Assembly (NCBI GenBank): GCA_030156895.1
Contig: JASGLP010000001.1
Location: 62,001 to 126,000, forward strand
DNA from: Eubacteriaceae bacterium
Lineage (GTDB): Bacteria; Bacillota; Clostridia; Eubacteriales; Eubacteriaceae
DNA: 64,000 nucleotides
Direction of reading: 5' to 3'
Shown here: one piece after another, positions 1 to 64,000 of the stretch
Layout of the letters: each line of letters starts with the position of its first letter
Numbering within the stretch: position 1 is the first letter of the stretch
Made by a program: the position numbers and the translations under genes
The notes under the pieces: model-generated
Told to the model about the DNA's origin: nothing
What the model saw: only the letters and a program-made list of their open reading frames with translations
Databases searched by the model: none

Positions 1-1
1 T

Positions 2-1072
2 ACACCGGGGGTGGCAGAACCCTGTCGGATGATTGAAAAAAATAAGACCGATGTTTATAAGTATACGGGAAAAGGCAACACTGTAGCCATTGTGACGGAC
101 GGATCAGCGGTTTTAGGACTGGGTGATATTGGTCCGGAGGCCGGCCTGCCTGTAATGGAAGGAAAAGCGGTGCTCTTTAAGGAATTTGGTGGGGTGGATG
201 CTTTCCCCATTTGCGTGGATTCCAAAGATGTAGATGATATTGTAAGAACCGTTTCGCTGATAGCGCCAGGATTTGGCGGCATTAACCTTGAAGACATCGC
301 CTCTCCACGTTGTGCTGAAATCGAACGAAAATTAAAAGAGACCCTTGATATTCCGGTTTTTCATGATGATCAGCATGGCACGGCAGTGGTAGTCATTGCC
401 GCCCTTTTAAATGCCTTGAAAGTGGTAAAAAAACAATGGAATCAGGTAACGGTTGCCATGAGTGGGGCTGGCGCAGCGGGTTCGGCAATTGCCCGGATGC
501 TGCTTTCCATGGGCGTAAAAGATATTATCGTCTGCAGCAGCAAGGGGATTTTGTCGGCAGACGAAAGTTATGGCAACTGGGTTCACCAGGAAATTGCCCA
601 GATGACCAATCAAAACCGGCTTAAAGGGAGCTTGGCTGATGCCATGAAGGGAGCGGATGTTTTTATCGGCGTTTCAGCACCGGGGATTGTGACCGCCGAT
701 ATGGTTGCATCGATGGCTGCGGATGCCATTGTCCTGCCCATGGCCAATCCCGACCCGGAGATCGATCCGGCTTTAGCGCAAGCAGCCGGTGCTCGGCTTG
801 TTGGCACTGGACGGTCTGATTATCCTAACCAGATCAATAATGTGCTGGCTTTTCCGGGGATTTTCAGAGGCGCCCTGGATGCCCGGGCATCCGATATCAA
901 CGAAGCCATGAAAATTGCTGCGGCCAAAGCCATTGCTGGTTTAATTAAAGAAGAGGAACTAAAAGAAGACTATATTATTGTGCCGGCGTTCGATCAACGG
1001 GTTGGAAAAGCCGTAGCGGCTGCTGTTTATCAGGCGGCCATTGATTCTGGCCTTTCACACTTGAGTCAATAA
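2..1072 (+). CDS. NAD(P)-dependent malic enzyme (5' end outside window)
   Basis: Oxidative decarboxylation of malate to pyruvate and CO2 in the cytoplasm. The frame is open to the window edge and already reads TPGVAEPC, the conserved malic-enzyme N-terminal motif, so the gene starts upstream and roughly the first 40-50 residues are missing. Visible parts are the N-terminal catalytic region with GLGDIGPEAGLPVMEGK, the FHDDQHGTA motif, and a Rossmann NAD(P) domain with SGAGAAGSAIA. The C-terminus looks complete. The internal GTG at 11 is not a true start. The family call is secure; cofactor preference cannot be read from the sequence. A hairpin and repeat copy A follow the stop codon. Confidence 0.93.
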   Translation, partial: TPGVAEPCRMIEKNKTDVYKYTGKGNTVAIVTDGSAVLGLGDIGPEAGLPVMEGKAVLFKEFGGVDAFPICVDSKDVDDIVRTVSLIAPGFGGINLEDIASPRCAEIERKLKETLDIPVFHDDQHGTAVVVIAALLNALKVVKKQWNQVTVAMSGAGAAGSAIARMLLSMGVKDIIVCSSKGILSADESYGNWVHQEIAQMTNQNRLKGSLADAMKGADVFIGVSAPGIVTADMVASMAADAIVLPMANPDPEIDPALAQAAGARLVGTGRSDYPNQINNVLAFPGIFRGALDARASDINEAMKIAAAKAIAGLIKEEELKEDYIIVPAFDQRVGKAVAAAVYQAAIDSGLSHLSQ

Positions 1073-1075
1073 AAA

Positions 1076-1092
1076 GCGACTAGCGGTCGCAT
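1076..1092 (+). terminator. Hairpin after malic enzyme, left flank of repeat copy A
   Basis: GCGAC-TAGCG-GTCGC lies four bases after the stop codon and has no strong T-tract. A related but degenerate sequence (1277-1291, followed by TTTTT) lies on the other side of repeat copy A. The two are about 9/15 identical and may be the two halves of an old terminator duplication. Confidence 0.5.
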
Positions 1093-1094
1093 TT

Positions 1095-1275
1095 AAACTG
1101 ATAACTAAGTTGTTAAGATTACCTGAGCACCGACAATTGGCTTTTCAGTTGGCTGCATCGGGGCGAACAGTTGCGCCAAAACCTTTATTATTAACATTTA
1201 AAATTGGGCAACTGTACGAAACCGCAGCAGCCTACGAAATCCAATTGGTCGGTGCGGGGTTTATCGATACACTAA
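1095..1275 (+). mobile_element. Terminator-associated hairpin repeat, copy A
   Basis: About 180-bp non-coding element, the most diverged plus-strand copy of a four-copy family (also near 7.6, 8.6 and 12.5 kb). The outer stem pairs GCACCGACAATTGG (1127-1140) with CCAATTGGTCGGTGC (1241-1255). A middle stem pairs GCTGC (1152-1156) with GCAGC (1227-1231). An inner stem pairs CGAACAGTTGC with GCAACTGTACG. It lies between malic enzyme and the convergent Lrp gene, in the same orientation as malic enzyme. Its ends are less well preserved than in the other copies. No coding capacity is credible. It is interpreted as a MITE-like element that may form a structured 3' UTR. Confidence 0.8.
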
Positions 1276-1295
1276 AGCGATCGTCAGCTGCCTTT

Positions 1296-1763
1296 TTATG
1301 ACGTTTTGTCTTCAACTGCCAGTCCGATTCCCCGGTGTTCAACAGACGTGGAAAAGACAATTAGGGTTTTGGTCTGGCCAAACTGTTGGAGATCACCGAT
1401 AAAGGCATCCAGTTCGTGGGTACTAGGAAAACGGACCTCCAGGAGCATGGAATAGTCCCCAGTTACGCAATTACACTCAATGACATTGGGACATTGTTCA
1501 ATATAAGGATAAAAGTCTTTCTTTTGAATCGGTTCGACTTTCAGATTGACAAAAGCTTTAATATGGAAACCCATTTTGATGGGATCAATAACGGCCTGGT
1601 ATTTTTTAATATACTGGGCCTTTTCCAGTTGTTCAATACGGGCAGATACGGCTGGCGATGACAGATAAACCTGAGCCGCCAGTTCTTTGATAGAAATTCG
1701 GGCATCATTTTGTAGAATATTGAGAATTTTTAAGTCGATGGAATCAAGTTCCTTGTTTTTCAT
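1296..1763 (-). CDS. Lrp/AsnC family transcriptional regulator
   Basis: A 155-residue regulator, the usual family length. An N-terminal AsnC-type winged helix (residues about 8-58, with DARISIKELAAQVYLSSPAVSARI) is followed by a RAM/ligand-binding domain (about 70-145, with the CNCVTGDYSMLLEV core). Such proteins form octamers that respond to amino acids or related metabolites. The start ATG sits behind a purine-rich AGGGGGGCC-type site. It is convergent with malic enzyme, so its target is not obvious; autoregulation is common in the family. The stop codon lies at the right flank of repeat copy A. Confidence 0.92.
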   Translation of the reverse strand: MKNKELDSIDLKILNILQNDARISIKELAAQVYLSSPAVSARIEQLEKAQYIKKYQAVIDPIKMGFHIKAFVNLKVEPIQKKDFYPYIEQCPNVIECNCVTGDYSMLLEVRFPSTHELDAFIGDLQQFGQTKTLIVFSTSVEHRGIGLAVEDKTS

Positions 1764-2126
1764 AGGCCCCCCTGAGCTTGAAATTGGGCCTGATTTATTC
1801 CAGAGTGGAAGAAAGCAGACGATAAATTTTAGTCATTATAACATAAAATAATTAAGTAAAAAAGAAAAACAACTGTAATATTAAAGTAATTTTGCCTAAA
1901 AAGTTAATGTATTTAAGCCGTTCTTCAATGTGGTGAAAAACGGCCTTTAAAAGACCAGTCATCTTCGAGATGGTGGTCAGTGCTTGGGGTAAGACATAAA
2001 CTTCATGAAACGAAATAATTCTTGCCAAGATCAACTGATCAAAAACGCCATCAGCATATTATGAAACAGGCTTGCTTTTATAATATTTTTTCGATAAACT
2101 AAGCCAAGAAAGTGGAGGCGGACAAA
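1764..2126. other. Intergenic region between lrp and XRE-cupin gene
   Basis: AT-rich, about 360 bp, between divergent genes, so it must hold the promoters of both. No clear -35/-10 pair, conserved structure or credible open frame was found. The 60-codon frame on the minus strand has no homology that I recognise and no ribosome binding site. Confidence 0.5.
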
Positions 2127-2681
2127 ATGGATTACCTCAATCAGAATATAGCGATCAATTTAAAACTGATCCGCAAAGAAAAAGGCATGAGTATGGATCA
2201 GGTGGCGGAACAAACCGGTGTAAGCAAAAGCATGCTGGGACAGATTGAACGCGGCGAAGCCAATCCCACAGTGGGAACGCTGGGCAAAATTATCAGCGGG
2301 CTAAGAGTCGATTTGCATGAGCTGATAAAAACGCCTGGAGTTGGCGTTTACGAAGTCAATCGTGACAAGCTGATACCAACAAAAGAAGTGCCCGGCCAGT
2401 ACACGGTTTACACCTATTTTCCCTATGATAAAAATCGGCTGTTTGAAATTTATGAAATGGAAATTGAGCAGAGAGCCGTTTATCAAAGTGGCGGTCATGG
2501 TCAGGGAACTGCGGAGTATATTGTTGTCCACCAGGGTCTTTTATTGCTTGAGGTGGATGACACCTCATATGAAGTAAAAGAAGGGAATGCCATTTATTTT
2601 GGTACCAGTCTGGCCCACCGTTATATCAATAATGGGCAGGGCCAACTAAAATTCACTTCTGTTTTTGTCTTTCAAATGTAA
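2127..2681 (+). CDS. XRE family regulator with C-terminal cupin domain
   Basis: The start is ATG at 2127 because GGAGG lies 8 bases upstream; the GTG at 2112 overlaps that site. The protein (184 residues) has an N-terminal Cro/C1 helix-turn-helix (residues about 8-62, with GMSMDQVAEQTGVSKSMLGQ) and a cupin_2 sensor domain (about 110-175, with GTAEYIVVHQG and a late H in SLAHRY). This architecture (PuuR/SutR type) usually binds a small metabolite and regulates nearby amine or amino-acid catabolism. It sits just upstream of the aminotransferase/permease/alcohol dehydrogenase genes and is their probable regulator. Confidence 0.9.
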   Translation: MDYLNQNIAINLKLIRKEKGMSMDQVAEQTGVSKSMLGQIERGEANPTVGTLGKIISGLRVDLHELIKTPGVGVYEVNRDKLIPTKEVPGQYTVYTYFPYDKNRLFEIYEMEIEQRAVYQSGGHGQGTAEYIVVHQGLLLLEVDDTSYEVKEGNAIYFGTSLAHRYINNGQGQLKFTSVFVFQM

Positions 2682-2697
2682 TGAATCGTACTAATAA

Positions 2698-2718
2698 GGA
2701 ATTTTAATTCCCTTTTTT
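2698..2718 (+). terminator. Intrinsic terminator of the XRE-cupin gene
   Basis: A short GGAATT-TT-AATTCC stem is followed by a run of T, 17 bases after the stop codon. The stem is AT-rich, so strength is uncertain. Confidence 0.6.
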
Positions 2719-2965
2719 CAATATATTGGATCGATTGAATGATGATCATCGCCATTAACAAGCTAATATGCATATTAGCCGTTTTGGGTAATAAGATAAT
2801 GCTGCTTCTGAAAAAAGATTTTTAATTTTTTTTTAGTGATAGTCGCCAAAGAATAATAAACTGGTGACAACTGTGCAGTATATTGAAAATTTTTAAAAGT
2901 AATAAAATAATAAATGGCTAAAATAAGCCGTTTAACTTTGATTTACTACGACAACACCGTTAAAT

Positions 2966-2994
2966 TTGACAATATAGTGCACTCGTGTTATAGT
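2966..2994 (+). promoter_or_regulatory. Sigma-A promoter of the aminotransferase gene
   Basis: TTGACA (2966-2971), a 17-base spacer and TATAGT (2989-2994): a perfect -35 with a near-consensus -10. The predicted transcript begins near 3001 and reads into the hairpin leader ahead of the aminotransferase. The 290 bases between the preceding terminator and this promoter are AT-rich with nothing else recognisable. Confidence 0.8.
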
Positions 2995-3000
2995 TAACCT

Positions 3001-3054
3001 GTCAATTGGCAGGAACAAAGGCGTTCATACAGAAGGACTGTATGGCGCTTTTTT
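3001..3054 (+). promoter_or_regulatory. Attenuator-like leader hairpins upstream of the aminotransferase
   Basis: Right after the predicted transcription start come a small CCTG..CAGG hairpin and then a terminator-shaped hairpin: GCG+CATACAG (3021-3032) pairs with CTGTATG+CGC (3038-3048) and six T follow. A competing GAAC..GTTC pairing (3012-3025) would break the terminator stem. The gene starts 75 bases further on, so premature termination is a plausible control point. It matches no riboswitch class I can name. Confidence 0.6.
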
Positions 3055-3128
3055 ATTTGGAAGTGAATCAATGGTGATTTACCTTCCGTCTGGCTATCAG
3101 AGATAGCATTATCGAAAGGAAAAATAAA

Positions 3129-4346
3129 ATGAGATTAAAAGACACCGGTCTCAGTAAAGAGGCGCTGAAAGAAAAAGTTGACAAATATATGATCGAAACC
3201 TATGAAAGGTTTGATTTTATAGCAGAAACGGCGAAAGATATGTATATCTACGACGAAAATGGCCAGGAATATTTGGATTTTTACGCTGGAATTGCGGTTA
3301 ACAGTGCCGGCAATGGCAATGAAAAAGTCATCAAGGCGGTGCAGGATCAGGTTGCCGACATTATTCATACCTTCAATTATCCCTACACCATTCCCCAGGC
3401 TTTGCTGGCTGAGAAAATCTGTACCTCCATTGGAATGGACAAAATATTTTTTCAGAATTCCGGTGCTGAATCCAATGAAGCCATGATTAAAATGGCCCGG
3501 AAATATGGGGTTGAAAAATATGGTCCCCACCGATATAATATTGTGACTGCCAGCATGTCATTTCATGGTCGAACCATGGGCGCGCTAAGCGCGACTGGCC
3601 AACCGCATAATGCTTGTCAAATCGGATTTGGTGATATGACACCTGGTTTTAGCTATGCGGAGTTTAATAATCTCGCATCTTTTACCGAGGCGGTCAATGA
3701 CAATACCATTGCCATTATGCTGGAACCCGTTCAGGGAGAAGGCGGCGTGCATCCAGCCACTCAGGAATTTATGGCAGGAATCCGCAAGCTTTGTGATGAC
3801 AAAGGCCTGCTTTTGCTGCTTGATGAAGTTCAGACGGGTTGGTGTCGAACCGGCGCAACCATGTCATTTATGAATTATGGCATCAAGCCGGATATTGTGT
3901 CCATGGCTAAAGCTATGGGCGGTGGGATGCCAATTGGCGCCATTTGTGCGACTGATGAAGTGGCAAAAGCCTTTACCATGGGATCACATGGCACCACATA
4001 CGGCGGACATCCGGTTTCGACTGCGGCTTCACTGGCTCAAATTACCGAGCTGCTGGACCGTGATATGGCTGGTAATGCTAAAGACATGGGTGACTATCTG
4101 ATGAATCAGTTAAAAACCTTGCCCCATGTTAAAGAAGTACGGGGACAGGGCTTGCTGATTGGAATAGAATTTGATGACAGCATTTCCGGTGTGGATATCA
4201 AACACCGAGTGCTTGAGAAAAAACTTTTAGTAACGGCGATTGGCGCACACATTGTACGTTTAATCCCGCCGCTTATTGTCACAAAGGAAGATTGCGATAA
4301 AGCCTGCGCGATTCTGCGCGAGGCGGTAGAAGAAGCGATAGCTTAA
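3129..4346 (+). CDS. Class III PLP-dependent aminotransferase (ornithine/GABA type)
   Basis: A 405-residue fold-type I transaminase of the acetylornithine/ornithine/4-aminobutyrate group. It moves an omega- or alpha-amino group to a keto acid. Visible marks: NSGAESNEAMIKMAR (PLP phosphate and substrate site), SFHGRTMGALSATG, LLLDEVQTGWCRTG with the PLP-ring Asp, and Schiff-base Lys261 in SMAKAMGGG. The start has an AAAGGA site 7 bases upstream. It is preceded by a promoter and attenuator-like leader and followed by an amino-acid permease and an iron alcohol dehydrogenase, which suggests amine or omega-amino acid catabolism more than arginine synthesis. Substrate cannot be fixed from sequence alone. 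Confidence 0.88.
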   Translation: MRLKDTGLSKEALKEKVDKYMIETYERFDFIAETAKDMYIYDENGQEYLDFYAGIAVNSAGNGNEKVIKAVQDQVADIIHTFNYPYTIPQALLAEKICTSIGMDKIFFQNSGAESNEAMIKMARKYGVEKYGPHRYNIVTASMSFHGRTMGALSATGQPHNACQIGFGDMTPGFSYAEFNNLASFTEAVNDNTIAIMLEPVQGEGGVHPATQEFMAGIRKLCDDKGLLLLLDEVQTGWCRTGATMSFMNYGIKPDIVSMAKAMGGGMPIGAICATDEVAKAFTMGSHGTTYGGHPVSTAASLAQITELLDRDMAGNAKDMGDYLMNQLKTLPHVKEVRGQGLLIGIEFDDSISGVDIKHRVLEKKLLVTAIGAHIVRLIPPLIVTKEDCDKACAILREAVEEAIA

Positions 4347-4362
4347 TAAACATAAAAACAAT

Positions 4363-4419
4363 GGGGTTTTTAAGTCTAACCAGTTGATCTGGTTGGGGAT
4401 TAAAAACCCTGTTTTTATT
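4363..4419 (+). terminator. Strong intrinsic terminator after the aminotransferase
   Basis: A long stem pairs GGGGTTTTTAA (from 4363) with TTAAAAACCC (to about 4409), with an inner AACCAG..CTGGTT hairpin, followed by GTTTTTATTTT. It would limit read-through into the permease, so the permease may have its own promoter. Confidence 0.85.
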
Positions 4420-4512
4420 TTCTAGGACTTATATGAATAATCGACTCCATGGAACAAAATATTGTTAATGATAAGAAAGAAGTCTAAAAATAAATTAAAA
4501 AAGGAGCCAGCT

Positions 4513-5991
4513 ATGAATAAGAGTGAATCGAAATTTGATAAAGTATTAAGTACCAAAGATATATTTGTAATCGCCTTTGGCGCAATGATTGGTTGGGGCT
4601 GGGTTGTCAATACCGGGATCTGGATCGAATCCGCTGGAGCTCTGGGCGCGGCCCTGGCATTTTTAATCGGTGGTATCATGGTATTGTTTGTCGGCCTGAC
4701 CTATGCCGAGCTGACTGCTGCCATGCCCCAGTGCGGCGGTGAGCATGTGTTTTCTTACAAGGCCATGGGGCCAACAGGATCGTTTATCTGTACCTGGGCG
4801 ATCATTCTGGGTTATGTTTCGGTTGTAGCCTTTGAAGCCTGCGCTTTTCCAACGGTTATCCAGTATTTAAGCCCAGACTTTTTAAAAGGTTATATGTATA
4901 CTGTTGCCGGCTTTGATATCTATGCATCCTGGGTGGCTGTAGGAGTTGTGACGGCTATTATCATTACCGCCATTAATATTTTGGGCGCTAAGACGGCGGC
5001 AAAACTGCAGACTATTTTGACGGTGCTAATTGCCGGTGCTGGCATTCTCTTAATTGCCGGATCGGTGATTAATGGTGATGTATCCAACATTTCAGCCAAT
5101 ATGTTTACGGATATTGCAGAAAGTGGCTCAACGGCCCTTGGCGGTGTCCTGACGGTTGCGGTGATGACACCTTTTCTCTTTGTTGGTTTTGATGTAATTC
5201 CCCAGGCGGCGGAAGAAATCAATGCCGGCTTCAAGAAAATTGGGATGATTATGATTTTGTCGATTGTGATGGCAGTGGCCTTTTACGCCCTGATTATCCT
5301 GGCGGTTGCTTATGTCATGCCATTATCAGCTATGGCTGATTCCAACCTGGTTACAGCCGATGCCATGGCTTATGCTTTTGGCTCATCGATTATGACAAAA
5401 GTATTGATTGTTGGTGGCATGGCGGGTATTATCACCAGCTGGAATTCCTTTATGATTGGCGGTAGTCGAGCCATGTTTTCAATGGCAGAATCAAATATGA
5501 TTCCCAACGTCTTTGCCAAGTTGCACCCTAAATTTAAAACACCGGTTTATGCCATTGCGCTCATTGGCCTGCTCTCAGTGATCGCCCCCTTCTTTGGCCG
5601 AAAAATGCTGGTTTGGATTGTCGATGCCGGCAGCTTTGGTGTTTGCCTGGCTTATGCCATGGTTTCAGCCTCATTCCTGATTTTGAGAAAAACTGCTCCC
5701 GAAATGAAAAGACCTTATAAAGTGAAGTTTGGAACACTGGTTGGCAGTCTGGCTTTGATACTCTCAGGGCTTATGACGGTGCTTTACGTGGTGCCCTTAC
5801 CCTTTGCTTCGACGGCGCTGGTAGCCGAGGAGTGGGTTATGGCCGGTGGTTGGGCAGTGCTGGGACTAGTCTTCTATGTTTATTGCAAGGCAAAGTACAA
5901 GGAGGAATTTGGTCGCCATATCGACGTGGAATTTGAAGATATCGATGAACAGGTAAAGAATCCCGTTCGAGCAAAAGGTGTACTTGAATAA
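4513..5991 (+). CDS. APC-superfamily amino acid/amine permease
   Basis: The start is ATG at 4513, with AAGGAG 7 bases upstream; the ATG at 4462 lacks a ribosome site. The 492-residue protein is an APC transporter with about 12 membrane segments. Helix 1 carries the broken-helix motif FGAMIGWGWVVNTG that binds the substrate amino and carboxyl groups. The C-terminal tail is charged. It would import an amino acid or amine across the cytoplasmic membrane, probably the substrate of the neighbouring aminotransferase. Substrate specificity is not readable. Confidence 0.9.
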   Translation: MNKSESKFDKVLSTKDIFVIAFGAMIGWGWVVNTGIWIESAGALGAALAFLIGGIMVLFVGLTYAELTAAMPQCGGEHVFSYKAMGPTGSFICTWAIILGYVSVVAFEACAFPTVIQYLSPDFLKGYMYTVAGFDIYASWVAVGVVTAIIITAINILGAKTAAKLQTILTVLIAGAGILLIAGSVINGDVSNISANMFTDIAESGSTALGGVLTVAVMTPFLFVGFDVIPQAAEEINAGFKKIGMIMILSIVMAVAFYALIILAVAYVMPLSAMADSNLVTADAMAYAFGSSIMTKVLIVGGMAGIITSWNSFMIGGSRAMFSMAESNMIPNVFAKLHPKFKTPVYAIALIGLLSVIAPFFGRKMLVWIVDAGSFGVCLAYAMVSASFLILRKTAPEMKRPYKVKFGTLVGSLALILSGLMTVLYVVPLPFASTALVAEEWVMAGGWAVLGLVFYVYCKAKYKEEFGRHIDVEFEDIDEQVKNPVRAKGVLE

Positions 5992-6165
5992 AGTTTGTCT
6001 GTCAGGCGTTAAAAAGACGTAATTGAAAAAACAATTTGTCGGATTGATGCAGATTTGAATGATCAGAAAGAATCAATGGACTACAAGTATCAAAAGGCTT
6101 CGCTTTGGTTTCAAGCTTAAAAAAGTGTGAGCTATGATATAGTATTTGAGAAAGAAAGGATAAGT

Positions 6166-7305
6166 ATGAATCCCTTTAATTTTAAAATCCCACAGGAAAT
6201 CATATGTGGAAAAGACTCTATAAAAAAAATCCCGGAAATTTTAAAAAACAATGACCTGCAAAAAGTACTGGTGATCTCCGGTCCACATTTAAATAAAATG
6301 GGTGTCGTTTCCCAAGTGACCGATTTATTAAGCCAGGCTGCTATTGACTTCGCAACTTTTGTGGAAATTGAAGCCAATCCTTCGGTTGAAACCGTCAATG
6401 CGGCGACAAAGGCTTTTCTTGACAGTCAGGCAGATTCTATTATAGCTTTGGGCGGGGGATCGCCCATGGATGTGGCCAAGGCAGTTGGGATTTTGGCTAA
6501 ATTTGGTGGCTCAATCACCGAATACGAGGGCGCTCATAAGGTGCCGGGGCCCATTATCCCTTTAATTGCCATTCCCACTACGGCGGGCACTGGTTCAGAA
6601 GTAACGGCTTTTTCAGTGATTACCGATAAGAGTCGAAATTATAAACTGACGGTTTTCAGCTATGAACTGCTTCCTGCTTATGCCATACTAGAACCCGCCC
6701 TGGTCATGACAACACCTCCAAAAACCGCGGCGGCCTGCGGCATTGATGCCATGGTTCATGCTATCGAGGCGTATTTATCAAAAGCGGCATCCCCCTTTTC
6801 TGATGCCATGGCCGAAAAAGCGTTGACCTTATTAGGAAAAAACATTCGTCCTTTTGTAGCTGATCGCAGCAATGAAGAAGCGGCAGAAGCAATGTTGATC
6901 GGTAGTATGTTTGCCGGAATTGCCTTTGCCTGGGCCAGACTGGGTAATGTTCATGCTATGGCGCATCCCTTAGGCGGTTTCTTTAATGTTCCCCATGGAG
7001 TGGCCAATGCCATTTTACTGCCGGCAGTTCTGGAATACAATGCCCTTTCCGATACTGGCCGTTATGAAAAACTCAATGAGCTGATTTTTGGTCAGACTGA
7101 TCATTTTAAAGGTGCTGATTTTATCAATGCCATTCGTCTGCTGCTAGCAGATCTGGGGATTCCCCAAAATCTGCAAGCCCTTGGTGTAACAAAGGATCTG
7201 ATTCCGGCAATGGCAAAAGATGCCATGAAAAGCGGTAATATTCTGGTTAACCCCAGAACGTCCACCGTTGAAGATATTGAAGCGCTTTATTTAAAAGCTT
7301 TTTAA
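6166..7305 (+). CDS. Iron-containing alcohol dehydrogenase
   Basis: The start is ATG at 6166 behind AAAGGA; the upstream GTG at 6127 has no site. The 379-residue protein is a group III dehydrogenase. The N-terminal NAD(P) domain has ALGGGSPMDVAKA and PTTAGTGSEVT. The C-terminal helical domain carries all four metal ligands: Asp194, His198, His263 and His277 (GIDAMVHAIEAY, NVHAMAHPLGG, VPHGVANAI). It reduces a short aldehyde or semialdehyde to an alcohol, or the reverse. Next to a class III aminotransferase it could handle the semialdehyde formed by transamination. The 11-bp gap to the next gene indicates an operon. Confidence 0.92.
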   Translation: MNPFNFKIPQEIICGKDSIKKIPEILKNNDLQKVLVISGPHLNKMGVVSQVTDLLSQAAIDFATFVEIEANPSVETVNAATKAFLDSQADSIIALGGGSPMDVAKAVGILAKFGGSITEYEGAHKVPGPIIPLIAIPTTAGTGSEVTAFSVITDKSRNYKLTVFSYELLPAYAILEPALVMTTPPKTAAACGIDAMVHAIEAYLSKAASPFSDAMAEKALTLLGKNIRPFVADRSNEEAAEAMLIGSMFAGIAFAWARLGNVHAMAHPLGGFFNVPHGVANAILLPAVLEYNALSDTGRYEKLNELIFGQTDHFKGADFINAIRLLLADLGIPQNLQALGVTKDLIPAMAKDAMKSGNILVNPRTSTVEDIEALYLKAF

Positions 7306-7316
7306 GGGAGGCTCTA

Positions 7317-7559
7317 ATGGAACAAAAAATAAAATTGACGGTCAAATCATCCGGATGCCCTTTTTATGCGGCGGGTGATCAGGTGATCTTTGATGGCCCA
7401 ATACTTGATAAGGAAAAGAGCGGAAATTTTTGCATGATGGCTTTAAATGCCGTGTTTCCTTTCATTTATGCGGCCAGAAAAGGTGTCATCACCGACCAGC
7501 TGCTGCAATGTCCCGATTGCGATGAAAAAGTAACCTTTCTCTTGCAAAAAGCCGAGTAA
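7317..7559 (+). CDS. TIGR04076 family small protein
   Basis: An 80-residue cytoplasmic protein starting 11 bp after the dehydrogenase stop, with GGGAGG upstream. It resembles the TIGR04076 family: SSGCPFYAAGDQVIF near the N-terminus and a CPDCDEKVTF pair of cysteines near the C-terminus. The family is found mostly in anaerobes and has no established function. The three cysteines suggest redox or metal binding. It appears to be the last gene of the operon and is followed directly by repeat copy B. Confidence 0.7.
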   Translation: MEQKIKLTVKSSGCPFYAAGDQVIFDGPILDKEKSGNFCMMALNAVFPFIYAARKGVITDQLLQCPDCDEKVTFLLQKAE

Positions 7560-7563
7560 ACTG

Positions 7564-7590
7564 ACACTGAGCCCATGAAATTCATGGGCT
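7564..7590 (+). terminator. Terminator stem, left duplicate flanking repeat copy B
   Basis: The palindrome AGCCCATGAAATTCATGGGCT is within a 27-bp segment repeated identically at 7769-7795. This left copy has no T-tract (it is followed by CGGACTG), so it should not terminate; the right copy does have the T-run. Confidence 0.85.
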
Positions 7591-7768
7591 CGGACTGAAG
7601 ACAAAGTTAATATTGAATACCCGAGCACCGACAATTGGCTTTTCAGTTGTCCGCCTCGGGGCGAACAGTTGCTGGAAATCGTCAATAATTAGCGATTTCA
7701 AATTGGGCAACTGTACGAATCCGCGCGCGGACTACGAAATCCAATTGGTCGGTGCGGGGTTTATCTAC
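7591..7768 (+). mobile_element. Terminator-associated hairpin repeat, copy B
   Basis: A 178-bp element bounded by an exact 27-bp direct repeat that contains the host terminator stem. The left end CGGACTGAAGACAAAG and the reverse complement of the right end (CAGTGTGTAGACAAAC in the family) form an imperfect ~16-bp terminal inverted repeat. Internally the whole element folds back: outer arms GCACCGACAATTGG/CCAATTGGTCGGTGC, middle arms TCCGC (7650-7654)/GCGGA (7727-7731), inner arms CGAACAGTTGC/GCAACTGTACG, and an apical GAAATCG/CGATTTC stem. It is oriented with the upstream gene. This is the cleanest copy for defining element ends. Confidence 0.88.
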
Positions 7769-7800
7769 ACACTGAGCCCATGAAATTCATGGGCTTTTTT
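7769..7800 (+). terminator. Functional terminator, right duplicate flanking repeat copy B
   Basis: The same 27 bp as 7564-7590, here followed by a run of six to seven T. It is the intact terminator of the upstream operon, so the repeat should be transcribed as part of the 3' UTR. Confidence 0.88.
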
Positions 7801-7908
7801 TGAATTAAAATGAGCATTTGTTTAGACCTTGCAAAAAAATATAAAATACTGGATTTTAAAGCAAAAATCTTATAAAATGTAGGTGATTAAATTAAGAAAG
7901 AGAAATGA

Positions 7909-8550
7909 ATGAAAAAACCTAAACTCAGTAAAAAAATGCTCCTGATTGTTGGTATTGTTCTTTTGATGCTGATCGTTGTGGGCATCATCCTTGTGTTTTT
8001 TGTCTTTAAACCAGGCGACAGTACAGTTGAGGCCAGTGATGAAAGTGTCACCAGCGAAGAGGCGGAAAACTCAGAAATCCCTACGATCGGGCAGGATCAG
8101 TCCTACTACAATTTTTACAATCAAATTGAACTGAATATGAGTAAAGCGGAAGTCAACCAGCGCTTGGGGATGGAACCGATTATGGAAGCGGATGGCTCAT
8201 TCCATTATACCGACATCAACACAGGCTATTCGGTTAATGTTTTCTTTAATGTAAATGATCAGGTCGTTTTAAAGGCACTTATCCCGCCCATTGGCGGCGG
8301 TGATTGGATTGATCTCTGTACCGCGGATGTAAGCCAGAGCCAGGTAGATGGAATTACGGCCGGAATGACCTATCAGGAAGTCAAAAAGCATTTAGGCGGC
8401 GACGGCTTATTAAGAATTGAAATGATTGAAACCGGCACAACAGACCACGTCATTTACGGCCTGGCCTGGATGAATGCCGATTTCTCTTATATACTAGTCT
8501 CCTTTGATGGGGATACCCAAAAAGTAATTGGGTCAATTTATTCTGAGTAA
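7909..8550 (+). CDS. Membrane-anchored protein with two BamE/BLIP-like repeats
   Basis: A 213-residue protein. A basic N-terminus and one long hydrophobic segment (residues about 9-33) are followed by an acidic low-complexity linker and an extracytoplasmic part. That part has two copies of a SmpA/BamE-like repeat: IELNMSKAEVNQRLGME and ITAGMTYQEVKKHLGGDG, as in beta-lactamase-inhibitor-like (BLIP) domains. No lipobox cysteine is seen, so it is probably a signal-anchor protein. Function unknown. It is a single gene between repeat copies B and C. Confidence 0.75.
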   Translation: MKKPKLSKKMLLIVGIVLLMLIVVGIILVFFVFKPGDSTVEASDESVTSEEAENSEIPTIGQDQSYYNFYNQIELNMSKAEVNQRLGMEPIMEADGSFHYTDINTGYSVNVFFNVNDQVVLKALIPPIGGGDWIDLCTADVSQSQVDGITAGMTYQEVKKHLGGDGLLRIEMIETGTTDHVIYGLAWMNADFSYILVSFDGDTQKVIGSIYSE

Positions 8551-8568
8551 CAGGTGCTAAGCACCTGT
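8551..8568 (+). terminator. Terminator stem, left duplicate flanking repeat copy C
   Basis: CAGGTGCTAAGCACCTGT begins at the base after the stop codon. It is one base shorter than the right copy at 8754-8772 and has no T-tract. Confidence 0.85.
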
Positions 8569-8753
8569 CAGACTGAAGACAAGGTTAATTTTGAATACCT
8601 GAGCACCGACAATTGGCTTTTCAGTTGTCCGCCTCGGGGCGAACAGTTGTTGGAAATTGCCTATAATTTGCGATTTCAAATTGGGCAACTGTACGAATCC
8701 GCGCGCGGACTACGAAATCCAATTGGTCGGTGCGGGGTTTGTCTACAAACTGA
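8569..8753 (+). mobile_element. Terminator-associated hairpin repeat, copy C
   Basis: A 185-bp copy nearly identical to copy B in its arms (TCCGC/GCGGA middle stem) but different in the loop. The apical stem reads GAAATTGC/GCGATTTC, so a G-U pair replaces the G-C pair of copy B. The left end is CAGACTGAAGACAAGG; the right end is CTACAAACTGA. It is flanked by two copies of the same terminator stem and oriented with the upstream gene. It separates that gene from convergent ohrR. Confidence 0.88.
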
Positions 8754-8779
8754 CAGGTGCTTAAGCACCTGTTTTTTTG
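8754..8779. terminator. Shared terminator, right duplicate flanking repeat copy C
   Basis: CAGGTGCTTAAGCACCTGT is a perfect palindrome apart from its centre and is followed by TTTTTTT. The last codons and the stop (8761-8763) of the convergent ohrR gene lie inside it, so the palindrome is both coding tail and terminator. Confidence 0.85.
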
Positions 8780-9213
8780 ATGGCGCAAGTGTCTGAATCG
8801 AGGATTTTGTAGAGCAGCTGATAGAGGGTTTGAGCCTCTTCAGGGCTTAAAGGCAGGCAACTGACAATTTGTTCAGGGATTGACAAGGCTTCTTTTTTAA
8901 GTGCTTTGCCGGCATCGGTGAGGGTGATCATAACACTTCTCTCATCTTCTTTTGAGCGCACCCGGACAAGGTAGCCACTTTGTTCCAGACGCTTTAATAA
9001 AGGGGTCAGCGTGCCGGAATCCAGGTAGAGATATTGGCCCAGACTTTTTACGTTGATGGATTCATGTTCCCAGAGAACCATTAGGGTAATATATTGGGTA
9101 TAGGTCAGTCCCAGGCGGTTGAGGAGTGGTTTGTATTGCCTGACAACCTCTTTGGCTGCAGCATACAAGGGGAAACACAGCTGGTTTTTAAGTTTAAGAC
9201 TTTCATCGTTCAT
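8761..9213 (-). CDS. ohrR: OhrR-type MarR family peroxide-sensing repressor
   Basis: The start is ATG at 9213 (AAAGGA upstream); the longer frame to 9264 is untranslated leader. The 150-residue MarR winged-helix protein has an N-terminal NQLCFPLYAAAKEV segment in which Cys13 matches the reactive cysteine of OhrR. A DNA-binding wing with SKEDERSVMITLTDAG follows. OhrR represses organic-peroxide defence until the cysteine is oxidised. It lies 57 bp downstream of the glutathione peroxidase-like gene on the same strand, which it should control along with itself. Its stop codon lies in the palindrome flanking repeat copy C. Confidence 0.85.
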   Translation of the reverse strand: MNDESLKLKNQLCFPLYAAAKEVVRQYKPLLNRLGLTYTQYITLMVLWEHESINVKSLGQYLYLDSGTLTPLLKRLEQSGYLVRVRSKEDERSVMITLTDAGKALKKEALSIPEQIVSCLPLSPEEAQTLYQLLYKILDSDTCAIKKTGA

Positions 9214-9270
9214 TGTTTTTTTCCTTTTTGTCTCTATTTTACCGCTGCTTGAAAAACTTAGCAAGAAAAC

Positions 9271-9750
9271 TTATTGAGCAAGCAGCTTTTTCAGTTCAGC
9301 TTCAATTTTATCAGGGGTGTCTTTGGGGGAATAACGCTTAATGACATTGCCCTTTGAGTCAATTAAGAATTTTGTGAAATTCCATTTAATGGCTGAACCC
9401 AGCAGGCCGCCTTTTTCAGATTTCAGATAAGTGTAAAGAGGGGCTTCATTAGCGCCGTTGACATCGATTTTATCAAATAGCCGGAAAGTTGTACCGAATC
9501 GGGATTCACAGAAAGTTTTTATTTCGCCCGTTGTTTCTGGTGCCTGATTGGCAAACTGGTTGCAGGGAAAATCGAGAATTTCGAAGCCTTCTGACTGGTA
9601 GCGGTCATATAAGTCCTGCAGGCCTGAGTATTGAGGGGTTAGGCCGCAGTGAGTAGCGGTATTGACAATCAGCAGTACCTTGCCCTCGTAGTCGCTTAAT
9701 GATACATCCAAACCTTGAGCATCTTTAACAGTAAAATCATATAGTTTCAT
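9271..9750 (-). CDS. Glutathione peroxidase family thiol peroxidase
   Basis: Reduces organic or hydrogen peroxides with thioredoxin-like donors. The start is ATG at 9750, with AAAGGAG 5-6 bases upstream. The 159-residue protein has peroxidatic Cys35 in VNTATHCGLT (Cys, not selenocysteine), the FPCNQFANQ motif with the catalytic Gln and the probable resolving Cys, and the KWNFTKFLID motif. Its length is typical of the monomeric bacterial form (BsaA/GpoA). It is the first gene of a probable two-gene operon with ohrR and is preceded by nested palindromes that look like OhrR operators. Confidence 0.92.
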   Translation of the reverse strand: MKLYDFTVKDAQGLDVSLSDYEGKVLLIVNTATHCGLTPQYSGLQDLYDRYQSEGFEILDFPCNQFANQAPETTGEIKTFCESRFGTTFRLFDKIDVNGANEAPLYTYLKSEKGGLLGSAIKWNFTKFLIDSKGNVIKRYSPKDTPDKIEAELKKLLAQ

Positions 9751-9791
9751 CTTTATCTCCTTTGAAGTAAATCTTTTTTCTGCAATCATTG

Positions 9792-9831
9792 TATCGCACA
9801 TTTAAATTGCGCGCAATACAAACGTGCGATA
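9792..9831 (-). promoter_or_regulatory. Nested palindromic operator upstream of gpx-ohrR
   Basis: TATCGCAC (9792-9799) and GTGCGATA (9824-9831) form an inverted repeat, and between them lies the perfect 12-bp palindrome ATTGCGCGCAAT (9806-9817). The position 40-80 bp upstream of the gpx start and the MarR-like palindrome make this the probable OhrR site. Confidence 0.65.
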
Positions 9832-10023
9832 TTTAATAAATATTTAAGAATGTTTGATTTTGTAGCTTGAGAGCGTGACACCTAAAGAATTATAAAAATA
9901 TTTTTTAGATAAGTGATTGCGGAATTGTTTAAAATTTAAAAGGCAATTGGAAAAACTTTTAGCATTTTAAAATGTGCTACTTTTTTTTAAGTTGTGACTG
10001 TTTCTTCATTTTGATCTAGGGCA

Positions 10024-12378
10024 TCAATTTTCTTGGGCTTCCCAGAAGCTTCTCGCCTCCTGTAAAAGGGCATCAGTCGTTCTAACCGGCAACTGGGGAT
10101 ACCAATCTTCTGTGAATAGCTGCTGATAGCGTTTTTGGGCAAAACGATCATCAATTAAAAAAATCACTCCCTTGTCCTTGTCACTTCTGATAACCCGTCC
10201 GGCCGCCTGAAAGACTTTGTTCATACCGGGATAGACATAGGCATAGTCAAATCCCTGATGATTTTTTTGGTTGAAATAGTCTTTTATCAGATCCCGTTCA
10301 CCGCAGATTTGGGGAAGTCCAACGCCGACAATGACAGCGCCGATTAAGGCATCGCCACACAAATCAATACCTTCCGAAAAAACACCGCCCATGACACAAA
10401 AGCCAATTAGCTCCGTCGCGGGATTCTGTTTGAAACGCGCAAGAAAGTTTTCCCGGTCATCCTCGCTCATTTCACTTTCTTGTTTTACACAGTTATGGTC
10501 AGGAAAGTTTTGGATAAATAATTCGTACACCTTATTCATATACTGATAAGATGGGAAGAAAAGCAAATAATGGCCGGTTTTGACACCAAAGAGTACATCC
10601 AAAAACTGAGTGATCTGTTCACTTGTTTCTTCCCGATCCGAATAGCGGGTGGAGACCGCATCAGCAAGGAGGACAGCGCGTTTTTGGGCATCAAATGGCG
10701 AAGGGAACTGAAGGTGATAGGTCTTTTCATTGCCGCTGAGCAGTTCTTTATAGTAGGCCAAAGGAGTTAAAGTGGCGGAAAAAAAGATGGTGGCCTGAGC
10801 CAGACTGGTCACTTCATTGAGCAGTCGCGAAGGATCCAGGCAAAAGCGTTTAATGATGGTATCTGCTGAGGTATTTTCCACATAGGTGACATAACGCTGG
10901 TCCATGAATTCGCTAGTTTTCAGATAAGTGAGGGCCAGAAAATAAAAGGATAAAAGATCGGCATGATGGGGATGCTGCTGGTTATCGTTTAACCATTCTT
11001 CGGCGATGGAAATAAAATGATATAAATGGCCATCCAGGTCTTTTGGGTCATCTACCAAAACGCTTAGGCCGTTACCGACACAGCTTTTTTTTAAGGCCAA
11101 CATGTAGTTATTGAGATTTTTTAAGGGTGACAGCAGTCTTTTATCAGCGTCTTTTAAATCTCGTTTCAGGCTCAGAATCATTTTTTTACTGACTTGGGCA
11201 GAAAACATCTCGCGGCTGCGATCCACAAGATTATGGGCTTCATCGATAAGAAAAATACTATTTTTGCCGTCGACTAAAAGGTATTTAAGAGCCACTCGGG
11301 GATCAAAGACATAGTTATAGTCACCGATGATGACATCACAAAATGAAGCCAGATCGAGCGAAAACTCAAAGGGGCAGATCTGATGCTTTTGGGCGTAGTC
11401 TTCAATGACCCTTCGGGAAAATTGTTTTTTGTCAGTCAATAGCTCGTAGAGGGCATTGTTGACCCGGTCAAAATGACCTTTTGCATAAGGGCAGTGTTCA
11501 GGGTCACAAATGCGGGTCTCCATAAAACAGATTTTGTCTTTGGCAGTCAGCGTCACACTGTTTAGCAGCAGTCCTTTTTCAGCCATCAGAAAAAGCGCCT
11601 CTTCAGCGACCGCTCTAACAATCGTTTTGGCGGTCAGATAAAAGATGCGCTCGGTATCGGCTTCGGCAATGGACTTAATGGCTGGAAAAAGCGTGGAAAT
11701 TGTCTTACCGATCCCGGTAGGTGCCTGAATAAAGGTCTTTTCTTTAGCCGTGATGGTTTTGTAAACGGCGATCGCCAGTTGTCTTTGGCCCTTGCGGTAA
11801 TGGGGATAAGGAAAGGACAGATTTTTTATTGACTGATTGCGGGCGGTCTGATGATCAGATTCAAGTTTTGCCCAGCTCAGGTAGTGATCGAGGAGGGTGT
11901 AAAAGTAGTCTTTAAGCTCCGTTAAATGAAAGACTTCCCGAAGCGTTTTGATCGCTTCGGTTTCTAGCTGAAAATAGGTTAACTGAACAGCGATTGGGTC
12001 TGTGCCTTCCTGCAGGGCAATCATGGCTGCGTAAATTTTTGCCTGTGCCCAGTGAAGGGGATAGCCTTGCGGGGGGAGCTCATCAAGTGGCCGGGTCGTC
12101 GATTTGATTTCATCGATAACTGGAATGGCCTCATTAATAAAAATGCCGTCAGCTCGGCCTTCGATTAAAAAAGTAAAGCCTTTATAATCAAGCTGATATT
12201 TGAGGGCGATTTCAGCCTGATAGTCGGCTTCCGAATAAGATCTTTGCACTTTCTGGTGAGCCCGGGTGCCTTCCAGGGCTCGTTTGCTTTTAATAAACTG
12301 GGCATCAATATCGCCGGAACGATGAATAAATTCCACAAATTTTCTGACTGATAACTTGATTTCCGGCAAATTTTCCAT
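10024..12378 (-). CDS. DinG/XPD-like helicase with N-terminal PD-(D/E)XK nuclease domain
   Basis: The start is ATG at 12378 (GAGG 5-6 bases upstream). The longer frame to 12435 runs into the duplicated terminator of repeat copy D and is not credible. The 784-residue superfamily 2 helicase has an N-terminal PD-(D/E)XK-like domain (GRADGI..VIDEIKST, about 75-105), Walker A APTGIGKT, four cysteines in the CFMETRICDPEHCPY..ICPF region typical of the XPD/DinG iron-sulfur cluster, the DEAH box in LIDEAHNL, and the C-terminal motif AAGRVIRS. It probably acts in DNA repair on structured or damaged DNA. Single gene. Confidence 0.87.
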   Translation of the reverse strand: MENLPEIKLSVRKFVEFIHRSGDIDAQFIKSKRALEGTRAHQKVQRSYSEADYQAEIALKYQLDYKGFTFLIEGRADGIFINEAIPVIDEIKSTTRPLDELPPQGYPLHWAQAKIYAAMIALQEGTDPIAVQLTYFQLETEAIKTLREVFHLTELKDYFYTLLDHYLSWAKLESDHQTARNQSIKNLSFPYPHYRKGQRQLAIAVYKTITAKEKTFIQAPTGIGKTISTLFPAIKSIAEADTERIFYLTAKTIVRAVAEEALFLMAEKGLLLNSVTLTAKDKICFMETRICDPEHCPYAKGHFDRVNNALYELLTDKKQFSRRVIEDYAQKHQICPFEFSLDLASFCDVIIGDYNYVFDPRVALKYLLVDGKNSIFLIDEAHNLVDRSREMFSAQVSKKMILSLKRDLKDADKRLLSPLKNLNNYMLALKKSCVGNGLSVLVDDPKDLDGHLYHFISIAEEWLNDNQQHPHHADLLSFYFLALTYLKTSEFMDQRYVTYVENTSADTIIKRFCLDPSRLLNEVTSLAQATIFFSATLTPLAYYKELLSGNEKTYHLQFPSPFDAQKRAVLLADAVSTRYSDREETSEQITQFLDVLFGVKTGHYLLFFPSYQYMNKVYELFIQNFPDHNCVKQESEMSEDDRENFLARFKQNPATELIGFCVMGGVFSEGIDLCGDALIGAVIVGVGLPQICGERDLIKDYFNQKNHQGFDYAYVYPGMNKVFQAAGRVIRSDKDKGVIFLIDDRFAQKRYQQLFTEDWYPQLPVRTTDALLQEARSFWEAQEN

Positions 12379-12418
12379 GACTACCTCGTCTTGTAATAGC
12401 TTTTGAAAACATATAAAA

Positions 12419-12437
12419 GGTGCACTGTTGAGCACCG
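12419..12437 (-). terminator. Terminator of DUF389 gene, distal flank of repeat copy D
   Basis: On the minus strand GGTGCTCAACAGTGCACC is followed by TTTTATAT. It lies beyond repeat copy D and would end the DUF389 transcript after the repeat. The other flank (12621-12631, CGGTGCAGCTC) keeps only part of the stem. Confidence 0.7.
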
Positions 12438-12620
12438 CAGTGTGTAGACAAACCCCGCACCGACCAATTGAATTTCGTAGTCTGCTGCGGTATCGTACAG
12501 TTGCTATTTTAGGAATGGCTAAATATCAACTTTTCTGTGCAACTGTTCGTCCCGATGCAGACAACTGAAAAGCCAATTGTCGGTGCTCAGGTATTCAAAA
12601 TTAACTTTGCCTTCAGTCTG
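12438..12620 (-). mobile_element. Terminator-associated hairpin repeat, copy D
   Basis: A 183-bp minus-strand copy directly after the DUF389 stop codon, again in the sense of the upstream gene. In element orientation the ends are CAGACTGAAGGCAAAG and CTACACACTG. Its middle stem reads TCTGC/GCAGA (plus-strand positions 12557-12561 and 12481-12485), differing from copies A and B at both partners of two pairs. The apical loop has diverged and lost the GAAATC stem. The terminator duplication is incomplete, which suggests an older insertion. Confidence 0.85.
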
Positions 12621-12631
12621 AGCTGCACCGT

Positions 12632-13693
12632 TTAGTTTTTGATCGTGATCACACTTTTGGCGACGCCATCATCATTGACCTGAGCAAAATAGCGATAAAG
12701 GATTTCTCTGATATCCTGGGATATTTGGACAGAATAATCCTCCAGGTCATAATCGTCTTTCGCGGCGATAATTGCGGCTATTTCTTCTTCGGTGTAAAGA
12801 TCACCCATTAAATCGATCTCTAAGGTCTTGTTGTCGGTACTGACAATGGCGCGGATGGTGGTGGTGGAGGCGGTATCAACCTCGGCGTTAATGTAATTTT
12901 CTACCCGGGTGCTGATCATGGTGTTGACAAAAGAGGTATAAGCGGTATATACCGATGAAATTGTCGCCGGCAGGGCGATTAGAATAATACCGACCAGGAT
13001 GGCTTTTTTGATGAAGGCATTATATTTTTGGTAGACACTGAGCTCTGGTCGCAAATTCATGATCTTAACGATTAAAAAAGTAGCTAAAATGATAAAAAAG
13101 GCATTAATTGTAAAGAGATAAGAAGCCCCCAGAATAAAGTCCAGGTTTTGATTGGCGATCCCAAATCCGATGGTGCACATAGGTGGCATCAAGGCAGTGG
13201 CGATGGCGACACCAGGAATAACGTTGGATTTTTCCCGACGGGTGGCACCGATAATCCCGGCTGCGCCGCCAAAAAAAGCGATCAGCATATCGAAGAAAGA
13301 CGGTTCGGTGCGGGCAATCAGTTCGCTGGTGGCAGTATCCAAAGGTGAAAATAAAAAATACAGACTTGAACCAATCAGGGCGATGATGATCTGCAGGCCG
13401 AATTTGACAAAGGCATCGCGCAAAAGAAAACCATCGTAGATGGCGGCACTGTAGCCGATGGTGATAATCGGGTTCATCAGCGGGGAGATCAGCATGGCCC
13501 CAATAATAACAGCCGTTGAGTTGACGTTTAACCCCACAGAGGCAATAATAATGGCGCAAAATAGAATAATTAAAGGCGCCCCGTTTAGCCTGATTCCGGA
13601 AACGATTGAGCCGTGAATTTCTTCCGGATTGAGCTGATCATCTTTAAGATTGTCAATTAGCGAGTTGACTAAATTTAAAAAATATTCTTTCAT
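12632..13693 (-). CDS. DUF389 family membrane protein
   Basis: A 353-residue polytopic protein of the DUF389 (TIGR00341-like) family. About six hydrophobic segments run between residues 38 and 245, with conserved NVNSTAVIIGAMLISPLMNPIITIG-type sequence in the first pair and ALMPPMCTIGFGIA further on. A soluble C-terminal domain follows (about 260-353). Members are widespread but no transport substrate is established. AGGAG lies 6 bases before the ATG. Repeat copy D follows the stop codon. Confidence 0.85.
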   Translation of the reverse strand: MKEYFLNLVNSLIDNLKDDQLNPEEIHGSIVSGIRLNGAPLIILFCAIIIASVGLNVNSTAVIIGAMLISPLMNPIITIGYSAAIYDGFLLRDAFVKFGLQIIIALIGSSLYFLFSPLDTATSELIARTEPSFFDMLIAFFGGAAGIIGATRREKSNVIPGVAIATALMPPMCTIGFGIANQNLDFILGASYLFTINAFFIILATFLIVKIMNLRPELSVYQKYNAFIKKAILVGIILIALPATISSVYTAYTSFVNTMISTRVENYINAEVDTASTTTIRAIVSTDNKTLEIDLMGDLYTEEEIAAIIAAKDDYDLEDYSVQISQDIREILYRYFAQVNDDGVAKSVITIKN

Positions 13694-13759
13694 AAATTCT
13701 CCTGTAAACTTTAAATGAATTTGTAAGACACATAAAATCAGGTAAAATTTTCAGAAAGA

Positions 13760-14311
13760 TCAGCTGGATTCACCGATTTCTGCGATACATTCCTTCAGCC
13801 AGGAGATATAGGTTTTTTCACGCATGATGGCACCTTTTAGAACCAGGTAATCGCAGAATTCCGGGCTTATTTTGCTGCTTTTTTTTAAGTTGCAAGCTTG
13901 TGTTGACATAGTGTTTTCAAGTTTGGCCACTTTTTCAAGGCGCTGGGACAGTTGGGACTCAAAATGATCCAGGATCGTCTGCGCGGGCAGGCTTTCCATA
14001 AAAAATGCCTTCAGTCGAAAAATATCTTTTGGTGTAGGTTCTAGGGGATCAATGGTAGCCAGCCAGGCAAAAAGATCCTGCTGGCCGATATCTGTAATTG
14101 AATAGAGTTTCTTTTCCAACTTTTCACCCTGGAGAACAATCTCATAAGTAATCAAGCCTTCAGCCGTTAATTTTTTCAGTTCGGGATAAATCTGAGAGTG
14201 GTTGGCATACCAGAAGTTGACCAGATCTTTATTAAATACCTTGGACAGATCATAGCCGGTCATTGCTTCGCGGTTGATCAGCCCAAGAATGGCATATTTT
14301 AGTGTTCGCAT
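13760..14311 (-). CDS. PadR family transcriptional regulator
   Basis: A 183-residue protein with an N-terminal PadR winged helix (LKYAILGLINREAMTGYDLSKVF, then YPELKKLTAEGLI) and a C-terminal helical domain (Vir_act_alpha_C-like, about 90-175). PadR proteins often repress genes for phenolic-acid or drug handling and bind ATGT/ACAT-rich operators. It is divergent from the enoate-reductase gene, and the intervening promoter carries two ACATGTATATA repeats, so it probably represses that flavoenzyme. Confidence 0.88.
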   Translation of the reverse strand: MRTLKYAILGLINREAMTGYDLSKVFNKDLVNFWYANHSQIYPELKKLTAEGLITYEIVLQGEKLEKKLYSITDIGQQDLFAWLATIDPLEPTPKDIFRLKAFFMESLPAQTILDHFESQLSQRLEKVAKLENTMSTQACNLKKSSKISPEFCDYLVLKGAIMREKTYISWLKECIAEIGESS

Positions 14312-14409
14312 AAAGGCCTCTCTGAGAATAAAATTTCATTCTTATTTTACAACACTTTAAACTTTTTGTCATGATTTTGTTAAATTAATCAGCCGAACAA
14401 AAAATATAA

Positions 14410-14449
14410 ACATGTATATATTGACATGTATATATCAAAGGGTTATAAT
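14410..14449 (+). promoter_or_regulatory. Promoter with overlapping PadR-like operator
   Basis: TTGACA (14421-14426), 17 bases, TATAAT (14444-14449): consensus at both boxes. ACATGTATATA occurs twice (14410-14420 and 14424-14434) across the -35 box. A repressor bound here would block the promoter of the flavin oxidoreductase gene. Confidence 0.85.
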
Positions 14450-14530
14450 GGCAGCAAGAAAATCGGAACCAGCAGACAAAAATGATTTGCTGCAGGTAAG
14501 TCTGGATCGTTAAATCAGAAGGAGTCATAA

Positions 14531-16480
14531 ATGGAAAGAAAGTACCCTAATCTATGTAAACCTATTCAAATTGGTGATGTTGTATTCAAGAATCGGATGT
14601 TCTCGGCCCCCATGGGCGGAACAGATATAACAGCGGACTGTACCATTGGTCCTAAAACGACAGCCTTTTATGAACTGCGAGCCAAGGGCGGCGCGGCTTC
14701 CGTTACCGTCAGTGAAGTGGTTGTTCATCCTGAAACAGAAGGATCGCATATGTTCCATCTAGACCTGCAGACAGTGGGCTCTTTATCAAGCTTCACTTAT
14801 ACAGCGGATGCCATTCGTCGTCATGGCGCCATTGCCAGCGTGGAATTGTCGCACTCCGGGCAATATGCCGGAACCTATCTGACAGACAAGGATAAAAAAC
14901 AGGGGCTGGCCCAATGGGGACCCAGTGAAACCGTTCGTCCTGACGGTTTGCCGGTTAAGGAGCTGACAGTTGAACTGATCGCTGATATTGTCGCGGCTTA
15001 TGGGCGATGTGCGGCTCTGGCCAAGCGTGCCGGCTATGAAATGATCATGGTTCACGGTGGACATGGCTGGTTGATTAATCAATTTTTGTCACCCTATTTC
15101 AATAAACGAAAAGACCAGTATGGTGGAAGCCTTGAAAATCGAGTCAGATTTGCCCAGGAAGTATTAGATAGTGTAAGAGAAAATGTAGGCCCAGGATTCC
15201 CGATTGAGTTTAGAATGAGCGGTTCAGAACTTTTCGATGGCGGTTATACCCTTGAGGATGGCGTAGAAATTGCCAAGCTGATGGAATCACGCGTTGATTT
15301 ATTACATATCTCGGCCGGAACCTATCAGCGGGGATTTGGCACCACCCATCCATCGATGTTTGTACCCCATGGCTGTAATGTTTATCTAGCCGCGGAAATT
15401 AAGAAACACGTGAGTGTGCCAGTGGCAACCCTGGGCGGTCTGAATGATCCGGAAATGATGGAAGAAATCATCGCCAGCGGTAAAGCGGATGTGGTTGATA
15501 TGGCCAGAGCTTTATTGGCTGATCCTGAACTGCCGGAAAAAGTTATGGAAAATCGAGATGAGGATATCGTTAAATGTCTGCGCTGCTTCGTCTGTATGGC
15601 TGAACGAGCGGTTACTTCGACTAGACGCTGCGCGGTCAATCCTTTAATTGGACGGGAAATCGAAGGGATGGAAATTATTCCTGCCGCCAAAAAGAAAAAA
15701 GTGCTGGTGGCCGGTGCTGGCCCTGGCGGACTTCAGGCGGCGTTGATTGCTGCCAAAAGAGGCCATCAGGTTATTCTGTGTGAAGCCAGTGATGAAGTTG
15801 GCGGTATTTTAAAAGGTGAACGAGCTATTCCCTTTAAATATGAAATGTATGAATTGGGAAAAACCCTGGCTAAGCTGGCTGAGGATGAAGGGGTTGAAAT
15901 TCGTCTCAATACAAAAGTCACAAAAGACTATGCCTTAAAGGAAGCGGCTGATGCCCTGATTATTGCGGTCGGTTCAGAACCCTTAATTCCGCCAATCAAA
16001 GGGATTGAAGGGGAAAATGTCATTGTTGTTAATGATTATTATCTGAAAAAAAATCAGGTAAAAGATTCTGTGGTCGTCCTGGGTGGTGGTCTGGCTGGTT
16101 GTGAAGCCGCCATTCACTTTGCCCGAGAAGGGAAAAAAGTCAGTCTGGTGGAAATGCGGGATGAGCTGGCAGTGGATGCCAATATTCGTCATCGCCCGCT
16201 GCTGCTCGATGAGATTAAAAAATGCCAGATTGCAGTTCATACTGGCCTAAAAGGAATTGAAGTTCAGGATGCCGGTGTATTGTGCCAGGATCAGGATGGT
16301 AAAGAAATGTTGATTTCAGGTCAGACGATTATTGCTGCGATGGGCCAGAAAGCATTGCGCCAAACCGTGGAAGAGCTCTATGACTGTGCCCCAAGAGTGG
16401 CAACAATTGGCGATTGCGTTAAGCCTGCTAATATTACTGCGGCGGTGTATCAGGGTCACCATGCAGCATTGGATATATAG
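14531..16480 (+). CDS. Old-yellow-enzyme-type 2-enoate/2,4-dienoyl-CoA reductase
   Basis: A 649-residue FMN/FAD/iron-sulfur enzyme that reduces an activated C=C bond with NAD(P)H. The N-terminal TIM barrel (about 1-340) has the HGGHGWLINQFLSPYFN active-site strand. The cluster motif CLRCFVCMAE..RRCAVNP (about 350-375) is followed by an FAD/NAD(P) disulfide-oxidoreductase-like module with GAGPGGLQAA and GGGLAGCEAA. Length matches 2-enoate reductase and BaiCD/BaiH. AAGGAG lies 7 bases before the ATG. The promoter overlaps a PadR-like operator, fitting control by a phenolic or enoate compound. Substrate unknown; cinnamate-like acids and enones are possible. Confidence 0.9.
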   Translation: MERKYPNLCKPIQIGDVVFKNRMFSAPMGGTDITADCTIGPKTTAFYELRAKGGAASVTVSEVVVHPETEGSHMFHLDLQTVGSLSSFTYTADAIRRHGAIASVELSHSGQYAGTYLTDKDKKQGLAQWGPSETVRPDGLPVKELTVELIADIVAAYGRCAALAKRAGYEMIMVHGGHGWLINQFLSPYFNKRKDQYGGSLENRVRFAQEVLDSVRENVGPGFPIEFRMSGSELFDGGYTLEDGVEIAKLMESRVDLLHISAGTYQRGFGTTHPSMFVPHGCNVYLAAEIKKHVSVPVATLGGLNDPEMMEEIIASGKADVVDMARALLADPELPEKVMENRDEDIVKCLRCFVCMAERAVTSTRRCAVNPLIGREIEGMEIIPAAKKKKVLVAGAGPGGLQAALIAAKRGHQVILCEASDEVGGILKGERAIPFKYEMYELGKTLAKLAEDEGVEIRLNTKVTKDYALKEAADALIIAVGSEPLIPPIKGIEGENVIVVNDYYLKKNQVKDSVVVLGGGLAGCEAAIHFAREGKKVSLVEMRDELAVDANIRHRPLLLDEIKKCQIAVHTGLKGIEVQDAGVLCQDQDGKEMLISGQTIIAAMGQKALRQTVEELYDCAPRVATIGDCVKPANITAAVYQGHHAALDI

Positions 16481-16507
16481 ACGATTGAGCTGATTCTTTC
16501 AGTTTTG

Positions 16508-16535
16508 AGTCCGGGAACACTTCCCGGACTTTTTA
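16508..16535 (+). terminator. Intrinsic terminator after enoate reductase
   Basis: AGTCCGGGAA-CAC-TTCCCGGACT followed by TTTTA: a strong GC-rich hairpin 28 bases after the stop. The rest of the gap to 16822 is AT-rich; TATAAT at about 16722 may be the -10 of the chemoreceptor gene, but no good -35 is seen. Confidence 0.92.
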
Positions 16536-16822
16536 TATTTTTTGCAAAATAGTGCCATGATTGGTCAAAAATTTAGCCTCTTTTATATTAGAAGCAGTTA
16601 CAGAAAGCTTGACAGAAAAATTCGCGATAATTGCGATTGATAGCGTCTTTTTGGTGATTGGAATAGCTGATAGATAGGAATAAGATCAGTAAAAAATCTA
16701 GGGAAAAAGCAGAAAATATGTTATAATTTGTTTTAGCTTAAATTGCATGGATTAAATGATTGTATGCAAGTTCAATTAAAAATAGCGATAACTTATGAGT
16801 GAATTTTGAAAGGAGCTTAGAA

Positions 16823-19591
16823 ATGAAATCACTTTCCATTAGAACAAAATTGTTGATTCTGGTGATTATTCCTTTACTGGTGTCAGTGATGATTACAACC
16901 ATCGCCACCAGAAATGTCAACAGCATCAGTGAAGATTTAACTAAAACACTGTATGATCAGGGTTTTATAAGTGTGGCGGAGGTGTTAAACGCAGATCGTG
17001 ACACTTATCAGGCCATTGATGCCATCAATACCATGAGTCGGATGATGCTGTCTGATTCCTTAGATGAGGAGATGCATAGCAGTATTCAGACCGACTATCA
17101 GGAAAATGTTGATCAGGCCACGGAGCGCATGACTGCCGCTGTTGATATCCTATCGGAAAATCGGGATTTCTGGGAGGGTTTCACTGATGCAGAAAGCGGC
17201 ATGACGATTTTTGAACATTATGATGCCTTCGTTCAGGCTTTTTCAGACTGGCAGATTGTTGCCCAGGAGGAACTAGCAGGGTCAACCGGTAATCCGGAAT
17301 TTTTAAGCAGTTTTGAACAAGCAAGAAATCACATTAATGCCATCGGAGAACTTATTGAAATGGGGCTTCAGGAATCGATTGCCCAGAGCCAGGCCCAGAA
17401 GGCGACAATGATCACAGCGATGATTGTCATTAATGTGCTGGGTTTAATCGTTGTGATGCTCTTATCGACTTATCTGATTAAAATGATTACAAGGCCACTA
17501 AAACAATCTGTTTTAATGCTGCAGGACATGGTCAAAGGAAAATTAAGCAAACGGCTGGCCATTGATCAAGAGGATGAAGTTGGGGTTCTGGCTAAAAATC
17601 TCGACTTATTTGCAGATAATCTGCAGCAGCATGTTATTGGAACGATGAAAGAGATATCGGTGGGAAATCTTGATCATAAGCTGCTCATTTCAGATCCCGA
17701 GGACGAAATTACACCGGTCATGATGACGACGGTTGAAAATATCAAAGCGCTGATCAGCGAAGTGGATCTTTTATCCCAGGCAGCCGTTAAAGGACAGTTG
17801 CAAGAGCGGGGAGATACTAACAATTTTGCTGGTGCTTATCAAGAGGTCGTGGAAGGCTTTAATGCGACCCTGGATGCCATTGTTGCCCCACTGAATACAG
17901 CCGCGGCCACCATTGATCAAATTGGTAAGGGTGTGATTCCGCAAAAAATTATACAGACCTATCAGGGTGATTTTGAAGTACTTAAAAACAGCATCAATGC
18001 CTGTATTGACGGGCTTGAGGGTCTGGTTGAAGGCAGTTCAGTGCTGGCAAGAATGACAGCTAATGATTTTGATGCCCGGGTGGAAGGTTCTTATCAGGGG
18101 ATTTTCAAAGAAATCGCCGATTCGGTTAACAAACTGGGCGTTCAGATTGGCCAGATGATCGATGTGCTGGAAAATGTTTCCAATGGTCAATTAAAAGATC
18201 TGCCTATCCTTGAAGGCCTGGGCAAACAGAGTGAAGCGGATCGCTTGTTGCCGACCATGATACGAATGATTGAGAATCTTAAACTTTTAACCGAAGAGAC
18301 CAGGATGCTTTCAAATGCAGCGGTTGAAGGTGTGCTTTCGACACGTGGGGACGCAGATAAATTTAGCGGAGAATACAGAAGTGTTATTAGCGGAATTAAT
18401 GAAACTTTGAATGCTGTGATAGAGCCAGTTGAAGAAGCCTCTCAGGTGCTGCAGGAAATGGCAAAAGGCAATCTTTCGGTAACGATGACAGGTGACTTTA
18501 AAGGGGATCATGCAGTCATTAAGCTGGCACTTAATGAGACGATCGAAAACCTGAAAAATTACGTTTATGAAATATCCCATGTCTTGGAGGAGATGGGCAA
18601 GGGGAACTTAAATCAGCAAATTTCCGCTGACTACCGTGGCGATTTTATTTCGATTAAAAATTCATTTAACAACATTATTGAGTCAATGAGTCAGGTGATG
18701 GGCGATATCGGTGATTCTGCTGAACAGGTTGCTTCCGGTTCAAAACAGGTTTCAGACGGCAGTCAGGCCTTGTCACAGGCATCAACCCAACAGGCCAGTA
18801 CAACCCAGGAGTTGACGGCTTCCGTTATTGAAATTGCCGATCAGACCAAGAAAAATGCGACCAATGCTAATCAGGCCAATCAACTGTCAACCGAAGCCAA
18901 ACAAAAGGCCCTGCAGGGAAATGACCAGATGAAAATGATGCTCACATCGATGGAAGATATTAACAAATCCTCCCAGGATATTTCTAAAATTATTCGTGTT
19001 ATTGATGATATCGCCTTCCAGACCAATATCCTTTCTTTAAATGCAGCGGTCGAAGCGGCACGAGCCGGTCAGCACGGTAAAGGATTTGCAGTTGTGGCGG
19101 AAGAAGTTCGCTCTCTGGCAGCCAGAAGTGCCGAGGCGGCTAATAATACAACTGCTTTAATTGAAGGATCAATTAACAAGGTTAAGGCTGGTACTGAAAT
19201 TGCCAATGAAACAGCTGATGCATTGGTTGAAATAGTGGCAGAAATTGAGAAATCAGCCTATTTGGTTGAAGAAATTGCCAAAGCTTCCAATGAACAGGCC
19301 TACGGGATTGCTCAGATTAGCCAGGGGATCGAGCAGGTTTCCCAAGTCGTACAGACCAATTCAGCGACTGCCGAAGAAAGTGCGGCGGCCAGTCAGGAAC
19401 TCTTTAGTCAGGCAGAAATGCTAAAAGAAATGGTAGGCGCTTTTCAAACAAAAAAAGCAAGCCCTAAAACGAGCGCGCCAATAAATACCGCGCCTCAGAA
19501 TCAACAAAATTTTGATGAAGATATTTTTACTGAGTCGTCCTTTGAGAATGAACCCGTGATCGATCTGGATGATGGATTTGACAAGTACTAA
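16823..19591 (+). CDS. Methyl-accepting chemotaxis protein with repeated HAMP-like modules
   Basis: The start is ATG at 16823 (AAAGGAG 8 bases upstream). The 922-residue protein has a first membrane helix (about 11-32), a ~165-residue extracellular sensor, and a second helix (about 193-218). An unusually long cytoplasmic linker with a canonical HAMP and several HAMP-like repeats follows ([12 protein letters not shown] and [12 protein letters not shown] are sister segments). The signalling domain has the conserved hairpin tip [20 protein letters not shown]. Receptors relay ligand binding to CheA/CheW. No che genes are adjacent, so it is an orphan receptor. The acidic C-terminal tail ends DDGFDKY and has no CheR-binding NWETF pentapeptide. 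Confidence 0.92.
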
Positions 19592-19616
19592 GAAACACTG
19601 AGATCTTAATAGAAAG

Positions 19617-19671
19617 AAAGCCATTCAAAAAGCGTTCTTAATGACGCATAAATTTTGAATGGCTTTTTTAG
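19617..19671 (+). terminator. Intrinsic terminator after the chemoreceptor
   Basis: AAAGCCATTCAAAA (19617-19630) pairs with TTTTGAATGGCTTT (19653-19666), followed by further T. Long stem with a 22-base loop that has a small inner hairpin. Confidence 0.85.
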
Positions 19672-19758
19672 AGAAGAAATTGATTATGCCAATAAAAATG
19701 TAAAAATTATGCAGCAGACCTTAAAATGCGATATAATAAAAATAAAAGCGGGGAAAAA

Positions 19759-20433
19759 ATGAGCAGACAAGTGATATTGGCCAGTCAGTCACCCAGGCGC
19801 CAGGAATTGATGAAATTGATCATGGATGATTTTTTAGTTGAGGCGGCCCATGTTGATGAAAAGAAAATTGAAGATCGCTTATTAAAAATAGGCAATCCGT
19901 CCAGAAAAACAGCAAAAAAACTTGTTGAAGAGCTGTCCTTTGAAAAAGCTATGACGGTATATAAAAATCATCCGAGTCAATTGGTGATCGGTGCTGATAC
20001 GGTTGTCGTTCTGGGAAATGAAGTACTGGGCAAACCGGAAAATAAAAAGGAAGCCTTTCTGATGTTAAAAAAATTGTTCGGTAAAACCCATATGGTTATG
20101 ACTGGTATCACAATTATTAACGATGGTAAGTATGAGCAATTTGTGTCTTCTTCAAGCATTCGCTTTTATAATTGGAATAATATAATGAAGCAGGCTGTTA
20201 TAAACTATGTGGTGTCTGGAAAACCGATGGATAAAGCCGGGGCATACGGTATTCAGGAAGAAGCGGGCTTGTTTGTAAAATGGATAAAAGGGGATTATTT
20301 TAATATTGTGGGCTTGCCCGTGGGGCAGCTTTACCAAAAGCTATATAAAGGATTGGATAAAGCGCTTTCAAAGCAAACGAGAAAAGATAGGGAATTTAAA
20401 AAATCCAGTGCTGGGTTTTCTGACCGCTTATGA
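19759..20433 (+). CDS. maf: Maf family nucleoside triphosphate pyrophosphatase
   Basis: The start is ATG at 19759 after GGGGAA; the ATG at 19726 has no site. The 224-residue protein has the N-terminal Maf signature ILASQSPRRQELM and the internal VIGADTVVVLGNEVLGKP motif with its catalytic Asp. Maf proteins hydrolyse dTTP, UTP and modified NTPs and affect septation. The C-terminus is longer and more basic than usual (about residues 195-224). A SixA-like gene follows after 66 bp. Confidence 0.9.
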   Translation: MSRQVILASQSPRRQELMKLIMDDFLVEAAHVDEKKIEDRLLKIGNPSRKTAKKLVEELSFEKAMTVYKNHPSQLVIGADTVVVLGNEVLGKPENKKEAFLMLKKLFGKTHMVMTGITIINDGKYEQFVSSSSIRFYNWNNIMKQAVINYVVSGKPMDKAGAYGIQEEAGLFVKWIKGDYFNIVGLPVGQLYQKLYKGLDKALSKQTRKDREFKKSSAGFSDRL

Positions 20434-20499
20434 TATAATGGTTTGCAGATTTGAATTATAGTGCTTATTAAAATACAAAGTAGTGTGAAAGGAGAAACG

Positions 20500-21003
20500 A
20501 TGGAATTAATATTAATCCGTCATGGTAAGGCTGAACCGCGGGATGCCGTTGCATCTGATGAAGGACGTCGCCTGCTTCCCAAGGGTGTCGAAAAATTAAG
20601 GGAAGATTTGCCGTATTTGCGGGGGTATTTAAAAGATCGACCGGATCTTTTATTATGGTCCAGCGATATTACCCGGGCTAAGGAAACCGCTGATTTAGTC
20701 TCTGAGATTTGTCAAATCGAAAAGGTTTATCCGCAAGAATTTCTGGCGACGGGTGAATATAAGGAAATGGTGAAGCGACTTAAAAAAACACCGGAAGAGA
20801 CAACCGTTGTCATGGTGGGGCACGAGCCGGATTTATCGTTTTGGGCTGAAAAGCTGTGCCGAAAAACCATCGTTTTTAAAAAAGGTGGAGCAGCCATTAT
20901 TGAAATAAAAAAAGAGCCGGAAATTAAAGGCCAGTTGATTCAGGTTCTTAAACCAGGCGATTTTCATCGCTTGACTAATGGAAAAAAGAAAAAGAAGGCA
21001 TAA
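20500..21003 (+). CDS. SixA-like histidine phosphatase
   Basis: The start is ATG at 20500 with AAAGGAG upstream. The 167-residue histidine-phosphatase (phosphoglycerate-mutase-like) protein has N-terminal LILIRHGKAEPRD with catalytic His8, and a second histidine in VVMVGHEPDLSFWAEKL. This short form resembles SixA, which removes phosphate from phosphohistidine. No His-Asp phosphorelay is next to it, so the substrate is open. The lysine-rich C-terminus is typical of small cytoplasmic members. Confidence 0.82.
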   Translation: MELILIRHGKAEPRDAVASDEGRRLLPKGVEKLREDLPYLRGYLKDRPDLLLWSSDITRAKETADLVSEICQIEKVYPQEFLATGEYKEMVKRLKKTPEETTVVMVGHEPDLSFWAEKLCRKTIVFKKGGAAIIEIKKEPEIKGQLIQVLKPGDFHRLTNGKKKKKA

Positions 21004-21020
21004 AAAATTGGATAATGACC

Positions 21021-21067
21021 GACCCCAAATGTTAGACTTAAAAATCTAATATCCGGGGTCTTTTTTA
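21021..21067 (+). terminator. Intrinsic terminator after the SixA-like gene
   Basis: GACCCCAAATGTTAGA pairs with TCTAATATCCGGGGTC with a few mismatches, followed by TTTTTTATTTT. Confidence 0.9.
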
Positions 21068-21125
21068 TTTTGCTGTTCATATGGGACGCTTCTATGCGCT
21101 GAGTCGATGAACGTTATCAACTAAC

Positions 21126-22667
21126 TCATTCTGATAAATGATTCGAAAAATGCTCAATCTGTAAAGATAACTGCAGATCAAAAATTGTTTGTGGATCAGA
21201 TAGATCAAGCTGACACATTTCTTCAATTTTTTTTAAGCGGTAGAGTAGGGTTCCCCGTTGAATATATAATTCTTGTGCGGCCTTCAATTGTTTGCTGTTG
21301 TTTTTCAAATAAGCGATTAAGGTCGGTAGAAGGGCAGCGCCCTTTTTTTGATCATAAGCATCAAGTTTTCTGATTGCAGGATGGAGATAGCTTTTGATAT
21401 CTCCCAGTTTGACAAAAGAGTAAATCAGACTGTTAAAGCGATAGTCGGAAAATGAAAAAAGATTGTTATCAAGTTTTAAGTGACTGCCCATCTCCAGGGC
21501 CATCAGGGCTTGCCGGTAAAGCCGGGGGATTTCACTGATGTGGTCCTCGTCATCACTGAGACCAGCCCAAAGCTGATTGGTTTTTAGGAAGTGATCAAGC
21601 GTGTTCATTGTCTGAAAGTTAAGACAATCAGGGTGGTCATGATTGATCAGAAGGACAATATTATTATCGTAGATAAGAGCATAAGAATGATCGATTATGT
21701 CAATCAGGGACTCGCTGATTTTTTTAAGTTGTGCGGGATTTAAAAAAGCCAGCTTGGATTGGATCGTCAGGATGAAAAAATGTTTTTGCGGTTGCCAGTT
21801 GACATTTCTCAGACGCGTTGTCAGTTCCTCTTCACTGGTGAAACGTCCGTCGAGAATATCCAGCAGCACCATTTCAATCTGATTGTCGGTCAGGTGGTTA
21901 TGAAAGTCAAAGGTTTTAAAATATAGGGATAACAGCTTGCCAAAATAGCAGAGACAGTCAAAATCACCTTCACTGATGGGGTGGTTTTTTTGCATGAGGC
22001 TGACAATGGCGACACGATGATGATTGACAATGACGCTAGTTGCAGAGGCAATGCTGTTTGCATGCATGGGATGATTATAAGCTGAGTCATGAGCATTTAA
22101 TAAAATGAGGGCGCGTTTTAGAACTTGCGAAGCCTGATGATCGAGGTCGGCATAACCTTTATCAACAGTCAGTCCCCAAACCGCATCATCCATGGGATCA
22201 TCAGGGGTATAGGCCAACAGTTTCATGGAATTGTCCAGAATCATGATTGGATTAGCCAAAAGGTTGTGGGCATGACTTGTCAGCTGATTAAGATCAGCAC
22301 TGTTCATCATCAGCGACAAAAGGCTATCACCCCATTCAAAATAAGTGCGCATTACATCTCGGCACATTTCAAACAAAAGGGAAAGAGAGCTAGCGGCATA
22401 AACGATCAGGGCGCAGGGGGGGAAGTGCTCATTTTCGATGGATTCACTACGGCTGGCCAGGATCAGCATTTCCGAAGGGATGTTCACATAGGCAGACTGG
22501 TCATAATCGCTCCAGTCAATAAAGAGGTAGCGGACATCACTGGGGATTTTACTTTTTTTGGAAAAACAGACATCATCAACCGGAACACTTTTGTTATAGG
22601 AAGATCCCTTTTTACAAAGAATGCAGGATTTTAAACCATCGTAAAGCATGGACATTTTTACACGCAT
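21126..22667 (-). CDS. PucR/CdaR-family transcriptional regulator (paralogue 1)
   Basis: A 513-residue regulator. The N-terminal half is a sensor region of unknown ligand; a central GGDEF-like (CdaR) domain is followed by the C-terminal PucR helix-turn-helix (about 455-508, with NSKQLKAAQELYIQRGTLLYRLKKIE). The N-terminal MRVKMSMLYDGLK matches the starts of the two other paralogues at 32863 and 49222, supporting this start. It is divergent from the SDR/ferredoxin/AOR/moeA cluster and is probably its activator. The inducer is not readable. Confidence 0.85.
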   Translation of the reverse strand: MRVKMSMLYDGLKSCILCKKGSSYNKSVPVDDVCFSKKSKIPSDVRYLFIDWSDYDQSAYVNIPSEMLILASRSESIENEHFPPCALIVYAASSLSLLFEMCRDVMRTYFEWGDSLLSLMMNSADLNQLTSHAHNLLANPIMILDNSMKLLAYTPDDPMDDAVWGLTVDKGYADLDHQASQVLKRALILLNAHDSAYNHPMHANSIASATSVIVNHHRVAIVSLMQKNHPISEGDFDCLCYFGKLLSLYFKTFDFHNHLTDNQIEMVLLDILDGRFTSEEELTTRLRNVNWQPQKHFFILTIQSKLAFLNPAQLKKISESLIDIIDHSYALIYDNNIVLLINHDHPDCLNFQTMNTLDHFLKTNQLWAGLSDDEDHISEIPRLYRQALMALEMGSHLKLDNNLFSFSDYRFNSLIYSFVKLGDIKSYLHPAIRKLDAYDQKKGAALLPTLIAYLKNNSKQLKAAQELYIQRGTLLYRLKKIEEMCQLDLSDPQTIFDLQLSLQIEHFSNHLSE

Positions 22668-22926
22668 GAAGCACCTCGACTTTAAATAGCAATAAAATTA
22701 AATGGGGATTGTTAAGTTTTAGACAAAAAGTATTAATGCATGCAGAAAAATCAAAATGAAAACATTGTCATGAAAATATCATAATACAAAATGTATAAAA
22801 AGAAAAGCTTTTTTCGAACATCTGTAGAATGAAATCCATTACTTTCCCTGATATAATTTAAAAAATTATGGCTGTTTAATAATATTTAAGATATTTTTAG
22901 CAGTAAATCTGGAAGGAGAAAATAAA

Positions 22927-23688
22927 ATGGGAAGACTAGAAAACAAAATTGCGGTGATTACTGGCGCAACCTCAGGTATTGGTGAGGCGGTTGCCCTGAT
23001 GTATGTCAAAGAGGGGGCAAAAGTTGTCCTGGTTGGACGGAATGCGGATAAAGGAAAGCAATTGGTAGAAGAGATCCAGGCATCAGGCGGTGAAGCCAGC
23101 TTTGTAAAATGCGACCTGCGGGTTTATGATGATATTGTGAAATTAAAAGCGGCGGTAGATGCTAAATACGATCATGTCGACATCCTCTTTAACTCGGCTG
23201 GCGTACTGGTGCATAAACCTTTCCTTGATCAGAACATGGAAGATTTTGATCTGATTATGGAAACAAATTATCGGGCTTATGTTTGGACCATGCAAACCTT
23301 TATTCCGGGAATGGTTGAGGCAGGAAAAGGGTCTATTATTAATGTTGCGTCAATTTCTTCGATCTGGCCGGAGCTTAATTCTTACTTCTACGGCGCCATG
23401 AAGGCGGCGGTTACCAATCTGTCGCGTAATGTTGCTAAAGAATTTGCTAGAAAAGGGATTCGTATCAACTGCATTTTACCGGGACCAATCAATACCGGAA
23501 TGACACCGGATGCCATTAAAAACAGCAAGGAAGCGCAACAGGGTATGATTGATACCGTCTGTATGCTGGGACGACTGGGCGAACCGGATGATATTGCTTA
23601 TCCGGCTGTTTATCTGGGTTCGGATGAATCTTCTTTTGTTACAGGGACCAATATTGTCGTTGATGGTGGGGTTTGTATCAGTAACTAG
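22927..23688 (+). CDS. Short-chain dehydrogenase/reductase
   Basis: A 253-residue classical SDR: NAD(P) motif TGATSGIGEAVA, NSAGV in place of NNAGV, catalytic Ser in INVASISS, and Tyr155-x3-Lys159 (YGAMK). The C-terminus VTGTNIVVDGGVCISN is typical. It oxidises a secondary alcohol or reduces a ketone or aldehyde. AAGGAG lies 8 bases before the ATG. It is the first gene of a probable operon with a ferredoxin-like subunit and an aldehyde oxidoreductase, so it may supply or remove that enzyme's substrate. Confidence 0.9.
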   Translation: MGRLENKIAVITGATSGIGEAVALMYVKEGAKVVLVGRNADKGKQLVEEIQASGGEASFVKCDLRVYDDIVKLKAAVDAKYDHVDILFNSAGVLVHKPFLDQNMEDFDLIMETNYRAYVWTMQTFIPGMVEAGKGSIINVASISSIWPELNSYFYGAMKAAVTNLSRNVAKEFARKGIRINCILPGPINTGMTPDAIKNSKEAQQGMIDTVCMLGRLGEPDDIAYPAVYLGSDESSFVTGTNIVVDGGVCISN

Positions 23689-23749
23689 ATAGGATTAGCT
23701 GAGAGTGGATTTTCTGTTCTGGTAAATACGTAGTAAATTTAAGGGTGGT

Positions 23750-24259
23750 ATGATGAATAACAATTTAAACAATGAATCAGAAAATGGATTGGGCCGGCAT
23801 GTCATCCAGTATCCAGATGACATCTCATTCTGTGCCGGGTGTTCCGCCTGTGAAATCGTCTGTGGTCTTGTTCATGAAGGGGTGTCGAGCCCCTCTGTCA
23901 AACGGATATTTCTGGAACGCGGTGAGAAGCAGTCGCTTCAGCATGCTGTTTTAACCTGTCAGCATTGTGATGATCATCCCTGTTATGAAAAATGTCCCAA
24001 GCAAGATCTGGCCATGTGCATTGATGAAAAGGGCATCGTTTATATCAATCAGGATGAATGTATTGGTTGTGGCTTGTGTGCCAAAGCTTGTAAATTTGAA
24101 CCATCGAGGATTAATTTCAACAAAAAGACTGAGAAAACAAAACGCAAGGCTTATAAATGTGATTTGTGCAGAACCCGCGAAAACGGTCCGGCCTGCATCG
24201 AATACTGCCAGGTAAAATGTATTGGTTTGAGTGACTGGCCAATGCCGGAAAAAGCATAA
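23750..24259 (+). CDS. Four-cluster ferredoxin-like electron transfer subunit
   Basis: A 169-residue HycB/DmsB-type iron-sulfur protein with four cysteine groups: CAGCSACEIVC, CQHCDDHPCYEKCPK, CIGCGLCAKAC and CDLCRTRENGPACIEYC, enough for up to four [4Fe-4S] clusters. It lies 9 bp before the AOR gene and is almost certainly its electron partner, passing electrons to or from ferredoxin. Two adjacent ATG codons (23750, 23753) follow AAGGGTGG; either could be used. Cytoplasmic; no signal sequence. Confidence 0.9.
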   Translation: MMNNNLNNESENGLGRHVIQYPDDISFCAGCSACEIVCGLVHEGVSSPSVKRIFLERGEKQSLQHAVLTCQHCDDHPCYEKCPKQDLAMCIDEKGIVYINQDECIGCGLCAKACKFEPSRINFNKKTEKTKRKAYKCDLCRTRENGPACIEYCQVKCIGLSDWPMPEKA

Positions 24260-24268
24260 AGGGGGTGC

Positions 24269-26317
24269 ATGATGGAAAAATTATATGGTTATACAGGGAA
24301 AATTGCCCGTATCAATTTAACGGATAAAAGCGTAACTGAAATTCCGACCTCCAATTATGTGCCTAAATATCTCGGCGGTCGTGGGGTCTGCAATAAAATT
24401 TTCTGGGATGAAGTAGGTCCTGAGGTGGGGGCCTTTGATCCGGAAAATAAAATAATCTATATGACCGGTCCAACCACGGCAACTGGGATTCCCACCGGCG
24501 GCCGCAGTGTCATGACCGGGATTTCGCCCAACAATCTGCCGGAACAGTATTCCTGGAGCGGGATTGGTGGCTGGTTTGGAGCGGAGGTGAAATTTGCCGG
24601 TTATGATGGTTTTATCATTGAAGGAAAAGCGGCGGAACCAACTTATTTGTATATTGAAGATGGGGACATTCAGTTTCTATCCGCAAAAAACCTTTGGGGT
24701 AAACTGGTGCATGATACACAAAATAAGCTGGAAGAAATTCACGGCAGGGATGTCAATAGCATTGTCATTGGCCCAGCAGGTGAAAACCTGATGCGAAATG
24801 CCAGTATTACCACCAGCAATGATAATGTTGCGGCTAAAAGCGGTTTTGGTGCGGTTTTCGGTTCGAAAAATTTAAAAGCCATTACTGCCAAGGGAACTGG
24901 AGCAGTGGTACCAGCCAGTGCCGAAAAAGTTCTGGAACTGCGTAGAAGAATGGCCAATCCTTTGATGGATCATAAGCCGCTGGTAGTCGAACCTGGGCAT
25001 AGTATTGGCCCGGCAAATTTTGCCGAAGCCAAAGGCGGTTTTAAAAAAGCTTACGTAGCCTGTAGTCACGGCTGTAATCAGCACTGCAACATGCTGATGC
25101 TGGATATGAAGTCGGCTTTTAAAGATGAAAAAGTTAATCATGTGGAAAAATGTGTCAGTGTTTTTGCTTTTGGTTTTGAAGAGGATGTGCCTTATGGCGG
25201 ACCGGGAGATACCTTTGTCACTGAGAAAAATCATACCTTAGCTTGTAAAATGATCCCACGCGAAGGCGGACCACCAGATGAATCGGATGAACATTTTGGC
25301 GAAATGTTTAATTTTCAGCGCGGGGATAAATTGGACTTCTGGAAACCCGACTTTGACAAAGGTAGTGTCATAAACGATTTGTGCAATGAATATGGCGTCG
25401 ATAAATGGGACGTGATTGTCTGGCTTTTACCCTGGCTGTCCATGGGCAAAAAGGAAGGTGTTTTTGATGAGATTGATCTGGGCATGGAAATCGACGTTGA
25501 AAGTGAAGAATTTGTTAAATACCTGTTGGATATGATCGTCTACCGTAAAGGCTACTACGGAAACCTCCTGGCGGAAGGCATGGCTCGAGCCATTCGCACG
25601 CTGGGTAAAGAAAAGTTTGGTGACACCATCTACCAGGGGCGCTATTCACAGGTGACTGGTGATCGTTTGGATCTGCCAATCAGTTTGGAAACAGCCTGGG
25701 GCCATTGCGTCCACTGGCAGGGACGGGGATTTGAAGCCTCAATGGAAAAACCGGCCTGGGTTGCCACAAATCTTCATCAGATGAATTCGACTCGAGATAC
25801 CCAGACCATTGCCCATCATCATGATTATTTTAAAAACTATGTTGAACTGAAAGATGATCCTTGTCGTAGTCCGTTAACGGCGCAAGCGGTGATTATGGGT
25901 GAAAATAAGGCTGAAATAAAAGATTCGGTGACTTGCTGTGACTGGCAGAGTCCCGATCTCTTCTGGATGGATATGGAAGCTCAAATGTTTGAAGCAGCTA
26001 CTGGTTTTAAAACGACAGAGGCAGAGCTAAATGAAGCAGCGGAGCGTTCAAAACTTTTATTTCGGGCCATTATCATCAGAAACTACGGCCGTGACCGGAA
26101 TATGGAAGTCAATGCCATTTTCCCGATCATGACCTATCCCGATCCCTGGGGACAAACGGTGACCTGGAAAGAATGGAACGATCTGGTTGATATTTATTAT
26201 CATGAACGGGGCTGGGACAAGGAAACCGGCTGGCCGACGCGAGCGGTTTATGAGCGCTTTGGACTTGGTTTTGTCGCCGATGAGCTGGAAAAAATTGGCA
26301 AGTTGCCGGCGAATTAA
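24269..26317 (+). CDS. Aldehyde:ferredoxin oxidoreductase family tungsto/molybdo-enzyme
   Basis: A 682-residue AOR-family enzyme, a bis-pterin W or Mo protein that typically interconverts aldehydes and carboxylates with ferredoxin. The N-terminal AOR_N domain (about 5-205) has YLGGRGVCNKIFW and TGGRSVMTGISP. The C-terminal region holds the cluster ligands. The cysteine motif is CX3CX3C (C265, C269, C273) rather than the usual CX2CX3C, and the late ligand region reads VTCCDWQSPD (556/557). That divergence, and the dedicated ferredoxin subunit, hint at a subfamily distinct from classical AOR (YdhV- or BamB-like). moeA and a mobB-like gene follow. Confidence 0.87.
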   Translation: MMEKLYGYTGKIARINLTDKSVTEIPTSNYVPKYLGGRGVCNKIFWDEVGPEVGAFDPENKIIYMTGPTTATGIPTGGRSVMTGISPNNLPEQYSWSGIGGWFGAEVKFAGYDGFIIEGKAAEPTYLYIEDGDIQFLSAKNLWGKLVHDTQNKLEEIHGRDVNSIVIGPAGENLMRNASITTSNDNVAAKSGFGAVFGSKNLKAITAKGTGAVVPASAEKVLELRRRMANPLMDHKPLVVEPGHSIGPANFAEAKGGFKKAYVACSHGCNQHCNMLMLDMKSAFKDEKVNHVEKCVSVFAFGFEEDVPYGGPGDTFVTEKNHTLACKMIPREGGPPDESDEHFGEMFNFQRGDKLDFWKPDFDKGSVINDLCNEYGVDKWDVIVWLLPWLSMGKKEGVFDEIDLGMEIDVESEEFVKYLLDMIVYRKGYYGNLLAEGMARAIRTLGKEKFGDTIYQGRYSQVTGDRLDLPISLETAWGHCVHWQGRGFEASMEKPAWVATNLHQMNSTRDTQTIAHHHDYFKNYVELKDDPCRSPLTAQAVIMGENKAEIKDSVTCCDWQSPDLFWMDMEAQMFEAATGFKTTEAELNEAAERSKLLFRAIIIRNYGRDRNMEVNAIFPIMTYPDPWGQTVTWKEWNDLVDIYYHERGWDKETGWPTRAVYERFGLGFVADELEKIGKLPAN

Positions 26318-26334
26318 AAGATTAGTGAGAAAAA

Positions 26335-27531
26335 ATGAAAATTGAACTGGAAGAAGCGATTGAAGTCATCACAGACACTATCAACCGCTTGGACATGACA
26401 AAAAAAAAGATAAATGAGGCACTGGGTTATATTTTGGCAGAAGATCTGGTCGCCCAGATTGATCAGCCACCTTTTAACCGCTCGCCCCTTGATGGTTATG
26501 CCTTAAAAGCAGTGGACACTATTGGGGCATCAAAAGATGAGCCAGTGCGGTTAAAAGTAGTGGATACGGTGTTCGCCGGTGGCCAGCCAGCAATCGAAAT
26601 AAATCAGCATGAGGCTGTTCGTTTGATGACCGGCAGTCCGATAGCTAATGGGTGTGATTGCGTCATCATGCAGGAAGACACTGATATGGGTTTTCCTTTT
26701 GTAGAAATTTACAAAGAACATAAACCCTATCAGAATTTTTGCTTTCGGGGTGAAGATTTTAAAACATGTGAGCTTCTTTTAAAGACTGGCACAAAAATGG
26801 ATGCTGTTGCGTTGGCTGTTTGTGCCAGTGCCGGCATCGGCCAGATTGATGTGATCAAAAGACCGAGAGTTACCGTTTTTTCAACTGGAGATGAACTGGT
26901 GGCACCTGGTCAGGCCTTAGAAAGCGGTCAAATCTATGACGCTAATCTATTTTATATTTGTCTGCGGCTTGAGCAAATGGGCTTGGAGGTTGTTATGTCC
27001 CAAACCATCGGCGATGATTGCGGTGTGATTTCCGACAAGATTAAAAATGCTTTGCAACACTCAGATTTGATTATCACCACTGGCGGCGTTTCGGTCGGTG
27101 AAAAAGATTTGCTTGAGGCAGCGATCAAAAAAATCGGTGGCCAAATTAAATTTCATGGGGTCAATTTAAAACCCGGAACCCCAGCTATGTTTTCAGTTTT
27201 GGGCGAGACTCCGATTCTATCCTTGTCTGGTAATCCCTTTGCCTGTATTTCGACTTTTGAGCTGCTGGCGCGGCCTGCTTTGAGTAGGCTGAGCGGCAAT
27301 GACGAATTTTTACTGAAAGAAAAAACTGCGGTTCTTAAGAATGCTTATCCTAAAAGCAGTAAAAGGCGGCGTTTTATCAGAGGCCTTTACATTGATGGTG
27401 GCGTTGAAATCCCCAGAGGGGATTCCTCTGGTCAGATTCGTTCAATGATTGGCTGCAATTGCCTCCTGGATATCCCGGCCGGAAGTGGTTCGCTTGGAGC
27501 CGGTGACGAAATTAGGCTTAAGCTGTTATAG
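26335..27531 (+). CDS. moeA: Molybdopterin molybdenumtransferase
   Basis: Inserts molybdate (or tungstate) into adenylylated molybdopterin. The 398-residue protein has all MoeA regions: PPFNRSPLDGYAL, RLMTGSPIANGCDCVIMQEDT, the MoCF core VFSTGDELVAPGQ with TTGGVSVGEKD, LKPGTPAMFS and LSGNPFACISTFELL, plus the C-terminal beta domain. It starts 17 bp after the AOR gene with a weak ribosome site. Only late-step cofactor genes are here, so the copy may be dedicated to loading this AOR. Confidence 0.92.
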   Translation: MKIELEEAIEVITDTINRLDMTKKKINEALGYILAEDLVAQIDQPPFNRSPLDGYALKAVDTIGASKDEPVRLKVVDTVFAGGQPAIEINQHEAVRLMTGSPIANGCDCVIMQEDTDMGFPFVEIYKEHKPYQNFCFRGEDFKTCELLLKTGTKMDAVALAVCASAGIGQIDVIKRPRVTVFSTGDELVAPGQALESGQIYDANLFYICLRLEQMGLEVVMSQTIGDDCGVISDKIKNALQHSDLIITTGGVSVGEKDLLEAAIKKIGGQIKFHGVNLKPGTPAMFSVLGETPILSLSGNPFACISTFELLARPALSRLSGNDEFLLKEKTAVLKNAYPKSSKRRRFIRGLYIDGGVEIPRGDSSGQIRSMIGCNCLLDIPAGSGSLGAGDEIRLKLL

Positions 27532-27660
27532 GCTCAAAGACGTCATCACAAAGAGATCGTTGGATTCTCAAGCTGACAGTTAGATGGTCACGATTTTTTC
27601 ACGATTCGGTGGAAATACTAAGGTGCTCGTCGATTAAAACAATGCCCAGGAGGTAAGTAA

Positions 27661-28224
27661 TTGAAAAATATGCCCAATATGATTTTGATCGGTTCAACAG
27701 CCAGAAATATTGGAAAAACGCGTACAGCAGTTTCAATGATTGAAAAACTTAAATTAAATCAGCCAGTCATTGGCTTAAAAATTACCTGTATTGATGAAAA
27801 GAATGGAAAGTGTATGCACGGCAATACGAAATGCGGTGTCTGTTCCAGATTTTCCGGTAAAAGCGAGCTGATTCGAGAGTTTTCTAAAACTGGGGACAAA
27901 GACACCTGTAAAATGCTGAAAGCTGGTGCTAAGCAAGTCTTCTGGTTGAAAACCCTACGCAGCGAATTAAAAGAGAGCTTCGAGGACTTTTTAGAAAGAA
28001 TTCCAGAGCACGCACTGATCGTCTGCGAATCCAATTCTCTGCGTAAATATGTCAAACCTGGTCACTTTATTATGGTAAAAGGTTCTGAGAATGGGCGCTC
28101 TAAATCATCAGCGTTAGAGGTGATTGATATGGCTGACCGGATCGTCAGTTATGAACCGTCATCGAATGTTATATATGATCAGTTTTTATTTATGTTTGCA
28201 GACGAAACGCTAAGATTGATTTAA
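27661..28224 (+). CDS. MobB-like P-loop NTPase
   Basis: A 187-residue protein with N-terminal Walker A GSTARNIGKTRTA. TTG at 27661 is preferred because AGGAGG ends 7 bases before it; the ATG at 27670 is too far away. Resembles MobB/MobB-fused proteins that assist molybdenum cofactor modification. Between the P-loop and the rest is a cysteine-rich insert (CIDEKNGKCMHGNTKCGVCSR, four Cys within about 21 residues) that could bind metal and is not standard for MobB. It lies 130 bp downstream of moeA. Function as a cofactor chaperone is inferred. Confidence 0.7.
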   Translation: MKNMPNMILIGSTARNIGKTRTAVSMIEKLKLNQPVIGLKITCIDEKNGKCMHGNTKCGVCSRFSGKSELIREFSKTGDKDTCKMLKAGAKQVFWLKTLRSELKESFEDFLERIPEHALIVCESNSLRKYVKPGHFIMVKGSENGRSKSSALEVIDMADRIVSYEPSSNVIYDQFLFMFADETLRLI

Positions 28225-28241
28225 AAATGAAAGCATTGTAA

Positions 28242-28416
28242 TTGACTTCTGCAACAATAGTGATATACTGAATTTGTAGAAATTAAGAGCGGAAAATCTA
28301 AAAATTTCGGCGTGTAAATTGAATCATGACTTATATGAATAACTGACGTGGATGGTGATAAATTTAGTCGATAAGAATTGAAGGACTCCTGGCCGAAAGC
28401 GGTGGGGAGCCTTTTT
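28242..28416 (+). promoter_or_regulatory. Promoter plus structured, terminator-ended leader before LysR gene
   Basis: TTGACT (28242-28247), 16 bases, TATACT (28264-28269). The predicted transcript runs ~135 nt through a region with several short hairpins (for example GAAATT/AATTTC near 28280-28308) and ends in a compact GC-rich hairpin with GCCGAAAGCGGT at its tip (28383-28411), followed by TTTTT. The LysR gene starts 92 bases beyond. It has the shape of a riboswitch or attenuator, or of an independent small RNA. I cannot assign a known class. Confidence 0.6.
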
Positions 28417-28507
28417 ATTTGACTGTTGCTTCAGCTTCGTCATAGCAAAAAGATTATTTGGTTTGTTTGGAATAAATGTGAATTAGGACCTACGTGAAGG
28501 AGTGCCA

Positions 28508-29401
28508 ATGGATTTCAGAAAGTTGGAATATTTTATTGCAGCAGTCGAATGCGGCAGCTTTACCAAAGCCGCCCAACAGTGTTTTATCTCCCAAACAGCC
28601 ATGAGTCAGCAGATCGCAGCCATGGAGCAGGAACTGGATTTGTTGCTCTTTGACCGCTCCACTTATCGGCCAACCTTGACACCGTCTGGTAAAGCCTTTT
28701 ATGAAAGCAGTAAAACCCTCGTCGAGATTTATGAACAGGGCCTTGAAAAGGCCAGCGCATTAAAAAATAAAACGACTGGATCGTTGAAAATTGGTATCTC
28801 CGGTCCAATTGAAAAGCGCTTTTTGCCGGAAATTTTAAGTCGCTTTGTCGACCTTCACCCTGAGGTTAATCTGGAACTATTAGAGCTCAGTTTCAGAAAA
28901 CTTTCGGAGAAAATCAGGAATAGTGAAATTGATATTATGTTTGGATTGGCCAGTGAAATTGCTATTTATCCCCAAGTTGAATTAACATCCCTATTTGCCA
29001 GTACGCTATGTGTGATTGTGGGATCCAGCCACCCCTGGCGTACCCGAAAAAAAATATTTGGAAATGAGCTGAAAAATGAAAAGCTGATTGTTTTTTCCAA
29101 AAACTATGGTCCCAAATATTACGAGTCATTTATCAAAGCTTGTGAATTGGATGGCTTTACACCAAAGATCATCAAAGAAGTCGATAATTTTGATGAAATG
29201 ATTCTCTTGGTCAGTGCTAATAAGGGAATTTCCATTATATCTGAAGAGGTTATGACGGAGGCTCTAGGGATTCACCGGATCCGGCTCACCGAAACCTATC
29301 ATCATTCGGATTTCTGTGTGGCACGTAATAAAGAGGCTGATAACCCATTGATAGAGGAATTTATACAACTGATCGAAAATAAGGGAAACAAAAGGAAGTG
29401 A
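28508..29401 (+). CDS. LysR family transcriptional regulator
   Basis: The start is ATG at 28508 (AAGGAG 5 bases upstream; the GTG at 28502 overlaps it). The 297-residue protein has a winged helix at residues 1-60 (FRKLEYFIAAVECGSFTKAAQQCFISQTAMSQQIAAME) and a periplasmic-binding-like effector domain (about 90-290). Its target is not evident: a truncated second LysR gene begins two bases after its stop and an NmrA-type reductase follows on the same strand. The long structured leader upstream suggests it is itself controlled. Confidence 0.9.
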   Translation: MDFRKLEYFIAAVECGSFTKAAQQCFISQTAMSQQIAAMEQELDLLLFDRSTYRPTLTPSGKAFYESSKTLVEIYEQGLEKASALKNKTTGSLKIGISGPIEKRFLPEILSRFVDLHPEVNLELLELSFRKLSEKIRNSEIDIMFGLASEIAIYPQVELTSLFASTLCVIVGSSHPWRTRKKIFGNELKNEKLIVFSKNYGPKYYESFIKACELDGFTPKIIKEVDNFDEMILLVSANKGISIISEEVMTEALGIHRIRLTETYHHSDFCVARNKEADNPLIEEFIQLIENKGNKRK

Positions 29402-29403
29402 GT

Positions 29404-29556
29404 ATGAATCGCCAAACGCTGGAGTATTTTATCACTTTAACAGAGACACTTAATTTTACGGAGGCTGCAAAACGTCAGTTTGTTTCACAGACAACCATCA
29501 GATGAGCAATGAAACAGCTGGAAAAAGAACTTGGCGTTACTGATCAAACATCATAA
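29404..29556 (+). pseudogene. LysR regulator remnant (DNA-binding domain only)
   Basis: From ATG 29404 the frame reads as a LysR helix-turn-helix (MNRQTLEYFITLTETLNFTE, then AAKRQFVSQTTIR). An in-frame TGA at 29503 interrupts it where a Ser or Met codon is expected. The same frame continues with AMKQLEKELGV, the normal next helix, to a TAA at 29554. The entire effector domain is missing. It abuts the intact LysR gene, so it is a decayed second regulator. Confidence 0.85.
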
Positions 29557-29658
29557 GTTAAGCTTATCATCTTCTTTGGTTCTTTGAATTATCTTTTTGA
29601 ACAGGGATTCGTTATACTGGTCATAGTTAGATAAATATCAAACAAGGAGAAGGAATAA

Positions 29659-30603
29659 ATGGGGAAAATCATTATGACTGGTGTCGATGGAAATTTTGGG
29701 GGGACGGCGGCCCGAAGCATTTTAAAGAAAGTGCCAAAAGAGCAGCTTGTTTTTACAACTCCCAACAAAGATTTTATTAAAATATACTCGGATCAGGGGA
29801 TCGAAACCCGCCATGCCGATGTTTTCGACAAGGCGACATTAAGAAAAGCTTTTGAAGGCGGCGAGGTGCTTTTATTAATCTCTATGCCTTTTGTTGGTGA
29901 GCGCAGACGAGTTGCTCATAAAAATGCCATCGATGCGGCTGTAGAAGCTGGTGTGAAAAAAATTGTATATACCTCAATTGTTGGAGCTGGTGAAAAAGAT
30001 TGCGATACTTATGAAGTATCAGATCATAAATTTACCGAAGCTTATTTGCAGGAGCAAGATATTGACTGGGTCATTTTACGGGATTCACAGTATGTTGAAG
30101 CAATGGTTTCAGCTTTTGAAGAAAGTGCCAACAGCGGTGGTGTGCTGGCAAACAACATGGGAAATGGGCACATGGCTTTTATTTCCCGGGATGATTGTGC
30201 TGAGACAGCTGCTTGCGTCGCGGCCGGAGCTGGTAAAAGCAATACGATCTATGATGTCAGCGGACCGGAAGCGATTACGATTTCAGAATTCTGCAAAATC
30301 GGCAGCCAAGTAACAGGCAGAACCGTTATCTATAAAGAAATGACAGATGAAGAGAACTACGCTTTCTTTGACTCTCTTGGTGTTCCGCGAAATACAGAAG
30401 GTGAATGGGCAGAAACGGCAAAAAATTTCCCTTTCTGCTCTGATGGTATGGTCACCTTTGGCCGGGCACTTCGGTTGGAGCAGATGAATGCCTGCTCGAA
30501 GGATGTTGAATTACTGACTGGCAGAAAGCCCTTATCGGTACGCCAAGTGTTTGAAGATCTGGAAAATCACCGGATCGGCAGTCGAACCTCAACTGAAGAT
30601 TAA
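29659..30603 (+). CDS. NmrA-family NAD(P)-binding reductase
   Basis: A 314-residue atypical SDR of the NmrA/QOR2 kind. The N-terminal GVDGNFGGTAA is a GxxGxxG nucleotide loop; TSIVGAGEKD and WVILRDSQYVE follow in the order seen in quinone oxidoreductase 2 and NmrA-like regulators. No YxxxK catalytic pair is clear. AAGGAG lies upstream. Possible roles are NAD(P)H-dependent quinone reduction or redox sensing; the sequence does not decide. It is flanked by two decayed regulator genes, so its original control may be lost. Confidence 0.8.
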   Translation: MGKIIMTGVDGNFGGTAARSILKKVPKEQLVFTTPNKDFIKIYSDQGIETRHADVFDKATLRKAFEGGEVLLLISMPFVGERRRVAHKNAIDAAVEAGVKKIVYTSIVGAGEKDCDTYEVSDHKFTEAYLQEQDIDWVILRDSQYVEAMVSAFEESANSGGVLANNMGNGHMAFISRDDCAETAACVAAGAGKSNTIYDVSGPEAITISEFCKIGSQVTGRTVIYKEMTDEENYAFFDSLGVPRNTEGEWAETAKNFPFCSDGMVTFGRALRLEQMNACSKDVELLTGRKPLSVRQVFEDLENHRIGSRTSTED

Positions 30604-30663
30604 GAAAAACATCAAAACAGTATTTCCTGACATTGGAGATGCTGTTTTTCAATTGTAAAGAAT

Positions 30664-30909
30664 CTCAAAAATATTCAACCAGCACACACGATATCAGCAG
30701 ATAAAAAAGCGTGGACTGATCAGCTTCACGAAGATTGATATTAAGCAGCTCGGACAGCTTGTCAAGTCGATATAAAAGGGTGTTGCGGTGGTTTTCAGAG
30801 CATTGGCAGTCAAGGTCAGGTTTCTTCCGTTTATTAAAAACGCGAAGAAAGTTTTTAGCAGATGAACCTGAATTTGTATAATGACAAGAAATAAACTTTT
30901 AAACAGCAT
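30664..30909 (-). pseudogene. PucR-family regulator remnant (C-terminal HTH, frameshifted)
   Basis: On the minus strand one frame gives LLKTFFAFLINGRNLTLTAN, matching the pre-HTH segment of the intact paralogue at 32863. After a frameshift near 30795 another frame gives HRNTLLYRLDKLSELLNINL and then READQSTLFYLLISC to a TGA at 30664. Together they rebuild a PucR C-terminal DNA-binding domain, but no frame covers both and the N-terminal two thirds are absent. It is a dead fourth member of the local PucR set. The rest of the gap up to 31140 contains no further recognisable gene. Confidence 0.82.
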
Positions 30910-31140
30910 TCCAAAGCTAGTGAGCTGATATTGGAGTTATTGCCATCGATTGACACCTTTTCATTCCCTGTTTAACGGTAATGTATAAAGCGTTTTAAAA
31001 CCTGTGATGTCAACTATGTCTATCGGCTTGTATTTGAATCACAATGCCCTGCTTAAACGACGGCAGAAATCGAATTTTTAAAAGAAGCAGACAGCAGTTT
31101 ATAGGTGACAAATAGGACCGTAAAAAAGCCGAAAGAGACA

Positions 31141-31168
31141 TTGACATTTTCAGCTAAGTTGATATACT
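31141..31168 (+). promoter_or_regulatory. Promoter of the ATPase gene
   Basis: TTGACA (31141-31146), 16 bases, TATACT (31163-31168), about 60 bases before the GTG start. An AGTGTACAAG..TTGTATAA imperfect inverted sequence lies between promoter and start. Confidence 0.75.
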
Positions 31169-31228
31169 AAGAGCATAAATACTAAGTGTACAAGTAGTAA
31201 TTGTATAATTAGCAAAGGGGGGTATCTG

Positions 31229-32638
31229 GTGTTTGTTGGAAGAAAACGGGAATTGGCAAAACTTGAAAGCATGTATCAACATAAGCAATTTGAATGTGCT
31301 GTATGTTATGGACGGCGGCGAGTGGGGAAGACAACCCTGATTGATCATTTCTGTCAGGGCAAAAAAACGATTTTTTTTACAGCGACGGAAGGAACCGCTA
31401 AAGACAATCTGGCTGCCCTGTCTCGCGCTGTTTTGAGTGTGACATCACCAGGTTTGCCCGTTCCGGCCTTTGATTCTTTTGATGATCTGCTTAATTTTAT
31501 TGACAGCTTGTGTAAAGAAGAACGCTTTATCCTGGTAATCGATGAGTATCCGTATCTGGCGGAAAGCTATCCGGCGATTTCATCAATGCTGCAGGTTCAT
31601 ATCGATCATGTCTGGAAAAACAGCCCTTTGTTTCTGATTCTCTGCGGGTCATCGATGAGTTTTATGGAGCATCAGGTATTGGGATATAAAAGTCCTCTTT
31701 ATGGAAGAAGAACCGCACAATTCAAAATTCACCCCTTCACTTTTTTTGAAGCACGAGAGATGCTTCCGGGATTTTTTCGTGAGGATCAAGCTGTGCTTTA
31801 TGGGATCACGGGTGGGATTCCGGAGTATCTGTCCAGAGTTGATTTAGAGAAGAATCGGGACGAGAATATCATTGATTTGTTTTTCGATGAAAGCGGACGT
31901 TTGTTTGAAGAGCCAGTTAACCTTCTAAAACAGGAACTTCGTGATCCTGCATCTTATCACTCGATCATTGCAGCGATAGCCAGTGGTGCCAGTCGTTTAA
32001 ATGAAATAGCTACCAAAACTGGGCTGGAGACCAGCGGGTGCAGCAATCTGCTGAGTGGTTTAATCGAGTTGGGTATTGTCAGGAAGGAAATTCCGGTGAC
32101 GGAAGTCCGCAGTAAAAAGACACTTTATCGGCTTGAGGACAGCATGTTTACATTTTGGTATCGATTTGTGCGGCCAAATATCGGCGGAATCAGCCGTGGT
32201 ATGGGGGCAGCGATTTTTGCAAATCAGGTTCTCGGACAGATCAATCATTTTATGGGAAGTGTATTTGAAGAGATCTGCCGGCAATACCTGTTTTTGCCGG
32301 AAATCTATGAAAAAGCACCCTTTTTCTATGGTGAAGTCGGACGATGGTGGGGTAACAACAAAAAGGAAAAGCGACAGGAGGAAATTGACCTGATGGCCTT
32401 TCATGAGGAGAGTGCATTATTTGGCGAATGCAAATGGCAGAATGAGCCGGTAAAAATGGAGGTGCTTCTGACCCTGAAACGTCGGGGCGAACTGTTTGAT
32501 TTTTTGCGGAAACATTATGTTATTTTTTCCAAAAACGGCTTTACCCAGCAGGTTTTAAATGAAGGTGAAAAAATGCAGCTGATTGATTTTAAGCAAATGA
32601 CGGATTTAAGCTATGACAGGTTTTGGTCTGCAAAATAA
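31229..32638 (+). CDS. ATPase_2/DUF234 family AAA+ ATP-binding protein
   Basis: A 469-residue protein of the archaeal-type ATPase family. The N-terminal AAA domain has CYGRRRVGKTTLIDHF (Walker A, about 25-37) and LVIDEYPYLAE (Walker B, about 103-110). A winged helix lies in the middle (about 255-310), and the C-terminal DUF234 domain (about 310-469) resembles a restriction-endonuclease fold with EIDLMAF..ALFGECKW. Start is GTG behind AAAGGGGGG. Family members are common in anaerobes, often as isolated genes; function is unsettled, with DNA handling or toxin-like roles proposed. Confidence 0.88.
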   Translation: MFVGRKRELAKLESMYQHKQFECAVCYGRRRVGKTTLIDHFCQGKKTIFFTATEGTAKDNLAALSRAVLSVTSPGLPVPAFDSFDDLLNFIDSLCKEERFILVIDEYPYLAESYPAISSMLQVHIDHVWKNSPLFLILCGSSMSFMEHQVLGYKSPLYGRRTAQFKIHPFTFFEAREMLPGFFREDQAVLYGITGGIPEYLSRVDLEKNRDENIIDLFFDESGRLFEEPVNLLKQELRDPASYHSIIAAIASGASRLNEIATKTGLETSGCSNLLSGLIELGIVRKEIPVTEVRSKKTLYRLEDSMFTFWYRFVRPNIGGISRGMGAAIFANQVLGQINHFMGSVFEEICRQYLFLPEIYEKAPFFYGEVGRWWGNNKKEKRQEEIDLMAFHEESALFGECKWQNEPVKMEVLLTLKRRGELFDFLRKHYVIFSKNGFTQQVLNEGEKMQLIDFKQMTDLSYDRFWSAK

Positions 32639-32862
32639 TCACTGATAGTTAAATTTTAGAGATTCAAAGATACAAGAATAGGCTATTATGTATCGGAAAT
32701 TCGGATAGAATGATGGATTTGGAAGGTTGAATAATTCTCTTTTAGTCAAATATCGATAAGCGTTATTCCATTCAGGAAGAGAAAAAATATTTTCATCAAT
32801 TTCAAGCAGTTCATTAAGAATAAGAGCTGCTGTCACGGGTAAATTTTACGGATTAGAGTCAA

Positions 32863-34362
32863 TCATGCCAACGACCGTAATAAAATACTACAGGACAAAA
32901 ACAACTGAAACAAAGCCTGATCCTGAATGGTTTCAGAATGAAGGCCAGTGAGTTTTTTGATGTTTTTTAGCCGATACACAACGGTATGCCGATGAATATG
33001 GAGTGCGGCGGCGGCCGCTGATATGTTTTTGCCGTTGGCAATATAGGCGTGCAGGCACAGGAGCAGTTCTTTCGTATAGGGATCGTTTTTGTCAAGGCTT
33101 CGCAGCTGGGGTGTGATTAAAAGCTCAAGATTTGTGTTTTTATCAAGAATGGACAGGACAAAGTCGGAATAAATATCTTCGAAACAGGTGATTTCAGGCA
33201 CTGAGTCGTTGCGGAATTCTCTTGATGACTGGCACTGTAAATAGGCCAGATTGAGGTCGAAAATGTTGCCGTAAATCATACTGCTTGTGGCCTGAAATTC
33301 CTTTCTGGAGAGAAAATCATTGATTGAAACAGTCAAATGGACCGACTTTGTGTCTGTATCATAATCGCAGACAAGAATTGCAGAATGGTAAGAAAAGACC
33401 AGCCCCTTCTTAAACAGCTTTGTCAACTGTTTGATGGGGCTGTTTAAATTGTCGATTGGCTTTGATGGGACAAAACACCATAATCGATAGGAATCTTTTA
33501 TTTTTCTGCCCTTGAGGGCCAGATGATGGGACAGAATATTGGCATCCACGAAGTTGTTCTTCAGTAAGCGGTACAAATACCAGGGTGTTTCCTGATTTCT
33601 GCTGAATTCATCATTGACGCTCAGAGCGTTTTCCATGATTTGCTGTGCGATACACATGTTGCAAAATTCAGAATCGGTAAAAGGGCTGGTCAGTTCCGTC
33701 ATAGCCAGAGAACCAAAGAGATTGCCATTAACAATAATCGGAGCGATCAGGCGCTTAATGCTGCCAAATGAATCGGGAGACTGATAATAGAAGGGCTGGC
33801 GCTGGGACTTGAATTTTTCATTAAGGGTGATGCTGTCCACTTCCTTTAAGGAATAACCCTTATCCAGAACGTGTTTCCAGATGGCATCAGTTTTCTCGGG
33901 GTTCATGTGACTGGTATACATCAGAAGCCCCTGGGAATCGTCAAATAAGGCGGCGGGGTTTTTAAGATGAAGACAGGCGGAATCCAGAATAGACTGAAGG
34001 GTTTCGCCTTTAAAAATGGCTTCATTTATACGGCTGAACCATGCATGGTAGGTGTCAAAAATGGCCTGAACTTTCTCAAAAAGGATGATGGAATCGGGTT
34101 GTGCTGCCATAGTAATAACCATCCAATGTGTCGGGATCAGAGCCTCATCGATGGTGCCCAGGCAGATAAAAGATAGGGCCATTGGAGAGTGGCGGTCGGT
34201 CAATTGCCCGGGATTTGCCAGATAAACAACTTCTTCTGTCAAGTCGCTGTCATCATGAAGAAGCCGGATGCCGGAAAGATTGTTTTGAGGTTTGCCACAG
34301 GCAATAAGATGCGCATCCGGAATGGAAAGTTTATCAAAAATAATATGCATGCTGAGTTTCAT
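32863..34362 (-). CDS. PucR/CdaR-family transcriptional regulator (paralogue 2)
   Basis: The start is ATG at 34362 (AAAGGAG 7 bases upstream), giving MKLSMHIIFDKLS, which matches the other paralogues; the extra eight codons upstream are leader. A 499-residue protein with N-terminal sensor, GAF/CdaR-like middle and C-terminal PucR helix-turn-helix (NGKNISAAAAALHIHRHTVV). It is divergent from the GcvT/LigM-like enzyme with a palindrome between them, so it probably activates that gene in response to a methylated substrate. Confidence 0.86.
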   Translation of the reverse strand: MKLSMHIIFDKLSIPDAHLIACGKPQNNLSGIRLLHDDSDLTEEVVYLANPGQLTDRHSPMALSFICLGTIDEALIPTHWMVITMAAQPDSIILFEKVQAIFDTYHAWFSRINEAIFKGETLQSILDSACLHLKNPAALFDDSQGLLMYTSHMNPEKTDAIWKHVLDKGYSLKEVDSITLNEKFKSQRQPFYYQSPDSFGSIKRLIAPIIVNGNLFGSLAMTELTSPFTDSEFCNMCIAQQIMENALSVNDEFSRNQETPWYLYRLLKNNFVDANILSHHLALKGRKIKDSYRLWCFVPSKPIDNLNSPIKQLTKLFKKGLVFSYHSAILVCDYDTDTKSVHLTVSINDFLSRKEFQATSSMIYGNIFDLNLAYLQCQSSREFRNDSVPEITCFEDIYSDFVLSILDKNTNLELLITPQLRSLDKNDPYTKELLLCLHAYIANGKNISAAAAALHIHRHTVVYRLKNIKKLTGLHSETIQDQALFQLFLSCSILLRSLA

Positions 34363-34386
34363 GGTAATCTCCTTTTGCTTATACAA

Positions 34387-34407
34387 AAGTGTACAAATAG
34401 CACACTT
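34387..34407. promoter_or_regulatory. Palindromic operator between PucR-2 and GcvT-like genes
   Basis: AAGTGTRCA-type arms: AAGTGT (34387-34392) and ACACTT (34402-34407) around a 9-base centre, immediately upstream of the PucR gene and 110 bp before the divergent enzyme. Candidate binding site for the regulator. Confidence 0.6.
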
Positions 34408-34517
34408 ATTTTTTTATTATATGGACAATGACTAAAAAAAGCAAGAAGAATATAATATTAGAAAACGATGATTGATAAGGATTTCAAAGATCGGATCAAT
34501 CATAAAAGGAGAAAAAA

Positions 34518-35846
34518 ATGTTAAATTCTATTAATCAGGATGCTTTTACACTCTTTAATCAGGGCGGAAACCTTATTCCCTATGAGTACACGGGTTATAA
34601 AAATGAGATTTTGGCCTCGAAATCCACAGCGTGGCTTGGGACAACATTGAATAATTCGCCGATTTACGATGTGAAAGGTCCGGATGCCGCTGTCTTTTTG
34701 ACATCCGTCTGCATCAACAGTTTTCTGAAAATGAAACCTGGCAGTATTCGTCATGCTGTCATGTGTAACGAAAAAGGTCAGATTCTAACGGATGGGGTCG
34801 TTATGATGATAGGCGATAATCATTTCAGAACCTATTGGTTAAATCCGGTGGTTGGATATTATGTATCCATATCGAACTTGGATATTCAAGGCGAAAATCT
34901 GTCAGGCAAGGAATTTTTCCTCCAGCTGGCAGGACCAAAATCGTTGGAAATTCTAGAGCAGGCTTCTCAGAGCGATCTGCATGATATTGCCTTTACCAAA
35001 CACCGGATGGCCAAAATTGCCGGGATTGATGTCAGAGTATTAAGACTTGGCATGGCAGGAACATTGGGTTATGAAGTGCATGGCGATATGGCAGACATAG
35101 AAACCGTTTATGATTGTATCTGGGAAGTTGCTAAAAAATTTGATGCCAAAAAACTGGGTCAGGTTGCTTATACCATGAACCATACCGAAGCCGGATTCCC
35201 CAACATTAATATGCATTATCCCCTGCCATGGTATGAAACAGAAGGTCTGAAAGAATATATTGCAACCCGGCCCATGGAAGGATTCTTTAATCTCAACAGA
35301 GTGCTGGTCGGCAGTGTTGGCGATGACCTTGAAAGCCGTTTTGTGACCCCTTATGATTTGGGATGGGAGTATCTGATCAAATTTGATCATGATTTTCCGG
35401 GTAAGGCGGCGCTTGAAGCAATGGCAAAGGCTCCAGAGCGGACGTTGGTGACACTGGAATGGAATCCTGATGATCTGGGTCAAATCTTTGCATCACAGTT
35501 TAGAGGGCAAGAAGTAGAGCCCTTTGAGACAATGGATGATCGTCCGATGGATATGTATTACAATAGTGGTTTTTCAATGATCTATCACGCTGATAAGGTT
35601 CTGGCTGATGGTAAGGAAATCGGGATTTCAAGCGGCCGTTTAAACAGTTATTATTATCAGCGGATGATCTCACTGGCTTTTATCAGCCCCGAATATGCCG
35701 TTGAAGGCAAAGAATTAACTTTAATATGGGGAACACCTGGCAAGCCGCAAACAGAAATTCGAGTTAAGGTAGCCCGTACCCCTTACATGAATCTGGAAAA
35801 TAATAAAGAAATTGATGTTGATGACATTCCACATTATAGTAAATAA
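34518..35846 (+). CDS. GcvT/LigM-like tetrahydrofolate-dependent methyltransferase/demethylase
   Basis: A 442-residue member of the aminomethyltransferase fold. The N-terminal folate-binding GCV_T domain (about 40-290) has LQLAGPKSLEILEQ and LRLGMAGTLGYEVHGD; the C-terminal GCV_T_C-like barrel (about 340-430) has ISSGRLNSYYYQRMISLAFI. It lacks neighbours of a glycine cleavage system (no gcvH, gcvP). The length and the GYEVHG region suit LigM/DesA-like O-demethylases or DmdA, which pass a methyl group directly to tetrahydrofolate. In an acetogen that would feed the Wood-Ljungdahl methyl branch. The divergent PucR fits substrate induction. Exact substrate unknown. AAAGGAG precedes the ATG. Confidence 0.78.
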   Translation: MLNSINQDAFTLFNQGGNLIPYEYTGYKNEILASKSTAWLGTTLNNSPIYDVKGPDAAVFLTSVCINSFLKMKPGSIRHAVMCNEKGQILTDGVVMMIGDNHFRTYWLNPVVGYYVSISNLDIQGENLSGKEFFLQLAGPKSLEILEQASQSDLHDIAFTKHRMAKIAGIDVRVLRLGMAGTLGYEVHGDMADIETVYDCIWEVAKKFDAKKLGQVAYTMNHTEAGFPNINMHYPLPWYETEGLKEYIATRPMEGFFNLNRVLVGSVGDDLESRFVTPYDLGWEYLIKFDHDFPGKAALEAMAKAPERTLVTLEWNPDDLGQIFASQFRGQEVEPFETMDDRPMDMYYNSGFSMIYHADKVLADGKEIGISSGRLNSYYYQRMISLAFISPEYAVEGKELTLIWGTPGKPQTEIRVKVARTPYMNLENNKEIDVDDIPHYSK

Positions 35847-36102
35847 GGATAAAGGCAAACCACAAAAAAATGACTGTTGAAGATAGCTATGCTTTGTTTA
35901 TCAGCATAATCCAGAATGAAGTTATTTGAGATGAAAGAAAAATTAAAGGAAACATAAAAATATTTTTGAAATAATAAGCCTGCAAATAAAAAGTCAATAG
36001 GAAATTGATGATTTTGTAAAAAAAATTATATTCAAGAAATGAAGCACGACAAAAAGACCAGCAACTATCGTTGGTCTGAAAATAAGGATATGTATGTGAT
36101 TG

Positions 36103-37311
36103 TTATGAAAGAGAAAGCAGGTATTCTTTTACTCTTCCATAGTAGATACGCAGAAACTTATTAGCACCTGCAGTCATGTAGACGTAGTAAGGTTTGCCCT
36201 GAGCACGTTTTTTATCGAGAAACTGATAAACAGCATCATCTTGCGGCTTGGTCTTGATAAGAGCATCCATGACCTGAAACAACGTTTTACGTAAGGTCGA
36301 AGAACCCCTTTTGGAAGTACGGACACTTTTTTGATCATAGGTTCCAGATTGGTTAACACCTGGATCAACGCCTGCAAAGGCAGTAATCGCACCCTTATGT
36401 GTGAAGCGTCTAACATCACCGATTTCAGCCATCAACTGAGGACCGAGTGATGCACCGACACCCTTCATAGCCATGACAATAGAGTACTCAGGCAGCTTGG
36501 ATGCGGTTGTATTCATCAGAATACGAAGTTGTTCTACCGTTTTGGAAGCAATGTTTAATTGATCGACTGCTTGTTTGACAATGAGTTTGGTCAAAGCATC
36601 TTTAGGAAGTACAGGAACAAGTTTCATTGTTGCTCCATAGATTTCTTCAGCTTTTGATTGACTGAAGTTGTACTTATTTCGCTTACACCATTTCTGATAA
36701 TGGTCGGTGAAAGCATGAAGAGACATTTTACGAACACAGTCTACATGCCAGTATGCAGCAGCGAAATCAACCCATTTCTGGCTGCCATTATCACGAGCAG
36801 GGCTGTTGAAGTAAGTATTAACACCCGGAAAGGTTTGATCAAGTATCCCGATAAAGTTATTTTTCATAGCCGTTTTGTGCTTCATGTAAAAACCAAACTG
36901 ACGGTTCATTGTTTTTAACTGATTACGTATTTCATCCATAAGGCTATATTGTTTCAAATCATTCCAACTGTCAAGAGCATAACGCGCTATTTTTAAAGCA
37001 TCTGCTTTATCAGATTTGACTTTACGTAGAGAATTTTCACCGAAATCTTTAATGAGCTTAGGATTTACGGCACTCACAAAAAGATGTGCCAGAGAAAGCT
37101 CACGAGCGAGTGGTTCATAATAATGACCCGTGTGCTCCATAACGATGCGGGATTCGCCTTCAATGGATTTGATCTGATCGATGAGGCATCTGATTTCATC
37201 GGAAGTGTGTTGAATCTCAAAAGGTAAAGAAATAATTTCGCCATATGGGCGGATAATAGCAATCATGCTTTTGCCCTTAGAAACATCAATACCTACTGCG
37301 TTCATGTTCAT
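36103..37311 (-). CDS. IS110-family transposase
   Basis: A 402-residue DEDD recombinase. The N-terminal RuvC-like domain has VGIDVSKGKSM (first Asp), VMEHTGHYYEPLA (Glu) and KVKSDKADALKIARYA (Asp pair). The C-terminal Transposase_20 domain has MKGVGASLGPQLMAEIGD and FAGVDPGVNQSG with a downstream serine region. Intact reading frame, so potentially active. It interrupts the space between the GcvT-like and radical SAM genes. About 250-290 bp of non-coding sequence lies upstream of its start, as in the IS110 group, where the bridge RNA is encoded. Confidence 0.93.
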   Translation of the reverse strand: MNMNAVGIDVSKGKSMIAIIRPYGEIISLPFEIQHTSDEIRCLIDQIKSIEGESRIVMEHTGHYYEPLARELSLAHLFVSAVNPKLIKDFGENSLRKVKSDKADALKIARYALDSWNDLKQYSLMDEIRNQLKTMNRQFGFYMKHKTAMKNNFIGILDQTFPGVNTYFNSPARDNGSQKWVDFAAAYWHVDCVRKMSLHAFTDHYQKWCKRNKYNFSQSKAEEIYGATMKLVPVLPKDALTKLIVKQAVDQLNIASKTVEQLRILMNTTASKLPEYSIVMAMKGVGASLGPQLMAEIGDVRRFTHKGAITAFAGVDPGVNQSGTYDQKSVRTSKRGSSTLRKTLFQVMDALIKTKPQDDAVYQFLDKKRAQGKPYYVYMTAGANKFLRIYYGRVKEYLLSLS

Positions 37312-37590
37312 AAATTTGTCACTCCTTAAGATTATTGCAATGGATAAATACCAGTACTCATTGCCTATTCAATCTACTGTGGTGTGACACGAACGTACTG
37401 TAGGACAGCAGTTCAACCTGCATAAAACGAACGCTGCGAATGAGGAGCTGGTTATCAGTCTTATTTACGGACGCGAAGTCCAAGAAAGGAAGACGATATA
37501 CCTATTGCTCTTACATTCTAACAGCTTAAGCAACAAGATGGATAAAGACCTAACTGGTTATTAGGTACTATAACCATAAATACATTGTAG
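37312..37590 (-). ncRNA. IS110 non-coding end, candidate bridge RNA region
   Basis: A ~280-bp non-coding segment on the 5' side of the transposase. In the IS110 group this end encodes a structured guide (bridge) RNA, read in the transposase sense in known systems. Short hairpins are visible, for example GGAC-GCGAA-GTCC at 37469-37481. The exact element ends cannot be fixed because IS110 elements usually lack terminal inverted repeats; the right-hand limit is probably within 37560-37600. Confidence 0.45.
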
Positions 37591-37608
37591 TAGAAATGAG
37601 GAAAGCTG

Positions 37609-38682
37609 ATGAATTTAAATAAAATGATGGATCAGGGCATTGCCCAAATTATGACAACCGCCGGCCGATTCTATCTCAACAATAGCAAAGGCCGGGCCTT
37701 TTTGATGGGTGTACTGCCGGAGCTGGCCAAAAGCAGTGCCCGCCGAAAGCAGCAGGAAAAAGAAGGCCTGCACGTACCGCCATTTCTGATTGCCAGTATC
37801 GCCTCCCAATGTAATCTCCACTGTGCCGGATGTTATGCCCGGGCTGGTGGCGGCTGTGGCCCTACCAGCGGCAAAACGGATATGGATGTCGGTCAATGGG
37901 GGAATGTTTTCGATCAGGCGGCAAGACTTGGTGTTGCCTTTATGCTGCTGGCCGGCGGTGAGCCCTTTTTACGCCGGGATATTCTGGAGCTGGCCGGGGC
38001 ATACCCAAATGTGATCTTTCCAATTTTTACCAATGGCACAATGCTGGATCAGGAGACCATTGAATTTCTCGACAACCATCGCAATCTGATCCCCATTCTC
38101 AGCATAGAAGGCAATGCAAAAGAAACTGATGCCCGCCGCGGGGCGGGTACCCATGTGCAGATTGAAGCCGCCATGGCCGCTTTAAAAAAGCGCAAAATCC
38201 TGTTCGGGGCAGCCATTACCGTTACCAGGGAAAACATGGCGCTGGTGACCAGAAATGACTTTCTTGAAGCACTGGAGGATAAAGGTTGTGGCGTGAACCT
38301 GTATGTGGAATATGTTCCGGCGGAACCAGGAACCGACTATCTGGTCATTACGCAAAGCGAAATCAAGCAACTTCAGGCGATTTGTCTTAAACTGCGAAAA
38401 TCCTTTCGGCGCATGGTGATCTTGTCCTTCCCCGGCGACGAGGAGGAAATGGGCGGCTGTCTGGCTTCCGGGCGGGGATTTTTTCATATCAATCCCTATG
38501 GTGATGCCGAACCCTGTCCCTTTTCACCCCATGCCAAACAGAACCTGACCAGTGATTCGGTGGAAGCCGTGCTCCGGTCCCAATATTTTGCTGATCTCCG
38601 GGAAATTGCCGTAAAGGCCGAAAACCATGGCGGGTGTACCTTGTTTGAGGTAAACGATCAGGTCGAGAAATTGTTAGCATAA
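37609..38682 (+). CDS. Radical SAM protein with SPASM-like C-terminus
   Basis: A 357-residue enzyme. Radical SAM cluster motif CNLHCAGCYA (Cys68, Cys72, Cys75), a GGEP-type motif in LLAGGEPFLRRDIL, and a C-terminal region with GGCLASGRGFFHINPYGDAEPCPF that carries extra cysteines for an auxiliary cluster. This pattern is seen in peptide-modifying and haem-related radical SAM enzymes. No precursor peptide gene was found next to it. Start is supported by GAGGAAAG upstream. The IS110 element lies directly upstream and may have separated it from earlier neighbours. Confidence 0.88.
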   Translation: MNLNKMMDQGIAQIMTTAGRFYLNNSKGRAFLMGVLPELAKSSARRKQQEKEGLHVPPFLIASIASQCNLHCAGCYARAGGGCGPTSGKTDMDVGQWGNVFDQAARLGVAFMLLAGGEPFLRRDILELAGAYPNVIFPIFTNGTMLDQETIEFLDNHRNLIPILSIEGNAKETDARRGAGTHVQIEAAMAALKKRKILFGAAITVTRENMALVTRNDFLEALEDKGCGVNLYVEYVPAEPGTDYLVITQSEIKQLQAICLKLRKSFRRMVILSFPGDEEEMGGCLASGRGFFHINPYGDAEPCPFSPHAKQNLTSDSVEAVLRSQYFADLREIAVKAENHGGCTLFEVNDQVEKLLA

Positions 38683-38714
38683 CCTTTTTTACAGACGATT
38701 AAAGACGTCAAAAT

Positions 38715-38757
38715 AAGCCAGCCCGGTGTGTTTGCCGAAAACACATCGGGCTGGCTT
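38715..38757. terminator. Bidirectional hairpin after the radical SAM gene
   Basis: AAGCCAGCCCG(G)TGTGTTT pairs with AACACA(T)CGGGCTGGCTT around TGCCGAA. Very stable. It lacks a good T-run on the plus strand and lies between convergent genes. Confidence 0.75.
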
Positions 38758-38812
38758 GCAGTCTAGAAAAAACAGTAAAAAAATCGTTAATCAGGATCAG
38801 ATGCGGTTCATA

Positions 38813-39499
38813 TCAATGGTTGTGTTGATACAATCCATAGGTTCTATTCACGCCGATGGTGAAGATTATGCCATTTCCCGGCTTGTCCATTTCGGTAGCA
38901 TCCTGGATGGCATTGACAACTGCTTCGGTTTTAGCGCTTTCCAGGATCATCATCACCACTTCTTTTTCCGGCTCAATATCCATGGCAAAGAGTTTTGCGT
39001 ATTCATGAACACCCGAGCCCCGGGCATTAATAATGGTTCCGCCATTGGCACCGGCGGCTTCAGCTGCACCGACAACCGTTTCCGCATTGCCGCGATCGAC
39101 AATCACAAATATCGCCTCATACATTGTTTTATTGACTCCTTTTTCTTCATGAGTTTTATCATAGGCACAATTCCGAACCCCTAAAAAATTATTTAACGTA
39201 GCCGTAAAGGCAATCCCATGATGGGCCTTGGCAAATTTGAATTTACGGCTGATTTCCTCGGCAGCTGATTCTATTTTTCCGGTCTGGGCAATCATCAGAA
39301 CCACTTCGACCCGTTCATCACAAATGTCCAGAAAATCATTGATCAGGCAATGCTGGGTGCCCTTTCCTAAAAAGATGGTACCACCGGAAATTCCGCATTT
39401 TTTTCCCAGTTGCAGAATTTTGGAACCAACACCGAAATTGACAATGACAGCTAATATTTCATAGCTCTTTTTTTCTGTTACATTTTCATGAGTATCCAT
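38813..39499 (-). CDS. Tandem P-II-like signalling protein
   Basis: A 228-residue protein built of two P-II-like (ferredoxin-fold) halves: residues about 10-110 (ILAVIVNFGVGSKILQLGKK, GGTIFLGKG) and about 125-225 (AIFVIVDRGNAETVVGAAEA, GGTIINARG). Each half keeps the GGT(I)-x-GxG segment that corresponds to the P-II T/B-loop region. Its start overlaps the end of the DUF1538 gene by 14 bp, so the two are co-translated. P-II proteins bind nucleotides and gate transporters, so this protein probably regulates the DUF1538 membrane protein. Confidence 0.8.
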   Translation of the reverse strand: MDTHENVTEKKSYEILAVIVNFGVGSKILQLGKKCGISGGTIFLGKGTQHCLINDFLDICDERVEVVLMIAQTGKIESAAEEISRKFKFAKAHHGIAFTATLNNFLGVRNCAYDKTHEEKGVNKTMYEAIFVIVDRGNAETVVGAAEAAGANGGTIINARGSGVHEYAKLFAMDIEPEKEVVMMILESAKTEAVVNAIQDATEMDKPGNGIIFTIGVNRTYGLYQHNH

Positions 39500-40979
39500 T
39501 TTCGGAGATTCCCCCTTTAACAGTTTTGATTTTAAAGATCAGGCCCAGAATTTGCAGGGCAATAATCGGCATCAGGGCAACCAAGGCAATCAGTCCAAAA
39601 CCATCGACCAGCACATTTGCGCCTTCGATGGATTCGGCTGCACCCTGGGCAAAAGCAAGAATAAAAGTCGCCGTCATCGGGCCGGAAGAGACCCCGCCGG
39701 AATCAAAAGACATCCCCACAAATAACTTTGGCACTAGATAGCTTAAAACAATGGCAAGGATATAACCGGGCAGCAGATAATGCCAGAGTTTGATTTCCGG
39801 AACGATGATCCGCAGCATCGATAAGCCCACAGCCAGAGATACCCCCAGTGATAAGGCAACCAAAACGACCTTTCGTTTTAAGTAGCCGCTGGTGACATCT
39901 TCAATTTGCTTGGTCAACACATAAACCGCTGGCTCAGCCAGAATAACCACCAGACCTAATAGCGCCCCAATGGCGATCAGCACCGCTTTATTGTCGATAC
40001 TGGCAATATTATAACCTACTAGGGTTCCGACGTCCATAAATCCGGCATTAACTCCGGTTAAAAAAAGAACCAGACCAATCAGGGTATAAAGCAGACCCTT
40101 GATAATTCGTTTTAGCGGTTTCTTTTTTAATTTAAAGGAGATCATCTGAAAAACAACAAAGATGACGACAATCGGCAACAGGGCCAGAACGACCTCATAA
40201 AGTATCGTGGGCAGTTTATTAATAAAAGGCAGGATCACAGCGGTTGATTCGGACAGACCACTGTCAAGACTGCCGCTGATTTCTTTGGTACCCTTTAAAA
40301 CACTCATAATCATCACTGCCAGGATGGCACCAGTAGAGGCAATGCCAACGAGACCAAAACTGTCATCTTCCGACGCGCTCCCCTTTTTTAATGAAGAAAT
40401 CCCCATCGACAAAGCCAGAATAAAAGGAACCGTCAGCGCTCCAGTAGTGGCTCCAGAGGCATCAAAAGAAATGGCCAGAAATTCCTGGGAAGTAAATAAA
40501 GAAATAATCAGAATGACGCCATAGATGATCGTCAGGAGCAGGTTTAGGGACTTATTATAAATAACGCGTAAAAAACCAACGGTCAGCAGTAGGGCGATCC
40601 CAACGGAAACACAGAGAATAATTTCGGTTTTTGTGATAACATTGGCAGAAACAAGTGCCACCTGGCCGGCCAGGATATGAAGATCCGGCTCAGCCACCGA
40701 GATGAAAAAACCGAGTACCAATCCTGAAATGATGACGATCGAGACCTTGTTACTTTTAGTAATATGGGTCCCCATCAGATTACCGATGGGGGCTATGCCC
40801 AGATCGACTCCGAAGAGGAAAATAGTCAGTCCGACCACAATCAGCAACGCCCCCAGCAGAAAGCGCATCATGATATAGCTTTCAATGGGAACAAGGGTCA
40901 GGCTTAAAATGACAACCAGTAGTGTAATCGGTAATACCGAGATCAGAACTTCTTTGAACTTTTCAAAAAGAATGTTCAA
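39486..40979 (-). CDS. DUF1538 family membrane protein (probable transporter)
   Basis: A 497-residue protein with two DUF1538 repeats, each with several membrane segments. Repeat 1 contains FGVDLGIAPIGNLMG and FDASGATTGALTVPFILALSMG; repeat 2 contains TGVNAGFMDVGTLVGYNIAS and FDSGGVSSGPMTATFILAFAQG. Internal duplication suggests an inverted-repeat transporter fold. The start codon is TTG at 40979, set by GGGGG 7 bases upstream. It is paired with a P-II-like protein, as is common for the family. Substrate is not known. Confidence 0.85.
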   Translation of the reverse strand: MNILFEKFKEVLISVLPITLLVVILSLTLVPIESYIMMRFLLGALLIVVGLTIFLFGVDLGIAPIGNLMGTHITKSNKVSIVIISGLVLGFFISVAEPDLHILAGQVALVSANVITKTEIILCVSVGIALLLTVGFLRVIYNKSLNLLLTIIYGVILIISLFTSQEFLAISFDASGATTGALTVPFILALSMGISSLKKGSASEDDSFGLVGIASTGAILAVMIMSVLKGTKEISGSLDSGLSESTAVILPFINKLPTILYEVVLALLPIVVIFVVFQMISFKLKKKPLKRIIKGLLYTLIGLVLFLTGVNAGFMDVGTLVGYNIASIDNKAVLIAIGALLGLVVILAEPAVYVLTKQIEDVTSGYLKRKVVLVALSLGVSLAVGLSMLRIIVPEIKLWHYLLPGYILAIVLSYLVPKLFVGMSFDSGGVSSGPMTATFILAFAQGAAESIEGANVLVDGFGLIALVALMPIIALQILGLIFKIKTVKGGISENGYS

Positions 40980-41160
40980 AATAAATCCCCCTTTCTTTAT
41001 TTTATGGTTGATTAACAGCGTTTAAAGGTCAACAACCGGTTTAACAAAGCATTGGCAATCTATGACATAGAAATATGCTACGACTAACAACACCATCCAT
41101 TATACCCGAAAAAGCCGATCAAAACAATGGTCGTCTTGTATTTAATAAATTGCCGTAATG

Positions 41161-41177
41161 GTGGTATAATTTACCAC
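41161..41177 (+). promoter_or_regulatory. Palindrome over the -10 box of the diguanylate cyclase gene
   Basis: GTGGTA-TAATT-TACCAC is a perfect inverted repeat that contains TATAAT (41165-41170). A repressor or other factor bound here would cover the -10 box. No partner gene is obvious. Confidence 0.6.
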
Positions 41178-41262
41178 ATCGTCAATTTAGACAACGTTTT
41201 TTGACATAAAATCAAACGGACTTTGGGTTTGTCAATTTCAGAAGAGCAGAGGAGGGATACTA

Positions 41263-42414
41263 ATGCATCAGTTGCTAAACATCAATAATGAACTGCATGA
41301 AAAATGGCGAAAAATTATGTTTCGCACCTGTGTAATAATCGGTATCATCATTTTTATTGCTGAAATTTTCATCTTTATTTTTAATAAACACAGCCAGACC
41401 TTTTCGCCAGCCATCATCCGCTATCTCTTGCTCTATCTGGTACTGCCATCGGTGTTGAACCTAATTTTTATTTTAGGGGCGTATTTTATGCTAAAAACAG
41501 AAAAAACCAGTGAAAAAACCAAAAATCATACGGTTGCGATCCTTTTTTTTCTGATTTGCGCCTGTGTTCAATGCTTTCATCACACCTTTCCGCAGATCTT
41601 GTGTGTGCCCTGTATTGCGGTGTTTATGACGATTATCTTTGCTGACTTAAAACTGACGCGTCTTGTCTTCGGGTTGAGCTATATCTCTCTGATTCTGGCT
41701 TTCCAGATTGCCAGTTTTGAAGGCGATCGCGATGTAAAAGCGATCTTTTTGGATTGTATCGTGGCTGGGATTATGATCTTTTGCTCCTATCTGGGGGCCA
41801 AGGTACTGACCCGTTATACCAATGAACAGGCACAGAGCATCCACAACAGCTACTTAAAACAAATGGAGCTAATCCAGGAAGCCAAAACAGAACCGCTGAC
41901 CGGACTTTTAAATCGCCGGGCGATGGTCGATATTCTGGGGCAGGCGGTTTATCAGGAGGGGGTGACCAGAACCCCGTTGATTCTGGCCGTTATTGATCTG
42001 GACGATTTTAAGCTGATTAATGATAGCTATGGTCATAGTAAAGGTGACGAAGTATTAGTAACATTGGCGGACATCTTATCTCAGAATACACCGGGTAATG
42101 AAAATGTCTTTCGCTATGGTGGGGAAGAATTTGTTTTGTTGTTTAGCGGTCATCCCATCGCAGCTGTTGTCGAAATGATTGATAAAATGCACCAGGAATT
42201 CAGGGAGCACCATTTTGATTTTCTTAAGGGATCTCAGATAACCTTCAGCTGTGGGATTGCGGAATATGCCAATTCCGGCTGGTCAACCAGTGAGTTTTTT
42301 GAAAAGGCCGATCAGGCTCTTTATCTGGCCAAAAGCGAAGGGAAAAATCAGAACCAGATATATGAAAAACGGCTGGAGGAGCACAAGCTTACTCAGTGCT
42401 ATGCGTCCGGTTGA
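41263..42414 (+). CDS. Membrane-anchored GGDEF diguanylate cyclase
   Basis: Makes cyclic di-GMP from GTP. The 383-residue protein has five or six membrane helices (about 18-195) and a C-terminal GGDEF domain (about 205-370) with RYGGEEFVLLF, the active GGEEF form, and NDSYGHSKGDEVL. No RxxD product-inhibition site is evident five residues before GGEEF. GAGGAGG lies 8 bases before the ATG. Single gene with a palindrome at its promoter. No c-di-GMP riboswitch was noticed in the window. Confidence 0.92.
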   Translation: MHQLLNINNELHEKWRKIMFRTCVIIGIIIFIAEIFIFIFNKHSQTFSPAIIRYLLLYLVLPSVLNLIFILGAYFMLKTEKTSEKTKNHTVAILFFLICACVQCFHHTFPQILCVPCIAVFMTIIFADLKLTRLVFGLSYISLILAFQIASFEGDRDVKAIFLDCIVAGIMIFCSYLGAKVLTRYTNEQAQSIHNSYLKQMELIQEAKTEPLTGLLNRRAMVDILGQAVYQEGVTRTPLILAVIDLDDFKLINDSYGHSKGDEVLVTLADILSQNTPGNENVFRYGGEEFVLLFSGHPIAAVVEMIDKMHQEFREHHFDFLKGSQITFSCGIAEYANSGWSTSEFFEKADQALYLAKSEGKNQNQIYEKRLEEHKLTQCYASG

Positions 42415-42452
42415 CGGGAATCAATCGGGCGTTTTTAGTATAAAATTGTTGA

Positions 42453-42469
42453 CTTAACAAATCTTTAAC
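42453..42469 (+). promoter_or_regulatory. TTAAC direct repeats (11-bp period) upstream of the response regulator
   Basis: CTTAAC (42453-42458) and TTTAAC (42464-42469), start to start 11 bp, followed by a TATGAT-like -10. The spacing and sequence resemble Pho boxes bound by OmpR-family regulators. The same repeats occur at 44352 and 46897. Confidence 0.7.
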
Positions 42470-42520
42470 ATCATCAGGATATGATATCATGCAGTAGAAT
42501 CCAGCAGGGGAGGAAAGATA

Positions 42521-43195
42521 ATGATCAATATTTTAGTAATTGAAGACGACGAGAAACTGAACTATATTGTCTGCTCATTTTTAAATAATAAGGGCTACCG
42601 GGAGATACGCTGTAAAAATGGCAGTGAAGCCTTTGACCGGATCCTGGAAGAACCGGTGAATCTGATCATCTCGGATATTATGATGCCGGAGATGGACGGA
42701 TTTGAACTGGCCGCAGAGATCCGCCGCCAGGATAAGAGCATCCCGATTCTGTTCATGACGGCCCGGGATGACATGTCTGCCAAACAAAAAGGCTACAGCC
42801 TGGGCATTGACGATTATATGGTAAAACCGATCGAGATGGATGAACTGCTCTTACGGGTGTCGGCCTTATTACGACGGGCCAATATCCGCAATGAGCGAAA
42901 ACTGGAAGCGGGTTCGCTGATCTTAAATGAAGAGGAAACTACCGCGTATCTCAATGGAGAGGAAGTTTCGCTGACGGTAAGGGAATTTAATATTCTATTT
43001 AAGCTGTTATCCTATCCTAAACGCACCTTTACTCGGGCTCAGCTGATGGATGAGTTTTGGGGATATGATACCGAAAGCACGCCCCGAACTGTGGATGTTT
43101 CGATCACCAAACTGCGTGACAAACTTTCAGACTGTGACGATGTGGAAATTGTGACAGTCCGGGGCCTGGGATACAAGGCGGTGATTAAAGGATGA
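42521..43195 (+). CDS. OmpR/PhoB-family response regulator
   Basis: A 224-residue protein: receiver domain (residues 1-115, phosphoacceptor Asp52 in LIISDIMMPEMDGF, Lys in VKPI) and C-terminal winged helix (about 128-222, with SLTVREFNILFKLLSYP and RTVDVSITKLRDKL). Its stop overlaps the kinase start by four bases (ATGA), so the pair is translationally coupled. TTAAC repeats upstream suggest autoregulation. Confidence 0.95.
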   Translation: MINILVIEDDEKLNYIVCSFLNNKGYREIRCKNGSEAFDRILEEPVNLIISDIMMPEMDGFELAAEIRRQDKSIPILFMTARDDMSAKQKGYSLGIDDYMVKPIEMDELLLRVSALLRRANIRNERKLEAGSLILNEEETTAYLNGEEVSLTVREFNILFKLLSYPKRTFTRAQLMDEFWGYDTESTPRTVDVSITKLRDKLSDCDDVEIVTVRGLGYKAVIKG

Positions 43196-44253
43196 AGTTT
43201 CGCTATGAAAATCTGGAAGATAAGCGGATCAATGCCAAGCGCCCTTTCTGGAAAGAGTTTTTAATTGTCTTTGGGGTGGTATTAATCTGCAGTGCCGGAG
43301 AAGTGCTAATTTTCAATCAGCAGATGCTGGATCAGACCAATCCCTGGATCATGGCACTGGTGGGCATGTCCTATGCGCTGTTTATGGGACTGATTGTCAG
43401 TCTTGGGACCCGCTTTATTATGTATACCGGATTTCAAAGGCCATTGACGGAAATCGGTCAGGCAGCCCGAAAAGTGGCCGCTGGCGATTTCACTGTTCAC
43501 GTGCACTCCCAACGAAAAGACCATAAAAAGGATGACCTGGAGGTGCTAATCGATGATTTTAACAAGATGGTCGAGGAACTGGCTACCATTGAAACCTTAA
43601 AAAGCGATTTCATCACTAATGTATCTCATGAGATGAAAACACCGCTGGCGATTATCCAAAGCTATGCCTCAGCGCTCAGAAAAGAGGCATTGCCCCAGGA
43701 AGAAAAACAGGAATATATTGATACCATTGTCGAGGCCTCAAAAAAACTATCTACCTTAGTAACCAATATTCTAAAATTGAACAAGCTGGAAAATCAGGAA
43801 ATTATCCAGACCGAAAGCTACGCCCTGGATGAACAGCTGCGCTGTTGTATGCTGGCACTGGAAGATAAATTTGACGAAAAAAACATCGAATTTGACGCCG
43901 ACCTGGACGAAGTGACCATTACCAGCGATGAAAGTCTGATGGAAATTGTCTGGAATAATCTGTTGACCAATGCCATCAAGTTTACCCCAAAAGATGGATT
44001 AGTAAAAATTCAGTTGCGAAAAGAAGACGACCAGGCAATTGTCAAGGTCAGCGATAATGGCTGCGGCATGAGTGAAGAAACCTGCCGCCGCATCTTTGAC
44101 CGCTTCTATCAGGGCGATACCTCCCACTCAGAAGAAGGCAACGGATTGGGACTGGCCCTGGTAAAACGGGTGGTGGATCTGGTGGATGGAACCATAACGG
44201 CTGAAAGTGAGCTGGGTCAGGGTACCACGTTTACCGTAATTTTGAAATTATAG
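43192..44253 (+). CDS. Intramembrane-type sensor histidine kinase
   Basis: A 353-residue kinase. Two membrane helices (about 24-42 and 54-76) are separated by only about ten outside residues, as in intramembrane-sensing kinases. HAMP (about 80-130), HisKA with His146 in ITNVSHEMKTPLAI, and HATPase_c with NNLLTNAIKFTP, VSDNGCGMS and GNGLGLALVKRVV follow. It signals to the overlapping response regulator, probably reporting envelope stress or a membrane signal rather than a free solute. Confidence 0.95.
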   Translation: MKFRYENLEDKRINAKRPFWKEFLIVFGVVLICSAGEVLIFNQQMLDQTNPWIMALVGMSYALFMGLIVSLGTRFIMYTGFQRPLTEIGQAARKVAAGDFTVHVHSQRKDHKKDDLEVLIDDFNKMVEELATIETLKSDFITNVSHEMKTPLAIIQSYASALRKEALPQEEKQEYIDTIVEASKKLSTLVTNILKLNKLENQEIIQTESYALDEQLRCCMLALEDKFDEKNIEFDADLDEVTITSDESLMEIVWNNLLTNAIKFTPKDGLVKIQLRKEDDQAIVKVSDNGCGMSEETCRRIFDRFYQGDTSHSEEGNGLGLALVKRVVDLVDGTITAESELGQGTTFTVILKL

Positions 44254-44271
44254 AGAATGAAGAACTTATAT

Positions 44272-44307
44272 AAATCTCTCGTATCAACGATGCGAGGGAT
44301 TTTTTTA
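44272..44307 (+). terminator. Terminator after the two-component operon
   Basis: AAATC(T)CTCGTATC-AAC-GATGCGAGGGATTT followed by TTTTT. Confidence 0.85.
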
Positions 44308-44351
44308 TTTAAAGATAATGAATTAAAGTTTAGAGGCTCATTAAAAATGTG

Positions 44352-44379
44352 TTTAACAAAAGTTTAACCGAACATTAAC
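44352..44379 (+). promoter_or_regulatory. Three TTAAC direct repeats upstream of the 44451 gene
   Basis: TTTAAC (44352-44357), TTTAAC (44363-44368), ATTAAC (44374-44379): exact 11-bp period. A TAATAT -10 lies 20 bp downstream (44401-44406). Probable binding array of the adjacent OmpR-type regulator. Confidence 0.75.
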
Positions 44380-44450
44380 TTTGGGGAATATTTGCAGCGT
44401 AATATGGTGATATCAACAGAACGAAAAGCGATCGATTAAGGAGAAACGTA

Positions 44451-44972
44451 ATGAGCGAAATGAGAACAAATGAAAACAAACTGGTGATGAACGAGTATTT
44501 GGAAGTCAGTGTCAAATCAGATCTGGTACAGCTTTGTAGCGACTGCTACCATGCACTGGGGTGGACAATCATCAATTCCAGTTCCGGGCTTGATGCGGTC
44601 AAATTGAAATTGCAGCGGGATCGGAAAATCAAAAATCGGGTGGCACTTTGCGATCTCCAACGAAAGTGTGAAGACGCCTTTATCAACATTGAAAAGCTGG
44701 AACGATCCAAAAATACCAATGCAATGGCGTTAGCCTTGGGGGCGGGGATTGCCGGGACAGTTTTTATGGCCGGAGCAACCTTTGCTTATCTGGCCGCCAT
44801 GATTCCACTGTGTGTTGTCCTGGCCATCCCGGGATTTATCGGCTGGGGCTTGCCTTATTTTCTTTATAAAAAAAATGTCAAGAAAAGTGCAGACCGTGTG
44901 AACCCGCTGATTGAAAGTAATTACGATATGATTTATGAAGCCTGTGAAAAGGCCAGCCAGTTATTGGCATAA
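44451..44972 (+). CDS. Hypothetical membrane protein, probable target of the two-component system
   Basis: A 173-residue protein without a family I recognise. The N-terminal soluble part (about 1-90) has three cysteines and a charged helical stretch; two adjacent membrane helices follow (about 95-140, rich in Gly/Ala, with ALALGAGIAGTVFMAGATFA), then a short basic cytoplasmic helix. AAGGAG lies upstream. The promoter carries three 11-bp-spaced TTAAC repeats like those of the two-component operon, so it is probably an output gene of that system, perhaps in membrane adaptation. Confidence 0.75.
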   Translation: MSEMRTNENKLVMNEYLEVSVKSDLVQLCSDCYHALGWTIINSSSGLDAVKLKLQRDRKIKNRVALCDLQRKCEDAFINIEKLERSKNTNAMALALGAGIAGTVFMAGATFAYLAAMIPLCVVLAIPGFIGWGLPYFLYKKNVKKSADRVNPLIESNYDMIYEACEKASQLLA

Positions 44973-45035
44973 GGACTATTAATATAAAATTCTGCAATCA
45001 ACTTTACAAAAGTCCAGACGTTGGATATAATAATC

Positions 45036-45047
45036 GTGTATATACAC
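45036..45047 (+). promoter_or_regulatory. MarR operator 1 (autoregulatory)
   Basis: Perfect palindrome GTGTATATACAC inside TCGTGTATATACACT, just downstream of TATAAT (45025-45030) and 17 bp before the MarR gene. A near-identical site occurs at 45518. Confidence 0.75.
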
Positions 45048-45063
45048 TGAAAAAGGTGATCAC

Positions 45064-45501
45064 ATGAAAATAGAAGAACAAAATAGAAAATCGTCAGTCT
45101 GCAATTGCCTCAATTTGCGGCGGGCCTCCCTGGCGATAACCGAAATTTATGACCATTACCTGGTACCCTGCCAGCTCAGTGTCAGTCAATTTTCAATTTT
45201 AAAGCACATTATTGCTATGGAACCAGCGAGTGTCAGTGAGTTGGCCGCTGAAATCCGGCTAGATCGGACCACCTTGGTTCGTAATTTAAAGCCCCTTGAA
45301 CAGCAGGGATTGATCCATGATATTGCCCAGTCGGGAACGCGAAACCGGCAGCTCTGTTTGACGGCAGCGGGCCGAGAAAAAATCGAACAAGCCGATGCTT
45401 ACTGGGAACTGGCCCAGAAGCAGATCGAAACACAGCTCGGACAGGAAGACACAAAAACTCTCCAAGCCCTATTATTAAAAATTGAGGTCTTAATGCCTTA
45501 A
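45064..45501 (+). CDS. MarR family transcriptional regulator
   Basis: A 145-residue MarR winged-helix protein: dimerisation helices at both ends, recognition helix in ASVSELAAEIRLDRTTLVRNLKPLEQQG and wing with SGTRNRQLCLTAAGRE. Two cysteines in SSVCNCLNLRR at the N-terminus could make it a thiol or metal sensor. Matching palindromes upstream of itself (45036) and of the next gene (45518) indicate that it represses both. Ligand unknown. Confidence 0.9.
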   Translation: MKIEEQNRKSSVCNCLNLRRASLAITEIYDHYLVPCQLSVSQFSILKHIIAMEPASVSELAAEIRLDRTTLVRNLKPLEQQGLIHDIAQSGTRNRQLCLTAAGREKIEQADAYWELAQKQIETQLGQEDTKTLQALLLKIEVLMP

Positions 45502-45517
45502 TTTTTTTAGCTATATC

Positions 45518-45529
45518 GTGTAGATACAC
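45518..45529 (+). promoter_or_regulatory. MarR operator 2 upstream of DUF2284 gene
   Basis: GTGTAGATACAC within TCGTGTAGATACACT, one base different from operator 1. It lies between the MarR and DUF2284 genes, before a GTATAAT-like -10 (45548-45554). Confidence 0.75.
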
Positions 45530-45634
45530 TAAAGAAAGTGAGAAAGCGTATAATATGAAAGAGATGACTAGAACAAAAGGTTTGATATGTCGGAGAAAAT
45601 TCGTGTGGCAATTGCAGTCAAAAGGTGAACAGCG

Positions 45635-46177
45635 ATGAATAAACAAACGGAAATCGAAAAGGAATTGGCTCAACTGCCGATTCTGGAATATGTATTTTTT
45701 AAACCCGAAGAGATTGTTTTTTCCAAAGAAGTTCGGGATCTCTGTCAAGGCAATAGCTGCGGCATGTATCATACCACCTGGGCCTGTCCCCCGGCAGTGG
45801 GCAGTGTTGAGAGCTGTATGGAAAAATGTCAGGCTTATGATAAAGCGATGCTCTTTACCACCGCCACTGAGGTAGCCAGCAGCTTTGATATGAAAGGATG
45901 GATGCGCGCCCGGGTTGAGCACGAGGCATTAACCGATCAGGTGGCCGATGTTTTCCGGCGCTACGATAAAAATGCTTTGATCCTATCTACCGAAGGATGC
46001 ACGGTCTGTAAAAAATGCTCCTACCCTGATGCGCCCTGCCGGTTCCCCGATCGGATGTATCCGGCCACCGAAGGCTACGGCATTATGGTGATGCAGATGG
46101 CTCCGGCTTTAAATATCAACTACAATAATGGCGCCAATACCGTCACCTATTTCAGCATGGTACTGTTTAATGAATAA
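45635..46177 (+). CDS. DUF2284 cysteine-rich metal-binding protein
   Basis: A 180-residue cytoplasmic DUF2284 protein. Cysteine motifs: CQGNSCGMYHTTWACPP, VESCMEKC, and EGCTVCKKCSYPDAPCRFP, about ten cysteines in all, suggesting iron-sulfur or zinc binding. The family is common in anaerobes that make corrinoid or metal enzymes, but has no firm function. Under the MarR-type operator at 45518. The next gene overlaps by 8 bp. Confidence 0.85.
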   Translation: MNKQTEIEKELAQLPILEYVFFKPEEIVFSKEVRDLCQGNSCGMYHTTWACPPAVGSVESCMEKCQAYDKAMLFTTATEVASSFDMKGWMRARVEHEALTDQVADVFRRYDKNALILSTEGCTVCKKCSYPDAPCRFPDRMYPATEGYGIMVMQMAPALNINYNNGANTVTYFSMVLFNE

Positions 46178-46820
46178 GCGATACTCGGTGACCAGCTCAT
46201 ATGATGTTATTTACGAAGCGCTGTTGCCCAAATTGGCTGAGTGTAACCTGGCGGAAAGTGCCGCTCGTTTTGGCCTGAATATTAATCCAAATGGAGATAT
46301 TATCATCAATTTTTTAAAACGGGATTATCGTATTACCAATACCGGGGTGATGCCACTTGATGGGAAACCGGTGAATATCAATAATCGCTCCATTTTGATC
46401 CATTATGTGTTGTCCCAGGGCACTGGTGATCCAGTTTATTTGTTTAAACCCCTTTTTCGGATGACGACAATTTTTTCAAGTGGCGACACCGGAAAAGTCA
46501 GCATGATGGATGCACCTTTGATTAAAATATTTGGAAATAATGTCAATGAATTGGACGAAGCCATCATAAAATTAGGCGGAAAATCAGAGCTTTCCAAAGA
46601 ACCGAATAGCCAATGCTGGTTATTGGAAGTGTTACCCAAAATACCGGTTAAGATTATCTATCGGGAAGCTGATGAGGATTTCCCGGTTGAGATTCAAACT
46701 CAATTTGATGAAAGCGCTCCGAAATTTCTGGAGTTTGAATGTCTGGCTTTTTTATGTGGCTGCCTTGTCAGAGCACTGATTAAAACGGCAGAATATGGAA
46801 CTGTTGATGGATGGGAATAA
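46170..46820 (+). CDS. DUF3786 family protein
   Basis: A 216-residue protein. The start at 46170 overlaps the DUF2284 stop and should be translationally coupled; the longer upstream frame is not needed. It has DUF3786 features: a mid-protein ILIHYVLSQGTGDPVYLFKP and a C-terminal IIYREADEDFPVEIQTQFDESAPKFLEFEC-type segment (about 170-200). Found in anaerobes near corrinoid and iron-sulfur proteins; function unknown. Here it pairs with DUF2284 under MarR control. Confidence 0.8.
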   Translation: MNKRYSVTSSYDVIYEALLPKLAECNLAESAARFGLNINPNGDIIINFLKRDYRITNTGVMPLDGKPVNINNRSILIHYVLSQGTGDPVYLFKPLFRMTTIFSSGDTGKVSMMDAPLIKIFGNNVNELDEAIIKLGGKSELSKEPNSQCWLLEVLPKIPVKIIYREADEDFPVEIQTQFDESAPKFLEFECLAFLCGCLVRALIKTAEYGTVDGWE

Positions 46821-46846
46821 CAACTCGCCTTCCAGTTTTTAATTTT

Positions 46847-46870
46847 ACACCGAATTTTCGGTGTTTTTTT
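46847..46870 (+). terminator. Terminator after the DUF3786 gene
   Basis: ACACCGAA-TT-TTCGGTGT followed by TTTTTT: compact and strong. Confidence 0.92.
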
Positions 46871-46896
46871 GTGCAAAAAATTATAGAAATAGTCAC

Positions 46897-46924
46897 TTTA
46901 ACACGAACTTAACAGAACATTAAC
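46897..46924 (+). promoter_or_regulatory. Three TTAAC direct repeats upstream of a small RNA candidate
   Basis: TTTAAC (46897), CTTAAC (46908), ATTAAC (46919): exact 11-bp period. TAATAT (46945-46950) serves as -10 at the same distance as in the 44352 promoter, and the flanking GGAATA and GCGTAATAT are also shared with that promoter. Confidence 0.75.
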
Positions 46925-46955
46925 GCTACGGAATAGTTGAAGCGTAATATAAGGC

Positions 46956-47063
46956 TATCAAAAGAAATTAACAAGAAGCAAGGCGAAAAGCCTTTGAGTA
47001 AGCAAAAGATTTATATTATAAGAAAGGCAGGGGAAGTGATATCCCCTGCCTCGTTTTATTTGA
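46956..47063 (+). ncRNA. Candidate small RNA under the TTAAC-repeat promoter
   Basis: Downstream of the promoter there is no ATG or credible frame, only ~105 bases. They hold a small hairpin AAGGC-GAAA-GCCTT (46980-46993) and end in GGCAGGGG-AAGTGATAT-CCCCTGCC followed by TCGTTTTATTT. The terminal hairpin may also end the convergent enoate-reductase transcript. Its existence as an RNA is inferred. Confidence 0.5.
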
Positions 47064-47067
47064 AATA

Positions 47068-49080
47068 TTAGTATCTGCCAATATCACAGGCAATCTGGTG
47101 CGCAATTGAAGTCGCATCATAAATATTTTTTGGTGAGACACAGTCACCAAGCTGATAGAATTCCGGGGCACAATCGGAAAGGGCCAGAGATTCTTCCTGC
47201 AATGGTTTTTGACCAATAGCATAGATGACAGTGTCAGCTTCAATTGTCCGAGTTTCCTTAGAATCTTCAACGACCAGACCGGAATCATTGACCTCCAGCG
47301 CTTTAGTGGAAACGCAAATGGTAATATTAGGATGGCGGGTTAATTCGTCACCGAGAGCGACACCATGAACCAGCGGGAAACCGCCCGGTAGTTCCATTAA
47401 GCCGCCCATTCGGTTGGAAGTGCCTTCAACTGGTGGCGGAGTGGCAACAGTTCCGGGAGCCATTTCGACAACTGTAATTTCATGACCCAGGCTGGACAGA
47501 AAAATTGCCAGTTCCAGACCGACCAGGCCACCGCCCATAATGACGGCTTTCTTGCCGACCTTTTCGGGGTGATAGTAGACTTCTTCGGCACCAATAGCTT
47601 TTGCATGATCGATGCCTTTAATAGCTGGGATCAAGGGTCTGGCACCCATAGCCGAAATAATCACATCAGGATGGAGTGATTCAGCCAGTTCCGGCGTTAC
47701 TTGTGTGTTTAAGCGAAGGTCAACAGCGGAACGAGATACTTTGAGCGCCTGTCGTTTTAAATATTTGTCCAGATTGGACTTAAAGGGAATTTTCTCTTCA
47801 CAAAGCAGAGCTCCGCCTAAACGATCATTTTTTTCGCAGAGAATAACTCGATGACCCTGCTTAGCAGCAGTCAGTGCGGCTTGCATTCCGCCAATCCCGC
47901 CACCAGCGATTAGAACCGTTTTTTTATAGATCGGTGGTGGGGTAGTCATTGTAGCTTGTTCCCGGCCAATTTCCGGATTAGTGGCACAATAGAAAACACC
48001 ATCAACAGTCGAATTAGAAAAACAGTAGAAACAGCGCAGGCAGGGATTAATTTCATCAGCGCGTCCCAGCCGGGTTTTAATCGGCAGATCCGGGTCAGCC
48101 AGCGTCTGTCGGCCTAAATTAACCACGTCGACTTTGCCTGAGGCAATCAACTCTTCCATCATCTCGGGGTCAGTCAGGGCACCAACGGTTCCGACTGGCG
48201 TTGATACGTGCTTTTTTATTTGGGCGGCATAATCGGTGTTGCAGCCGTCGGGGAGGAACATGGTCGGATGGGTTCGCATGGAGGCGGCATCAATTTCATG
48301 GTGACCAACGGAAACATGGATTATATCGACTTTGCCGTCCAGCATTTTGGCAATGGCAATCCCTTCATCCAGATCATAACCATCCGGCAGATATTCGGTG
48401 GCACTCATCCGAAATTCTATGGGAATATCTTTACCAATGCGTTTACGGACCGCTTCAATAACGGCCAGAGGGAAACGCATACGGTTTTCCACAGAACCAC
48501 CCCATTTATCGTTTCTTTGATTGTCGCGGGGTGACAGAAACTGATGAATCTGCCAGCCGTGACCGCCATGCAGGGTGATCATCTGATAGCCGCACTGTCT
48601 GGCGAAGGAGGCCGCATCACAATATCGTTCGATCATGGCATCAATCTGTTCGTCTTTCATTTCCCGTATTTCAACACCGTCTTCACGGCGGCCATCAACG
48701 GTACCATAAACGAAGCCGGGGTTTTGAGGCATTAAATCAAGGCTGGCATTCTGGCCGGCATGACACAGTTCAATGGCGGCCACAGCACCATGGCGGGAAA
48801 TGGCCGTACTGGCGCGGGTCAGGTTGACTTTGCCGAGGATATCGTTGCCCCGCATCTGAAAGGGATGGCTGCGGCCATATTCGCCGTCGATGAGCATATC
48901 ACCAACACAGACTGAGGCAAAACCGCCCAGTGCTTTTCGTTCATAAAAATAAGCGGCTTCTTCGGTGAGAAAACGATCACTGGTCAAGCCGGGATAATCC
49001 TGTGGGGAAGAAAATATCCGGTTTTTGAATAGCGTTTTGCCCAATTTAAGGGGCTCAAATAAGTGTTTGTACTTTTTCAT
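47068..49080 (-). CDS. Old-yellow-enzyme-type enoate reductase (second copy)
   Basis: The start is ATG at 49080 (AAGGAG upstream); the extra six codons are leader. The 670-residue enzyme has a TIM barrel with LHGGHGWQIHQFLSPRDNQR, an iron-sulfur motif CLRCFYCFSNSTVDGVFYC (about 340-360), and FAD/NAD(P) domains with GGGIGGMQAALTAA and GGGLVGLELAIFL. It shares the whole architecture with the 14531 enzyme but differs clearly in the cluster spacing, so substrates should differ. Divergent from PucR paralogue 3, its probable activator. Substrates such as cinnamates or alpha,beta-unsaturated acyl compounds are plausible. Confidence 0.9.
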   Translation of the reverse strand: MKKYKHLFEPLKLGKTLFKNRIFSSPQDYPGLTSDRFLTEEAAYFYERKALGGFASVCVGDMLIDGEYGRSHPFQMRGNDILGKVNLTRASTAISRHGAVAAIELCHAGQNASLDLMPQNPGFVYGTVDGRREDGVEIREMKDEQIDAMIERYCDAASFARQCGYQMITLHGGHGWQIHQFLSPRDNQRNDKWGGSVENRMRFPLAVIEAVRKRIGKDIPIEFRMSATEYLPDGYDLDEGIAIAKMLDGKVDIIHVSVGHHEIDAASMRTHPTMFLPDGCNTDYAAQIKKHVSTPVGTVGALTDPEMMEELIASGKVDVVNLGRQTLADPDLPIKTRLGRADEINPCLRCFYCFSNSTVDGVFYCATNPEIGREQATMTTPPPIYKKTVLIAGGGIGGMQAALTAAKQGHRVILCEKNDRLGGALLCEEKIPFKSNLDKYLKRQALKVSRSAVDLRLNTQVTPELAESLHPDVIISAMGARPLIPAIKGIDHAKAIGAEEVYYHPEKVGKKAVIMGGGLVGLELAIFLSSLGHEITVVEMAPGTVATPPPVEGTSNRMGGLMELPGGFPLVHGVALGDELTRHPNITICVSTKALEVNDSGLVVEDSKETRTIEADTVIYAIGQKPLQEESLALSDCAPEFYQLGDCVSPKNIYDATSIAHQIACDIGRY

Positions 49081-49221
49081 GGCTAGTCTCCTTATCAATC
49101 TTTTACATTGATTTTATAATATTTTGGAAAGCAAAACATCGCGCGAATGTATGAAAACCATGAAAAGGATTTCGACATTTACCGAAAACTCTGGTAAAAT
49201 GATAGAAGAAAGGGTGCTAAG

Positions 49222-50772
49222 ATGAAGATAAAACTAACCATGCTGCTTGAAAAATTAACTGATATTCCTTATCAATATTTTCCCGCTGAGGACAATGCAG
49301 AAAAAGCCTTTTCTTCGATTCGCTTACTCCAAACTGTTCAACAGGAATACCGAAGTGATGTGCTTTATCTGGCTACGGCTGATATGCTCAATCGAATAGA
49401 TCCGAAAGAGTGGCCTGATACAGTTATATGTGCTGAAACAGAAGAAGTGCCTTTAGCCACCGAAGCGGTTAACGAATTGGCAGTTATCCGGCATGCGAAT
49501 GACATCTTGGCGCTGAAAGAAAAACTTGAAAATATTATTGCTGACTATACTTATTTGTATAATGCCATGATCAGAATGGTCATTGACAACCAGGGCTTGA
49601 ATGAAATAATTAACGAGATGACCAGTTTTCTGGGCAATCCTTTCTATGTTGCCGATTCGGACTTTAGAGTGATTGCCCGCAGCAGCTGTCCACTGAATAA
49701 GCCTGATCAGTGGATCTTTATTATTGAAAATGGTATAGAGGATGGCTATATTTCCAGTTCGGTCAATGATTTTTACTATATGAAAGATTTGATGAAAAAA
49801 ACCGAAAACCAGAACAAGCCGGTTTTCTTCGCCGGTAATGCACTATACCCGCATTCCTTCTGTTCAATGAATTTACAGAGTCAAAATCATAAAATCGGCC
49901 TGATGACGGTGTTTGAGACAGAAAAAGAATTTTCCATTGGGACCAAGGCTTTATTTGATTTTTTCAGCGAGATTATAGTTTTGGAACTTTTGAAGAATCG
50001 AACCATCAATGAAAATGAAGGGATTAAGCTTGGATACCTCTTTTCTGAGATTCTGACCGGGAATCAAAGCTCTGAAAATGAATTAAGTAAAATCATCCAG
50101 TTTATGGAACTTGATTTTCCGAGATCCTTTTATATTCTGACCATAAAATCCCGGAGTGAAGAGCGCAACCGTTATGAGCTTACTTTTTTGCGAAAACGAA
50201 TGATCCAAATGCTTTCCCATACGGTTTGTATCATTTTTCAGAATGCGATCGTGTTTTTAACGGATCAAAAAAATGATTGTTGTTGGTTACGGCCAGAAAG
50301 TCAGTTTTTAAACTGGTTAAATGATAAGCGGATGGTTGCGGGAGTCAGTGAAATCTATCATGATGCAGGCGCCATTAAAAAGGCTTATCACCAAACTCTG
50401 AAGGCCATCGATTTAGGTTTAAAAACAAAAGAGACCATTTATAGCTATCAGCAGTTTCGGTTTTCTGATCTTTTGCAGCAGATTGGAAATCTTAATGAAT
50501 GGGAATCGCTAGTTCATCCGGCCCTTGAAAAAATCAAGGCTTATGATGCCGAAAAAAATTCAGACCTTGAAGAAACCCTCTATACATATATGAAAAGCGG
50601 GCGCTCGCAGGCACAAACAGCTAAAATTCTACATGTTCATCGCAGCTCACTACAGTATCGATTGTCAAAAATTGAATCGGTGATGGGAATATCTCTTGAC
50701 GATTATCAGACTTTTTTACATCTTCAACTGTCGATTGAAGTAGAGAAAAATTCGGTTTTGAAAACCATATAA
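49222..50772 (+). CDS. PucR/CdaR-family transcriptional regulator (paralogue 3)
   Basis: A 516-residue protein. The start MKIKLTMLLEKLT matches the other two paralogues, with AAAGGGTG upstream. N-terminal sensor region, central GAF/CdaR-like segment and C-terminal PucR helix-turn-helix (SGRSQAQTAKILHVHRSSLQ). Divergent from the second enoate reductase across about 140 bp, so it probably activates that gene. Inducer unknown. Confidence 0.87.
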   Translation: MKIKLTMLLEKLTDIPYQYFPAEDNAEKAFSSIRLLQTVQQEYRSDVLYLATADMLNRIDPKEWPDTVICAETEEVPLATEAVNELAVIRHANDILALKEKLENIIADYTYLYNAMIRMVIDNQGLNEIINEMTSFLGNPFYVADSDFRVIARSSCPLNKPDQWIFIIENGIEDGYISSSVNDFYYMKDLMKKTENQNKPVFFAGNALYPHSFCSMNLQSQNHKIGLMTVFETEKEFSIGTKALFDFFSEIIVLELLKNRTINENEGIKLGYLFSEILTGNQSSENELSKIIQFMELDFPRSFYILTIKSRSEERNRYELTFLRKRMIQMLSHTVCIIFQNAIVFLTDQKNDCCWLRPESQFLNWLNDKRMVAGVSEIYHDAGAIKKAYHQTLKAIDLGLKTKETIYSYQQFRFSDLLQQIGNLNEWESLVHPALEKIKAYDAEKNSDLEETLYTYMKSGRSQAQTAKILHVHRSSLQYRLSKIESVMGISLDDYQTFLHLQLSIEVEKNSVLKTI

Positions 50773-50777
50773 AAAAG

Positions 50778-50806
50778 AGCTGGTTGTTTTTGACAACCAG
50801 CTTTTG
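50778..50806. terminator. Bidirectional terminator between PucR-3 and eutL
   Basis: AGCTGGTTGT-TTTTG-ACAACCAGCT with TTTT after it on the plus strand and TCTTTTTT on the minus strand. It serves both convergent genes. Confidence 0.88.
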
Positions 50807-50816
50807 GCTTGGTATA

Positions 50817-51461
50817 TTAATAATCCAGCGGATCTTCAACCAAATCAATAATAGCATTTTTAAAGGCTTCACAGGCGGTTCTACAGTTGGCCTGGGTACC
50901 GGTTAAAATCACGCCGCTTAAGTTTGAGTTAGTGGGTGGGGTGAAGAATTTGACCACTTCCACATCGGCAACAGTCAAGGCTTCGTCAATCCCAACAACC
51001 CCTTCCAGAGCACCGGCAAATAAGAAGGCGATGGAAGAACCTATGGGTAGATCATACGTTTCTGAGAAATACTTGCCGATTTTAGGCACCAGTTGCGCAT
51101 AAATCAGATTGGAACCGTCCTCGTTAGCACTATAAACGCTGGATTTATTCTCAGCATAATCCCGGATATAGCGAAGGCCGCTTTCCACATCGGAAACGGT
51201 TGGCCCGGTAATGACACCAAAAACCTGACCATCATTGAGGCCGGCACCGTAGCCATAAAGGGTTTTCAGATAGCAGACTTCCACATTAGCAGATTTTGTC
51301 GCCTCATCAGCGGCACAATAGCCGACACCATCATATTGGGTGGTGAAAATGCCAATATCGATACAACCTTCAGGCAGTTCAAATTCCTCGAGATAAATAT
51401 CTTCAACATCGGTTAAAAGCTTGCTGTAAATTAGATTACATTTTACACGGTCTCCGGTCAT
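50817..51461 (-). CDS. eutL: EutL-type tandem BMC-domain microcompartment shell protein
   Basis: A 214-residue BMC-T protein with two circularly permuted BMC domains that trimerises into a pseudohexameric shell tile. The EutL signature is clear: GYCAADEATKSANVEVCYLKTLYGYGAG-type sequence in domain 1 (about 45-75) and GIDEALTVADVEVVKFFTPP plus ILTGTQANCRTACEAF in domain 2. EutL has a gated central pore in ethanolamine compartments. No other shell or ethanolamine genes are in the window, so the gene is an orphan. It has its own promoter (51491-51519) and AAGGAG 7 bases before the ATG. Confidence 0.9.
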   Translation of the reverse strand: MTGDRVKCNLIYSKLLTDVEDIYLEEFELPEGCIDIGIFTTQYDGVGYCAADEATKSANVEVCYLKTLYGYGAGLNDGQVFGVITGPTVSDVESGLRYIRDYAENKSSVYSANEDGSNLIYAQLVPKIGKYFSETYDLPIGSSIAFLFAGALEGVVGIDEALTVADVEVVKFFTPPTNSNLSGVILTGTQANCRTACEAFKNAIIDLVEDPLDY

Positions 51462-51490
51462 CTTAGATCTCCTTTATCTTCATTTTCTCT

Positions 51491-51519
51491 ATCATAACAT
51501 GTTTTTAGGTATTCGTAAA
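51491..51519 (-). promoter_or_regulatory. eutL promoter
   Basis: On the minus strand TTTACG, 17 bases, TATGAT, about 30 bases before the eutL start. With the gltD terminator just upstream this indicates that eutL is transcribed on its own. Confidence 0.65.
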
Positions 51520-51542
51520 TTAAAATCCTTGCTGCAAAAAGA

Positions 51543-51580
51543 TAAAAATAAAGCTCAGACAGATTGTCTGAGCTTTATTT
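51543..51580 (-). terminator. Terminator of gltBD
   Basis: AATAAAGCTCAGACA-GATT-TGTCTGAGCTTTATT, a long near-perfect stem directly after the gltD stop codon, with A/T runs on both sides. Confidence 0.9.
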
Positions 51581-53044
51581 TTATTTTGTTAAAAAAGCAT
51601 GAACGGAACGGGCTGCCTGGCGGCCTTCGTGAATGGCCCATACAACCAGGCTTTGTCCGCGGTGCATGTCGCCAGCGGTGAAATATTTTTCCCGGCTGGT
51701 CTGATATACAGTGTCACCAACGACATTGGAACGTCCGTCACGAGTCAGTTCCAGCTGATCGACCAGCTGATCATCAGGGCCTAAAAAGCCCATAGCCAAA
51801 AGAACCAGATCGGCATTCAAAACTTTTTCTGAGCCCGGGATTTCTTTCATGGTCATGCGGCCATTTTCATCCTTGATCCATTCGATGGAAACAGTTTCTA
51901 AAGCGGTAACGGCATCAGTACCCACCATTTTTTTGGTCGTGACACAGTAATGTCTGGGGTCATCACCGTATAAGGCAGCGGCTTCTTCCTGACCGTAATC
52001 AAGCTTATAGGTTTTTGGCCATTCTGGCCAGGGATTGCTGGCAGTTCTGTCAACTGACGGTTTTGGCATGATTTCCAGCTGAATCACTGATTTGCAGCCG
52101 TGTCTGATGGAAGTGGCGACGCAGTCGGTTCCGGTATCCCCCCCGCCAATAACGACGACGTTTTTATCTTTGGCAGAGATATAAGCATTGTCACTTAAAC
52201 CAGAGTCTAAGAGGCTTTTAGTATTAGCTGATAAAAAGTCAATGGCAAAATGAACGCCGGAAAGATTTCGGCCTTCAATGGGCAGGTCTCTTGGTTTGGT
52301 CGCTCCACCACAAAGAACAACAGCGTCGAAGTTCTGATCAAGTTCTGCAACTGAATAGTCTTTACCAACTTCTGTTGAAGTAACAAACTCGATGCCTTCT
52401 TCTTTCATTAGGTTGACACGTCTGCCAACGATTTTTTCTTTATCCAGTTTCATATTGGGGATACCATACATTAAAAGTCCCCCGACGCGATCAGCCCGTT
52501 CAAATACGGTGACCAGGTGTCCAGCTTTGTTAAGCTCATCGGCGCAGGCAAGACCGGCTGGTCCTGAACCCACAACGGCTACTTTTTTACCAGTTCGCAC
52601 GGTTGGTGGTGTGGCTTTGATCCAGCCTTCTTCATAAGCACGATCGATAATATTGCATTCATTGACCTTGATGGTGACCTGCGGTTCATTTAGACCCACA
52701 GTACAGGCGCCTTCACAAGGAGCCGGGCAAACCCGACCAGTGAATTCTGGGAAATTATTGGTTTTCATCAGCCGCTTGAAAGCTTCTTCCCATAGACCTT
52801 TATAAATCAGGTCATTCCATTCCGGGATCAGGTTGTGGATGGGGCAGCCGGAAGCGCCACCAGCCAAAAGGATACCGGAATGACAGTAGGGAACGCCGCA
52901 ATCCATGCAGCGTGCTCCCTGAATCTGTTGTTTTTCCTGAGATAAGTGAAGATGAAATTCATCCCAGTCTTTAATACGTTCCAGTGGTTCACGATCATTC
53001 GGAACTTCACGTTTATATTCTAAAAATCCTGTTGATTTTCCCAT
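51581..53044 (-). CDS. gltD: Glutamate synthase small (beta) subunit
   Basis: Passes NADPH electrons through FAD and [4Fe-4S] clusters to the large subunit. The 487-residue protein has N-terminal cysteine motifs ([33 protein letters not shown]), an FAD loop [15 protein letters not shown] (about 148-162), and an NADPH loop [11 protein letters not shown]. Full length for GltD. It lies 11 bp downstream of gltB, with a strong terminator right after it. With glutamine synthetase it forms the GS-GOGAT ammonium-assimilation route. Confidence 0.96.
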
Positions 53045-53055
53045 GATTGACCTCC

Positions 53056-56000
53056 TTAATTGCCGCTTACGCGCGATAAATCACTCATATTATCCTGGAA
53101 AGCCGCCATTAAAGCGTCGTCGCCAGTTAATCCCTGAGCAGTTGCCCGTTCCATGGCTTGCAGCATGCGATTATAGTCGCGCGGCAGTACTTTTGTAAAC
53201 TTAGGCAGATAGCTGTCGAAACTGTCCAGAATTTTCTGAGCCAGATCACTTTTTGTATAAAGCTGATGTTTTTCGATCAGTGATTTCAATGCGCTGATTT
53301 CGGCTGGATCGGTTACTTTAACCAGGTCAGCCATTTCCTGGTTGCAGTGGTTGGCAAAAGTGCCATCTGAATCCAGCACATAGGCAATCCCACCGGACAT
53401 ACCAGCAGCAAAGTTACGGCCAGTCTGACCAAGGACAACGACAGTTCCACCAGTCATGTATTCACAACCGTGATCACCGATGGCTTCAACAACTGCTGTA
53501 GCGCCACTGTTACGGACACAGAAACGCTCGCCCGCGGCACCGCGAATATAGGCCTCGCCCTGCGTAGCACCAAAGAAGGCCACGTTGCCGACGATAATAT
53601 TGTCTTCTGCAACAAAGCTAGCATTTTTGGGAGGATAGACGATCATTTTACCACCGGATAAGCCTTTGCCATAATAGTCATTGGCATCGCCTTCCAGCTG
53701 AATGGTCATACCCTTTGGCATGAAAGCACCCAGACTCTGGCCAGCGGATCCTTTTAGTTTAAGTTTAATGGTGTCATCCGGTAAACCGTCAACCCCATAT
53801 TTTTTAGTGACTTCATTTCCGATAATCGTTCCAACGACACGGTTGGTATTTTTGATTTTTGCGGAAACTTTTACCGGTGTCTGATCATCCAGAGCCGGTT
53901 TGCACTGGTCAAGCAGCTCGGCTAAATCCAGTGATGTTTTCAGGCGATGATCCTGTTCGAGCTGGCAATATTTGCCGACTTTATCGGAGACTTCAGGCTG
54001 ATAAAGGATATTGGATAAATCCACGCCTTTAGCTTTCCAGTGATCGATGGCAGCACGCATCTGTAGTTTGTCGGAGCGGCCAACCATTTCATCAATTGTT
54101 CTAAAGCCTAGCTCAGCCATAATTTCTCTTAGTTCCTGAGCAATAAAGCGCATGAAATTAACGATATGAGCAGGATCACCTTTAAAGCGCTTACGCAATT
54201 CCGGATTCTGAGTGGCAACCCCTACTGGACAGGTATCCAGATGACAGACTCGCATCATGACACAGCCAAGGATAACCAGTGGTGCGGTAGCGAATCCATA
54301 TTCTTCTGCACCTAAGAGCGTAGCAACTGCCAGATCTTTACCGGTTAGCAGTTTTCCATCAGTTTCCACTTTAACACGGCTACGCAGATCATTTAAAACC
54401 AGGGTCTGATGGGTTTCGGCCAGGCCAAGTTCCCATGGCAGTCCGGCATGACGAATAGAGGTTCTAGGAGAAGCACCAGTTCCACCGTCATAGCCGCTGA
54501 TTAAAATAACATCAGCTCGGGCTTTGGCAACACCGGCAGCAATCGTCCCAACGCCCACTTCTGATACCAGTTTGACGTTGATGCTGGCTTCGCGGTTAGC
54601 ATTCTTAAGGTCGTGAATCAGCTCGGCCAGATCTTCGATAGAATAAATATCATGATGTGGCGGTGGCGAGATCAGACCTACACCTGGTGTTGAGTATCGA
54701 GTCTTGGCAACCCAAGGGTAAACCTTTCGACCTGGTAACTGACCACCTTCGCCTGGCTTAGCACCTTGAGCCATTTTAATCTGAATTTCCTGGGCAGAAC
54801 TTAAATATTGACTAGTAACGCCGAAACGTCCGGAAGCAACCTGTTTGATAGCACTTAGTTTTGAGTCGCCATTGGCTAGAGGAATAAGCCGCTCCAAATC
54901 CTCGCCGCCTTCACCAGTATTGCTTTTACCGCCGATACGGTTCATAGCAATAGCCAGGGCCTCGTGTGACTCTTTGCTTAATGAACCGTATGACATAGCC
55001 CCGGTTTTAAAGCGCTTGCAGATGGATTCAACCGATTCAACCTCATCGATAGAAATGGGATTTAAATCTTTGAATTCCATCAAACCACGCAGGGTACATA
55101 GTCTTTGGGTCTGCTCATCAATTTGCGCGGTATAGTTTTTGTATAGCGCATAATCGTTGTTACGACAGGCGTTCTGCAGGGTGTAAATGGTTTCCGGGTT
55201 ATAGGTATGGAATTCTCCATCTGACCGCCATTGGAAAGAGCCGCCAGCATCAAGTGGTTGACCCTTTGTAAATGGATTATTATAGGCTTCGTCATGACGT
55301 AGTTGCGATTCCTGAGCGATTTCAGCCAGACCCATGCCGCCGATTCGTGATGGGGTACGGGTGAAGTAATCTTCGATCACATCTTCATGAATACCGATCG
55401 CTTCAAAAATCTGAGCACCCTGATAACTTAGAATCGTTGAGATACCCATTTTTGACAGAACCTTAATGACCCCTTTAACGCTGGCCTTCATATAGGTTTT
55501 AACGGCTTTTTCAAAGTCAGCACCTGGTAAAATACCCGTTTTGACCATATCTTCCACGGTTTCAAAGACCAGGTAAGGATTAATGGCTGACGCACCATAG
55601 CCGATTAAGAGGGCAAAATGATGCACTTCCCGGGGTTCACCGGATTCTACAATCAGGCTGACCTGGGTACGGGTTCGGTTACGGATCAGGTGATGATGCA
55701 GGGCTGAAACAGCCAGCAGTGAAGGAATGGGCAGTTCATTTTGATTAGTGCCGCGGTCTGATAGAATCAGGATGGTGGCACCCTTTTTAATGGCTTCATC
55801 AGCCTGTTCAAAGAGGGTATTCAGGGCACCTTTTAAACCGGCTTCACCAGAAGAGCTGGGGAAAAGCGTTTTTAAGGTAACAGCTCTGAAGTTCTCTTCA
55901 TCCAGGGCTCTAATTTTTTCCAGATCCTTGTTAGCTAAAATTGGATGATCCAGTTGGATTTGTCGGCAACTTTCAGGAACCGGATTGATCAGGTTGCCTT

Positions 56001-57639
56001 CGCCACCTAAATAAACCTCGCTGCCCGTGATCAGTTCTTCACGGATGGCATCGATTGGCGGGTTGGTAACCTGGGCAAATAATTGTTTAAAGTAGTTGAA
56101 AAGAAGCTGCGGCTTATCCGATAGAACAGCTAAAGGCACGTCATTACCCATGGCACCCAGGGGATCAACACCGTCTCTGGCCATTGGCAGAATGATATCC
56201 ATCAATTCTTCATGATTGTAGCCGAAAGCTTTCTGGCGGCATAAAAGCGATTCGATTTCTGGCTCAGCACAGCAAGTACTTTCCGGAATATCAGACAGCT
56301 TTCTTAAATTATTGGCAATCCATTCCTGGTAAGGCTGTTCTGAGGCGACTTCATTTTTAAGATCCTCATCATTAATGATCTGGCCTTTTTCAGTGTCGAT
56401 CATCAGCATCCGACCTGGTTTTAAACGTTCTTTTAAAACAACATCTTCCGGTGCGATATCAATAACGCCAACTTCTGAGGCCAGGATTACTAAATCATCT
56501 TTAGTGACATAGTAACGAGATGGGCGCAGACCGTTTCGGTCAAGGACCGCTCCCAGGCGAACACCATCGGTAAAGGCAACAGCGGCCGGACCATCCCATG
56601 GCTCCATTAGGGCTGAATGGTAAGCATAGAAGGCGCGTTTTTCTGGAGACATGGACTCGTGTTTAGACCAGGGCTCGGGAATCATCATCATGGCACTGTG
56701 AGCCAGTGAGCGGCCAGTCAGGCTTAAGAATTCAAAACAGTTGTCAAATACCGCAGAGTCACTGCCATCTACGTCAAGAACGGGGAAAGTTTTTTCCAGT
56801 TCATTTTCGAACAGTTCACTTTGTAATAGTGACTGACGGGCATACATCCAGTTAACGTTACCGCGAAGGGTGTTAATTTCACCATTGTGGATCATGTAAC
56901 GGTTAGGATGGGCACGCTCCCAACTGGGGAAGGTGTTGGTGCTGAAACGGGAGTGAACCATGGCAATTGCTGTAGTAACATCATCTTCCTGCAGATCCTT
57001 ATAGAAGTGTCCAACCTGATCTTCGGTCAGCATCCCTTTATAAACAACGGTACGGGAAGAGAAGCTGGCAGCATAGAAATAAAGATCGGATTTTTTAGCC
57101 TGCTTTTCCATCTGTTTACGAATGGTGTAGAGTTTTCGTTCAAAAGAAAGGGCATCTTTAATTTCCGGGTTCTTGCCAATGAAGACCTGGCGGATAAAAG
57201 GCATGCTTTCCAGGGCGGTATTACCCAGGCCTTCGGGATTGGTTGGCACATCACGAAAACCGATCAGGCGTTGCCCTTCGGCTTTAATAATTTCTGCAAG
57301 CATGCTTTCACATTCAGAGCGTTTCTTTTCGTCGGTGGGAAGATAAAGCATTCCCAGTCCGTAATCACCCGTCTGCGGCAGAACAAATCCTTCTTCAATG
57401 GCGACTCGTTTTAAAAAGTCGTGGGGAATCTGAATCAGAATGCCGGCTCCGTCTCCGGTATTGGTTTCGGCGCCACGACCTCCACGATGTTGAAGATTGG
57501 TGAGGGTCTGAAGGCCTTGTTTAACGATGGCATTTGATTTTTTTCCTTTAATATGGACGATGGCACCAATTCCGCAGGCATCATGTTCGAAATCAGGATT
57601 ATATAATCCCTGCTTTGGTGGCATACTGGTGTTTTTCAT
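53056..57639 (-). CDS. gltB: Glutamate synthase large (alpha) subunit
   Basis: Converts glutamine and 2-oxoglutarate to two glutamates. A 1527-residue protein: class II glutamine amidotransferase domain (about 22-430) whose nucleophile Cys22 (DACGIGAI) becomes N-terminal after removal of a 21-residue leader, central domain, FMN-binding synthase domain (about 830-1200, [12 protein letters not shown] and [14 protein letters not shown]), [3Fe-4S] cysteines in [15 protein letters not shown], and C-terminal beta-helix (about 1270-1480). Length matches bacterial GltB. AAAGGAAA lies upstream. Expected to be nitrogen-regulated. Confidence 0.97.
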
Positions 57640-57963
57640 AGGCGTGTTTCCTTTCTTTAGTGGTTTTATTCATAATAAATCTTTTATTTATATTTTATCA
57701 CACTGGAAAAAATAATAAATGAATTAATAAGAAAATCAAACCGTAATCTTGTATACATTATAATATTTTAATTCGGGAAATTTTTCAAGGGGATAATTTA
57801 GTTTATTAAAGTAAAATCGAAAAAAAATTAAAAAAATTAAGAGAAAAGGGTCTTTGAATTAATAAAAAAAGAATTTTACCAAAAAATATCCATTCAGAGG
57901 AAACTTTTTTATGGACAGAGGCGCCATAATACAAATTCAATACAAACGTTTACATAATGTCTA

Positions 57964-57991
57964 TTTACTTATGGTCATAAGGTGCTATAAT
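57964..57991 (+). promoter_or_regulatory. Promoter upstream of the long leader
   Basis: TTTACT-N16-TATAAT. Transcription would run through ~530 nt of A-rich sequence to the peptide gene at 58525. Confidence 0.6.
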
Positions 57992-58437
57992 GGGTTTAAA
58001 TCAAAAACATTATTCAAAGGATCAACTGACAAATCTAATGAAGGATAAATGAAATCAGAATGATAAAAAAATTATCCCTGAATTCAAAATAAGCTCAGAT
58101 AATAAATTAATAATCATAACAATGAACACATTAAATTGAGATCGGTATCAGACTTATGAAAATCCTGACAGATGACTTCATAAAAAAGATAATAGATTGA
58201 TAGAAGATGATTCATAAATGATTAAAAATATCTGAACAAAAATGAAGATTGAGATATTGTTGGAAAGAAAGTGGCAATTAATTTTAACTGATATGATATA
58301 AAAATAAAAAGTCAATCAGAAAAATTAGTTAAAACAGAAATAAAAACAATAAACAAAATTCAGAAACTTCTAAAAAGATAAAAGGTTGAAAAAAGAATAA
58401 TCGATTTGATTAATATCAGAAGGAGGATTCCATTAGG

Positions 58438-58461
58438 ATGACGACTGAGATTCAAAACTAG
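58438..58461 (+). CDS. Possible seven-residue leader peptide (uORF)
   Basis: ATG..TAG encoding MTTEIQN, with AGGAGG 11 bases upstream. Its 3' half lies inside the following hairpin, an arrangement typical of translation-linked attenuation. The peptide has no run of one amino acid that would name an effector. Speculative. Confidence 0.35.
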   Translation: MTTEIQN

Positions 58462-58508
58462 AACCGGTTCTGCAAGATAATTGTGGAATCGGTTTTAGTC
58501 GTTTTAGA
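58441..58508 (+). promoter_or_regulatory. Leader hairpin before the secreted-peptide gene
   Basis: Outer arms ACGACT (58441-58446) and AGTCGT (58497-58502) with an inner nine-pair stem AACCGGTTC/GAATCGGTT (58462-58470/58486-58494), followed by TTTTAG. The T-tract is weak, so it may be a regulatory hairpin more than a terminator. Confidence 0.55.
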
Positions 58509-58524
58509 GAGAAAGGAGGCAGTA

Positions 58525-58692
58525 ATGATGAAAAAAGGAATAACGCTTTTATTAATGGCCGTGCTTCTGTTGAGTTTTGCTTCTGTGGTTTTTGCAGGAG
58601 GCGATAAAAATCAGATTAAAAATCCAGGCATTAATGAAAATGCGCCCTCCTATGGCGAATTAAATCCTGATCTCTATCAGGAAAACAGATAG
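58525..58692 (+). CDS. Small secreted peptide
   Basis: A 55-residue frame with a strong AAAGGAGG site 5 bases before the ATG. Residues 1-24 are a clear signal peptide: basic MMKKG, hydrophobic core ITLLLMAVLLLSFASVV and a cleavage site VFA|GG. The predicted mature peptide has about 31 residues, is acidic and Asn/Pro-rich, and has no cysteine or membrane segment. No family recognised. It is ended by a strong terminator. A long leader and uORF precede it. It may act as an extracellular peptide or signal; unproven. Confidence 0.7.
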   Translation: MMKKGITLLLMAVLLLSFASVVFAGGDKNQIKNPGINENAPSYGELNPDLYQENR

Positions 58693-58713
58693 GTGAGCTA
58701 TGAGCGGTCAATA

Positions 58714-58757
58714 AAAAAGATCACCCAAATATCTTAAGGATTTGGATGATCTTTTTT
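58714..58757. terminator. Bidirectional terminator between peptide gene and thiT
   Basis: AAAAAGATCA(CC)CAAAT pairs with ATTTGG(A)TGATCTTTTT, with T-runs for both strands. It serves the convergent peptide and thiT genes. Confidence 0.9.
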
Positions 58758-58759
58758 CT

Positions 58760-59404
58760 TTATTCAGTGACGGACAGCTTAATTTGCCTGATCAGTTTAC
58801 CCACTGCTGGAATAGCTAGTACAATAACAGTCAAGACCGCTTCGCCTAAAAGATAGGAGCCGTTGTAAACCAGTGACCAGGTGAAGCCGCTAAAACCTTC
58901 TGGGGCGTACATGCCGAAGAAGATCAGACCGGACAGAAAACTGAAAACAAAGCGACCGGAAACACCCAGCAGGTATCCGGGAATGATGGAATTCCGATCT
59001 TTCAGCAGTCCGGATAAACCCAGAGCACCAAAGGCCAGGGGGTAATCAACCAGCATCTGAATCGGTGAGATGACATAGGGATGAATCATTAGATCCAGCA
59101 GGCCGAAGCAGATGCCGGCCAGCAGCCCCTGACGCAGTCCGAAAAAATAGCCGACCAGCACGATAAAGAGCATCGATAAAGGCGTGATGGCACCACCTTG
59201 GGGCAGTTGAAACAAAGTGATCTGATTCAGGACAAAAGCAAAGGCTATGGCAATAGCCGAAAAGGTAAGGGCTCTCGGCTTGGCGGAATGTGATTTTTTA
59301 TCAGTAATCAAAAAGATGATCAAAAGACCCGAAAAAATCAAGAGGGCAATAATGGCTTTGGCCATCGTGGACTCGAACATGGATTGAAATAATTCTTCAG
59401 ACAT
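58760..59404 (-). CDS. thiT: Energy-coupling thiamine transporter S component
   Basis: Binds thiamine at the membrane and works with a shared ECF ATPase module encoded elsewhere. The start is ATG at 59404, within the AAGGAGG hairpin region; the longer frame to 59458 lies in the leader. The 214-residue protein has about six membrane helices and ThiT features: LPQGGAITPLSMLFIVLVGY, HPYVISPIQMLVDYPLAFGALGL and a C-terminal YNGSYLL segment. It has an N-terminal extension of some 40 residues including an extra hydrophobic helix. Controlled by the TPP riboswitch directly upstream. Confidence 0.93.
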   Translation of the reverse strand: MSEELFQSMFESTMAKAIIALLIFSGLLIIFLITDKKSHSAKPRALTFSAIAIAFAFVLNQITLFQLPQGGAITPLSMLFIVLVGYFFGLRQGLLAGICFGLLDLMIHPYVISPIQMLVDYPLAFGALGLSGLLKDRNSIIPGYLLGVSGRFVFSFLSGLIFFGMYAPEGFSGFTWSLVYNGSYLLGEAVLTVIVLAIPAVGKLIRQIKLSVTE

Positions 59405-59433
59405 AAAAAAATCCTCCTTTTGTGAAAAGGAGG
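59404..59433 (-). terminator. Riboswitch expression platform: SD-sequestering terminator hairpin
   Basis: On the minus strand CCTCCTTTT-CAC-AAAAGGAGG is followed by T7 and then the thiT ATG. The hairpin both hides the AAGGAGG ribosome site and has the form of an intrinsic terminator, so TPP binding could act on transcription, translation or both. Confidence 0.8.
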
Positions 59434-59459
59434 GGGATGTTGCACAAACAGACAACAAA

Positions 59460-59531
59460 AAGGCTTCCCTCCGCTGGTATTAACCAGATCAGGTAATAAG
59501 GGTAAATCTCAGCACATGGCTCCCCCAGCTT
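59460..59531 (-). ncRNA. TPP riboswitch (THI element)
   Basis: On the minus strand it reads GGGGGAGCC, GCTGAGA, ACCCTT, ACCTGATCTGG, TAATACCAGCG and AGGGAA in order, the conserved thi-box elements. It lies about 60 bases before the thiT start with an expression-platform hairpin between. Confidence 0.96.
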
Positions 59532-59632
59532 TTACTATTTAATAATCTTAACCTGACCGGATTTAGATGTCAAGTCTTAGAATTATAAAAACCATCCAAT
59601 CAGTAAATGATCTGGATGGTTATGGTTTTGGA

Positions 59633-60106
59633 TTATTTTTCTTCTGAGATCGCTTCTTCAGTCAGCTCAGCATCACTTTCAGCTTCCGATTCGTCAACAG
59701 CAGTTTCTAAATCAGCAGAAATTTCAGCTTCGAGCATTTCCGGATCGGCTTCTGTCGTTTCGATCAAGTCAGCTGAAATTTCTTCTGTAGCTTCTTCAAC
59801 TGTTTCCAGTGCTTGAGGAGCCATCACTACTAATTTCTGATAAGCTGCGCTGGCAAAGATTAAAAGCAGGGCAATGCCGCCATAAAGGACAACATCTTCG
59901 ATAATGGTGGGCAGCAGCTGTGAAGGAAAGAGCTGGCCCATGACTTCGGATGAGTCGTAACCCATGGAAACATAGTAATCCAGGTTGTCTTTAAACAGGA
60001 CAATTGAAACAATAAGATTGGTTGCGCCTAAAATAGCCGCAAGAATACCACCGATAAAAAGCGATAGCGACAGCTTTGTTTTACCGGTATTTTGAGTCTG
60101 ATTCAT
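59633..60106 (-). CDS. Hypothetical membrane protein with acidic C-terminal tail
   Basis: The start is ATG at 60106 (GGAG upstream); the frame before it is leader. The 157-residue protein has two membrane helices (about 16-38 and 75-95) with an outside loop of about 35 residues (YYVSMGYDSSEVMGQLFPSQ), then a ~60-residue tail very rich in Glu, Asp, Ala and Ser (EEATEEISADLIETTEADPE). No family recognised. The tail is probably disordered. Terminates near a weak hairpin at about 59590-59630. Confidence 0.65.
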   Translation of the reverse strand: MNQTQNTGKTKLSLSLFIGGILAAILGATNLIVSIVLFKDNLDYYVSMGYDSSEVMGQLFPSQLLPTIIEDVVLYGGIALLLIFASAAYQKLVVMAPQALETVEEATEEISADLIETTEADPEMLEAEISADLETAVDESEAESDAELTEEAISEEK

Positions 60107-60292
60107 TAAGAACTCCATTTCCGCCAAAAGGCAATAGATTAAGTAATTATTTCGACCATTATATTACCATGTCTAACCTGTAATCCTCCTTTAAGTAAGG
60201 ATATGATTAAGAATAAATTCAGATAATCCGCATAGCTTTGGGGCACAATAAAGTTTTTTGCGCTAGAATAGTTTGTATAAAAGGGGGTAAAT

Positions 60293-60673
60293 ATGAAACC
60301 GTCAAAGAATATTGTCATACTTGTTATTGGCCTGTCTGTGATTGTTTTACTCACATTTTTATCAGCCGGGCATAGGGATAAGAGTCAGGAGGTGACCATG
60401 ATAAGCAGTATGGATGAACTGGAGCTTCTAGACATTAATGATCATCTTGAAAGACAGGTGGTAATCATATATAATGAAGAAGTTAAGGCGGATATCGGCT
60501 TGTTGGGATTAAGGCAGGATCAGGTTATAAAAGGTCGAAATTTGTCGGAGCATGTAGATGTTATCGAGGTTGATGAGCAGGTTGATATTGACCAATTCAT
60601 CGAAGAATTGAACAAAAACGAATTTGTGCTGAGTGCAGACCGAAATGGCGTGCTGAGAACAAGTACCGAGTAA
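60293..60673 (+). CDS. Hypothetical single-pass or exported protein
   Basis: A 126-residue protein with a signal-anchor-like N-terminus (residues 6-26, IVILVIGLSVIVLLTFLSAG) and an acidic soluble domain of about 95 residues with no family I recognise. No lipobox cysteine. It is 9 bp upstream of the next small gene and probably co-transcribed with it. AAAGGGGG lies 5-6 bases before the ATG. Confidence 0.65.
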   Translation: MKPSKNIVILVIGLSVIVLLTFLSAGHRDKSQEVTMISSMDELELLDINDHLERQVVIIYNEEVKADIGLLGLRQDQVIKGRNLSEHVDVIEVDEQVDIDQFIEELNKNEFVLSADRNGVLRTSTE

Positions 60674-60682
60674 GGAGAAAAA

Positions 60683-60937
60683 ATGATACTGGCTTGGGAT
60701 GATATTAAAGAACTGAATGACCGGATTGAGGCAAAGGATTTAGCGTGTAAAGTGCATTTGAGCGATGCCTGCAGCGGGCAGAGCATGTGGCTGGAAGATC
60801 TGACTGACAGCGGATTTAAAGATCTGGAAGCCATTCATCAGCTGATTAAAGCATTTTTTGCCGAGAAAAAAGTCGAAATTGACTTTAGCTGGGATAAGAA
60901 GTGTTTTTGGACCAAAGATCGATTAAAGAAATCATAA
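60683..60937 (+). CDS. RDAC-like small protein
   Basis: An 84-residue cytoplasmic protein with the motif CKVHLSDACSGQSMWLE (residues about 22-38), which resembles the small RDAC family of anaerobes; function unknown. The two cysteines and one histidine around the motif could bind a metal or undergo redox chemistry. AAGGAG lies 6 bases before the ATG, 9 bp after the preceding gene. A strong terminator follows. Confidence 0.6.
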   Translation: MILAWDDIKELNDRIEAKDLACKVHLSDACSGQSMWLEDLTDSGFKDLEAIHQLIKAFFAEKKVEIDFSWDKKCFWTKDRLKKS

Positions 60938-60945
60938 ACAAAAAA

Positions 60946-60986
60946 AGCATTGCCGGCCTGTAATTGGCTGGCAATGCTCTTTTTTT
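60946..60986 (+). terminator. Strong intrinsic terminator
   Basis: AGCATTGCCGGCC-TGTAATT-GGC(T)GGCAATGCT followed by CTTTTTTT. Confidence 0.95.
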
Positions 60987-61098
60987 GCTGTGAATATGAG
61001 ATTTTCATCTGATTTAGTAAGCAAATTCCAAATAGCCCATAACGGTTTTACAAAGGGAAAAAACACCATCATAAATTTCGAAAATTGTGGATACAGAA

Positions 61099-62529
61099 TT
61101 ATTTTTGCGGATTCTGAACATACTTTTTAACAAGCCGATAGGCTGTCGTCTGACTAAGCCCCAGCAGATCAGCTACTTCTGCAATATTTTCGCTGGAGTC
61201 ATAATAATTTTGGATCAGGGTCTTTTTGTAGTTTTCCACAAGATCGTCAAAAACCGCTTTCTTTTCAGTAATTTGCTGATGACGATAAAAATCTTCCAGC
61301 TGTTCCGGCAATTTATCCATACTGATAATAGAACCCATGCTCATGACGGCCATTTGCTCAACGGCGTTTTTTAGCTGGCGAACATTACCGGGCCAGTCAT
61401 ACTGGATCAGGGCATCAATGACTTTGTTTGAAAAAACCTTGTTCTGATTATACTTTTGATTGTAGTTTTTTAAATAATACTGAGCGATGGGATAGATATC
61501 ATCCCGACGTTCGCGAAGGGCAGGAATAGTTTGGGTTATACCATTGATTCGCCAAAAAAGATCCTCTCTGAATTTATTGTTTTTAACCTGGTCTTCAAGG
61601 TTTTTATTGGTGGCGGTAATAATCCGGGTATTCACCTGTTTGGCTTCCACCCCACCGACGGCGATAAAGCGCTGATTTTCAAGAAATTCCAGAAGTTTAA
61701 CCTGGATATTCGGTTGCAGTTCACCTATTTCATCTAAAAAGAGTGTGCCATTGTTTGCCATTTCAACCAGCCCTTTTTTGCCTTTGGGACTGGCACCAGT
61801 GAAGGCATAGGGGACATAGCCAAAAAGTTCGCTCTCGATCAGATTGTCAGGAATTGAGGCGCAGTTGATGGAAATAAAGGCTTCATTCTTCCGACTGCTG
61901 CAATCATGGATAAACTTGGCAACCAGGCTTTTTCCTACTCCACTTTCACCAAGCAACAAAATTGGAATATCCGATTTTGCGGCTTTTTTTAATTTATGCA
62001 GGGTCTGATAAAGCACGTAAGATCGGCCAACAAGATTATTTTCGACTTTTGTTTGTTCATTTAAAACTTGTCTTTTACTGGCGCGCATCTCTGATTCAGC
62101 GTTGCCATCTTCCGGTTTTTTGTAATCAAGATCGAAGGATACAAAGGATTCTGTTTTTAAAGTGTTGTATACCAACAAAGAAAGTGAATCGGAAGGATCA
62201 TACAAGGGCGTCGTGATGGTGATATGTTCTTCGTTGGTCAGGATGGATTTCTGCCGGGAAATAATGGTTCGCTTTTTTTCAATGGCACAGTCAGTGGACG
62301 GCGGGGTCCAGAAACCCTGGAAAGAGGTTCTGAAGTTTAACTTCCACATTTTCTCCGCAGAGATGCCGTGATACTGCAGACAGGCTGGATTGGCATAGAG
62401 GACATTGCCCTTTTCGTCGGTGACGGTGATTTCAAAAAAACAGTTTTCAAGAATGTTTAAATAGAATTCAGCCGGAAGCGACTTGAGATAGTTAAGATAT
62501 TCTTCATTATGTTCATATTGATATTCCAT
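61099..62529 (-). CDS. PAS-containing sigma-54-dependent transcriptional activator
   Basis: A 476-residue enhancer-binding protein. N-terminal PAS domain (about 20-135), central AAA+ sigma-54 activation domain (about 165-395) with Walker A LLGESGVGKSLVAK, the loop YAFTGA (Tyr replaces the first Gly of GAFTGA), Walker B GTLFLDEIGEL and R-finger region FREDLFWRI, then a Fis-type helix-turn-helix (about 430-472, NIAEVADLLGLSQTTAYRLV). It is divergent from an mtgA-like gene that has a perfect -24/-12 promoter, so it should activate methyltransferase genes in response to a ligand sensed by PAS. Confidence 0.92.
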   Translation of the reverse strand: MEYQYEHNEEYLNYLKSLPAEFYLNILENCFFEITVTDEKGNVLYANPACLQYHGISAEKMWKLNFRTSFQGFWTPPSTDCAIEKKRTIISRQKSILTNEEHITITTPLYDPSDSLSLLVYNTLKTESFVSFDLDYKKPEDGNAESEMRASKRQVLNEQTKVENNLVGRSYVLYQTLHKLKKAAKSDIPILLLGESGVGKSLVAKFIHDCSSRKNEAFISINCASIPDNLIESELFGYVPYAFTGASPKGKKGLVEMANNGTLFLDEIGELQPNIQVKLLEFLENQRFIAVGGVEAKQVNTRIITATNKNLEDQVKNNKFREDLFWRINGITQTIPALRERRDDIYPIAQYYLKNYNQKYNQNKVFSNKVIDALIQYDWPGNVRQLKNAVEQMAVMSMGSIISMDKLPEQLEDFYRHQQITEKKAVFDDLVENYKKTLIQNYYDSSENIAEVADLLGLSQTTAYRLVKKYVQNPQK

Positions 62530-62815
62530 TGCTGTACCTTTCTTTTGTTAACGACTACATCGCATAATAAGTCCCCGGCTTTTGTGTTCAAATCGAAGTT
62601 GTGAGGACAACTGCTATTATAGTAAAAAAAATGGAGATTGTAAAGTTTACGAAATAGAAGAAAGTGGAATTTTAGGAAGTTTCAATAGAGGCCTTTAAAA
62701 CTCTTAAATAAAGCATATAAAAGGAAGAAAATTAAAGTGATAGGATTCACTAGACTTGTTAAAGTTGTGAAAAAATAATAAAAACAAGTAAATTACCAAA
62801 ACTGGGAAGGATTGA

Positions 62816-62860
62816 CGTCGCTTTTTCAAATTTGAAAATGATTACAAGAAATAAGCGTCG
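62816..62860 (+). promoter_or_regulatory. Candidate enhancer site for the sigma-54 activator
   Basis: CGTCGCTTTTT (62816-62826) and AATAAGCGTCG (62850-62860) form an inverted repeat (9/11), and a perfect 16-bp palindrome TTTTCAAATTTGAAAA (62823-62838) overlaps it. It lies 40-85 bp upstream of the -24 box, a usual place for Fis-type enhancer-binding proteins. The remainder of the 454-bp gap between activator and mtgA is AT-rich. Confidence 0.6.
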
Positions 62861-62900
62861 AAAAGACCTGATAAACAGGCGAAAAAGTTTTTATATAACT

Positions 62901-62916
62901 TGGCACGAACCTTGCA
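62901..62916 (+). promoter_or_regulatory. Sigma-54 (-24/-12) promoter of the methyltransferase operon
   Basis: TGGCACGAACCTTGCA fits the TGGCAC-N5-TTGCA consensus exactly, with GG and GC separated by ten bases. Transcription should begin near 62928, about 55 bases before the gene. Confidence 0.95.
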
Positions 62917-62962
62917 TTATAAAATGCCAAACAAGGAAAGGAGCAAGGGCTAAATTTTCTAA

Positions 62963-63904
<942 letters not shown>

Positions 63905-63925
63905 ACTAAAGGGGAGTGTAGAATC

Positions 63926-64000
63926 GTGGAAAAAAAAGCGAAAAATAACACGGTACTCTATGTATCGATTGGGATAACGGCTGCATTTGTGATTGCCAGC
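63926..64000 (+). CDS. Start of a probable BCCT-type (betaine) transporter
   Basis: A GTG start with GGGGAG 9 bases upstream, 21 bp after the methyltransferase gene. Only 25 codons are visible (MEKKAKNNTVLYVSIGITAA then FVIAS): a short basic head and the start of a membrane helix. The position behind mtgA suggests a betaine/carnitine/choline transporter; the family call rests mainly on context. Confidence 0.5.
   Translation, partial: MEKKAKNNTVLYVSIGITAAFVIAS

Follow-up and report, generated by a model that had tools for sequence, protein, structure and literature searches.

A short element that recurs throughout the genome of a member of the genus Acetobacterium (3.0 Mb in 101 contigs) is best read as a non-autonomous, non-coding, MITE-like element of the IS1182 transposase family, which is targeted to hairpins and leaves the whole stem-loop duplicated on either side of itself (probability roughly 0.8). 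Judged from the sequences, whole-hairpin duplication by both this element and a group of full-length insertion sequences (IS) in many Clostridia points to a transposase that would read folded DNA rather than a target sequence.

The copy under study, copy B, lies in a stretch of 64,000 nucleotides (the window). Here an ORF of 80 amino acids ends at position 7559 and is followed by a palindrome, a 184-bp element, an identical palindrome and six T. Positions 7564-7590 equal 7769-7795 in an exact 27-bp repeat, the sole direct-repeat family reported within 7300-8100. The first-pass annotation had described an exact 27-bp, terminator-bearing repeat flanking the element, with a T-run kept only at the right copy. 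Both statements were confirmed, whilst the true duplicated unit was refined to a 21-bp palindrome, AGCCCATGAAATTCATGGGCT. Its left copy, delimited by the repeat search and by the boundaries of other copies, occupies 7570-7590 on the plus strand with no T-run after it, and its right copy, from sequence and repeat search, occupies 7775-7795 (plus strand). The six T that complete the terminator, at 7796-7801 (plus strand), are present on the right side only. Between the two stems lies the element itself (7591-7774, plus strand, 184 bp; from sequence, core patterns and flank comparison), with left end CGGACTGAAGACAAAG, a structured core from 7628 and right end TTTATCTACACACTG. The sequence and the boundaries of other copies indicate that the element terminates in ...TCTACACACTG, and thus that ACACTG at 7769-7774 is its own. 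The exact repeat is 27 bp rather than 21 because these terminal bases match the host ACACTG at 7564-7569 (plus strand). Copy B appears to have no coding capacity, the only mechanically called ORFs overlapping 7591-7774 being of 80 and 56 amino acids. Given the absent T-run, it is plausible that the left stem is disabled as a terminator for a co-directional upstream gene, whose transcript might then carry the element as a 3' UTR.

Three further copies are found in the window. The second, also of 184 bp, lies at 8569-8752 on the plus strand (from sequence, core patterns and flank comparison), between a left stem-loop copy ACAGGTGCTAAGCACCTGT at 8550-8568 (plus strand), which is single in the relative G012, and a right stem-loop copy ACAGGTGCTTAAGCACCTGT at 8753-8772 (plus strand) with a T-run after it; both stem-loops were placed by sequence and flank comparison. 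Core pattern and flank comparison located the other two, whose ends are approximate. The third (1076-1300, plus strand, core from 1130) has hairpin-like sequence on both sides by eye and a duplication score of 8, and the fourth (12400-12645, minus strand, core 12452-12583) has a right hairpin and a left remnant by eye and a score of 9; neither score exceeded the control.

Across the genome, patterns for the two halves of the core matched 123 and 121 places (about 100 of the 123 and about 100 of the 121 being among the matches listed), versus zero for the reversed control patterns, and a covariance model of the element gave 132 matches. We collected 103 copies with both core ends, of which 102 had flanks long enough to be compared. 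The local-alignment score of left against right flank had a median of 15.5 in these 102 copies versus 8 in 2019 swapped pairings, and exceeded the 99th percentile of the swaps (13) in 67 of the 102 versus 18 of the 2019 swaps. The flank match was not above control in the remaining 35 of the 102. A genome in which most copies are free of the duplication, as would speak against the first-pass annotation, was thus not what the flanks revealed. The repeated unit differs in sequence from site to site, is mostly a hairpin, and has inner ends that adjoin the element at near-constant positions.

The tails of the duplicated units were compared in 69 clean copies of the 102, under a looser filter that let through lengths up to 58, since a few alignments are spurious. 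At least five T occurred in the next 8 bases after 35 right copies and 0 left copies, and at least five A of 8 preceded 37 left copies and 0 right copies, although these zeros are partly built in because the element's own ends supply the inner bases. Retention of the left A-run, which the first-pass annotation did not mention, is about as frequent as that of the right T-run, and the copied unit is therefore a stem-loop without its tails. The 30 bases flanking the element fold below the 5th percentile of shuffled sequences on the right in 62 of the 102 copies and on the left in 51, with mean predicted stem energies nearly equal across the two sides (-8.2 and -8.4 kcal/mol). Some copies (C57:2690, C18:86891, C50:131279 and others) have left and right stems that differ at both arms with pairing kept, which looks as if the hairpins self-correct or both stand under selection.

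Mechanical ORF calls around the 103 copies gave neighbours oriented +/+ in 33, -/- in 19, convergent in 38 and divergent in 6, with 7 incomplete. The orientations being mixed, the element would be antisense in many places. As a rule, a 3'UTR element in sense only is unsupported by these ORF calls, with 33 sense versus 19 antisense tandem contexts.

Two orthologous sites in the sister genome G012 are informative as empty sites. The orthologue of 8550-8772 contains one ACAGGTG...CACCTGT terminator with a T-run and no element, and the orthologue of the copy at C50:131279 contains one terminator, AGCTGTCCGG...CCGGACAGCT, again with the element absent. Therefore, insertion at these sites came later and created the second hairpin. 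For the copy at C50:132873, no recognisable orthologous terminator was found in G012. At the copy B locus, inspection by eye of ten relatives showed nine with a single, sequence-unrelated terminator after the same gene, the terminator being truncated in G006; by sequence, the terminators of these relatives are not orthologues of that at copy B. In G004 and G006, past the orthologue of the window gene at 7317-7559, a longer related repeat (GTACCGACCAATTGTTAATCTGTTG...) stands directly behind the terminator region (L220, L221).

Autonomous IS of the IS1182 family show the same behaviour. Matches to IS1182 transposases were found in 17 of the 19 genomes of the genus, and lie above the curated cut-off in 10. 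The transposases of L249/L267, L271 and L316 scored 362.5, 375.1 and 390.1 bits with the IS1182 model NF033551 (cut-off 270), and L249 and L271 also carry DUF772 and DDE_Tnp_1_6 above cut-off. L249, from genus member G015, has a transposase with 100% protein identity to that of A. wieringae DSM 1911 (NZ_LKEU01000033.1) at the same contig position, and it is by this match that the genus is taken to be Acetobacterium. Both L249 and L233 have ends that start CAGACTGTCAAAAAAG and a duplicated hairpin on their flanks. A scan of genome contigs for transposases of the L249 type returned 195 relatives, of which 80 were kept and 73 examined, the other seven of the 80 fetched loci being cut by contig ends. 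In 43 of the 73 loci, mostly of 1480-1600 bp, terminal inverted repeats CAGACTGTCAAA/TTTGACAGTCTG with no more than 2 mismatches at either end enclose one transposase gene, whilst 30 had one or both ends unrecognisable. Among the 43 two-ended IS the flank match exceeded the 99th percentile of 1806 swaps in 35, and the repeat abuts both ends within one base in 34. In Chakrabartyella piscis all nine of nine IS copies sit in nine different hairpins, every one of which is duplicated. Outside the duplication, T-runs occur in 18 of 33 IS and A-runs in 15 of 33, with about equal frequency, and the orientation of the IS relative to transcription therefore appears free.

The length and position of the duplication were measured in 34 IS (score of at least 11, with the repeat no more than one base away from either end) and in 47 strictly bounded elements of the 102. 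For the IS, the centre of the duplication falls within 0.5 nt of the dyad of the stem in 33 of the 34, exactly on it in 30, compared with 13% within one base in randomly shifted controls, and the duplications are 18-41 bp long. For the element, whose duplications are 16-33 long, the centre lies within 1 nt of the dyad in 43 of the 47 versus a fraction of 0.11 in randomly shifted controls; the four off-dyad cases lie at -1.5 (two), -9.5 and -19 nt. This symmetry is not made by the method, because the two ends of an IS set the two inner boundaries independently. When the stem search was allowed to pair A- and T-tracts too, stems overran the duplication, and the overhangs were equal and opposite in 30 of 33 IS. 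Lengths that vary and remain centred on the dyad mean that the duplication tracks the hairpin and has no fixed stagger. Taken together, the flank matches in 67 of the 102 copies, the empty sites, the IS set and the dyad centring bear out the proposal of the first-pass annotation that terminator hairpins are the target of integration and that the entire stem is duplicated.

Eight of the 43 IS had flanks that did not match above control (L294, L301, L306, L307, L313, L319, L327 and L331). In L294, L301 and L306 the hairpin on one side is, by eye, unrelated to the one on the other, a pattern expected from recombination between copies. L317, which is counted among the 35 above control, is not a duplication, its flanks being exact reverse complements over 45 bases, which places the IS at the apex of a long palindrome that it leaves unduplicated. 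When the flanks of four further loci of the IS1182 group with ends GGGACCTGTGAAAAAG or close to it (L260, L235, L234 and L238) are rejoined into a hairpin, the IS lies at its apex or nearby. In L260 and L235 a 7-bp direct repeat in the loop abuts both ends, perhaps a duplication of the loop alone; these are single cases, and that repeat length is also reached by chance in swapped flanks. L250, again a single case, is an IS1182-type IS between hairpin arms GGCCGGAAT/ATTCCGGCC with no direct repeat, and is replacement-like. Replacement of the stem-loop, as in IS1272, was considered for this IS clade and for the element and is not what was found, given an abutting duplication in 34 of the 43 IS and flank duplication in 67 of the 102 elements.

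The argument is weakest where it ties the element to the IS. The two share their target and their type of duplication. In a second (sister) subfamily of the element, the left end CAGACTGTCAAAAAAG is exact over 16 bases in 8 of 34 copies and within 2 mismatches in 17 of 34, and this end is the end of the A. wieringae IS. Flank match was above control in 15 of the 34 second-subfamily copies and, in the sister species, in 17 of 40 fetched copies, with 23 of the 40 not exceeding it. In the window's own genome the left end, CAGACTGAAGACAAAG, shares 12 of 16 bases with the IS end, with only the first 7 in an unbroken row, and the resemblance is lower still at the right ends. That genome, which is 85% complete, yielded no IS with this end, and its IS1182 hits are weak (best E 2.3e-6). 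A search for an autonomous copy there left three of 59 left-end places away from known copies, and these proved to be variants of the element, remnants of it, or a copy interrupted at the end of a contig. Of the 19 genus genomes only 5 contain close relatives of the transposase, in one of them free of an internal stop or split; the element occurs in all 19.

We propose that transposition would target the palindrome of an intrinsic terminator, which is probably in an extruded cruciform or folded hairpin state, and that the two 3' ends of the element may be joined at the two 5' feet of the stem-loops on opposite strands. Gap filling would then copy the entire stem-loop to either side, whilst the outer A-run or T-run would be left uncopied, giving one tailed terminator distal to the element. 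Such joining at the stem feet followed by gap filling would produce a duplication that equals the stem-loop in length and has the dyad at its centre. An IS1182-type transposase would presumably move the element in trans. A wider reading, which we offer tentatively and regard as rather less probable than its opposite, is that a branch of IS1182 transposases recognises a folded hairpin (cruciform), the size of which dictates how long the duplication is, and that in Acetobacterium species a structured, RNA-like element has in this way entered from a few to more than 100 terminators per genome. Each insertion would leave a tailed terminator behind the element, which would thereby travel as a ready-made and tolerated 3'UTR module under selection for an RNA-level function.

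Other origins for the double stems were weighed. The IS1182-like ends of the element could be convergent, with movement owed to another enzyme that duplicates hairpins, such as a group IIC intron-type reverse transcriptase or an integrase resembling Cas1. The own genome is without a close IS1182 transposase of the hairpin-duplicating clade, the core has a conserved RNA-like fold, and the duplication of CRISPR repeats by Cas1 offers an analogy for copying a whole hairpin. We nonetheless consider this unlikely, since the element and the IS insert in an identical mode, the 16-nt left end is identical to that of the IS in 8 of 34 sister-subfamily copies, and Rfam gave no match over 7300-9000 apart from an insignificant one to StyR-143. 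An ordinary DDE transposon with a long fixed stagger and a preference for terminators, similar to IS1202, would include the stem by coincidence. Duplications of about 24-29 bp are made by IS1202 and terminators are common targets, but lengths ranging over 18-41 (IS) and 16-33 (element), together with dyad centring in 33 of 34 and 43 of 47, make this explanation improbable.

Least credible of all is an element that is now immobile, in which selection for tandem terminators round a regulatory RNA maintained or produced the double stems, with later homogenisation of the flanks. Such selection would fit left and right stems that often differ by pairing-preserving changes, and mean stem energies that are alike on both sides (-8.2 and -8.4 kcal/mol). 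Against it, every site has a different hairpin, two orthologous element-free sites carry one hairpin, and IS that bear a transposase show the identical pattern. Insertion of an IS1182-type, MITE-like element into hairpins remains the preferred reading.

Most transposons leave a target duplication of fixed length, equal to the distance between two cuts in straight DNA, and those of MITEs are usually short and of fixed length. The present element is like bacterial MITEs in being short, non-coding and many-copy, with one end in common with an IS in the sister subfamily; unlike the usual MITEs, it duplicates whole terminator stems and has a conserved and structured core. Cas1-Cas2 also copies a whole, often palindromic, unit to both sides of its insert, namely the CRISPR repeat, at a fixed locus and with a length set by a ruler. 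The duplication of a whole unit is thus shared with the element and the IS, whilst the enzyme family differs. REP elements mobilised by RAYT (Y1 transposase) insert without target duplication, and the duplication found here speaks against such an identity.

Hairpin targeting by members of IS1182 is already known, since it is described for several of them (PMC4923244, PMC5678879, PMC3098183). In the passages available from two of these papers, TnSha1 and IS1272 of staphylococci, both of the IS1182 family, enter hairpins without a consensus, several of them confirmed terminators, and one hairpin target can be hit in either orientation; the hairpin is partly deleted or replaced and target duplication is absent (PMC4923244, PMC5678879). 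By that account they resemble the present IS in transposase and target and differ in the lack of a whole stem-loop duplication. The 2017 paper on IS1272 does draw joining at the 5' feet, which may duplicate the full stem-loop, as a hypothetical pathway b (legend to Fig 13, PMC5678879). Of the pathways drawn there, L260 and L235 resemble c and L250 resembles a, each as a single case. For ISCbo5/ISBma2, also of the IS1182 family, all sites but one were gene-end hairpins, described as likely transcription stop signals (PMC3098183). The passages of that paper seen describe the surrounding hairpin, leave duplication unstated and contain no analysis of dyad or length.

In the literature searched, which was mostly open-access and had ISfinder/TnPedia outside it, no report was found describing either the Acetobacterium repeat or an IS1182 member that duplicates a whole hairpin. 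Nor did that literature yield a precedent for natural whole-hairpin duplication in which the hairpin sets the length, or for the structured element bearing it. The insertions of IS and element show in nature what the IS1272 authors could present only as a drawing. As the length of the duplication varies about two-fold with the hairpin, a structure-reading transposase becomes directly testable. Moreover, terminators would be a safe landing place, where genes need not break and a terminator remains at the far end.

The conserved folded core raises the separate question of a 3'UTR function in acetogens. The core is a single long stem with internal loops, for which RNAalifold predicted 39 pairs over 84 copies, 7 of them changed on both sides. 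The sister-subfamily core folds alike and by eye shows further double changes (GCACC/GGTGC to GTACC/GGTAC, CGG/CCG to CAA/TTG), whilst the loop strands GCGAAC and TACGAA are unchanged between the subfamilies. On the plus strand, G-U outnumbers A-C at paired columns by 36 versus 11 cells (15 versus 8 pair positions), and by 7 versus 2 cells in the second subfamily. This excess hints at selection at the RNA level and is suggestive only, because the cells share ancestry. The element model matched all 19 genomes of the genus, with 5 to 132 matches each, and 3 of 21 further genomes of the family, two of one genus and one marginal. An Rfam search over 7300-9000, which covers two copies, returned only the insignificant StyR-143 match (22.1 bits versus a gathering threshold of 176, E 0.081). 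Lastly, some copies in the own genome (among them C16:9380, C51:763, C33:4121 and C82:26586) contain modular insertions within the core with the outer stem kept; the inserts are a structured module of about 82 nt, GGCAACGAGCCAA...TTGGCGACTGCC, and a short CCCAAGGGGGCAGACCCTCC-like insert, both located inside the stem.
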